Origin: Chondrosia reniformis
Taxonomy: Eukaryota; Porifera; Demospongiae; Chondrillida; Chondrillidae
DNA: 64,000 nt
Direction of reading: 5' to 3'
NCBI GenBank assembly: GCA_947172415.1
Contig: OX359198.1
Coordinates: 5,859,401-5,923,400 of the forward strand
The position numbers were made by a program, and so were the translations under genes. The notes below the pieces were generated by a model. It had not been told where the DNA came from and made no database searches. It saw only the letters and a list, made by a program, of their open reading frames with translations. Shown here piece by piece: positions 1 to 64,000 of the stretch (within the stretch, counting starts at the first letter, position 1; each line of letters begins with the position of its first letter).

Positions 1-165
1 GGTGAGTCCCTTCTTAGAGAGGTTGTCCCTTCTTAGAGGTTGTCCCTTCTTAGAGGTTGTCCCTTCTTAGAGGTTGTCCCTTCTTAGAGGTTGTCCCTTC
101 TTAGAGGTTGTCCCTTCTTAGAGGGGTTGTCCCTTCTTAGAGAGGTTGTCCCTTCTTAGAGGTTA
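1..165. repeat. 17-bp minisatellite
   Basis: About nine direct copies of a 17-base unit (aggttgtcccttcttag) with small length variants fill the left edge. It lies upstream of the first visible NOP58 exon, so it is probably intronic. The window begins with GGTGAGT, which resembles a splice donor, but the preceding exon is outside the window. Confidence 0.85.
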
Positions 166-680
166 TGCCTATCTATTGGGGCAAGTAGTTTGTCCACTGT
201 ATAGAGGCTGCTTAATGACAGAATTTTTTAAATGACCTTAGACATACGTTTGTATGTATGTATGTACATTAAGTGTGCATGGTTGCTATTGATGAACTCC
301 AACCAATCATACTTCATTATATGTGGGGTTGCTAGTGACTGTAGAATATCAAGGAGATGGGAGGTTGTCTTTTTGCGGAGGTGTGAGTGTGAAGGTCGTA
401 TTTGGTTGTATGAGGAGAACACGTTTCTTGAGACACGCTTTGTGTGCTATGAAAGTAGTAAGACTACAATTCTCTGACAACCTCATATAATTACGAATGC
501 GATACCCTACAGCACGTATGTACATGTTTTACAAAATGCACTTTGTACATGGATTCATGTTTACAGATGATAAAGTTTAAGGTTTTGATCTCAGCAATCT
601 TGCTCAGTTTCATGTAATGTTAAATTAGAGGTCGTGTGGCTCATGTGTTATGTATGTACCTGCTGCTTCATTTGATGTAG

Positions 681-3600
681 AGCTTTGAAGACAAAACATG
701 AAACTCCTAAATACGGGCTGATTTACCACGCTTCACTGGTCGGACAAACGGCCCCTAAGAATAAGGGAAAGGTTTGTATATCACTTGCATGTCTATTGCA
801 TAAAATACATGCATACAACTGCAGCTTGAAATAGCCAACTTTGAACGTTGGAATTAATTAAAGATAACATTTAACTACAAGTCAGAATTTACTTAAGAAG
901 TATGAAGATATTGCATAACCTGGTTTGGAAGACTGGGGTACTGGCACTACTTGTCAGTTAAGATGTAAACTACCCTATCTGAACCGTATAGTGCATATCG
1001 ATATCCCATCATAGGCGATCCCCTGGAAGGTATACCTCAGGCACAGGGGAGGGGTCATGGGGGTGTGTCTGAGATGTGAAGACAGTAGTGATGCACGAAG
1101 CAAGCTTTGTGCTCTCTTTTCTGTAGATATCGAGGACTTTGGCAGCTAAGGCCTCGCTGGCCATCAGGTATGATGCACTGGGCGAGGATGGATCAACAGA
1201 AATTGGAGAGTCTTGCAGGGCACAGGTGGAGGCCAGAGTGAAGCTTATTGAAGAGGGACAGGTACGCATGTAAATAAATATGTTATTTACGATAGAATTC
1301 ATACAGTCACAGGTAGTAGTGTCTTTGCACTGTCTGTGTTTCATTTGAGTTTATTTTTCATCATTATTATTTATATGTACGTATTATTGTTTCCAATATT
1401 AATGATAGTAATATAATTACTGGGACACCTGACCAGCCAAGTGACCAAAGTCTGAACTTGGTTGGGAGACTGAAGTCCTATTAATGGCAACCAGTGATCC
1501 AAGATAAGGTCACTTGATTGGTCAGGTACTAATATCTCCAAGTGATTATTTTTCTGTACTTTCAGAGCTTGATGCAATTTGCTTCCTTTTCAATGTTATA
1601 TACGTACGCACTTCATTAATTATACTTCCTCTTTCTTGTGCTGATAGACCAGAAAACTCAGTGGAACGGGGAAGGCTGCTGCGAGAGAGGCTAAATACCA
1701 AATGAAGAGGTACATCTGTGTGTGTGTATGAATACACAACATTAATGCCTTTCATCAGTGTGGAATTGCTGTTTTCTGTTTGGTAAATATGTGTATAGTA
1801 GCTGTCTGATATTTGGGATTCCATTGTAGGTTGCTTCTTGGAATCCAAATCAGTCACAAAATAGTTTTATCATTTTTACTTGCCTATAATTGAATAGCAC
1901 TATGAAGAGGTTGAATGTCCGGGTTTGATAAAGTAAAATGCCAAGCATTGAGTAGAAAGTAATTTTATACATCAAACAGCGCCCTAGTGTCTCTAATTTA
2001 AAACATCCGCTATGAACACAATTTTAACAATTGAATCACTTACGTACCTGTGTAAATTACTTTTGAAATGTCTAAGTAATCACTCTAACTGGGCTGGCTA
2101 GTGGAGACTACGGCCATATTATTATTTTAGTACTTTATGGACCTCTGTATAAGGTCACCACTCTTACGTAAGTGCTAAAACTAATTTGCTATTTTTATTC
2201 AGTTTATTTTAAACATATGTAATATAATACATATTTGTACATACAAATTTAAATCTGTCTCTACAGTATATTGTGTCAATATAAGAAAACTGCTGTCAAT
2301 TGTCCACTTGTGTCTTACATACATTTATGTTTGTCACTGTGAACCTGTTGTCCTTCACAGTGCTACCTCTTACAACATCAAAGCTGATTCAACATTGGGC
2401 AGTGGACAGAAACGTAAAGCTACATCTGAAGACCTCCCTTCTGCTAAGAAAGGAACCAAAACTGAACAAATTGAAAAAGTTGAATCTCCATCTGAAGGTA
2501 GGCTGTTTTGTAATGACCTTACTCTAATTGTACCACAGAGAAGCCGAATTTCAGTTAATTGAGTGCCATCTTTAATTGAGTCTGGCTGCTCATGACTCAT
2601 GAGAAGAAAAGTTGGGAAGAACTGAGGTCCACTGGAAAGAGGTTGAATTTGGTCCGGATCATCATCCATCCATAAAACTTGGTTTTATAAATGTGATACC
2701 AAATTACGTACATGTATACAAGTGATTAATTGGAATTTCTATGCAAATTACTTGCAGCTGTTGACACGGAAACCCCTAAATTAAAAAAGAAGAAAAAGAA
2801 AGCCAAAAGATCCTTGGGAGAGGTAGAAGGAATGCTAGGAGATGACAGTGTCAGAAGTGAATTACAGACCAGTCAACTTCTAACTGGAGAAGAAGAAGAA
2901 GGTTTGTTTGTTGACATTTAGTTCTGTTACATTTAACCTAAAAAGAACTGTTTTCTTATCTTTATGTAGATGGAGATGATGCTACTCCAAAACCAAAGAA
3001 AAAGAAAAAAGAGAAAAAAGCCCAATCCAGTGTGGAAACTGTGCAGGCCATGTCAGCCAGTCCAGCTACAGAAGTAAGTTGAATCTTCGGTCACTACAAG
3101 TTAACAATGTTAACAGTGGAATACTGAAAACAAGAAGACAAGGATTCTCAGGGTCACTGATGAAGGGTGGAATCCCCAGAAACAGCTGCCTCTGGCCCAG
3201 TGAAGAAGAGAAGGAGAATGAGAAAACTCTTGTATCCTCATCCCAAGCTCTCACTAGGTTTAGTTCCCTATAGGCCTTATATTCTAAAGTAGATGTAGCA
3301 TGTAAAAAATGGTGTGTCATATGTAATTGTCTATTGCCTCTGTGGAAAAGGAACTGTGAATTTGCAATACTGTTAATGTTATAGTGTTACAGCTCTATTT
3401 GCAATGAGTTATTCCGATAGTACTCTCCCACCCACCTCATACACACCATCACATCCACTTTCCCATACAGCTGTGACAGTTATCTGTCACTTGTGCGGTT
3501 TCTGCAGTATCCATGGACGTGGGAGGACATGCCTAACTTAGTGTATTATTATATTAGAGAACCTCCCATTGGTATGCTCTGTGTACAGAGGTCACATGTT

Positions 3601-3887
3601 GAAATGTCTGATAATTGACCAACTTAGTTTGGATTGTATGTACAGTTACACAGCAAAATGATGATAACTTTATGATAACTTCTGGCAATATAAATAATCA
3701 ATTGTTTAAACATTATAAATTTTAACAACTGAATATTTACGTAGGTTTGCCAACTAGAATGACTTCTCTTTGTATAATCATTGAGGTGAAGTGTCTTGTA
3801 ATGCAATTATGAGCTTGAATTATTTTCTATTGATAGGAAAAATCTAAAAAGAAGAAGAAAAAGAAATCAACTGTTACTTCTGAATGA
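681..3887 (+). CDS. NOP58: NOP58 nucleolar protein, 3' exons (5' part outside window)
   Basis: Core protein of box C/D small nucleolar ribonucleoproteins, acting in the nucleolus in 2'-O-methylation and processing of pre-rRNA. Exons read as 681-771, 1127-1261, 1648-1709, 2361-2497, 2758-2901, 2970-3073 and 3837-3887; all have GT/AG borders and join in phase, ending at TGA 3885-3887. The first exon encodes the signature [20 protein letters not shown], followed by [20 protein letters not shown], the end of the conserved Nop domain. Later exons encode the usual Lys/Glu-rich tail with several KKKKKK stretches. This tail is poorly conserved in all NOP58 proteins, so the small 3' exons rest mainly on phase and composition. 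The N-terminal exons are missing because the window starts inside the gene. The long last intron contains a copy of the dispersed repeat family A (about 3105-3320). Confidence 0.93.
3105..3325 (+). repeat. Dispersed repeat family A copy (in NOP58 last intron)
   Basis: Roughly 220 bp shared with copies near 16204-16450, 17228-17464 (reverse), 21290-21490 (reverse), 34370-34620 (reverse) and 36470-36690. Diagnostic pieces are gatgaagggtggaat, cccagaaacagctg and ggtttagttccctatagg. No transposase is seen; it behaves as a non-autonomous MITE- or SINE-like element. Confidence 0.75.
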
Positions 3888-4927
3888 TGCATAGACGGGC
3901 CTTTAATGAAACAATACTGACTTTAAGGGTTACCATACAATATCCTTCTTATTTTTCTTTTATAATTAACTTCTTTTCTACTTATATTTGTTGGGGAAGA
4001 AGATGTACGTACGTAAATTCACTCAAGAATGGCTTCTTCTTTTTATTTTATTTGAATGTACTGCATTATTCTCATCTAATCTTAATTGAAGCCAGGTGAC
4101 TATATATATATAGGAAATACTTGTGAGGACAATGTGGTTACTATAGTAACCATTATAGACACCTTGATCTGGCACCTTCTGGAATTTAATTTGTGAAATA
4201 TATACCTTGTGTATTTGATTCTACCTGACCACTCTACTGGTCTATATACCCACATTAACCGTCTCATTAGGTCAATGCTGTAATTATATACTCACCTTGA
4301 AGTCATGGTAGAAGAAATACCATTTTTCCTAAAGCTATATATGGTTGACTTGAAATGAGGAAACACAAATGGAATAGACTGTTTTCCTCAACTAATCTTT
4401 TAGGGAAAGCATTAGAGCTTTGGATGAGGATTAGCATAATTTTTAGCCCATTATTGTTTTGAAAGACAATTATCACTCAATTCAACAGTTGCTAAAGGTA
4501 ATCAAAGGGTAGCTATACCTGTTGTACAATTCTCCTTATATGGCAGGTACGTTGTTGTAGTTCAATTATCCTTGTAGATAAAGTAGAGAGGTACAGCGGG
4601 AGTGCCTACTCATAAAAAAACAGACCTACCTGGTTGCCTGGCAACAGCATGCTAATACTGTTTACACTGCTGTCTGGGGGACTGTGGTTACATGGGAAGT
4701 TAGTAAAATAGTGTAAAGGTTGTAGGACACCCACATGAAGGGGCTGATTTGTGAGAATATGGCTAAACTGAAATAAATTATTTTGTAATGTGAAAAATTA
4801 CAACCAGCAATTGTTTAAAAATGTTTGGCAATACCAATTAAGAAAATCACTGATTCAAAGTCTGAAAATGACAAATATTACATTATAGTTACAATACATG
4901 TAGTTCTGTGAACTGGTATACCATGGA
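3888..4927. other. Intergenic, no gene seen
   Basis: AT-rich spacer between the convergent NOP58 (+) and Rho GTPase (-) genes. Only short unconvincing ORFs occur and no recognised repeat. It should contain the 3' UTRs of both neighbours. Confidence 0.6.
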
Positions 4928-5912
4928 TCATAGTAGCGTGCATCTCTTTTTCTTATCATCATTGTCATGATTGAAGGCAGCAACAATAGCTTCATCGAAA
5001 ACATTTTTAACTCCTTTCTGTGTCAATGCAGAGCACTCGACAAAACCAGCAGCTTTAACTATTTTTGACAGCTTTAGTCCTTGTTCAGTTGAGATGGGAG
5101 ACCGTTTCCTTCTCCTGAGCTGCTCTCTGACCGCTTGGTCGTCACGGAGATCTTCCTGAGTGCCTACTAGGAGGAAAGGTGCCTTGGGGTTATAGTGACG
5201 AATTTCAGGAATCCATTTTTCTCGAACGTTGTCAAATGAAGCTGGAACAGCGATTGAATAACAGACTAAGAAAATGTCTGTCTGGTGGTAGGATAGAGGT
5301 CTCAGACGGTCATAATCCTCCTAACAGCAAGACAGAAGAGAAATGAATGAATCATTCATCTGACACAAAGTATATTAGATGAAAGTGGCTCTTAACATGC
5401 TAACCATAATATAGCAATCTACTGTTAGCCAAGTGAAATGGGTACATGACCTTATAATATCTAATGTATATATACTTTGATTTAATACTATTTAATAATA
5501 ATATACTATTGCATGCAGGCCCAATATATTAATCATTTCGATGAAATTACACAAATATTTTGGCATGCATGTTGCCTCCATATTGAAACTGTTGATTGGA
5601 GGTGATGGGTATCGCTACATTCGATCATTCATTTGGTAAATTAGGAGTTAATTGACAGTGCATAAAAATGTAATTTGTGCACTCATTAACTATAACCTGT
5701 CCAGCTGTATCGAATAGTCCCATTTTGTAAACCTCCTTTCCTATGGTAACGTTGACTGCGTAGTTGTCAAATACAGTTGGAATGTAGTCCCGAGGGAACT
5801 GGTTAGCGGCGTAGCTCATTAAGAGGCAGGTCTTTCCTACGGCTCCATCTCCCACGATAACGCACTTAATAGTGTTAATGTATGGCACTTTATCAAGGCT
5901 TTGATTACTCAT
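4928..5912 (-). CDS. Cdc42/Rac-type Rho family small GTPase
   Basis: Membrane-anchored molecular switch controlling actin and polarity. Two exons, 5697-5912 (ATG 5912-5910) and 4928-5320 (stop 4930-4928), give 202 aa. Visible motifs are the P-loop GDGAVGKT (about residues 21-28), switch [10 protein letters not shown], switch [18 protein letters not shown], the Rho-type guanine motif TQED, the Rho insert region, ECSALTQKG, and a C-terminal basic stretch followed by CTLL. A CAAX box ending in Leu predicts geranylgeranylation. The first about ten residues ([10 protein letters not shown]) extend beyond Cdc42, and CLLMSYA recalls TC10/TCL, so the exact subfamily (Cdc42, Rac, RhoQ/J-like) is open. 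The key glycines and the switch II glutamine are intact, so it should be an ordinary cycling GTPase. It is divergent from CSN4. Confidence 0.95.
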
Positions 5913-6143
5913 GATAAAAAGTTTAAAAGATTTATTGAGATCGTCCTCTTTACTGAAGATTCTTTTTCTCAAAACTATACAGCGACAAACTTTGGAATTA
6001 CCACTTTCCTTTGGCTTCTGGCCTATGCTAGCATTCTAGAACTTTTTTATAGTAATTAAATATACTATTTTAAGTAACAAATGTCACGTTCATCTAAAAG
6101 TAGTAACGCAAGTTAAAACGAGTGGGTGGTCAAGGTTTAGAAA
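5913..6143. promoter_or_regulatory. Shared divergent promoter region (Rho GTPase / CSN4)
   Basis: Only 231 bp separate the start codons of two oppositely transcribed genes. Both core promoters and 5' UTRs must lie here or overlap the coding regions. No clear TATA box placed for either gene was found; the assignment rests on gene layout. Confidence 0.55.
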
Positions 6144-9100
6144 ATGGCTGCCCTGGCGCTGCAAAAATTGAATGGTCTTTCTAACCCATCCATTAAAGAC
6201 TTTTCAAATACACTGGGAGAGATTTTGAAAGATAAGAATGTCTCAATACTTTCGCAAAATCTAATGAGCTATCTTGACATAGGTGAGACGGAACATCGCG
6301 TTTTGCTTTCAACCTGTGTTTAGATAACTTTGTTTTCTCTACGTAGTTTTGATTAGTAATACCTACTCACAGCACGTGTAATCCTTTGTACATTATATGA
6401 GAAACCATGTCTTCCTGTAAAGTCGTATTTCTGTTTATTTGAAGTCAATTTCAAGTCAGTTGATGTCTTTCTTAGCTGTCGGTGAAACGCAGAATACTGT
6501 AACGGCAAAGAACGTAGTCAGTTCCTTTGTGGATGCACTGAAGAAGCAGAGCAACAATGAGCTAACTAAAGAAGTGGCCACTCACGCGTTGGACAAGTTA
6601 CAGAGTCGAGTATCCACTTTTGAGGATAGTGTGAGTTTGAGGTTGCTTTTGGATAATGTATGTACATGTAGATGTAGTTAGATTGATAGATAGATAGATA
6701 GTTGCCATGGAAACCTACTTAGTACTAAATGCATGTGTATGGGTTCTTAGCCAGTAGTAATGTAGTTATTATTGTTCTTATGTTTATTGTTTTTTATTGT
6801 GGTCTTTCCTATAAGGGTTTATATTGCAAGCTGTCTGTAACGTAATTCTGGTATCTGATTTCTTATTAAGCTTTGAATGGCTTTATATTTCAGTATACTC
6901 TATGACCTAATGTCAACTTTCTACATACGTATGTACTTGTGTATGAATAATCCATACACTATATTTGTACGTACATGCTACGTCTACTTTAGAGAAAGAG
7001 GCCTATAGGGAACTAAACCTGGTGAGAACTTTGGATGAGGATGCAATACTTCTTCTGTATGCATATTTTTGAATAGGTTGTTCAGTTGTTGCAATATCTT
7101 GCTGAAATTTATGAGACAGAGCAGAATTGGTTGAAGAGTGCGCATGTCCTGAGTCTCGTACCGTTTGACAGTGGAAGAAAGTGAGCTCTACCGAGGTTGT
7201 AGCAGCTATTATAATAATACAAGTTTATTGACATGACATGTGCAGAGGACACACTGGCCAAGCCGGTCCCATGACTCACTAGTACTCACTACATGTTCAC
7301 TATTGGTATTGCTGTTGTCAATACTACCATAAGTTTTTAATTTGAGTTTATATATCTGTTTCATCTACTGAATCCAATTTATATCTCGGCTTCATCTACT
7401 GAATCCAATTTATATCTCTGCTTATATATCTGCTTCATCTACTGAATACCAATTTATATACGTATCTCTGCTTCATCTACTGAATACCAAATTTAGACAA
7501 TATCAGGCAGACTTTAAGATGGAGATATATTTAAAGATAGCACGGTTGTACTTGGAGGAAGAGAGGCATGTTGATGCCGAGGCCTTCATCAACCGAGCAA
7601 CTAGTTTAATACCAGAAGTTACTAGGAAAGACTTGCTCATCATTCATAAGGTACAGCATATACTAGTGTAAACATATGTTTTGTGTGCATACCTTCTATT
7701 AGTATCTTATTCAAGTCATCTACATAACCATCAAAATGAACTCCCTGACAGATACGTATTTCAAGTTATGTAGGATGATGTCATTTTATAGGGGGTTCCC
7801 CTGCAAACTTGTACCCATTAGTTCAAAATGTATCACTTTGTTACTACATACGTACCTCCTCTCAAAAGAACTTGACTAATCAGTTTTTGTATGTTTTTCT
7901 GAAGCAACCTCGTGTGTAAGGAAGAAATATTATACATATCTAATATACGTACGTATTTAGTAGTCAATTGAACTCAATCAATAGTATTTTTTTCAAATAG
8001 TAAACTCATTTATACATGCTATACAAAATTTATATCTAACCTTTGACCATTACCTTTTCATTACACTGTCTCTTCTTGTATTTAAATTAAAAGAAATGCA
8101 TAAAGATGCAAAAATGATTAAAAGGTTTGTTTATTTTTTAATGTTTATCTGTTCCATGTAACAGGTTTGCAGTGCAAGGATGCAGGACTATTGGCGCAAG
8201 TTTGATGATGCGGCCAGGAGGTATCTAGCTCTGGCCTACGAGCCTTCCATCCATCCCGATGAACAACTTACCTCCCTCAGGTGTGCCATCAACTGTGCCA
8301 TACTCTCCAGTGCTGGGCCAACTAGATCTCGCCAGCTAGCTAGTTTGTACAAGGATGAAAGAAGTCAATCTCTGCCAGCTTTCAGTATTCTTGAGAAAAT
8401 GTAAGCCACAATGTAGTTCTGTCATACGAGAAGACTGCAATCTGCCAGGTTGGATCTGAAATGTGTGATGTCACAGGATGTGCTTGACCTCAGTTTACTT
8501 GTCAACTACACTTTCCACTTCTGTTTTTCTGAGTGTAATGACCTAAAGCACACCATTTCCTACGTATGTATGTGACTCCCAAACCTATCTAAAGGATCTC
8601 AGAGAACATGGGAAATGTGTCTACGTTGTCTTTTTGAATAAGGGAGGTTGAGCATCAGCAACACTGCAAATTTGGATGTTTCAATCTACTGGTCTTCTTT
8701 AGCAATGAATCATTCATGCAGTTTGAAGCATCCAAATTCTGTTTTTGAAGTGTTGCTGATGCTCAAGTGTATACACCTCACATAGTCATTATGTACACAA
8801 CTGATACCCTCACTATTTTAATATTCCCCTACAACAACCTGCTTATGTATGTACATATGTACATAAGTCAGCCTAGATTAACATGTACAGAACTATCTTC
8901 CATGTGTGTGTCTTGGAGGTATTTCTAGGAATCTGCTGTTCTTCAATGACCTAAGGAATCTGTTCCTCTTTAGTGATCCTGTTCATGAATCACGTTATGT
9001 TGTGTAGTGGAAGTACATATTCTCTTTTTATTGCACTGCAGGCATTTGGAACGCATCATCAAACCATCTGAAGTGGAAGAGTTTTCTTCTCTCATCCCCA

Positions 9101-10140
9101 CCCACCAAAAGGCCATGCTGGCTGACGGATGGACCATACTTGATAGAGCAGTTATACAGCATAACATTCTCTCAGCCAGCAAACTGTATTATAACATTGC
9201 TCTGGAAGAGTTAGGGGCCTTAGTAGGGGTTTCCCCTGAAAAGGTACCTTTTTGCACAATGTGTGTTTAAATGGAGTAGTCCTGTGTGACCAGACCATGA
9301 TAATGTACTTACATACATACTTACATACAAGCATTAATTGGTTGAGGACAAACTTCAAAGGCATTAATTATTAATGAGTGTATGTACCTCTGGTTGAGGG
9401 ACTTTGATAACAGATTATCCTCCATTTTTCCTGCTTCCAGTTAGGAAGCCATTAGGGAAAAGGGTCTGGTTATGTGAGACTAAAATAGAGGGAAAGGTGT
9501 GGGAGCCACTCAATGGGTGGCTATGCTATACAGTATATCCCTTAGTTTGACTACCATCATCTAACCACTTTGCCCTGGCTCACTGTGTGATTGGAATGGT
9601 TGTAGTGAATGTTGATTTGATATCCATTTTCAGTATCTGTTAATGGCATAAAGTTGTTTACTACATACGTATATGTACTCTTCATTTTATCAACTGTTGT
9701 TCACTTCTTCAAATGTTTAATGTTTGTTATGCTCATTAAGATATCTACTGATTTCCTATAGGCTGAGAAGACTACTGCAAAAATGATTAGTGAGGGAAGG
9801 ATGGAAGGTAGTATTGATCAGATTGCGGGGATTGTTTACTTTAAAAGTAAGCCACTTTACTGAGGTTAAAGAGCTTCACATTTTCCATATGATGAGAACA
9901 CTGGCTCTTAGGAAAGTTGTAAGGCTATTGCAGTGTACTTAGCTTTATTGTCATGTATGAGCTAGATTTTCGAATTTACAATTCCTTGCATATATCCATT
10001 TTCATTGTATTTTATTGCTAGGAATGAATGTGAATGTGGAATTGGACCGGCAGATACAGGCTCTGTGTTACCATCTGAATGGACTTGTTGAAAAAATATC
10101 AGACCAACAGTCAGAACTACTGTCCATGGTCTCAAACTGA
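6144..10140 (+). CDS. COPS4: COP9 signalosome subunit 4
   Basis: PCI-domain subunit of the COP9 signalosome, which removes NEDD8 from cullin-RING ligases. Eight exons read as 6144-6282, 6476-6630, 7077-7180, 7497-7650, 8165-8400, 9042-9243, 9762-9846 and 10022-10140; all splice in phase and give 397 aa, against about 406 in human CSN4. Diagnostic stretches include [60 protein letters not shown] and the PCI/winged-helix part [20 protein letters not shown] followed by [17 protein letters not shown]. The match runs through every exon. The start was chosen because it gives an MAA... N terminus at the expected distance from the TPR-like helices. The stop lies 98 bp before the PIKFYVE start. Confidence 0.97.
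7351..7500. repeat. Short tandem repeat, about 35-bp unit, abutting a CSN4 exon
   Basis: Four imperfect copies built on cttcatctactgaat followed by ccaatttata. The array runs directly into the acceptor of the exon starting at 7497, so the polypyrimidine/AG context of that exon is partly repeat-derived. Confidence 0.7.
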
Positions 10141-10238
10141 TGAACTGTCTTATATGTAGTACAATACTTAGTTGGTATTGAATTTGGGTTTTTACCTTTT
10201 AAGCGCTTGTGGTTAGATATAAGCGATTAGAAGTAAAA

Positions 10239-25139
<14,901 letters not shown>

Positions 25140-25947
25140 CTATTCTTCTGTTAATTTATATCAGACCTGTCTTTTTATTTTGCATTTTCAGCTGATTTAT
25201 TATTCACTAATTGGACATACCTATGAATGCTAATACCAAGTAATTATACTTATCTTTCCATTTAATGGAGTTGCAGCGCTAAATGTACAAAAAAATTCTA
25301 GTTTAGTGAAATCTCTCGAAACCGAACATCCCTGGGATATACTATGAAGTTCAGTTCAGAGCAGTTTTTAGATTATAATGTGGGGTTGGCATCTGATATC
25401 TTATTATGAGTCGCGATATGGCCCGTAGAAATTGATTTGCATGGCAGATTCGCTAATTATAAGTTGAACGTTAGACCAATTATTGCAAGGATCCAGCCCT
25501 AGGCCTCCGAACATCGCGGATGCACAGGATCAAATTTTAGGTTTCAAATGGCATGAAATCTATTTGAAACTTCTTGAACAGCCAGGTTTCAAAGGGTGCT
25601 CAAGAATGTGCTAGCAGATTTTAACAGCCCCCTTTCCGAGTTTTATACATACTTTCATACCTTTTGAAACCTGGCTGTTCATAGAGTTTCAAGTAGGTTT
25701 CATGCCTTCTGAAACCTGAGATTTGATCCTGTGATGGTAGCGTTCGATATGGCCTACTTTTCATTGAAGTTTCGTTCGACTAGCAAGATTTTTCTACATT
25801 TTATAATTCTTTCAAGGTACAACACTTTTAGCTCGAGCTTGGTGACACTTCGGAACACCATACCCATGGCGTCTCTGTGCTAACTACAAAATATCCTGGG
25901 CCTACATTATATATAGCTGACAGGATCTTCCCAAACGTCATTCCAAA
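25140..25947. repeat. Spacer with a foldback element (25535-25735)
   Basis: No coding sequence seen between PIKFYVE and the next gene. Inside lies an inverted repeat: aggatcaaattttaggtttc with ttgaacagccaggtttcaaa on the left, and tttgaaacctggctgttca with gaaacctgagatttgatcct on the right. Arms are about 80 bp with a loop of about 45 bp; no ORF, so a MITE-like foldback. Confidence 0.75.
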
Positions 25948-28900
25948 ATGGAGGCAGAATGCATGGCGGGTCAAAGGGACTCTCTTCGTGTGGACTTGAG
26001 TGAGACTACTGTCAATTTGGATGTATCCACACTGATAGCCTGGGTATCTGAGATCACTCACCGTTGTCCTAGAGATCATTTGGAGAACAAGTTTTTGAAC
26101 CAACAGGCACATGATGAGATGAGAGCCCCAGTATTACCAGTCCTTATGGAAGTTACCAAGGGTGAATCCATACAACCATGCACTGAAAGAATAGAGTGTT
26201 TTTTATTAACAAAAAATACATTAATTTTGTACTATGTTGGTATATGGGGAATTTCCCTTTGACTCTAGATCTTATTTGGGGATGATGAGGTCACATGACC
26301 TTACAATTAGCCTGCTTTAGTTTGCCAAGTGAACATGTACATGTATGTTTAACTTAATATATTGTGCTTTCCTGAATACTCACCATTCTAATTAATCTCA
26401 AAAGCATGAAATATTTCTGAAAGAAATGCACACCCAGATATATACATGTACATTATACTAATAGAATAGATATAATCATTTAAGTATAACTATATGCCTT
26501 AAAACAGTGCATTTGTTGTTTCCAGGTAGGCATATGATAGTGTGTCAGGCAGCTGTGGATAGGTTTATGAGTATTGTCAGCAGTTTAGGAGGCCCAATGG
26601 AACTGCAGCGAGCAAGGTTAGTAACAAGACTATCGAGACACTACTTGTCAGATTATGCTCCTATCCTATATATATATATATACAACATGTGTGGGACAGT
26701 CTTATATTATGTTACTATGTTTAAGCACTATTTTCCTTAAAAATATGATTGATATTTATATAGAGAGGCTAAGAAAATGTATGTTTGAATTGAATAGATA
26801 AAAACACATTTCCTAGACATACAGTACGTATATTTTAGGGCAAATCTTTAAAACTTTGGATGAGGATGGAGTTTTCATATTAATTTTTCCACTAGGTCAT
26901 ATAAAGTATGTAGATCCTAATTTAGTTATAGTATATATGTACATATCTGCAGCATGGCACGGCTCTGAACAGCTGTAATGTGTCTGTCTTGCTTAGGGAA
27001 TTGTTGGAGCATATAGAAGTGGTACCTGATGAACCGTCAAAGAAGGTAATGGAATTAAAGGAAAATAAGCAAATAAAACATTTGGCAAAGGTAAGTATAG
27101 TAAATATATTTAATAAATTATAGTATGAATATGCAATATATTCTATAGTGAAATGCTGTTAATTTGAGACAGCCCATATGTTTAAATAACCACTCATGAT
27201 CATCAATAGATACAAGTGATGTACAGTCGAATATATATCCTTGTGCACTCCAGTAGTGAATAATATTCAAATTTTAAATATCTTCAAAATTAAAAGATTC
27301 CAATGTAGGTAGCTATAAACAGCTACGTAATACTTCTGCATGCTATATATAGTCCTGCGTTGTGGGTCCTTGTTCACTGCTATATATATATGCACCAGTA
27401 TGTATCAATAATGTGTATAGATTGTGTTTGGCACCGGATATACAAGGAATACCATTACCCTCACATCTAATGAGAGATTTTTACGAGTAGCTGAGAGACA
27501 GGTAAGCATACACAATGGAATATCTCCTTTCAACCTTACATCATCCCTACTTCAAATATCCAAACATATATAGAAGTGATGTGTATATGATTGAGTATAT
27601 ACCACTCAATTGTGGGCACTGCCATATCCCTACTTTGTTGAATGTTTCTATTTACCTTGTATGCTCCATCACCACATGAATATATATAAAGCCAATGACA
27701 ATCCTATATCTCTATATGTATACATACTTGTATACGTATATGTCTGACTTATGTAGGGAATAGAATTGAAATACTATTTACATCAACCACGCTCCCTTGC
27801 TGAATTGAAACTTCAAGATGGTAAATCAATTTGCACAATACACAATATTATCAGTGTAAACACTATAATATAAATAAAAAACATTTACAAAAATGATGTT
27901 CGAAGTAGGAATGGCAGTGTTGCACCAGTGACTTGTGCATCTGCAAAAAGTAATGAAATAAGGCAGTATTCTTCCTACTTCAGCTTGGTGTGCCCAAACA
28001 AAGAAGTGTATGGTTAATTGCAACTTCTGTATGGTTAACCTTATCACATAATCACTGTCTTGTTTCATTATTTTTTTACAGATGTACTAGTCACTGGTGA
28101 TCACTGCCATTCCTACTTTTAACATCATTTTTGTAAATGTTTTTATTTTATTTTTTCTTGTTATATATACTTGTACTGTATACGTATATGAGGGTAAAAT
28201 GAATAATATATTAATATAGTAACCATTGCTATCAGCTTTAGTTAGTATGCTGTATTGCATATTAATGCTGACATTTGGATGCTTTATATACATGTGTTAG
28301 TATATTGTATGTAGACATACTGTATATACAAAAAGATACAGAGCAATGTAAACATATAGATACATGTTGCTAAGGTATACATTCTTTACATAAATAATTT
28401 TCATATTTTGCATTACATTGATTGCATTTAGCACGCAAGGGAACAAGAGCACGTGAACAAGAACACGTGACTAAGAGCACGTGAATAAAGCACGTGGCAT
28501 TAGTAGAAGTGCGGTCAATTAGAGTAGATGTATAAAGTAAGGAAATCCTTTTTTGTAGATAATATTATACGTATATATACCTTAATGTTTACATATATGA
28601 ACAATCTGTAGATGTATATTTATATAAGGACCTGAAATATACATATTTAAGGATTGATATCAAATTCATATCATATCAACAAGGAAATCCTTTTTTGTAG
28701 ATAATATTATACGTATATATACCTTAACGTTTACATATATGAACAATCTGTAGATGTATATTTATATAAGGACCTGAAATATACATATTTAAGGATTGAT
28801 ATCAAATTCATATCATATCAACAAGCAAAAAACATATACGTATAATACAAATATATTCATTGCTCTTACTTTATTAGGTGAGTTTGTACAACTCAGCAAA

Positions 28901-29568
28901 AAACGTACGTGTGGACAAGCTAGACTCAGCAAGCTTTCATTAGAACTATATAGTGATATAGAACATCAGGTAAGATATAACAATTTTAAAAAAAATTATG
29001 TAGGCGCAGTGCTATCACACTCTACAAATATGCAGGCTTTGAAAACAAGTATACATCAAGTCCATTCTATATATCTGACAATGTATAGTGATCATGACAG
29101 ATACAGCTAACCATACAGAAGTGGCATACTGATATTTCAGTTACTTAACCATACACATCACTTCTGTGTTTGGGTGCACCATAGATAGCTGAAGTATATA
29201 GGGATGGTGCACCCAAACACAGAAGTGATGTGTATGGATACAAATTTCAGTATGCCACTTCTGTATGGTTAGCTGTATCTCTCATGATCACAGTCTTGTT
29301 TCGATACATTATGTATGCATTAATGTCCACAATCCCTACGTATAGAAGTTCCTGTAAATGCTTTGTATCAATTTATATCAAAATACAAATCACTTGCATG
29401 TACATTTCAGCTCAATTATACATTATGTATGTATATCATTTCTAATAGGAACATGCACAAGATGGCAAATTTGAGTTTAATATTAGCCCAGTCAATACTA
29501 GTTCCTTGGATACTACACAAGGAAAGATCAAAACGAAACCTGAGGTTTTTGAAAAACTACTTCTTTAG
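25948..29568 (+). CDS. C7orf25-like (UPF0415) protein, DUF1308 region only
   Basis: Seven exons: 25948-26161, 26526-26616, 26997-27090, 27421-27501, 27757-27820, 28878-28969 and 29449-29568, all in phase, 251 aa. Similarity to the C-terminal half of human C7orf25 is clear: VNLDVSTLIAWVSEI, then SIVSSLGGPMELQRAR, EVVPDEPSKKVMEL, IVFGTGYTRNTITLTSN and LHQPRSLAELK. The last two exons (GEFVQLSKKRT..., ending EVFEKLLL) extend past the human C terminus and are supported only by phase and open frame. The N-terminal half of human C7orf25 is not found upstream; the protein seems to start at MEAECMAGQRDS. Function of the family is not established. Introns hold a family B MITE, E-box repeats and a 142-bp duplication. 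Confidence 0.82.
27864..28131. repeat. Palindromic MITE family B copy
   Basis: Foldback starting gttcgaagtaggaatggcag and ending ctgccattcctacttttaac, with middle part agacaagac / gtcttgttt. Related copies lie at 29103-29277, 42562-43577 (interrupted), 46636-46760, 53836-53990, 62516-62760 and 63160-63300. No ORF. Confidence 0.8.
28448..28497. promoter_or_regulatory. Four CACGTG E-boxes in tandem
   Basis: Four perfect palindromic CACGTG sites within 50 bp, spaced 14-16 bp apart, with variable spacers (aacaagaa, actaagag, aataaag). CACGTG is the core site of bHLH/bHLH-PAS and MITF/TFEB-type factors. The cluster is intronic, and may simply be a decayed tandem repeat. Confidence 0.5.
28539..28822. 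repeat. 142-bp tandem duplication
   Basis: Two adjacent copies (28539-28680 and 28681-28822) starting aaggaaatccttttttgtag. By eye they differ at about one position (ttaatg versus ttaacg), so the duplication is recent. Confidence 0.92.
29103..29277. repeat. Near-perfect palindrome (family B centre)
   Basis: Left arm accatacagaagtggcatac ... acacatcacttctgtgtttg and right arm caaacacagaagtgatgtgt ... gtatgccacttctgtatggt, with a loop around 29188. It sits between the last two exons of the DUF1308 gene. Confidence 0.88.
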
Positions 29569-29762
29569 AAGGATGATCAAGGAGTCACGGTAAAGTCTTG
29601 TGAGGTTGGATTAGGTCATCTTTGGAGAACAAAACATTCTAATAAATTTCTCTAATTAAGCACTTTAGTAAACACATGACATATTAAAATAAACTCTGAA
29701 GTTGTTAGTTATGCAACTTCATAACATGAACATTTGATGCAATACAGTCAGTAACCCTTTCT

Positions 29763-30741
29763 TCATTCTAGAATAGCTCAAGACTTACTTAAAACCAGAA
29801 TTAGTACTAGACATCGTATAAAAGTGTAATTATACAGAATGTGTACGAGATCATTAATGATTCCTTTCTAAGATTGTTTAATTGTCTAGTACCTTCATCC
29901 AGTTTAAATTCAAATCATTCCAAACCTTAAAACTTTGAATACAATAGCAAGGTTACCATGAAACCCAAATGGCTAGCTATACACTTACATGGAGCAGGTA
30001 CCTTGATCCAGAGTAGAGGCACTAATTGAGAGAACTGACCTATTGGATGGCTTGTAATGTCTACGTAGCTCTCCAGTTGAGCAATCCCCCATTTCTGGTT
30101 TAATTGGCTGAAGAATTTTAGTTGAGAGCTAAAATTAAACAAGAAAACACAAGTTTAGTTATAACATATACCAAAACCTGCTTTAATAAACAAAGACTTC
30201 AAATGTATAGCTATATAGAAAAAGAGCCTGCAAAATATGGCTGAAATATACGACCTATTCTAATTTGAAGGAAAATTGTCTGTGAGAACAATAATCCATA
30301 CTACCTAAGCATAAATTACCATGGCAACACCCAAATAACAACATTGCCATAGCAAAGGAGAGTGTACACACATAAATTATTCATTAAATATATATACTAG
30401 CTTGCATTGAGGCACTTACACTTGGAAATGCAAATAAAATTAGACTTTAGCTTTGTACAACTACTTACAGTATGTATACATAAAGTTGTCTACAGTAACT
30501 TGCAAGTGCTAACTGGCCATGGGTTTACAAACATTTGTTGCTACGTACCAAAACTTACTCACAGAGCTGTACATGTAACATCTCTCTTCAACTTATGGAT
30601 AGCTGTCAATTTCTCTGTCAAACTTGTCATCCGAGATAATGTCCAGTGCATTCTGACAAGTTCAAAAGGAATAGCAATCAAGTTATCAACGTTTGGCAAG
30701 ACAAACAAGCACATACAAAGCTGGAAGTGTGGTATACACAC
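29763..30741 (-). CDS. Unrecognised gene, partial exon model
   Basis: I do not recognise this protein. Exons with good GT/AG borders and matching phase read, 5' to 3': 30563-30741 (VCIPHFQLCMCLFVLPNVDN start, LTAIHKLKRDVTCTAL end), 30002-30128 (SQLKFFSQLNQKWGIAQLES, ending LVPLLWIK), 29893-29925 (VWNDLNLNWMK) and 29789-29867 (KGIINDLVHILYNYTFIRCL...). The phases of the first two exons fit across a split Leu codon, which argues for a real gene. The 3' end is unclear: joining to an AG at 29768 gives an immediate stop at 29765-29763. The 5' end is also unclear and may continue into the exon-like blocks at 31.5-33.3 kb. An alternative donor at 29989 would end the second exon later. Confidence 0.4.
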
Positions 30742-31529
30742 CTTAAAGTGAACAAGAAGGGAACTAAATAACTTTATTTCCAATAGAATGGTTGCCAGGG
30801 AACTGCAACTGCATGGTTGTTACGGAGAATTTTCTATTAATTGGAAATAATATTAATATACATTTAGTACTTAATTATAAGGTAGCTAGGCTAGGTATAT
30901 AGAGAAGTAAACAAGTTGTACAATGTAAGCACATTTAGACAAGTTATTACACCTCTGATTGCCAGCACTGTAACCACTCCCCCAACCACTAAGTTTTTCT
31001 TGTTACTTAATTGGATACGTTGCTAGGCAACTGACATTTGATTTCCATGACAATTCTTCTGCAAATAGAGCAAATAAAGTATAGGCTGCACAATAATTAC
31101 ACCATACACGTGTGCAATTTGTAATTAAATGTTGGTTTGTAGCTATAAATTGTACCTACAGTGACAAATTTAAATTATACATTTTGAGCACAAGTTAGTA
31201 TTCTTACATGCGGTAAAGATGCTGATTAATCATGTAACTTAAAAGAAAAACAAACATCATTTAAAAAGACTATAGTTGTCTGATTCGCTTAGCAACGGCC
31301 ATTTTGTGAATCAAATGATTGAGCAAGATTTAGCACGTACGCGAAATATAACATTCTTCATTAAAGAAACTTGTGATTCTGTTTAACAAATCCTTGATTA
31401 ATTCTCAATGTGCATGAAATATGCCGCTTGATTCATGCGCTTGTATATGTTTAAGATAAATGATTTCTGTTAAACAATTGAAATATTAATAGCTTGTAAA
31501 CACTTCCATTCATGGGGGCACTGCACATG

Positions 31530-33285
31530 ATTCACTTAGAGCTCGCTGGATAGCCATGCATGCATGTTTTCGAGTCTAAACTACAATAACAATAACAACT
31601 TGCTGAATAGTCCGGGACATGTACTACATGTTTTCTATTGTTCTCGAACATGACATCCAAAGCAATTTGGTTCCACGATTTTCCGCCAAGTTCACGATGT
31701 TTCCCGCCGACAATTTCTAATAAATAGGCAAGGAAATGTTCAGTCTTTGGCCTCCGGGCTATCAACTCTGGAGGTCTACTTTGGTGTGGATCGATGCGAA
31801 GACCATTCTTGGAGTACGAGTAATGGTACATGCTTATCCGAAGGGTCATCGGTGTTCGTATAGTGGGGTGGTCTCTCTATCTATGGGTTAGTGCCTGGAG
31901 ATGTATCTCACTATTAATCCTGCTTGTGTGTTAAATTGGCACTTGCGGATTCTTGCTATACGACCCGTACCTGGAGGTTGGTGTGGTCCAGTGCCACTAC
32001 GTAGTCGGTCAGGAAGCTATTGTAGGCTGCCACATCAGGTTGGTTTAATTTCATAATTTGGAAGGCATTTGCATTTACATTTGCATTTGGAACTTTACAT
32101 GTGCATGTGCTCAATGTTTATGTCCGTATGCTGGTAATTATGTATTCTCTAATTTTTTTCTTGCATGTAGTTCATCGATGGGTCCCTACTCTAAAGCAAC
32201 CTGGCCGATCCCAATGAGCTAAAGTCTGTGTACAGTACTCTCAAGCTGCGTTGTGTGCACATGATGATTCTCATTGGTGGGAGTTTGTGGTCCGCCAGGG
32301 TCGGGCTTGTTCTGTCCGTAGCGTGAGGCAGTGCAGGACTAGTAACTGGTCACAGGTCGGTCAGGTACGCCGGACCGTTCCCGAGCAACTTCTCTTACGA
32401 CGCCAGTAGTGGAAGTGTCAAACAGAGTTGAGAAACCGGAGGCCTTTTGGGGCACGAAGTACTTCTACCTCCACGTGGTGTGCCCTGGGATCACTTTACA
32501 CTTAGTAAAGTGATGCAGAACGAAGTACTACAGCAAACCACTCCAAGCCACTCAAAAGAAGGAAACAAAGCTAGAACATGGTCTCTTTACAACTTATTGT
32601 TTTGAACATATTCTTTTTTTTAATTTAGAAGAATATGTATATTTCAAAATTGTCAAACAAAAATGATCATTGATTATATATCCCAATTGGTGATAGTGAT
32701 AGTTTAACAAATGTATCCATCTATAAGCATGCAGTATACTCTTGTAAATTCTTGCATAACATACATATATGTAGTTATAAAATTATTATATGGCATGTAT
32801 ATACGTGAGCCTGTCTCTACTTATATCTGCATGCATATAGTTTCATATGATCGGAAAATGAATAAAGTATAATACTTATTTCGCATGCATATGACATGTT
32901 CCAGTAATTAAACTGTGACGAAAAGATGAAAAAGACGAAAAAAGACTAACATTCTAATAACGGAGGAAAAAATTCCAAAAACTCTATCAGTGCGATGAGA
33001 ACAATTATGGCGTCTGCACTAGGTTCACGAGATATTCTAATACATCATTAAATATATGGCCTCAAATTGTGACTGATCGCGAATAACAACCGTTCCTGAG
33101 AAACCATATTTGTTCAAATTGGAATGTTTATAGATCAATATTGAGACAATACACTGTAGTAACGGTCCTGCACATTCTACATTCGTTCCATTTGGATTTT
33201 TATACACAGGAGATATTATATATTGTATCAAACTATACATAACTGCCTCCAATTGAAACTCGGTGTATGTGTGGTGAAGCTTCAT
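31530..33285 (-). other. Exon-like, GC-richer blocks; unrecognised gene or pseudogene
   Basis: Several open, compositionally distinct blocks on the minus strand suggest exons but could not be joined with confidence. They are: 32052 down to about 31971 (MKLNQPDVAAYNSFLTDYVV, donor gtacgg); about 31886-31790 (IERPPHYTNTDDPSDK); about 31708-31615 (KLSAGNIVNLAENRGTKLLW, recalling a death-domain helix); 32460-32390 (KYFVPQKASGFSTLFDTSTT); about 32340-32230 (SCTASRYGQNKPDPGGPQTP); and 33285-33037 (open to a stop). An alternative frame at 31849-31532 is also open for 105 codons. GC content here is visibly above the surroundings. No family could be named. Confidence 0.3.
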
Positions 33286-33424
33286 ATAAAGGGTCTATTT
33301 CTAACCCTTTACACAAAGTGTAGAGCTTAGTGTCATGTGACTGTATACATTAGCAGTAGCAGGTGTCCACCTATATACACTGTTTTGTGATGTTCTGTAT
33401 TTTATAATGTCTGTTTTGTGCATG

Positions 33425-33540
33425 TCTTCAGTCTGTCAGTCTTGTGTCACCTGTCAATCTTGTGTCACCGGTCAATCTTGTGTCACCTGTCAGTCTGTGT
33501 CACCTCTCAGTCTTGTGTCACCTGTCAATCTTGTGTCCAG
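33425..33540. repeat. 17-bp minisatellite (gtcaatcttgtgtcacc)
   Basis: Seven imperfect copies of cagtcttgtgtcacctgt-type units. The open frame across it is a repeat artefact. Confidence 0.85.
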
Positions 33541-33689
33541 ATGACCGCCATGACATTGCTCCAACACAGACACAACTAGGAACTACTGCCTATCAGTCAC
33601 CAAGTATGGTGAGCCATACCCATCTTTCAAAGTACTTATTATGTGGCGGCAGACATTTTTTGAGTGACTCAAGCTGGTTTAACAACTAA

Positions 33690-33845
33690 AGAAGAAGGGT
33701 TATCACAGTTGTGTCAATTCCATCAACTTTTCTCCCAGTGGACAACTGCTAGCTTCAGGTAGTGATGATCTCAAGATTGTCTTGTGGGATTGGCAGAGAG
33801 GTGTTTCCGTGGAGAAAGACTACGTGGCCAATATATTTCAAGTGT
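33690..33845 (+). pseudogene. DCAF8-like WD40 exon fragment
   Basis: Open frame GYHSCVNSINFSPSGQLLAS followed by GSDDLKIVLWDW, closely matching the first WD40 repeat of DCAF8 (CVNTLHF...GSDDLKVVVWDW), then VANIFQ where DCAF8 has SNVFQ. No other DCAF8 exon was found on either side. Downstream, a stretch near 33910-33990 (gacacattcactgccaattt) recurs near 50705-50770, suggesting copied pieces of one locus. A single exon with no partners is best called a gene fragment; an unfinished gene model cannot be excluded. Confidence 0.6.
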
Positions 33846-34073
33846 GTCCTCCTTTTGTGTTACCATGGAAACCTTACTAAAAAGAAGCATTATATAGAAG
33901 TTTATAAGAAGTAAGACACATTCACTGCCAATTTATAAGGTGCTAATACATAATATATTGAATATGTTTTCCATGTTTTTTCAGGCCATCCCTACTTAGA
34001 GAGTACTACAGTACTCTCTGATAATATACATATTAATAAAGATACATATAGTCCCATATATGCATGCAGATGG

Positions 34074-37000
34074 TTAAATTTTTAATAAAGTGTGTAAATC
34101 CTCTGATAGTTTGACAGTTCTGTTTTGTTCATAATCTTGTGTGTATCTGTTTACTCTGTCAACGTCATATCTGTAGTTGGCCATCAAACCATATGACCTC
34201 TGGATCCCTCTAACACTGCGGTCAGCCAGCCAATTGATCTTCCAAATTGAGGCTCCATTTCTTAGGTGGAACTTTGCTAGAATCAAGGGATTATAAATAT
34301 TTTTTTCAGCTTTTACTCCCTGAATGTGTACATGAGTAATATAAAATACTACATACTACATCGATTCTACAGTAAAAGGCCGAGAGGAACTAAACGTAAC
34401 TAGTGAGCGCATTTGGATGAGAGGATACAAGAATCTTCTCTTTATTCTTATGTTCCACTGGACCAGACAATTGTTTCTGGGAATACCATCCTTCATCATT
34501 CCCGTACATGTACGTATGTGTGTATGCATGGAAACTCTTCCGCATCCAAAGCTCTCACTGGGTTTAGTTCCCTATAGGCCTATATTCTAAAGTAGATGTA
34601 GCATGTTAAAAAATGGTGGATCAGATTATTCATGTATATACATATGCAAATCAATTTTAAACATATGAATGTCTCTTACCAACAGAATTAAGAGCTTGTC
34701 CATTTTGTTTCTCATTTACCAAATAATGAGCACACAGCTTTAGTACTGAACATTTCAGTGACTCAGAGACTGTGTCATTGCTGCATGCATTTGGAAAGTC
34801 ATCCAGTGCATTCTATACATAAAATTAGTGAACATATAAGAGACATAAGTATGTCATGTGAGCAGGTATCAGAAAGATACATATGTATGTACAGTATAGC
34901 CATATAGAGTATTAGGCAGATATTTTGGACATTCAGCATATCATAATACCAGTGCATTCAGTAAGTTATACTCCTAGTATTGATGATAGATTGGCAGTTG
35001 TCCCCTTCCCTAAAATGCCAATCTGCCAAAATTAATTCCCTGCCACAAATACATGTACGTACATATATACATACATACAGATGTGGAGGCATGTACGTTA
35101 ATTTATATAAGTATACTAGAGGTACATACAGGTGTGTACAGAGAAGCATACCTTCAGTGATAATGATAAAGTCTTTGCAGGATACACTTGTTGAATACTT
35201 GTAAGCTTTGAAGGCGGCAGCAATTCACCATAATCTATCACACAGAAACAGATATTCTCTAAATGGCTACATACATACACATACAGTAAGTACGTATGTA
35301 GGGAGTCACCTCTGAAGTACAGTTAGCTCTATATATAATGGCTGTACATACTGAAGCTTTCTATAATGCAGCCACCTCTCTAATAAGGCCAACTTCAGCT
35401 CGCCACAAGCCAACCGTATTTGACAGGTGTCACTGTACAAGTAACTTAATCTTACCTTCAATAGACCTGCTTGTTAACAGCTCATTCAACCACTTTCTAA
35501 ACCCAGGAATGGGGGAGAGAGTGTAAAAGACCTTCATGTGAGGGAACTCCTCCTTAAGCTCCCTGACTGCTGACTTTAGTAAATAGTTTGGCAGATCCAT
35601 GCCGGCTAAACCTAATATTAATGAAGAAACATGAATGGTCTCTCAGTACCTTTCAGGTTGTCACACAGTACAACTCAACTCAGTACATCAGTACTCTTAA
35701 TGTATTGCCTTTAATGCATCTGTGTATTAATGCTGTGTGTGATGTTGTAATTGACCCAATATTCAATTACCTTGCTTCCGTAGCCATACTGAATAGAACA
35801 CTGCGGTTTGAAAACTCTCATACGATTCTAGTCTATTAGTCTCCAGTAAGAGATCCTATACATTTAATGCAAACCTCTCATAAGTACATATATAAAATAT
35901 TTAGGAGTAAAATGTTTAGTTTTATAAATTCTAAGGTTGTATATGTTAACTCTATGGATATAGAGTACTCCATCATTACAATACAAGACTATAAGGCTTT
36001 ATAGCATGTTGCCATTATACAGAAAATATTGTTATAAAGAGGTTAGGGTCATAAAGGGGGATTGGCATTAGTAAAAGTATATTTACACGTCTGAGGTTGA
36101 GTTGTATGAAATAAATATTTTTGAAGTCATTTTATTGCTTTAGTCAGCAAAAGTGGAAGTTACAGTGTATTGGAAAAAAATTCTAAGAGTCAACACTGTG
36201 TATTAGATGTAGGTAGGTATGGCGTTCATGGTGATTCATGTCACTGATCTGACCTGCACACTATAAGATGCCTCCACTGTGAGGGCAGAGTGTATTACTA
36301 CAAGAGGTTCTCTGGGGAGACCCCGGTGGGTAAGGATGAAGCAACGCATATTGCGGCCAAGACGATTCTTAATGTCTCTCCAGTGTCTTACTGGATGGAC
36401 TGCCTCATCAACACTGATCTAAAGTATAGTGTGATAAAAAAAAAACTTAGACATACATACATAGCCAAGGACTCACCAAAGATCAAGAAGAAGACAAAGA
36501 TTCCCAGAGTCACTGATGAAGGGTGGAATTCCCAGAAACAGCTGCCTAGCCCAGTGGAGAAGAAGAGAAATAAAGGAAGAAAAATCTTGGATCCTCATTC
36601 AAAGCTCTCACTAGGTGTAGTTCTCTATAAGCCTACTCTAAAGTAGATGTAGCATGTAAGAAATGGTGTGTGTATAGAAAGTACAAAGGAAATATATAGG
36701 ACATAATATGAAGCTGGAGGTTTATCTGTGACCTTCTCAATGAGGTCTGATGGGGACTGCCAGGTGACCTTCTCTGTATCCAGGACATCATAGGAGCAGT
36801 GGTGGGCCAATATACCATAAAGAGTATCATTGAGCTCCTTCAACAGATACAATCCCTGGTCACCCTCACTCATATTCTTCAGACAAGACTGCATGGAAAG
36901 GGAAAAGATACTTGATGAAAATTGGAATCACATTGAATTTTTCAAAATCAACAAATATGGCTATAATTAACATCATTAACATAAGTACATATTAATTTGT

Positions 37001-38403
37001 ACTGCATTTTATATATACTGTATATTACATCTGAAGTATATATGTATGTATACCTGTACCCACTGTAGATTAGCCCATGGCCCCACAGTATAGCTATTGC
37101 AATCTATCTATCCATCTATCTATCAAATCAGAGATGACTTGGATTTACTATTAAATTTTCTCTTAGTTTCATCAGGAGTTCCAGACCTCCAGACATGCGA
37201 CCTAACACACTCAGAACAGGAACATACAAGGGAGTGAGTCCCTTAATTAGATTTGCTTTAACCAGTGACTCCTAAAAAAACAAATAAGTTCAACTGCAAA
37301 TACAAAATTTCCTTAAAAAAGATGGACTTGTTAGCCTGAATTAGCTTACCCAGTGATCTGTCATCTTCTGGCTGTCAAATGAGACAATCTGTTCCATGGT
37401 ATCCTGCTTATCTCTCCCCAATGCTGTAACCACAACTTTAAAGAGAGCCAACTTTTCCTAGAGAATATACTAATTAGAATAAGGATTTCTTCTAACTGGT
37501 TTGAACTTATCTTTTGAAAGGATTCAATCCGAGGGTGTTCTTCAGTCACTAAAGAAGACTGAAAGTCTGACGCTCAAGAGAAACTACAAAACTGCGTCTT
37601 TAGAAACTCTAAAAGTCGAAAGATGATCCTTTCAAAAGATAAGAATACACTTAATGTATCCTAATATCCAAATTACCTTAATAAGTTTATTGCATTATGT
37701 ACAGTCAGTAGATCACCTCTATCTACTACATACATACATACATACATTGCCAGTTGATTGAATTAATCATAACAATTACAAAATCAACGATAAGGACCTT
37801 TTCTCACCTCAAGTGTTCCAAGTGATTCCAAGAGTTGCATATACTCATTGCAAACGTTCTTAAAAACAAAAAGAATGCATTGTGTAAGACAAATGAACAG
37901 GCACCATTTGTTATTTACATGAGATAATGTAATGACACTATATTGTGCAATCATTGTTTGTTGTATTCCTTGGACATTCCGTAAGAATGGTGAAGTGAGG
38001 CTGTCAGTACATGTGTAATACTTGTGATTTGGAGTCCAAAAGATGACTGCTCCGTCCATTAGTGACAACACCTGCCCTTGTAAGTCCTGCCAGCAATCCT
38101 TTGCTAGCAAGTTGATGGTACTTATCATCGTATAGAAAAAGCTTTAAACGGTCGGCAGTTTGGTTCCACAGCGGTTCATTCTATAAAGACAAATAAAAGC
38201 CTCTTTATCGCAATAACAAAGGCTAGTTAGCTAAAAGAGGAATAGCAAAGGCTTACATTACTTTCGGTGGCACCTACAGAGGACGTAAATAAGACGGACC
38301 CATTCAATAACTGTACGGAATTACCGCTGTTCCGTGGTAATAATTTTAGCAGCCAAGTCCTAGGAACACGAAGGTAAACACAACGAAAATTAACAACTAC
38401 CAT
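34074..38403 (-). CDS. MLYCD: Malonyl-CoA decarboxylase
   Basis: Converts malonyl-CoA to acetyl-CoA and CO2, relieving inhibition of mitochondrial fatty-acid uptake. Twelve exons, 5' to 3': 38257-38403, 38022-38180, 37808-37858, 37350-37457, 37149-37271, 36733-36888, 36254-36418, 35771-35855, 35456-35611, 35152-35234, 34680-34812 and 34074-34276, all in phase, 522 aa (human 493). Conserved stretches: VTWQSPSDLIEKISVDEAVH, the RCFILTH...REPLVVIHSALT part, FYTLSPIPGFRKWLNELL (catalytic Ser region) and KFHLRNGASIWKINWLADRS (catalytic His region), then GLMANYRY. The N terminus is Arg-rich without acids, fitting a mitochondrial presequence. The protein ends LLKI, so the SKL peroxisomal signal of the human enzyme is absent. 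The second exon uses a GTATTA donor, chosen for phase; it and the first exon are least certain. Confidence 0.93.
36470..36690 (+). repeat. Repeat family A copy in an MLYCD intron
   Basis: Runs from gatcaagaagaagacaaaga to about tagatgtagcatgtaagaaa, antisense to MLYCD, between exons 36254-36418 and 36733-36888. Another, reverse copy lies at about 34370-34620 in the last MLYCD intron. Confidence 0.75.
37480..37650. repeat. Palindromic MITE family C copy in an MLYCD intron
   Basis: Arms aacttatcttttgaaaggat and atccttttcaaaagataagaa surround a centre of tcactaaagaagactgaaag. Same family as 20040-20262. Confidence 0.7.
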
Positions 38404-38484
38404 TTTTATTTATTCCGCCAACCACAACCGTTTCATTTTAAGTCTATCATCTGGTAGCAGTACACCAATAGATTGACATATGCA

Positions 38485-38548
38485 TACATTACATCAATTT
38501 GGACTTTCACAGAACTGTGTTTCAGGTCCAAAAATCATAATTAACATA
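38485..38548 (-). promoter_or_regulatory. SECIS-like element of selenoprotein copy A
   Basis: Read on the minus strand, ATGA (38538-38535) is followed by a stem TTTGGAC, the bulge TGAAA, a mini-stem CACAG/CTGTG, then the closing stem GTCCAAA and TGAT (38496-38493). This is the layout of a form II eukaryotic SECIS: AUGA/UGAU quartet, about 12 nt to the unpaired A bulge, and an extra apical stem. It starts 59 nt past the stop of copy A. The stem differs from copies B and C by compensatory changes. Confidence 0.8.
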
Positions 38549-38596
38549 GGTCAAAAAGAAAATGAACCTAGAGTAAAGGATGTTGATACTAATTAA

Positions 38597-39658
38597 CTAT
38601 TTTTTATGATTTGCCTGCAGGGCTCCAAGAATCTCTTCAACACTTGGTCGATGTGTAGCACTTTCTCCCTGGAAAGAATAAATTACTTGACCACTTTCTG
38701 TGATGACATAATCACCTCCTGCCTTGAAATTTTGAGACTCTTCCAGATCTGCAGTCACCTGGTATTGGCCCCCAGCAGCCATGCTGGCATAAACGTTCAT
38801 GCTAGACACATTCCACATGGTCCTTGAGACTGGCAATCGTCCTAAGGTAAATATATCATAGAGCTTCAGTTCTGGATCAGCTATCATTTGAAACTGGCAA
38901 TTTGTTTCCATCAATGCAGTTTGTTGATTTTTCTTCTCTTTGTAGAATGTCACCACAACTGGACGACATTCATATTGCTCCAGTTGAGAAAGGACACTCG
39001 TCACTTCCTCAACATGGAACTTACATGGATGTCATCCAACTCTGCGAAGGAGGATGAAAAGGGTATTCTTGGATTGAGACAAGATGTCTTTCAGGCTTAT
39101 CATCTTTTCCAGCTTGATGTCCTTGAACTCATAGTTCAGCAACTCTTCATGGAGACCATCTCCAACCTTCAGAGGCTCATTGGCAAAAGCTGGTTTCTCC
39201 TTTGCCATCTTCTCTTCAAACCGTTCAACGAATTTAGACCACGTTTCTTCAATGTCTTCAAGTTCCCGGTACGCCTCCTGCACAGCGGAATTATCAGAAA
39301 ATTTCTGTACGACTTCGAAAAGTTCCCATCTCCCAAAGAGGGAAAGACTTGTGAAGCAATCTCTATACGAATTAATAGCTTCCAAACGATCCATCGTTCC
39401 TCTGACAGAAAATTCGTGGGCAGACCAGGAGGCGAATTTCTCTTCCAATTCCCCCAAAATGATCACAATTTTCTTCCTTACTTCTACTAGAGCCGCAACG
39501 AGTTCTCTACAATCAGGTATTGGAAGTGCTGCATCTTCTCTAACTTTTCTATAGAACAATTTGGTTCTGGGATTGATGGTTTTTATGACTGCAGCTCCGT
39601 GTTTAAGCCACCTAGGCCCTGGTTGAGGTGGATGCACGTTACTCGTACTAGTGGCCAT
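38597..39658 (-). CDS. Selenoprotein copy A: helical domain + PRXL2/AhpC-TSA-like redoxin (UxxC)
   Basis: Intronless, 353 residues counting TGA 39034-39032 as Sec209. Residues about 50-200 are predominantly helical and charged (LVAALVEVRKKIVIILGELE, AYRELEDIEETWSKF, EKMAKEKPAF). A thioredoxin-fold domain follows: SLKDILSQSKNTLFILLRRV, then G-U-H-P-C, CRPVVVTFYKEK, FQMIADPELKLYDIFTLGRL, FKAGGDYVITESGQVIYSFQ and RPSVEEILGAL. This is the order seen in PRXL2/SelU-like proteins, where UxxC or CxxC is the redox centre. The frame is open on both sides of the TGA, and a SECIS-like hairpin follows the stop. The start ATG at 39658 gives MATSTSNVHPP; an upstream in-frame start at 39718 is possible. Substrate unknown; a thiol/selenol oxidoreductase role is inferred from the fold. 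It lies 194 bp upstream of the MLYCD start, same strand, and is divergent from copy B. Confidence 0.85.
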
Positions 39659-39876
39659 ATGTATACCTTCCACTAGATTCAGGCTATACAGCTTATAAAT
39701 ACTCTGATATCTTACCACACAAAGTTATCACCTGAATATTTCACTTAATTATAGTCTGACGCTACAGCTTGTTGCGGTTATCTGGCTCCGGCCCAGCAGC
39801 GGGTCAAATTACTAATTGGGGGTTCATCAATATCTATGGTTGAATGCCGATTTGTGTGTAACCGTAACAGTTGAAA

Positions 39877-40690
39877 ATGGCCGCCTCTAGCGAACGGCTC
39901 GAATATTCGCCGTGGAGAGCTTCAAATGCTTGGTTAAGCGCACGAAACAAAGGGTACTTGCCAACCTTACCCATGCCCAACGTTTTCTGGAGCGGTATCG
40001 TGAAGATCAGCACCTATTCTCGCTTCAGCCTTAATTTTTCCTTCCAGCCAAGCTCAATTGATATCCACAGCATCCTACTGAGCTTGCTCCCTATTCATCT
40101 GCATCTCCTATTCCTCTCCTCTTTCCATGGGCCTTCCCATTGCTTTCCATCAACCTTTCTGCTTCAAGTTATAGTTGAGAGATAACTCAATTTATAATTT
40201 CTACAAAACTGTTTAAATATTGAAAAAAAAGAACAATACCTTCCACACCATGCATGGACCTTTCCCTATTCTCCGCCCTCTATATGTACATGCATTCTCC
40301 CACTCCATCGTATGCATTCCTGCATGTCGTACTTCCAAGTAACTCCAAACTCCAGCATTTTCCAAGTGCACTGCATGCACCATTCTCTTTTAGTTTCCCC
40401 CTCCCTCCTGCAAATCTGTTAACGTCCCTTCCAACTACTTCACACTCACGCACATACATGCATACACATGGCACTCATGGCGCTACGAAATGCTACGGCC
40501 ATTGCTAACAGGCTCCTCTTCGATCCTGGCCTTCATCACGCTTCTGCTAGATATACCTCCCATGCACCTTTGTCGATTTCGCTAGCCCTGTCTATACCAA
40601 TGATCGCATGCAGAACAATCGCCTAAAACTCGCTCAGGCTCGGCCCCACGATGATTCTGCCTAATGTATTATTATTATCACTAGGCTAGT
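39877..40690 (+). other. GC-richer region with coding-like fragments
   Basis: A possible start (MAASSERLEYSPWRASNAWL) at 39877 and an overlapping open frame with coding character (ANLTHAQRFLERYREDQHLF) at about 39960-40030, then C/T-rich sequence and a block ending in a short (ATT)n run at about 40670. No family recognised and no consistent single frame. It may be a decayed gene or retroelement 3' end. Confidence 0.25.
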
Positions 40691-41101
40691 GTAATAGATA
40701 ATAAATATACATTAAAATTTTGTTTATATTTTTGTGTAGAATTTAAATGTGTTCATATAAAAAAATATAAACCCACCCACTCCCATGCAGCTAATAACGA
40801 CATTAATTGATTGAACACTGAACCAAACAATACACGACGAGTGGTCTCCAGAACGTGACTGCCTCGGAAGCGATGTTGCAGACTTACTTACTGTCGCGTG
40901 GGAAGTCTGTCGAGTGTTCTCCAGAACGTGACTGACAAGCGGCTGGTTTATTGTGACACTAGATATACAAATAAAGCCACACCCTCAATAAGTATATAAA
41001 GGAATTCCTGCTTATCGTAGTAAGTGCGTTAGCCGAACCGTGCAATATTTAAAGATCAAGTCTCTGCTCGAAATTGTCTGTCTATAGTGGTCTCGAGTTC
41101 C

Positions 41102-42133
41102 ATGGCAGATAATTTTGGACCAACGAATCCCCCTCCAGAATTAAAAGACCAGAGTAACAAGAAGGCCAGGGAATTGTTTACGAGTCTAATAAGAGATGAT
41201 AAACTTATTCCGATGGTTGATCCAAAAGCACTAGTCGTAGCCTTGCAATGCTTGTACGGGAAAATCTTAGCAGTCCTAGAGAACCTAGAAAGGATGTACA
41301 GTTCTCTGTCTGCCCATGAACTCTCTATCAAAGGCGCAACCTATCGGATAGAGACTATACGTGCTTATGCAGAATGTTATAAAAGTCTTTCCCTTCTCGG
41401 TAGATGGGAGCTCTCTAAGGTTACACAGAAATTTACTGATGATTCCGCTGTGCTGGAGGTGTACCGGGAACTTGAAGACATTGAAGAAAACTGGTCTAAA
41501 TTCGTTGAGAAATTTGAAGAGAAGATGGCAAAGGAGAAACCAGCTTTTGCCAATGAGCCTCTGAAGGTTGGAGATGGTCTCCCTGAAGAGTTGCTGAACT
41601 ACGAGTTCAAGGACATCAAGCTGGAAAAGATGATAAGTCTGAAAGACATCTTGTCTCAATCCAAGAATACCCTTTTCATCCTCCTTCGCAGAGTTGGATG
41701 ACACCCATGTAAGCTCCATGTTGAGGAAGTGACGAGTGCCCTTTCTCAACTGGAGCAATATAGATGTCATCCAGTTGTGGTGACATTCTACAAAGAGAAG
41801 AATAGTCAACAAGCTTTGCTGGCTCACATAAATTGTCAGCTTCAAATGATAGCTGATCCAGAGCAGAAATTGTACAATTTGTTTACTTTGGGGAGGCTAC
41901 CTCTCTCACTTACTCAGTGGAGCGGATTTGCTGTAAAAAGTTATGCAGCTCTGGTAATTGCAGGATTGTATACTTTGGAACCAGAGCTGGAGGTAAACCA
42001 GCTTCTTAAGGCTGGTGGTGATTGTGTGATTAGGCAGGATGGACTTGTAACCTATTCGTTTCAGGCAAAGGGTCCCACACACAGGCCAGAAATGGAAGAC
42101 ATTCTCGCAGCCTTAAAGGAAGATCATTGTTAA
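41102..42133 (+). CDS. Selenoprotein copy B: helical domain + PRXL2/AhpC-TSA-like redoxin (UxxC)
   Basis: Intronless, 343 residues counting TGA 41699-41701 as Sec200; stop TAA 42131-42133. The N-terminal helical part includes NLERMYSSLSAHELSIKGAT and YKSLSLLGRWELSKVTQKF. The redoxin part starts ISLKDILSQSKNTLFILLRR, then V-G-U-H-P-C-K, CHPVVVTFYKEKN, QMIADPEQKLYNLFTLGRL, LKAGGDCVIRQDGLVTYSFQ and RPEMEDILAALKEDHC. Translation after the TGA stays in frame without any shift. ATG 41102 (MADNFGPTNPPPEL) was chosen because copy C begins with the same MADN(F/I)GPPN. The 5' flank shares gatgttgcagactta with copy C, so promoter and gene were duplicated together. It is divergent from copy A. Confidence 0.86.
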
Positions 42134-42185
42134 GAACAGCTATAAACTTCATTAATATTTAGTAGTAGATGTGTCATCATTTCAT

Positions 42186-42246
42186 GTAGCATGAAATTTG
42201 AACTCAAAACACAATTTTGTGCAAGTTCAGATTGATGTATAATTAT
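42186..42246 (+). promoter_or_regulatory. SECIS-like element of selenoprotein copy B
   Basis: ATGA (42191-42194), 11 nt including the stem TTTGAACT, the bulge AAAA, a mini-stem CACA/TGTG, the closing stem AGTTCAGA and TGAT (42233-42236). Flanking GTCAT and ATGAC, a few bases further out, could add a basal stem. It lies 57 nt after the TAA and 490 nt after the Sec codon. The element is nearly identical to that of copy C. Confidence 0.82.
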
Positions 42247-42561
42247 GACTGGTGTAGTGTAATTCACATTTAAAGAAATGCGCATGCTTTGTTAATAACT
42301 TTAATTTACAAATGTAGATGAACATGTGTCATTTTCGACATTAGGGGGAGACTCTCATTCTGGTTTCCATCAAGCGAACATCGGTTCTGCCCATTAGCTC
42401 ATTGCGCTCCTTAGGGGACATGAGTAATCAATTTAAGAGCTTACAGTTCCCTAGGCCTATTTTTCCATTTAACGCATTTCAACAGTTCAGAATGTGTAAA
42501 ATTAAATTACTGCCAAAAATGGCTTTATTGATTGATTTATGTGGTGATAATTGATGATACA

Positions 42562-43577
42562 TTAGAAGTAGGGATGGCAGTGCTTAATTCCAACAGTCAC
42601 TAGCTTATATCTGGAAAAAGAAACCAAAAAAGACAGGGATCAATATCATTTGACAAGGTTAACCATACAGAAGTGGCATATTATTATTATTATTATTATT
42701 ATTATTTATTGATTTAAGTGCACCGTGTGACATGCACACTAGGGCTACTTGGCCCCATGTAGCACTATACAATATAATACATCATAAGGAGTTCCCTTGC
42801 ATGCCCCTTCAATGTAGTAAAACCCCTCATAGATACATATACGTAGTCTCATTCATGCTTGTTTGCTTCCTCTAACTGCACAGGGTCTCAATCTAGGCTG
42901 ACTGTACACCCTCTCAATTTTCCAAAAATCATGTTTCCACATAGTTTCTAGTTCCACCAAAATCTTTTCCTCACCAGACACTTCAACCCACCAGATATCT
43001 TTTCCTTCTCTTCTTTTAAAGTTTCTTACTAAGTTTAATTTTTCAGCACTAGCACACCAAGCAATAACATGTTTCTCAATTTGCCTAACATGAAGCGACT
43101 TCCTCAAGCCCCAAATTTTCCTTAAATATTTCATTGTATTTTGCCGGTCTTCCACTTTGCAGGTATTATACGAATTTACCTCACCGTTAGCAGCCTTTGA
43201 TTGTGAACTTCCACTCTTATTCTTCTCCAACCTTGGGAATTCGCCTGCCAACTTTGTAGCTGACCCTCTGGGATATTTCTCGGCAATACTCTGTTTTAGT
43301 CGGCACTCTAATTTTATCAAATCAGCCTCTCTATATATATATAAGTGACTTAACGTTAACCATATGCACATCTCTTTCATGTTACGTTTGGGTGCATCGG
43401 CATAGCTGAAGTAGGGATGATGTGCCCAAACATAGAAGTGATGTGTATGGTTAAGTCACTATATACCACTTCTGTGTGATATATCCTTGTCACATGATCC
43501 CTTTCTTGTTTTGTTACCTGCTAGTGCTAGTGATCATGACTGTTGGAAGCACTGCCATCCCTTTTCTAATTTCATTT
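42562..43577. repeat. Palindromic MITE family B split by a LINE-like insertion
   Basis: The left half (42562-42679, attagaagtagggatggcag ... accatacagaagtggcata) and right half (about 43345-43577, aagtgacttaac ... gcactgccatccctt) together make one family B element. The inserted segment between them starts with (TTA)n. Confidence 0.75.
42680..43340 (-). mobile_element. LINE-like 3' fragment with (AAT)n tail
   Basis: On the minus strand the segment ends in an (AAT)n tail (42680-42712) preceded by a short 3' UTR and an open frame of about 160 codons (43340 to 42853). It includes EKYPRGSATKLAGEFPRLEK and WCASAEKLNLVRNFKRREGK. The protein piece is Lys/Arg-rich and not assigned to a domain. The AAT-repeat tail and insertion into a MITE fit target-primed retrotransposition. 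Confidence 0.5.
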
Positions 43578-43845
43578 TAAACTGAAATATATGACACTTC
43601 AATAAATGGCTAATAGTGGTAATTCCTTATGGGGTATTCCCCCAGACCCCCCTAGTTGCATCCGTCACATTATGTCATTACCCCATCAGCCTGCCCTCCC
43701 CCCAAAAAAATATAAAAATTCATTTCTTTATTATATATTGCAAATGCAGGCTTTACTGCCATTAACCCCATCACATTTCTAATATTCTTAACAGCAATTT
43801 ATATATACACATATTTTCTATATATTATGAACATTATAATACAAA

Positions 43846-45301
43846 CTATATAATCAGCACATAGTCATGCAAATGTCTTTGATGAGCTGATTTGTGTTTA
43901 AAGTACAAACATTTTAGCATTCCAACAATCAAAGCTCCAATAACAGTCAAAGCCAATCCACTAGAAAAGCCAATTAAATTGCTTAAATCATCAGAATATT
44001 TACCATAGAGAGCCACATAAACAATTTTTACCATGGAAAACAATGCTGAAGATAAAAGACAGATATAAAGGGAATAGAAACAGTTGAGAACCTCTTTCCT
44101 TGCAAGTGACTTCTTCCTCTGAACGCATATAAAAATAATATGAAAGATGCTGAAAACCATATAAGACAAACTGCTGCAAAGGAAAAATATCAACATTATT
44201 TCAATCACTCTGTATATAATAGCAATTGGCCAACTGATAAGGCCAAGAAATAGCCAAAAAGTAAATGAAGCCAGCCATTCCAAAGGTAGTAGAAAGAGCA
44301 CCAGCCTCAGTATTCTCCATACCCTTCCTCTTCTCCTTTTGCATAAAGCATGAATGCAAAAGAAAACCAGAAGCATGCAATTGAATATTAAGAGTCCAAA
44401 TATTGTCCAGGGTACAATATACACCTGCACTTCTTGTTCCTTACTCATCTTCCATAAATTAAGTACTTTGTTTTTACTCAGTTTCTGGTAATAAAATAGA
44501 AGCATCATGTATGATGCTAACGCTACAGAAAATGCAATTTTCTTATTTCCCTTCAAACAAACATCTACAGTGCTATTCTCTGAATAATTGTAGAAGATCC
44601 AACATGCACATAGGCTCAGCAGATATGGTATAAGCAGAATCAAGTAGTAGGATGCTAAAGGTACCCGTTTATTGTTTAATTCAGCAGTTCTGACTTCAAG
44701 ATTATTCATCGCTGACTTTGAAATTCCTTCCCTGACAGCCATAATGATTAAGTCTAGTTGACTCGTGATGATATGCTACATAATTAAATACCATGAACAT
44801 GTAGATATAATAATATTTAAGCCATTAATAGATTTAGAGTGTATATATACAACTTACTAGTTCTGGGTCACAAAAGGGCATGATCCAGACCATATTTTCA
44901 AAAAGAACATCATCAAAACCATGGCTAGCTTCTGGAATAATTGCTGAGTAAAGTAGATCACATCTAACTAGATAGAATATCACTGATTTGAAAAGTTGAA
45001 CTGTTTGGGATCTATAATAGGAACAATTATTTACAGGGTCTGCCCAAGGAGATGAGCCATAACAACAGTTTCCATCTTTATTAGTACTATTTTCTGGGGT
45101 AAGGAGCGTCAAATGAATCTGTTGGTATTGCATCCTTAGCCATAGAAAAGTTGCCACCTTATCAGCTAAACTGTTGTAGAACATTTTCTCACTGTATCGT
45201 TGACAAGAACAGTTTGTTTCATTATGATGAGAAGTTTTGAAATGATGTTCTTTTCCAGTTGCACACCCCAACAGTGCCAGAAAGAAGACAATGTTTATCA
45301 T
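43846..45301 (-). CDS. Orphan multipass membrane protein with signal peptide (7TM-like)
   Basis: Two exons, 44858-45301 and 43846-44775, join in phase to 457 aa. The N terminus MINIVFFLALLGCATGKEHH is a likely signal peptide. A Cys- and Asn-rich ectodomain follows with several N-glycosylation sequons (NET, NCS, NST, NCS). The second exon encodes seven hydrophobic stretches, among them YYLILLIPYLLSLCACWIFY, TIFGLLIFNCMLLVFFCIHA, CLLSSALFSMVKIVYVALYG and SSGLALTVIGALIVGMLKCL. An ectodomain plus seven segments suggests an orphan receptor, but no GPCR motif (DRY, NPxxY, GPS) is seen, and the family is not recognised. It is divergent from OMA1, 165 bp apart. Confidence 0.75.
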
Positions 45302-45466
45302 AACTGTGGATATATCACCTACAAGGATATCTAATGGTATATTATTGAAATTTGGTTTTATAGCTGTAATTTTTATACCATTTATAGCTTAAAGACCATT
45401 TTCATAATGGTATAAGCATACAAAATGGAAGCACAGCGGAAGCCACGATTAGGAGGTTAGAGTAAA
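45302..45466. promoter_or_regulatory. Divergent promoter region (7TM-like gene / OMA1)
   Basis: 165 bp between two oppositely directed start codons. It contains the repeated word taccatttatag/ataatggtata but no certain core element; the call rests on layout. Confidence 0.45.
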
Positions 45467-46570
45467 ATGGCGACACCTTTTCGAGAAATTCATCGAAATA
45501 TATTCTTAGGTTACCGAGGAAATTTACCAAAGCTAAGACAACCAGTGCGACATGTTGGGTTTATCGTTCCTTTTCTGAAAGGTGCAAGTCGCCTTGGTGC
45601 TATTTTAATCGGTAGGAGTGCTCGTAACTGGTGGAGGAAGCTTCCTAGGGATAAACAAGTCCACTATAGATCAACGCTATATAAAATACGACACTGGTTC
45701 TACATTTTAGGTGGTACGCTGTTAGGATCCGGTCTTTTGTACTATGTAGCACATCTGGAGGAAACGCCTATTACTAAAAGGAAACGATTCATTAGCATCA
45801 CCGATGAAGAACTTAAAAAGATATCTGTTGCAGAGAGAGATATGTATATGGAAGTGTTTCGCAATTCTAACTCCATTTACCAAGCAGATGACTTAAGACA
45901 TGAAGTAACTAGAGGAGTTGTTGAGAAACTGCTGGCCAGCGGAATCACAGAAAAAATGGCAGAGATACATTGGAAGCTGTATATCATTGAATGCAATGCA
46001 GTGAATGCCTTTGTTTTGCCAACTGGTGAAATATTTGTGTTTACTGGCCTGATCAAGTCATTGAAAAATGAAGACGAATTAGCCACTATACTAGGGCATG
46101 AAATAGCTCATGCAATTCTTAATCATGCAGCAGAAGGTGTTAGCCACAAAGCTGCACTAGAAATAGTAGCATTTGGAATCATTGCTGTAATATGGGCTGT
46201 ACTTCCCAATGACATCGTATCGTATATGATTCAACAATTGCATAATAAAATTGTTGACATGTTTCTAGGTCTACCATACAGTCGTAAATTGGAAAGGGAA
46301 GCTGATGAAGTAGGAATGATGATTGCAGCTAAGGCTTGTTTTGATCCACAGGCTGCTCCTGCCCTGTGGCAAAGACTTCATGAAAGGCAGGAAGAGGAAG
46401 GAGGTGACGCACAGGAAAACGAATACCTCTCTACTCATCCTTCTCACAAGAGAAGAAAAGAGTATTTAGAATCACTGCTGCCTAATGCCCTGGCCATTTC
46501 TGAGGCCAACCAATGTACTAAAATGATACCAGAAGCACAGCAATTTAGAAAAATGTTTAAACTTTTGTAG
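45467..46570 (+). CDS. OMA1: OMA1 mitochondrial inner-membrane metalloprotease (M48)
   Basis: Intronless, 367 aa, stop TAG 46568-46570. OMA1 cuts OPA1 and other substrates when the inner membrane is depolarised. The zinc motif HEIAH is at residues 211-215 (ATILGHEIAHAILNHAAEGV) with the third ligand in LEREADEVG. FVLPTGEIFVFTGLIKSLKN, upstream of the zinc site, is also typical of M48. The Arg-rich N terminus and the hydrophobic stretch WFYILGGTLLGSGLLYYVAH (about residues 85-104) fit a mitochondrial presequence and the inner-membrane anchor. The protein is shorter than human OMA1 (about 524 aa), mostly at the N terminus. Lack of introns is shared with the neighbouring selenoprotein genes and may mean retroposition or intron loss. 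Confidence 0.94.
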   Translation: MATPFREIHRNIFLGYRGNLPKLRQPVRHVGFIVPFLKGASRLGAILIGRSARNWWRKLPRDKQVHYRSTLYKIRHWFYILGGTLLGSGLLYYVAHLEETPITKRKRFISITDEELKKISVAERDMYMEVFRNSNSIYQADDLRHEVTRGVVEKLLASGITEKMAEIHWKLYIIECNAVNAFVLPTGEIFVFTGLIKSLKNEDELATILGHEIAHAILNHAAEGVSHKAALEIVAFGIIAVIWAVLPNDIVSYMIQQLHNKIVDMFLGLPYSRKLEREADEVGMMIAAKACFDPQAAPALWQRLHERQEEEGGDAQENEYLSTHPSHKRRKEYLESLLPNALAISEANQCTKMIPEAQQFRKMFKLL

Positions 46571-46635
46571 TAACATTTGTGTCTCTTGTTTTAGTATAGC
46601 TGTATTATAAATAGAAAAAAATATTTTTTTATAAG

Positions 46636-46765
46636 GAAGTTAGAAATAGGAATGACGGTGCTTGTAGCAGTGACTAGCACCGACTTGGAAAGGTAACAAA
46701 ACATGCAAAAATATAGGGGTCATGTGATAAAGCTGAAAGTTCATGATAGCTACATACCATCAGGT
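46636..46765. repeat. MITE family B half-copy
   Basis: Begins gttagaaataggaatgacgg and continues through caaaacatgcaaaaatatag and gggtcatgtgataaagctg, matching the left half of family B only. Confidence 0.6.
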
Positions 46766-46952
46766 TAAAGGATTTGACTGAGTATATATGTAAGCATTTA
46801 GAGCTCTTCGCTTAATGCGCCCAGGCAGTGAGTCGGGGCCATGTACGTTTCTACCTTAAATTCGGCCATCTTTTTCAGCCCCATCGATGTTGCAGACTTA
46901 TATACTTTAAATACAGTAACTAATATCGTGGGTAATCTGTCGTGTGGTCTCA

Positions 46953-47993
46953 ATGGCAGATAATATTGGACCACCGAATCTCCCTCCAGAATTCCTTGCT
47001 AAGTCGAAGATTTTTAAAGACCAGAGTAACAAGAAGGCCAGGGAATTGTTTATGAGTCTAATAAGAGATGATAAACTTATTCCGATGGTTGATCCAAAAG
47101 AACTAGTCGTAGCCTTGCAAGGCTTGTACGGGAAAATCGTAGCAGTCCTAGAGAACCTAGAAAGGATGTACAGTTCTCTGTCTGCCCATGAACTCTCTAT
47201 CAAAGGCGCAACCTATCGGATAGAGACTATACGTGCTTATGCAGAATGTTATAAAAGTCTTTTCCTTCGCGGAAGATGGGAGCTCTCTAAGGTTACACAG
47301 AAATTTTCTGATAATTCCGCTGTGCAGGAGGCGTACCGGGAACTTCAAGACATTGAAGAAAACTGGTCTAAATTCCTTGAAAAGTTTGAAGAGAAGATGG
47401 CAAAGGAGAAACCAGCTTTTGCCAATGAGCCTCTGAAGGTTGGAGATGGTCTCCCTGAAGAGTTGCTGAACTACGAGTTCGAGGACATCAAGCTGGAAAA
47501 GATGATAAGCCTGAAAGACATCTTGTCTCAATCCAAGAATACCCTATTCATCCTCCTTCGCAGAGTTGGATGACACCCATGTAAGCTCCATGTTGAGGAA
47601 GTGACAAGTGCCCTTTCTCAACTGGAGCAATGTGAATGTCGTCCAGTTGTGGTGACATTCTACAAAGAGAAGAATAGTCAACAAGCTTTGCTGTCTCACA
47701 TAAATTGTCAGCTTCAAATGATAGCTGATCCAGAGCAGAAATTGTACAATTTGTTTACTTTGGGGAGGTTTCCTATAACAATCACTCAGTGGAGCATAAA
47801 TGCTATAAATATTTATGCAGCTCTGGTAATTGCAGGATTGTATACTTTGGAACCAGAGCTGGAGGCAAACCAGCTTCTTAAGGCTGGTGGTGATTGTGTG
47901 ATTAGGCAGGATGGACTTGTAATCTATTCGTTTCAGGCAAAAGATCCAGCACACAGGCCAGAAATGGAAGACATTCTTACAGCCTTAAATTAA
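46953..47993 (+). CDS. Selenoprotein copy C: helical domain + PRXL2/AhpC-TSA-like redoxin (UxxC)
   Basis: Intronless, 346 residues counting TGA 47571-47573 as Sec207; stop TAA 47991-47993. Very close to copy B throughout, with an extra AKSKIF segment near residue 20. Core pieces: SLKDILSQSKNTLFILLRRV, then G-U-H-P-C-K, CRPVVVTFYKEKN, QMIADPEQKLYNLFTLGRF, LKAGGDCVIRQDGLVIYSFQ and RPEMEDILTALN. Substitutions relative to copy B occur on both sides of the TGA without breaking the frame, as expected if the downstream part is translated. ATG 46953 (MADNIGPPNLPPEF) matches the copy B start. The SECIS-like hairpin follows 63 nt after the stop. Confidence 0.86.
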
Positions 47994-48048
47994 AAGGAGC
48001 ATCATTGTGAAGAACAGTAATTAAATGATAATACTTGTGTCATTATGT

Positions 48049-48112
48049 CATATATCATGAAATTTGAACTCAAAACACAATTTTGTGCAAGTTCAGATTG
48101 ATGTATAATTAT
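48049..48112 (+). promoter_or_regulatory. SECIS-like element of selenoprotein copy C
   Basis: ATGA (48057-48060) and TGAT (48099-48102) enclose the same stem, AAAA bulge and CACA/TGTG mini-stem as in copy B. The sequence just outside the quartet differs between B and C, while the core is unchanged, which is what selection on the core would give. Confidence 0.82.
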
Positions 48113-48419
48113 GACTGGTGAGCTGTATATTTTAGCAGTATAATACACATTTTTGTAATATATATAGCAAATTTAAACTGGACTATATGTATCATCACTA
48201 TATACCAGGAAGCGTCTTTGGATATGCCACAATTAGGTTAAACCAACTTTTTGTGGTATCATCTATGAAGCCAGCTTTGACCCGCATACATATAAAATTT
48301 GTCTGATAGCCCAGCTTATAATGGATGTCTGTAATTAATACAGACAAGCTGTCCACTTGCATTGACTTGTGGAATTAAATTGTATGGTGAGAGATATATA
48401 GGGCATATAGGTTAGCTGA

Positions 48420-48990
48420 CTACAGGCTCATTAAGAGAACGCCCTCAACTGATGACTATATAAGGACTGGTAATTTTGATAAAAGGAGAGTCCTGGCAGC
48501 CCTGAGGTGTGGGTGCCTCCCTCTCGAAATTGAGAAGGGCAGATTGAGACACCCTAAGGTTGATCTGGAGAGCAGGATTTGCCAGCTGTGTAACTGTGGT
48601 GCAATAGAGGACTCCACTCATTTTATTACAACCTGTCCAGCTTTCAATCATATAAGATGTAATCTTTTTGCTGAATGCTCACTTTTATCCCCTAACTTCT
48701 ACTCTTACCCAAGTATCCAAAAAAACCACTTCATCCTAACATACCCAAATCAAAAGATCTCAAATTATATTTACAGTATGTACATTCATCGTAAATCTCT
48801 CACTCATTCTCACTAATTTTTGTTCCATAAAGGTTTTGTAATACATACACCCTCCCTGCATGGCCCTGGAAATGTATACCCCTGCTAGTGACTTGTAAAC
48901 CCACCATGGGTTGGGCTATTTCTGACTGATCTTTTTTTCAGAATAGCATGTCACATTAATAAAAATCATTATTATTATTATTATTATATG
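48420..48990 (+). mobile_element. Non-LTR retrotransposon 3' end (reverse transcriptase C terminus + tail)
   Basis: Translation RTGNFDKRRVLAALRCGCLP ... RICQLCNCGAIEDSTHFI ... CPAF shows the zinc-knuckle (CxxC...HFxxxCP) that ends many LINE reverse transcriptases. It runs to a stop near 48816, then a 3' UTR (aatgtgacttgtaaac-like words) and an (ATT)n tail at about 48967-48988. 5'-truncated: no polymerase core is present. The 3' UTR resembles the tail at 54226-54350, so both come from one family. Confidence 0.75.
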
Positions 48991-49244
48991 TAGACATCAA
49001 ATTTGAAACTCAATCCTATATATACATCATATACCGCTTTCCAAAATCAATTGTTCTTCCTCTTTAAGTCAACTCTAGATTTGCTGCTGACCATTAAAGA
49101 AAGAAAATACGAACGAAAACCCTCTGCGTGAGTATGCTAACTCGGCGTTGTTACTTATAATAGAATTAATACTTTTATTAAGTATAGCTGGTGCTTAAAT
49201 TTATACTATTATATAGTTGCAGTCTGTGTACTAAATGTGTATAT

Positions 49245-49365
49245 ATTTGACGATGCTTAACCACTTTTGTATACTAAAGTGGTTAAGCACCATGCAGCAT
49301 TAGTACAGGATTAATATAATAAACTATAACTCTATTATTGTATAAAATGTTAAGCACCAGCCATA
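49245..49365. repeat. Short palindrome
   Basis: Arms tgcttaaccacttttgtata and actaaagtggttaagcacca lie back to back around 49272, with outer words taagcaccagc and its complement further out. A small foldback or MITE remnant. Confidence 0.5.
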
Positions 49366-49419
49366 CTTATAGGAACTGAATATAGTGCATATTTATAACT
49401 AGTATATTTCAACTTCCAT

Positions 49420-50130
49420 CACCACCGCGTTGGTGGCAGAGTGATGCGAGAGAGAAGTGTAAGAATAAAAGGAAGCTTCTGGAATTGGATCAATTACAAC
49501 GGTAGTCAGTTTTTTCCTTTTTTTCTTTATAATTTCACAACGTAGTTGCATATAAATAGTCCATTTTAACATGACCATTCAGGCCTGCCAGCGTGGAGCC
49601 TCGTGTAAGGAAGTAAGTCCGAACTCGTTGGCTTGGCAGTGTCTAGGTTCCGTAGCTGCCCTGTATCGGTTGGTGCCATGGGGATGTGCTCACCAATTAT
49701 CGATTTATCGATACAACGGAACCCGGGGAGGGATAAGGCCGGTTCTGTCACTCCGTGACTACCAAAGCCGAAACTGCACGAGTTAGGCGTTACCAACGAT
49801 CCTGGCCCCAGACGACCAATGATGGAAGGACGGCTCGCATTGTGGATGGTAAACGTGAACTCCCTGCGTCGAGCAAAATCCAAGTCACACCTCCTCGTGG
49901 TGCTCGACGGTAACAGCAGTCTCTGCTGGCTAACGTGACTGGTTTTTTCTTTTTTCTTATCGTCAGTATATCGCGATATTTGTTGTAACCCACTGAGAAT
50001 GGACGTTTTTCTCTTTTTTCCTTATCGTTAGCATATCGCGATATTTGTTGAAGGGTCTGGGAACCCATTGAGTTCCAAACACGCTTGGGTCGTTTTTCTT
50101 CTTTTTTCTCGTTGTGATATGTAAAATTAA
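49420..50130. other. GC-rich island with tandem tatcgcgatatttgttg units
   Basis: 49560-49930 is far richer in G+C than its surroundings and is open on both strands for about 100 codons, but matches no family I know. It is followed by about three diverged units of 65-75 bp (about 49935-50110), each holding ttttttctttttt-like T runs and tatcgcgatatttgttg. Just upstream (about 49428-49500) is a segment with weak tRNA A/B-box resemblance. The whole may be one composite element of unknown type. Confidence 0.35.
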
Positions 50131-50139
50131 TATTGAAGA

Positions 50140-51086
50140 GAATTTAAAAAAACTTTTTACAGGATGTAGACTATATTTTACTCTTACTTTACAATTTACT
50201 AAGGAAAAATTCAAAACATTGAATTTATAATAAATATTATACCAAGTTAAAGCGCCTGTACCAGTACTGAAAAAATGTGTTAAAGTGCTGGTAATGTTAT
50301 GGTCCCATGAATATCATTATATTATTATTATTAATAATTTGCCACATGCTCACCAGCACTAGGACCATATATCATATATATCATGAATATGATTTAAAAG
50401 CAATGAATGGCAGTAGTAGTTAAAATAAATGCAATAACCTACGAAACATGAGGAAGGTAGCCATGATGGAAGACATAAGTTCCAATAAAACATATATAGC
50501 AACAAGAAACTCAAATGTAAATTATTGTAGGTCATACTGGTATCATGTGGAAGAAGAACTTATTTCAGTGTCATGTAGTAATAAACAAGTCAATGATAAC
50601 CCGGCTTACAGTAACAAACCTTACTAATCCAAAAATTAATGATGCCAGTACCCGTAACCAACGTAATCAGTCTTAAAATTATAGCCACTACGTTTATAAA
50701 AACCAAGACACATTCACTGCCAATTTATATCGTGTTAATCCGTAATACATGTTTTTTCGGGCCATACTCTGATATATTAGGTATTAGGTAATCTGATATA
50801 TTAGGTTTGGGTGCATCTTGATAGCCAAAATAGGGATGATGCATCCATACCACTCACTAAAACGTGCATGATGTCAGCACTCCCATGTAAATTTTCTTTT
50901 AAGCTGAAATAAATTTTATTATAAATAAACAAGGATAATACAGATAATCAGTACATGAAATATACAGGATGAAAGATAAAAATGTCTGACTGGCAACTGT
51001 GTACTGTATATAATACGTATCCAAAGGGTGAAGATAATAGCAATCACACGTATAGAAATAATTCAACATTTGCTTTTTGTCAGCAA
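50140..51086. other. Intergenic, no gene seen
   Basis: AT-rich. A stretch near 50705-50770 repeats one from the DCAF8-fragment region at 33910-33990, and a family B scrap lies at about 50805-50850. Otherwise nothing recognised. Confidence 0.5.
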
Positions 51087-54000
51087 TTAATCCTCTCCAA
51101 GCAGTGAAGCCAAGCCTACTCCGCCCATTGACTTTGGTGTATTACTGCCCCTACTAGTTATGGGTGTATGATGTTTTGACAGCTTCGGAGATGAATCAAT
51201 TATGCTTTCACTGCTAACTTTCTTTCCTGACAATCTGGAAGTCTTCTTTCGACCCATACTTTTAAGAGGAGAACTTTGTCCCTCCTCTTTTGAAGCTATA
51301 TTTATTGAATTACTTTGGGACCTGGAAATTGATTTAGAAAAGCTCTCATCCAAGTCAGTTGAAGTGGTTGATTGAGGTGTATCAGTCACTCCAATCGCCT
51401 TTACATGTATACCTGGCCTGTAAGCTGGACTGAAGAAGGTGGATGCCCCTCCCAAATGGGGTGTGGCTAGAAGCTTCCATTTCAGCAATGTAAGGGAACC
51501 TGAAGGAAAGAAAACGTACATAATGAAAAATTGGGTACTTTAAGATCTGAAGCTGATCTTAAAACCATGATAAATAGTCCAGTTTGCTATTACGTATATG
51601 TATAGCTGTCTCTATAATCATCTCATCATTTGACTCTGGATTTTACCCCTGCCCACTCATGTCTCCTGAGGAGCACAATGAGCAAAAGGGTGTAACCACC
51701 GAAAACTTATACCATACTGATGAGTCCTAATAAGGACAATACAACTGCCTTTGGCCTGATCATCTCTTTGAGTGGCTAAGGGGAGACTCCCTTTATGTAA
51801 ACTTCAATTCCTTCCGTTGCTCATTGTGCTCCTCGGGCGACAAGAGTGGGTGGGGTAAAATCGAGAGGCAAATGATGAGGCACCTTACATAATGTTTCAC
51901 CACCCTTGAAGGGCAAAATATATTATAAATATATAACCATAACAGCAAACGCCCCATTTCTAGGTATCACATCAGTGATTACTTGATTAAAGTGACTAAG
52001 ACCAGAGTTGACAGGCAGCAATCTGTATATGTTTGGCAGCCTGACCTTCCATTGGTTTGACTATCTGAAGTTTCTCTGGCGCCACATAAGATCCTCTGTA
52101 TTTCTTTAGCTCATCACCAACACTACTGAGCCCAGAGTAGACACTGTCAACCTCTGAGGGAACTGGTGAAGAAGATCTTGGTTGAAGAAATGAACTGCTC
52201 TTGGTTGAACCCTTTAAAGGAGGTGTAGTAGCAGAAGCTGTACTGGATGTATCCTTCACTTTCTTCATTTTTTCCTCTTCTGACGCCAAACTGGTATCAA
52301 GAAGTTCCTCAATCTCACGAACTAGTTTCTCCCTCTTTTGCTGTGATTGGACAACAGATTTCACTGTTTCCATGACAACCTTTGCTTGGCTCTGGGCATA
52401 GGACTGAGGGGACTCTGGTCTGTTGGGAAGTGACATTGCTTGTAGCACCTCCCTTCTGATGCTTTCTTCAATCTCTTCTACAAGCGATTTTTGCTACAGG
52501 AATGGGATGAGACAAAAATGAAAGTTGACCATGGGGTCTTTGATGACATACAAACCTCTGCAGCAGTGGAAGTAGAACTAACAACACTCTCAACATCCGA
52601 GGAATCTCTTAACTTTTCAATCTCCCCTTGAGCTTCTTTGAGCATAGAAAACACACTCCCGTGCTTCTCCTGAAAAAGAAGTACAACAACATAATTTACA
52701 TTGGACTCTTAAGTACTATATTTTCAATCTTTACTACATTTTAAGAGTCTGAAGCTTTAGTTTATTCTTAAAAGAATTTCAATTGCTAGATCATGAATAT
52801 CTCCATTGTGAATACGCAAAAATTGGTCTATCGGGCTAAAAGTTGAAAGATGATCCTTTCACAAGATAAGTTTGACGCAGTTTGAAGAATTTCATTATTC
52901 TATTAGCAAGAATTTATCTACTGAATCTACTTCAAAGCTCCACGCACTCTATTATGTTCTAACTGACCTGTAGTTCCATAACCTCCGAGGCAAGGTGATT
53001 CTGTGAGGAGTGAGCCTCCTGAAGGTTATCCCTCAGTGTCACATTCTCACCGAGTACATGCTGGTGAGTCATTTTCAGTTCTTCCATACGAGAAGTCAGA
53101 TCTTGCAGCTTCTTCTGTAATTCAATGTTTTCACTACTCTTAACTCCTACATCACTCTGCAAGTCAGCCAAATTTGTATTAGCCTCGGCTGTAGGGAAAT
53201 TCCAGGGAAATTATGATAGTCAACTGAGCATATATTTGATCTAAATTTAATTAATAAAATGTATGTTGAAATGATTAACTATACCCAGCTGTTTCATGCA
53301 CTGCTGAATTAAATCTCTCTCTTTTTGTTCCAATTCCTCTGATTGAAACCGCAAATCATCAGCCTATGAAGCCAATAGAGTATTGGTATTATACAACAGT
53401 AGGTAGGGATGATGCAATATGAGTATGACCTCATGTCTCAATGTCATGTTATCATCTCTGAGATTCTTGGACTCCTCCCTCAACATTTGAATCCAATCAG
53501 GCAGGAGATCACTCTCACCAAGGTTACTGTCAAAGTCTGCTTCATACTCTTGTAAGTACAACTTTAGAATTTCCTCCTTTTTCGCAACATCATGTTTTAG
53601 CTGAGCAGCAGTGGAAGCTAGGTTGTCCTTCAGATCTAGAGCTTCTTCCAAGTCACTCTCCAAAAGCTCATTGCGCTTGAGGAGAAGCTGACCCAACTTG
53701 GCAGCTACCTCCAACTCCTTTTCTCTCTAAGAAAAAAAATGTAACAGCCTTTCAAAGTAATCTGGGGAGATAATTTGCATATTGCTAACTAATAATAACA
53801 ACTACTTCTACAGGCAAGTAACCTCATTACCATTACCATATTTGGGCGTATCATCCCTACTTTAGCTATACCAATGCGCCCAAACATGGAAGTGATCGAT
53901 GTGCATGGTTAAGTCACTTAAATTTCAGTTTATATACCGGTTATTGGGTTACCGGTTGTCTCCCTACTTCTAATTTCATTTTTTAAATGTTTTTATGTTT

Positions 54001-56012
54001 TATCTTTTAACACTATGTAGGATACCCTGTTGCTATATACAACCATCCTTAAAAGTATAGTAAACAAATCACTAATCTTATTTATGATATGTATTTAAAG
54101 CACAAATCCCTTAGCTAATTATTTATCATGGATTTTTATAGAGCATGCACATCCCTACCTCTCACCCCCACCCTATACACATAGATATACCTAGCTGTCA
54201 ATTCCAGAAGAGCAATGAACTTTTAAGTACTATTTATCATGACTTTCCTTTGTAATGTGACTTGTAAACCTGAACTGGTTGGGCCATCCTTATTAATCTT
54301 TGTATGGCATGTCACAATAATAAACAATTATTATTATTATTATTATGTAGCTTGACAGCTGCAGCACATTTTATATTAAATCATTGAACTGTTGGAGGAA
54401 ATCTCTGGTCTTCCAGTTGAGGAAGATAAGATCAGAATCCTTTGGTTGAGGGGTTGTTATTAACTTAACATCCCAGTGATGTGAAGTACATCTCACAGTC
54501 ACTGACAACAATTCCTCTTGTAGACGTGAAGCTAACTAGCCATGTATACCTCTTTATGACTACAACACTAATATTTCCTTTTATATGTCATCAGGTCAAA
54601 AGGAAAACTGAATTAGACACCTTCCATGTTGCATAATTTAATGGATTAATGGTATACTGATTTACAAGTATTGCATGTGATAACGTATATACAAAAACAG
54701 GCTCCATATGGCTTCATTCCTGTTATGAAATGGCTGTGTAATGGTCACGTTTTCCCGTAAAAGGAAAGAAAGATTTGGCTGAATTATGACGGGTTCTGGC
54801 TACATCTATTTACTGCCATGCCACTTATAACTTTGGCACTTTATGCATTGGGCAGTACCACATTAAGACTTTCATTTTGACACTTATGTGCCTCTTTTTG
54901 TCGTTTTGGCTTCATTTAACTTGTATGGACTGCAGAATGAAGTCATAGTGAAATAAAAGCCATATATGTTATTGGTTCTTGGGTCATCTCCTTGATATCA
55001 TCCAGACTTGGAACCATTTCCTTCAGTGTATGTAAATGAATAAAAGTGCATTTAGAATACACTTATAATGTGTGTCAAATGAAGTGTAACAACATTATGA
55101 TAAGGACAACATGGATGAAAATAGTCTCTGATTGGACAAATTCATTATGGGCTGTACACAAAAATGTAGTGACTCTGAAATTAAAACTCAGAAAATCTAT
55201 ACACACAAACCATCTCAGTTTCATAGCACAGCGTAAGGTCACAGCTATATTCACTTCCGTACACATAGTACGAAACAATGTTGCCCTCAATCCTCTCATA
55301 TCTCTGCAAGTTTGCTAGATTCTCCACATAAGAAGAGGCACCACGGGGAACAACATTCCACCATTACATTCCAGACTTAGAGTGTACCACAGACACGCTT
55401 TACACAAAAGTTATGCCCTTGAAACAATTAATTAAGAAAGGAAAGCGTATCACAAACAAACTGTATATACTCCGCGTCACGGGGAAGCAGTGTAGTGTAT
55501 CGCTGCTAACGCTCGCTTAGTTTAAAAGGTAGATATTCTCCCTTGCATAACCTACCTCTAAGAGTTGTTTGTGAAGTGTTTCCGCATCCATGTTACTCTG
55601 AGGCATTCCTACACTTTCTCTTCGGCTGTCTGAAATGGAAGGGGAACCAGAATTACTTTTGTAGCCCATTAGGTGTCAATATACCTCACTGCTCTCTAAT
55701 TAGAACTCATTAGTGGTACGAAGGGCTGATTAACTTACTGATAGACTGAAACAAGTCCTTAGCCTCAGATACACTCTTCTTACTACCATAAGTGACTCCG
55801 TCAGTGTTGTCGTCGCCCCCTATTTCCTCCAGAGTTACACTCTTTCCTTTGATACACAATACGAATGATAGCAGCTCGCTTACGTCAAGACGGCCATTTT
55901 TTGTCGGGGAAATTACGGCCACAGTCTCGGGATAAGAGAGGCGTGTTTGAGGGGAGGATGGCATTCGTGGAAGGAGCCAATCCCGAGAAAAGTATGTATC
56001 TTTATCTGCCAT
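51087..56012 (-). CDS. TRAK/Milton trafficking kinesin-binding protein
   Basis: Adaptor linking kinesin (and dynein) to mitochondrial Miro. Eight exons, 5' to 3': 55739-56012, 55556-55629, 53430-53726, 53285-53363, 52968-53188, 52556-52669, 52046-52493 and 51087-51499, all in phase, 639 aa. Exons 3-6 form the coiled-coil HAP1_N region: REKELEVAAKLGQLLLKRNE, DLIQQCMKQLAEANTNLADL and EKHGSVFSMLKEAQGEIEKL. The junction of exons 7 and 8 gives LQIVKPMEGSLTLLKWKLLA then TPHLGG, the hallmark of the Milton C-terminal domain. A Ser-rich tail follows. The N-terminal exon (MADKDTYFSRDWLL..., with LLSFVLCIKGKSVTLEEIGG) is not typical of vertebrate TRAK; its start is supported by phase and by the gene border. 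Shorter than human TRAK1/2 (over 900 aa). Confidence 0.92.
51541..51895. repeat. Palindromic MITE family E in TRAK last intron
   Basis: Left part: actctggattttacccctgcccactcatgtctcctgaggagcacaatgag-type sequence; right part: its complement (gctcattgtgctcctcgggc ... caagagtgggtggggtaaaa). Related pieces lie at 42340-42450 and 58595-58770. No ORF. Confidence 0.75.
53836..53990. repeat. MITE family B fragment
   Basis: Contains gggcgtatcatccctacttt, agctataccaatgcgcccaa and gatgtgcatggttaagtcac, the central and right parts of family B. Confidence 0.6.
54226..54350 (+). mobile_element. LINE 3' tail with (ATT)n
   Basis: atgtgacttgtaaacctgaa ... ggttgggcca ... ggcatgtcacaataataa, followed by (ATT)n. 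It matches the tail of the 48420-48990 element and lies antisense in a TRAK intron. No coding part is left. Confidence 0.6.
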
Positions 56013-56092
56013 TCTTTGTTGGAGATTAATCTTCTATCTACTATCTCCTTATACTCAAATTCCAGATCTTTGATTTCTACCAAATTTTGTAG
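56013..56092. promoter_or_regulatory. Head-to-head 5' region of TRAK and MAGUK genes
   Basis: Only 80 bp lie between the TRAK start codon and the first recognised MAGUK exon. Since that exon has no in-frame ATG before its L27-like segment, the MAGUK start exon may lie further left, antisense inside the TRAK gene. Confidence 0.4.
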
Positions 56093-59054
56093 ACATTCAC
56101 CAACTTCTGCATACTCTGGATGCGGTGACTCCAAGACTAAAGGAGCGCCAAGATGACTTGGCATTCGTAAGAAATGTAATATCAAGCAATGATTTCAAGA
56201 TTTTAATGAGAGTAAGTTTCTTTCCTATACAAGATTGAGTGACCAAGTGTGAATGGATAGTTCTTTCGTTCTATATAGCTCTATCAAGAGGTTACCAGCG
56301 GTCGAACAAAGGACACTAGACCTGTTTCGCTAAATGCACTCGAAGTATCACATTCAGTAAGCGCTTAAATACGTTAGTAATATATCTTTAAAAGGTAAAA
56401 CACATCCTTGTTGTCTGCAAACTGCAAATGTTGTCTTTTTCTTAGTTGATTTATGACTTGGATAGTGTACCGGATCCTCTAACTAGTGAATTAATGGACC
56501 TTCTTAGCGATCCACATATTAATGTAAGTACATAAATCTAAGCTTTGCATGAGTCCCTTTAATGCATACATCAGATCCACACAGCTGACTTGCAATAAAT
56601 GCTTGCATGTAAGCTATATCAATATCAATATCAAATCATTATTATACTGGTGACTCCACTTAGCCAAGTAACAAATGAATGGTACATTGTAATATGAAAA
56701 AGAGTAAGATAAGTCAAAAAAGAGAAAGGGAATGATAATTATGGGTGACATTGGAAAATAATATAGTTGGAACTGGATATACAGAATAGGATAAAATTGG
56801 AATTATAGTGGAAGCTAGAGCAATAGACCATTAAATTTACTTAAATCTAGGACCAGTATCATGATAAATATAGTAAGTTGGCTACAATGTTGAGAAAGAA
56901 TCACAGTAAAGCAAAATGGCAATACAGAATGGCTTTGATTATATTGTGTGTCTATAGCCTCTTTCTAAACCTTCCTATATTAGGCTTTGATAACAGCCCA
57001 TGACTATGTAGCTAATAAGGAATATCCTTCAGAATACATGGAGGACAGTAAAGGTGACAGAATTAAAACCATCTGGATGCAAAAGGGCAATAATCCCCTT
57101 GGAGCTACTATCAAGCAATTAAATGACAACAATGTCTGTATATCAAGAGTACTACATGGCAGTGTAGCTGACAAGTCTGGTAAGTACAGCTAGGGGATGC
57201 AGTATAACTTTGTAAGGCTGATCATGGTGTATTTCTTAAATATTATTATTATTATTATTATTATTAGAGTGCCCATGCTTACAATGAATGTATTAAAGCA
57301 AACCAAAAGTGGTTAAGGGGCACAGGGCTATACCTGGACATGTATAAACCATCGCCACTTAAGGCTAATAATAATCCTGAATTAGTTTCAATTAAAGCAC
57401 CTGGCATTTAGATATTAAAAATTGTTTAAATTGTCTCTAATTGTTCAGCTTTTATCTTCATTGCCTGACTTGTAGTTGACTTGATGTCACATTTATGAAT
57501 TTACCCTGTATTGTATAGGCTTGTTACATCCTGGGGACATCTTGCATAGTATCAATGGTGAGAGTGTGGATGGTAAAAGTATTGATGAAATTGCCGATAT
57601 CATGCAGAATCTTCAAGGTATAGTAGCATTTAAGATCACCCCAGCCAGTGATTACAATGGAAAATCAAGCAGGAATCGTCAGGTAATATTTTAAATGTGT
57701 GATTAATCTTTTTAATCAAAGTGAGTTTTCTAACATCAGCCTGTGATGAAGGTTCGAACCCACTTTTCTTATGACCCAACAATGGATGATCATCTTCCTT
57801 GTCAGGAAGCTGGACTATCATTCAATCGTGGAGATATTCTCACAATAGTTGATCAAGAAGACCCTGATTGGTGGCAGGCAATCAAGGAAGGTAATGCTGG
57901 TACAGGACTAGTACCGAGCCTTCTACAACAGCAGAGAAGGGACTATTCTAATCATGCTAAAGGACAACTCAATAAAAAGCTAGGAACTCTGGGTATATGC
58001 TTTGCCAGTATGCTCCTTAATCCATTATGATGAGTAAATTCTGAATATTTTCATCCAGGCACCCTTCGGAGGAAGATAAAAGCTAGGAAGGTAGTCTATG
58101 ACTCATCGCATCGCCATGACTACTGCTCAGGAGATGCACTGCCTTATGACGAAGTTGTAAAAATAGCACCTCAAAATAACAGACCACGCCCCCTAATATT
58201 GACAAGCTCCACCCACCCATACATTAAACTACAAGATGTAGTTACACATTTAATGACTACTCACAAAGGGCACTTCATGACCGTCCATCATTCATCACAA
58301 GCTTCAGCTGCAACTCCAGTAGCCCCAGCGATCCGTGATATTCTCCAAGTGATGGAATCAGGTCAAACTTGCTTGATAGCTCTTCCATCAAATGTGAGTT
58401 ATACAATCATATAAATCCCTTTTCTGACAATTCATTATCCTCTGTATTCAGCTTATTAGCAAGTACTATGTACCAGCTTTGAAGCCATTTGTTATATTCT
58501 TTCGGGCTCCTCGTGAAGAACACGTCCCTCAATTGACAGTAAGTAGCTAGAAACACTGTCTACTTAATTAGCAATCAAATTCTAGGATGAAATAGCTGTC
58601 TAAGGCTCAGCCATCTTATTGAGTGGCTAATTAAGGGGAGACTCTGGTTCCCATCATGTGAACTTCGGTTCCATCTATCAGCTCATTGTGCTCCTCAGGA
58701 GACACGAGTGGGTAGGATGAATCCAGAGTTCATTTATGATCCATCCGAGCTTAAGATCAGCTTTTTATCTTAAAATCCTCTATCTTTCCAGTATATTTAC
58801 TGGTCAACACGAACTACAATTGAAATATTAGGCAAATATTACGTTCTTTGGTTCTTTTTCAAATTATATAGTCAGCTGAATACAACAGATTATCCAAGGA
58901 TAATGCTCGTCAGGAATCCTTATATTTTCATATGTATGATGTCGTAAAGGAGTACAGCGATGTCCAGTCTACCAGTAGAAATGTTTTTATGATTGCTAAC
59001 AGATTAAGAAAAGATTTTCAGTGGATACCTGCCGGTTGGACTCAAAAAGTTTAG
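56093..59054 (+). CDS. MPP/PALS-like MAGUK scaffold (L27-PDZ-SH3-reduced GK), 5' end not found
   Basis: Polarity/junction scaffold. Exons: 56093-56211, 56279-56356, 56446-56523, 56984-57179, 57519-57682, 57740-57992, 58059-58393, 58452-58538 and 58872-59054, in phase, 497 codons from the first one recognised. L27-like helices come first (HQLLHTLDAVTPRLKERQDD; DLDSVPDPLTSELMDLLSDP). Then come PDZ (NNPLGATIKQLNDNNVCISR, SGLLHPGDILHSINGESVDG), SH3 (VRTHFSYDPTMDDHLPCQEA, QEDPDWWQAIKEG, GLVPSLLQQQRRDY), the hook, and a guanylate-kinase-like end (PRPLILTSSTHPYIKLQDVV, KPFVIFFRAP, WIPAGWTQKV). The order and the WxPxxW-like end match MPP5/PALS1. The GK part lacks the central GMP-binding region and the P-loop glycines. 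The first exon opens at an acceptor without an ATG, so the start codon lies in an unrecognised upstream exon. Confidence 0.88.
58595..58775. repeat. MITE family E copy in last MAGUK intron
   Basis: Begins gtggctaattaaggggagac and continues with cagctcattgtgctcctcag and gacacgagtgggtaggatg. Same family as 51541-51895. Confidence 0.65.
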
Positions 59055-59154
59055 TTTTTGACTCTAAAGTTCATGTTTTATGAACAGCTTGTTTTTCATT
59101 GTCCTTTTTTTACTGGTTATTATTCAGCAGTGATGTCATGGCAGATTATATTGG

Positions 59155-59480
59155 TATATACGGTATATTCAGTAAAAAAGTTAACGTTCTACGCCCGCAC
59201 GCACGCCCGTAGCCCTAGCTGTAGTACACCCGTAGCCGTAGCCGTAGCTGTAGTACGCCCGTAGCCGTAGCCGTAGTACGCCCGTAACTGTAGCCGTAAC
59301 CATATAGTACGTACGTACACTCGTTACCGCACCCGTAGCCGTTCTACGCCCATACTCGTTGCCGTTCTACGCCCGTACTCGTTGCCGTTCTACTCCCGTA
59401 CTCGTTGCCGTTCTACGCCCGTACTCGTAGCTGTTGAACGGGCGTAGAACGTTAACTTTTTTTACTGAATATACCGTACA
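59155..59480. mobile_element. TIR element with internal VNTR (no transposase)
   Basis: Terminal inverted repeats of about 40 bp: left acggtatattcagtaaaaaa then gttaacgttctacgcccg, right cgggcgtagaacgttaact then tttttttactgaatataccgt. The interior is a GC-rich array of gtagccgtagcc, gtagtacgccc and ctcgttgccgttctacgccc units. No ORF: a MITE-like element whose middle has become a minisatellite. Confidence 0.8.
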
Positions 59481-59625
59481 TGCACATTCAATCCTTTTGC
59501 ACTACCAGGTTGTCAGTTCAATAGTGATACATAAACAGCTTTTATTTATTGTTAATAAAACAAACTCAAAATGTATAACAATACAAACATGCATATGCAT
59601 ATAGGTACAATCTGTTTGGCAAGTA

Positions 59626-62500
<2,875 letters not shown>

Positions 62501-62515
62501 TAAATTAATAAAATG

Positions 62516-62760
62516 AAATTGAAAGTAGGGATGACAGTGTTTTCAACAGTCACTAGCACATCTTGAAAATAACAAAATAAAAAGGGATCATGTGACAAGA
62601 CTAACCATACAGTAATCTAAGTGACTACACATCACTTTCAGACTTGGGTGCATCATCCCTACTTCAGCTATACCGATGTGCCCAAACATGGAAGTGATGT
62701 GTGTGTTTGCCAGATGTACTAGCTAGTGACTGTTGACTGTTTTTCAATATTCGTAGGTAT
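62516..62760. repeat. MITE family B copy
   Basis: Starts aaattgaaagtagggatgac, then gactaaccatacagtaatc, gggtgcatcatccctacttc and agctataccgatgtgcccaa. A half copy in the other direction follows at about 63160-63300. Confidence 0.75.
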
Positions 62761-62774
62761 TATATTAGGTGGAT

Positions 62775-63022
62775 TCCCAGGGATTCGATGGAATGCATGC
62801 TAGCCAAAAGCTATAAAAAGACAAGCCCCTGTGCAGGTCTGCAAGTTTAGCGTGATCCTGGAGGATAAAAATATAACTTTTCTGTAATCCTTTCAAGCTA
62901 AGACCAGCCATGCCAGTACACAGCAAGCTGACTAAGAAGAAAGAGATTGCTATAATTGGAGGTGGCCTAGTTGGTGCATTGAATGCATTATTCATGACAA
63001 AGACGGGGTTTGATGTATACCT
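62775..63022 (+). pseudogene. Inverted partial duplicate of KMO promoter and first exon
   Basis: From ggattcgatggaatgcatgc the sequence follows the reverse complement of the KMO 5' flank, then an ATG at 62910 opens the same first-exon frame ([20 protein letters not shown]) up to GFDVY, with changes LAKM to MTKT. It then diverges and meets a stop; the rest of the exon and exon 2 are absent. High similarity points to a recent copy. Non-coding as it stands, but it carries the KMO promoter facing the other way. Confidence 0.88.
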
Positions 63023-63059
63023 CCTATTATTATGTATATACACTCCCACACATGTCACC

Positions 63060-63852
63060 TGAGTATGAGTAGGTAAAATGATGTCATGATCATGCCCCTT
63101 AGGTATTATCTAATGTATATGTATATATATTATAACTAGGTGCGGATTCCAAGGGAATTACCATACACATCACTTTCGTGCCACTTCTGTATGGTTATCC
63201 TTGTCATATGATCCCTTTCTTGTTTTGTTACTTTTTCCAGATGTGCTAGTGACTGTTGCATGTGGAAACACTGCCATCCCTACTTCAAATTTCATTTTTT
63301 AAATGATTTTATTTATCTTGCATTCCCTCTTTTTTGTTAATACTACTTGTTAAAATTTGTTTTGAAGTTAAAGTCGAAATAATGTCACAGTTCAAGAGAA
63401 AAGAAGATATAACCGAGAGCTCTAAAATAAAAAAATGAAAACAAAAAAGCTTCCCAGTATATACATAGCCATACATATACGTACATTAGATAGTACCTAA
63501 AAAAATGTGATTTAATCCACTCATACTCAAATGACATGAGTGGGAGTATATAAATCCTGAATCACATCAACCCCCATTTACGTACATATAAATATTTGTG
63601 CATACCAATATGTAGTATCTTACTACAAGTTAAAATAGGTTATATAATTAGTGATTGCACTAGAGCTAAATGTTCTTCACTACTTCTAGCTAATTATATA
63701 ACACGTGCAGCTCAATCATTACTCACCAGCTACAAATAACTCAGTGATTAACCATAATAACACAGTGATATAATATAAATGAATACGCTACACAATATAA
63801 GTACATTATGCATGCTACAATAAATACGTATATATATATGAGAGAAGTGTAT
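63060..63852. other. Intergenic, no gene seen
   Basis: AT-rich spacer with a family B half copy at about 63160-63300 and TA-rich simple sequence. Nothing coding recognised. Confidence 0.5.
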
Positions 63853-64000
63853 CTAAGAGATGATGTTTTTGACTTCTTTTATTCTTTTCTCTCTCTCTTG
63901 GTTCACTGAGATTGTCTGATTGATGCAATATTCACTTTCCTGACTGACTTCAGTTAGCCTTAAATCAAGTGATGTCAAAGTAGTATTCTCCTCCATTGCT
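63853..64000 (-). CDS. C-terminal end of an LRR (NLR-like) protein, continues beyond window
   Basis: The minus-strand frame from the window edge reads NTTLTSLDLRLTEVSQESEY, CINQTISVNQERERKRIKEV and then KNIIS before TAG (63855-63853). LxxLDLxxxxxxxxxxxxIN plus N-rer is the pattern that closes the ribonuclease-inhibitor-type LRR array of NLR (NACHT-LRR) proteins. Only about 48 residues are visible, so the NACHT part is inferred from the family. The ATG at 63996 is probably internal. Confidence 0.55.
   Translation of the reverse strand, partial: AMEENTTLTSLDLRLTEVSQESEYCINQTISVNQEREKRIKEVKNIIS

Follow-up and report, generated by a model that had tools for sequence, protein, structure and literature searches.

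Three neighbouring genes on chromosome 10 of the kidney sponge Chondrosia reniformis each carry one TGA within the coding frame, and the question that this locus raises is whether the codon ends the protein or is read as selenocysteine (Sec) and, in the latter case, to which selenoprotein family the genes belong. The window, i.e., the whole stretch of DNA analysed, is 64,000 nucleotides long, and the three copies (A, B and C; Table 1) all lie inside 9.4 kb of it, each as a single open coding frame. Translation with TGA as Sec gave an uninterrupted protein from every copy and verified all the coordinates of a preliminary description, in which the locus had been presented as three paralogous frames with one in-frame TGA each. 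The motif U-H-P-C following ILLRRVG, also claimed there, was seen in three of three copies (as ILLRRVG-U-H-P-C-K), with the TGAs in one alignment column. The tail past the TGA is open for 144 (A), 143 (B) and 139 (C) codons, and the chance of its staying open at its own base composition is 5.9e-5, 1.3e-4 and 8.5e-5, respectively. Standard annotation probably truncates the three genes.

Table 1. Features of the three-gene cluster, in positions of the window; Sec and SECIS assignments are putative.
Feature	Position	Strand	Remarks
Copy A CDS	38597..39658	-	353 aa with TGA=Sec; Sec at residue 209 (UHPC); real stop TAG
Copy B CDS	41102..42133	+	343 aa with TGA=Sec; Sec at residue 200 (UHPC); real stop TAA
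Copy C CDS	46953..47993	+	346 aa with TGA=Sec; Sec at residue 207 (UHPC); real stop TAA
Sec UGA codon, copy A	39032..39034	-	in-frame TGA
Sec UGA codon, copy B	41699..41701	+	in-frame TGA
Sec UGA codon, copy C	47571..47573	+	in-frame TGA
81-nt UGA hairpin, copy A	38959..39039	-	-45.0 kcal/mol, z -10.3 vs dinucleotide shuffles
81-nt UGA hairpin, copy B	41694..41774	+	-38.9 kcal/mol, z -8.1
81-nt UGA hairpin, copy C	47566..47646	+	-40.4 kcal/mol, z -7.0
SECIS core, copy A	38493..38538	-	AUGA ... AAA apical ... UGAU; 58 nt past stop
SECIS core, copy B	42191..42236	+	57 nt past stop; identical to copy C core
SECIS core, copy C	48057-48102	+	63 nt past stop
Rfam SECIS_1 match 3′ of copy C	48047..48115	+	29.6 bits, below the gathering score of 35

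The comparison of dN/dS on either side of the TGA, which had been proposed as a check on the conservation of the downstream part, gave 0.28 past the TGA for A against B and likewise for A against C, no higher than before it, where the values are 0.37 and 0.41 for the whole part and 0.30 and 0.33 for alignment columns below 150. Judged by these two comparisons, the frame past the TGA is under purifying selection; B and C, with ratios of 0.98 before and 0.93 after the TGA from 22 and 29 changes, have diverged too little for their comparison to tell. Between about alignment column 150 and the TGA, copy A is nearly identical to B and C, with a dS of 0.054 versus 1.0–1.4 elsewhere, and this low-dS tract in A looks like the product of gene conversion. 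The low dS ahead of the UGA was not ascribed to functional constraint alone, since the tract covers some 200–300 nt and lies mostly upstream of the hairpin that surrounds the UGA (see below); gene conversion fits better.

A SECIS pattern with a core energy of -8 kcal/mol or lower occurs three times in the 64 kb, both strands included, and these occurrences are the three 3′UTRs, so that pattern and fold are found in 3/3 genes, 57–63 nt past the real stop. The successful pattern was drawn up after all three candidates had been seen by eye and is not a blind test. An earlier pattern gave no match in any of four UTRs (A, B, C and a SelL paralogue of the same genome, described below); the revised one matched A, B and C and not the paralogue, the SECIS of which was matched only by a looser form with NGA on the 3′ side, which has 17 matches in the window, 7 of them at -8 kcal/mol or lower. 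Rfam SECIS_1 reported one of the three elements, that of copy C, at a score below gathering. The core of A differs from that of B and C at 11 of 46 positions, and all 11 tested stem pairs are kept, one of them via changes on both sides; with only two distinct rows in the comparison, 248 of 500 shuffles reach the same pair count. The SECIS regions (86–96 nt) are only modestly more stable than their shuffles (z -1.9, -0.6 and -1.9). The search for the Sec machinery, which was directed at tRNA-Sec and SepSecS, found a tRNA-Sec of 76.8 bits with the anticodon UCA, and SepSecS stretches on C11. Because the SECIS-like elements are well placed, coding is conserved past the TGA and these parts of the machinery are present in the genome, the three clustered genes very probably encode selenoproteins in which UGA is read as Sec, as the preliminary description had held; Sec insertion at the UGAs is what we infer from this combination.

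In each gene, moreover, the UGA forms part of the basal stem of a predicted hairpin, 32–35 bp long and with a short loop. Among 3000 synonymous recodings of each gene, 0 (A), 7 (B) and 0 (C) were as stable as the natural hairpin, i.e., the stability of the RNA around the Sec UGA goes beyond what the protein requires in all three genes. No such hairpin was found at the UGA of the SelL paralogue, for which 795 of 1000 synonymous recodings were at least as stable as the natural sequence. Four of the hairpin pairs vary among the copies, three being retained via G-U and one broken in B; none of the 26 counted pairs changed on both sides, and the shuffles did equally well (500/500). The hairpin lies in or beside the converted tract, and the three genes are therefore not three independent cases. 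In a 180-nt context, the best fold of copy C retains the inner part of the hairpin only, and a second strong fold window follows the UGA in B and C (at +243/+246, with -28.2 and -28.7 kcal/mol).

Stable coding-region structures at a Sec UGA are described, in the available portions of the sources, as the SRE of SELENON, SELENOT and SPS2 and as the hymenopteran HRE (PMC8704476, PMC4561486, PMC3541580). The Chondrosia structure resembles them in this respect, but differs from what these portions describe in that, by folding, its UGA sits inside the stem base of one long hairpin. Its appearance is that of a Sec redefinition element of great strength, with a putative effect on UGA decoding. The hairpin seems to be a novel feature of the cluster, and no mention of one at these UGAs was found in the literature searched, with searches that were not aimed at family and hairpin together. 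Three genes with a strong UGA hairpin and, in the same genome, a SelL paralogue without one offer a direct test of what coding-region hairpins do in eukaryotic Sec insertion.

Other readings of the UGA and of its hairpin have to be weighed against Sec insertion. Under the standard reading, the TGA would be an ordinary stop, giving products of 208 (A), 199 (B) and 206 aa (C) from the starts used, and the downstream frame would be a relic, with which the B–C dN/dS past the TGA would agree; against the A–B and A–C values, the three open tails, the SECIS-like elements and the homology of the tail to the corresponding part of the UxxU SelL gene, this reading is extremely improbable. A hairpin of such unusual stability overlapping the UGA might instead allow a near-cognate tRNA to decode the codon with selenium unused, as proposed for the SPS1-UGA genes of Hymenoptera, which are described in the accessible text of PMC4561486 as lacking a SECIS and as having UGA-overlapping structures. 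In Chondrosia, however, SECIS-like elements are kept in all three genes, tRNA-Sec and SepSecS are present, and the UGA falls in a redox motif where Sec or Cys would be the chemically sensible residue, and Sec-independent read-through is very unlikely. The length and short loop of the hairpin would also suit a precursor of microRNA type or a substrate for editing, and a chance-level Rfam microRNA match falls exactly on the hairpin of copy A, though on the strand complementary to it (38959-39039 +; 22.9 bits, E 2.7). This match is far under the gathering score of 60, the hairpin is anchored on the UGA in 3/3 genes whereas the SelL paralogue lacks it, and the editing paper PMC9076623 concerns, in its available part, a SELENON intron and not a UGA hairpin; a use other than recoding is very unlikely.

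The preliminary description had assigned the Sec proteins to the PRXL2/SelU type, and this assignment was not supported. PF13911 (AhpC-TSA_2, cut-off 27 bits) scored 30.5 for A, 27.0 for B and 24.4 for C, but the best profile for the cluster was SelL_rel_redox (NCBIfam NF040769), with 84.9–87.5 bits and E values from 8e-25 to 5e-24; the curated cut-off of this profile is 120 bits, and the cluster stays below it, while the SelL paralogue (L004) reaches 136.1. The latter, 1.3 Mb from the cluster, is its nearest paralogue in the genome and has the motif UMPU. Over about 300 aa it shares 29% (A, E 3e-38), 31% (C, E 4e-36) and 31% (B) with the cluster proteins, and the N-terminal domain is common to both. 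The SelU3 of the genome is a separate, intron-bearing gene on C3 near 9035829, whose motif RRFG-U-QLC has Sec at the same position as the cluster; it scores only 21–25 bits on the SelL profile, and one of its exons matches prostamide/prostaglandin F (PGF) synthase in the PDB at E 1.2e-12. In contrast, copy C alone found no PDB chain at E up to 1, and a four-row profile matched a bacterioferritin-comigratory peroxiredoxin (E 0.4) ahead of PGF synthase (E 0.6), i.e., no significant similarity to PRXL2 proteins was found in this comparison with solved structures. Membership of the superfamily and the position of the motif are what the cluster has in common with SelU/PRXL2, and a PRXL2/SelU-type identity is very improbable.

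By sequence and domain layout, the cluster is nearer to SelL than to SelU. It departs from SelL in its UxxC active site, in its sub-cut-off score and in the strong UGA hairpin, which has no counterpart in the SelL paralogue. The active site of SelL is UxxU, with two neighbouring Sec residues; this arrangement was not found in the cluster, all three copies being UHPC, and is present only in the paralogue. The protein is treated in PMC3316567 and PMC2397514. Since the same scaffold occurs naturally with UxxU and with UxxC in this one genome, the purpose of the second Sec can be tested. Outside the Chondrosia genome, tblastn confirmed none of 499, 78, 111 and 36 pattern-matched stretches from genome and viral contig collections as relatives, and nothing was found in phage records queried with the SelL paralogue.

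It is highly likely that the cluster encodes thioredoxin-fold selenoproteins of the SelL branch, with the UGA recoded as Sec via the hairpin and the 3′UTR SECIS. The proteins would consist of a probably helical N-terminal domain of some 140 aa, followed by a C-terminal one with a predicted peroxiredoxin-like fold, assigned from Pfam and NCBIfam profiles, with U-H-P-C where SelL has U-x-x-U. A ribosome reaching the UGA in the basal stem would meet a very stable hairpin acting as a Sec redefinition element, and the SECIS together with SECIS-binding protein, Sec elongation factor and tRNA-Sec would then bring about insertion of Sec and no termination. In the catalytic cycle that we infer, the Sec selenol would attack its substrate, either a peroxide or a disulfide; the Cys of U-H-P-C, three residues further along, would then resolve it to a selenenylsulfide, to be reduced by cellular thiol systems. 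Beyond this, it is conceivable, if rather doubtful, that the hairpin works as a switch responding to selenium or stress, perhaps derived from a bacterial-type UGA-proximal SECIS, which together with the 3′UTR SECIS sets the ratio of a short N-terminal-domain protein to the full selenoenzyme in a SelL-derived, sponge-expanded family.

The cluster probably belongs to Aq.AphC.like, a family of Sec proteins restricted to sponges and possessing a thioredoxin-like domain, which was described in 2012 from Amphimedon queenslandica, Oscarella carmela and Suberites domuncula (PMC3473315), and the family is therefore not new; the likeness of the two is one of description. In the literature searched, this was the only report of the sponge family that was found. 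Amphimedon has three such genes, two of them in tandem, with SECIS elements, and a separate SelL gene; the Chondrosia cluster agrees with this in its sponge host, in Sec within a Trx-like domain and in clustered genes besides SelL. The Amphimedon genes, in contrast to the single open frames of Chondrosia, have two, two and five coding exons, and their SECIS is of the GUGA type, that of Chondrosia AUGA. The authors related Aq.AphC.like to prokaryotic AhpC, whereas the Chondrosia cluster groups with SelL, and if the two are the same, a family filed near bacterial AhpC becomes linked to SelL. Sec in a UxxC of an AhpC/Prx-like domain is also described, in the accessible parts of the sources and in other organisms, for algal AhpC_b (PMC7539508) and for bacterial Prx-like thiol:disulfide oxidoreductases, in which UxxC and UxxU occur side by side (PMC13188914, PMC2398784); this likeness, too, is one of description. 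Three further DNA matches (L005–L007) were rejected as extra genes, and are copies of a dispersed repeat that contains 177–195 bp of the gene but not its UGA.

When the TGA is read as Sec, each of the three paralogous genes of the cluster (copies A, B and C) on contig C10 (the window being C10 5859401-5923400) is translated as a single uninterrupted frame, of 353, 343 and 346 aa, respectively. Each frame contains one TGA, which falls in a common alignment column in 3/3, bearing out the preliminary description of one in-frame TGA per paralogue at an equivalent position. The open tails after the TGA extend over 144 (A), 143 (B) and 139 (C) codons, with chance probabilities of 5.9e-5, 1.3e-4 and 8.5e-5. 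The comparison of dN/dS around the TGA proposed in the same description was run and gave 0.28 after the TGA for A-B as well as for A-C; before it, the values were 0.37 (A-B) and 0.41 (A-C) over the whole part, and 0.30 and 0.33 over alignment columns <150. The B-C pair, with values of 0.98 before the TGA (22 changes) and 0.93 after it (29 changes), holds too few changes to be informative either way. From about column 150 to the TGA, copy A is almost the same as B and C (dS 0.054), a tract that is likely the product of gene conversion.

A first SECIS pattern gave no match. The revised pattern (A/GUGA, a helix of at least 7 pairs, unpaired AA or CC, and U/CGA, plus a folding test), which was composed once all three candidates had been seen by eye and was thus not blind, gave 7 matches on both strands of the window, 3 of them with a core energy of -8 kcal/mol or lower, and it places a core shortly after the stop of every copy. 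Six 64-kb Markov resamples (one strand each) contained 2, 1, 0, 1, 3 and 0 matches at or below this core energy, from which the probability of a chance match in a 150-nt UTR is p ~0.003. The Rfam search at E up to 10 listed a SECIS match for copy C and none for A and B. The core of A differs from that of B/C at 11/46 positions with the stem pairs kept (11/11), one of them despite changes in both partners and another despite a change in a single partner, a retention equalled by 248/500 shuffles, there being only two distinct rows. The whole SECIS regions (86-96 nt) fold with z-scores of -1.9 (A), -0.6 (B) and -1.9 (C).

Coordinates of the features in the window and of related genes elsewhere in the genome
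Feature	Position	Strand	Remarks
Stop codon, copy A			TAG
Stop codon, copy B			TAA
Stop codon, copy C			TAA
SECIS core, copy A	38538-38493	-	58 nt past stop, revised pattern
SECIS core, copy B	42191-42236	+	57 nt past stop, revised pattern
SECIS core, copy C	48057-48102	+	63 nt past stop, revised pattern
Rfam SECIS_1 match, copy C	48047-48115	+	54 nt past stop; 29.6 bits, below gathering 35
SelL gene (L004)	1414-2376 of L004 = C10:7229510-7230469		one open frame, U-M-P-U = SelL signature
SelU3-type gene with introns (L019)	1199-1990; C3 near 9035829		UGA exon RRFG-U-QLC, intron-like flanks
tRNA-Sec gene	C12:1386063-1386148		76.8 bits (Rfam cut-off 47); ARAGORN: tRNA-SeC, anticodon tca
C/D box snoRNA snoZ155	403-483	+	44.3 bits, cut-off 43
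mir-9-like hairpin, weak	45340-45409	+	27.3 bits, gathering score 58.6
Peptidase M48 gene, between copies B and C	45467-46570	+	PF01435, 117.6 bits
ORF	48544-48816	+	Cys/His pattern recalling end of LINE reverse transcriptase
HDV-like ribozyme RF02682	49868-49940	+	47 bits

The part of the cluster most worth testing is an unexpectedly strong hairpin at the UGA. Folding predicted one 81-nt hairpin per gene, which takes in the 5 nt preceding the UGA, the codon itself and the 73 nt that follow, with energies of -45.0 (A, z -10.3), -38.9 (B, z -8.1) and -40.4 kcal/mol (C, z -7.0), and in each case 0/200 shuffles were as stable. The 93-nt folds contain 35, 32 and 32 pairs in A, B and C (consensus 32), with the UGA inside the basal stem. 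Synonymous recodings were as stable in 0/3000 (A), 7/3000 (B) and 0/3000 (C) cases over 84 nt, and in 0/1000, 1/1000 and 0/1000 over 75 nt. Of all 75-nt windows along the gene, the one that starts 3 nt ahead of the UGA is the most stable in A and C, and in B a window from 12 nt past the UGA, overlapping the same hairpin, is slightly more stable; B and C have a second strong window at +243/+246 (-28.2 and -28.7 kcal/mol). An energy of -29 kcal/mol was reached by 0/639 coding windows in the SelL and M48 peptidase genes and by 18/5114 segments across the window. The SelL paralogue folded without such a hairpin (z +0.7; 795/1000 recodings as stable), and the SelU3 UGA region reached -27.2 kcal/mol, yet with a z of just -1.8. 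Where hairpin pairs vary (n=4), pairing is kept via G-U in three and broken in B in one; double-sided changes number 0 among the 26 pairs counted, and shuffles match the pair retention. Within a 180-nt context the entire hairpin is kept in A and B and the inner part alone in C. As a folding model, the hairpin fits a Sec redefinition element, such as those described in SELENON, SELENOT and SPS2 (PMC8704476, PMC4561486, PMC3541580), and a structure overlapping the UGA is likewise described there for hymenopteran SPS1-UGA (PMC4561486).

The preliminary description had assigned the cluster to the PRXL2/SelU type. Its reading as a selenoprotein cluster stands, given the frames, the SECIS pattern, the selection and the genes for tRNA-Sec and SepSecS; the SelU assignment is not supported, given the top profile and a separate SelU gene on C3. 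The best profile for all three copies was NCBIfam SelL_rel_redox (A 87.5 bits, E 7.8e-25; B 84.9 bits, E 4.9e-24; C 87.3 bits, E 8.8e-25; all below the cut-off of 120 bits), which was also the top profile for the SelL gene located 1.3 Mb away (136.1 bits). Alignment with that gene includes the N-terminal domain and spans ~300 aa, at 29% identity for A (E 3e-38) and 31% for C (E 4e-36), with 31% for B; the gene also has a SECIS-like hairpin directly after its stop, provided that the 3' side may be GGA. SelU scored just 21-25 bits on the SelL profile, and its exon on C3 matched prostamide/PGF synthase in a PDB search (E 1.2e-12). The copy C protein as a single query found no PDB match at E up to 1, and a four-row cluster profile gave a Bcp-type peroxiredoxin (E 0.4) and PGF synthase (E 0.6). 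The Pfam scores of A, B and C were 30.5, 27.0 and 24.4 bits for AhpC-TSA_2 (cut-off 27) and 21.5, 24.6 and 23.3 bits for AhpC-TSA (cut-off 26), and the N-terminal domain of C matched RH1 weakly (18.4 bits, below the cut-off of 24). A 17-residue CD1375_fam match in C (26.2 bits versus a cut-off of 22.5) was taken for chance. By sequence, then, the cluster appears to sit on the SelL side, yet is not filed as SelL proper, because the UxxU motif is absent and the score lies under the curated cut-off.

We conclude that the selenoprotein cluster is real, and its genes are probably new members of an already published sponge family. The sponge-only Sec family Aq.AphC.like comprises three Amphimedon genes, two of them in tandem, as well as members in Oscarella and Suberites, and is listed separately from Aq.SelL (PMC3473315). 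Compared by description, the cluster resembles it in host, clustering, Trx-like domain and the presence of a separate SelL, and on this basis orthology is likely. SelL itself is described with two Sec residues, two apart, and one SECIS for both (PMC3316567), and UxxC AhpC/Prx-like selenoproteins are likewise reported from an alga (PMC7539508) and from bacteria (PMC13188914).

The genome comprises 117.38 Mb in 15 contigs, with COX1 found on the fifteenth, and the published assembly of Chondrosia reniformis is given as 117.37 Mb with 14 chromosomes and a mitochondrion (PMC12181767). The genome encodes a tRNA-Sec, in a search whose Rfam model also gave signals in 14/14 control genomes (above cut-off in 5), and SepSecS, with four matching stretches on C11. 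A second tRNA-Sec match above the cut-off (47.4 bits) was called tRNA-Ser by ARAGORN. In the proposed mechanism, the ribosome at the UGA would be slowed or biased by the hairpin while Sec is brought by the SECIS complex; in the finished enzyme, the Sec would attack a peroxide or disulfide, the Cys at +3 would provide resolution, and thiols would recycle the enzyme.

A dispersed repeat of >2 kb was found in three copies (L005 on C9, L006 on C6 and L007 on C1), in all of which the selenoprotein gene is represented by 177-195 bp, 83-89% identical, that stop ~10 nt (2 copies) or 30 nt (1 copy) before the Sec codon; apparently, a mobile element captured a gene fragment. The M48 peptidase gene is presumably OMA1-like. 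The mir-9-like hairpin is probably due to chance, and the ORF at 48544-48816 had no match in a Pfam search at E 0.01. The HDV-like ribozyme has at least 61 scored matches genome-wide, at least 59 of them above the cut-off, and because these are many and often equal in score, the one in the window is probably carried by a repeat family.
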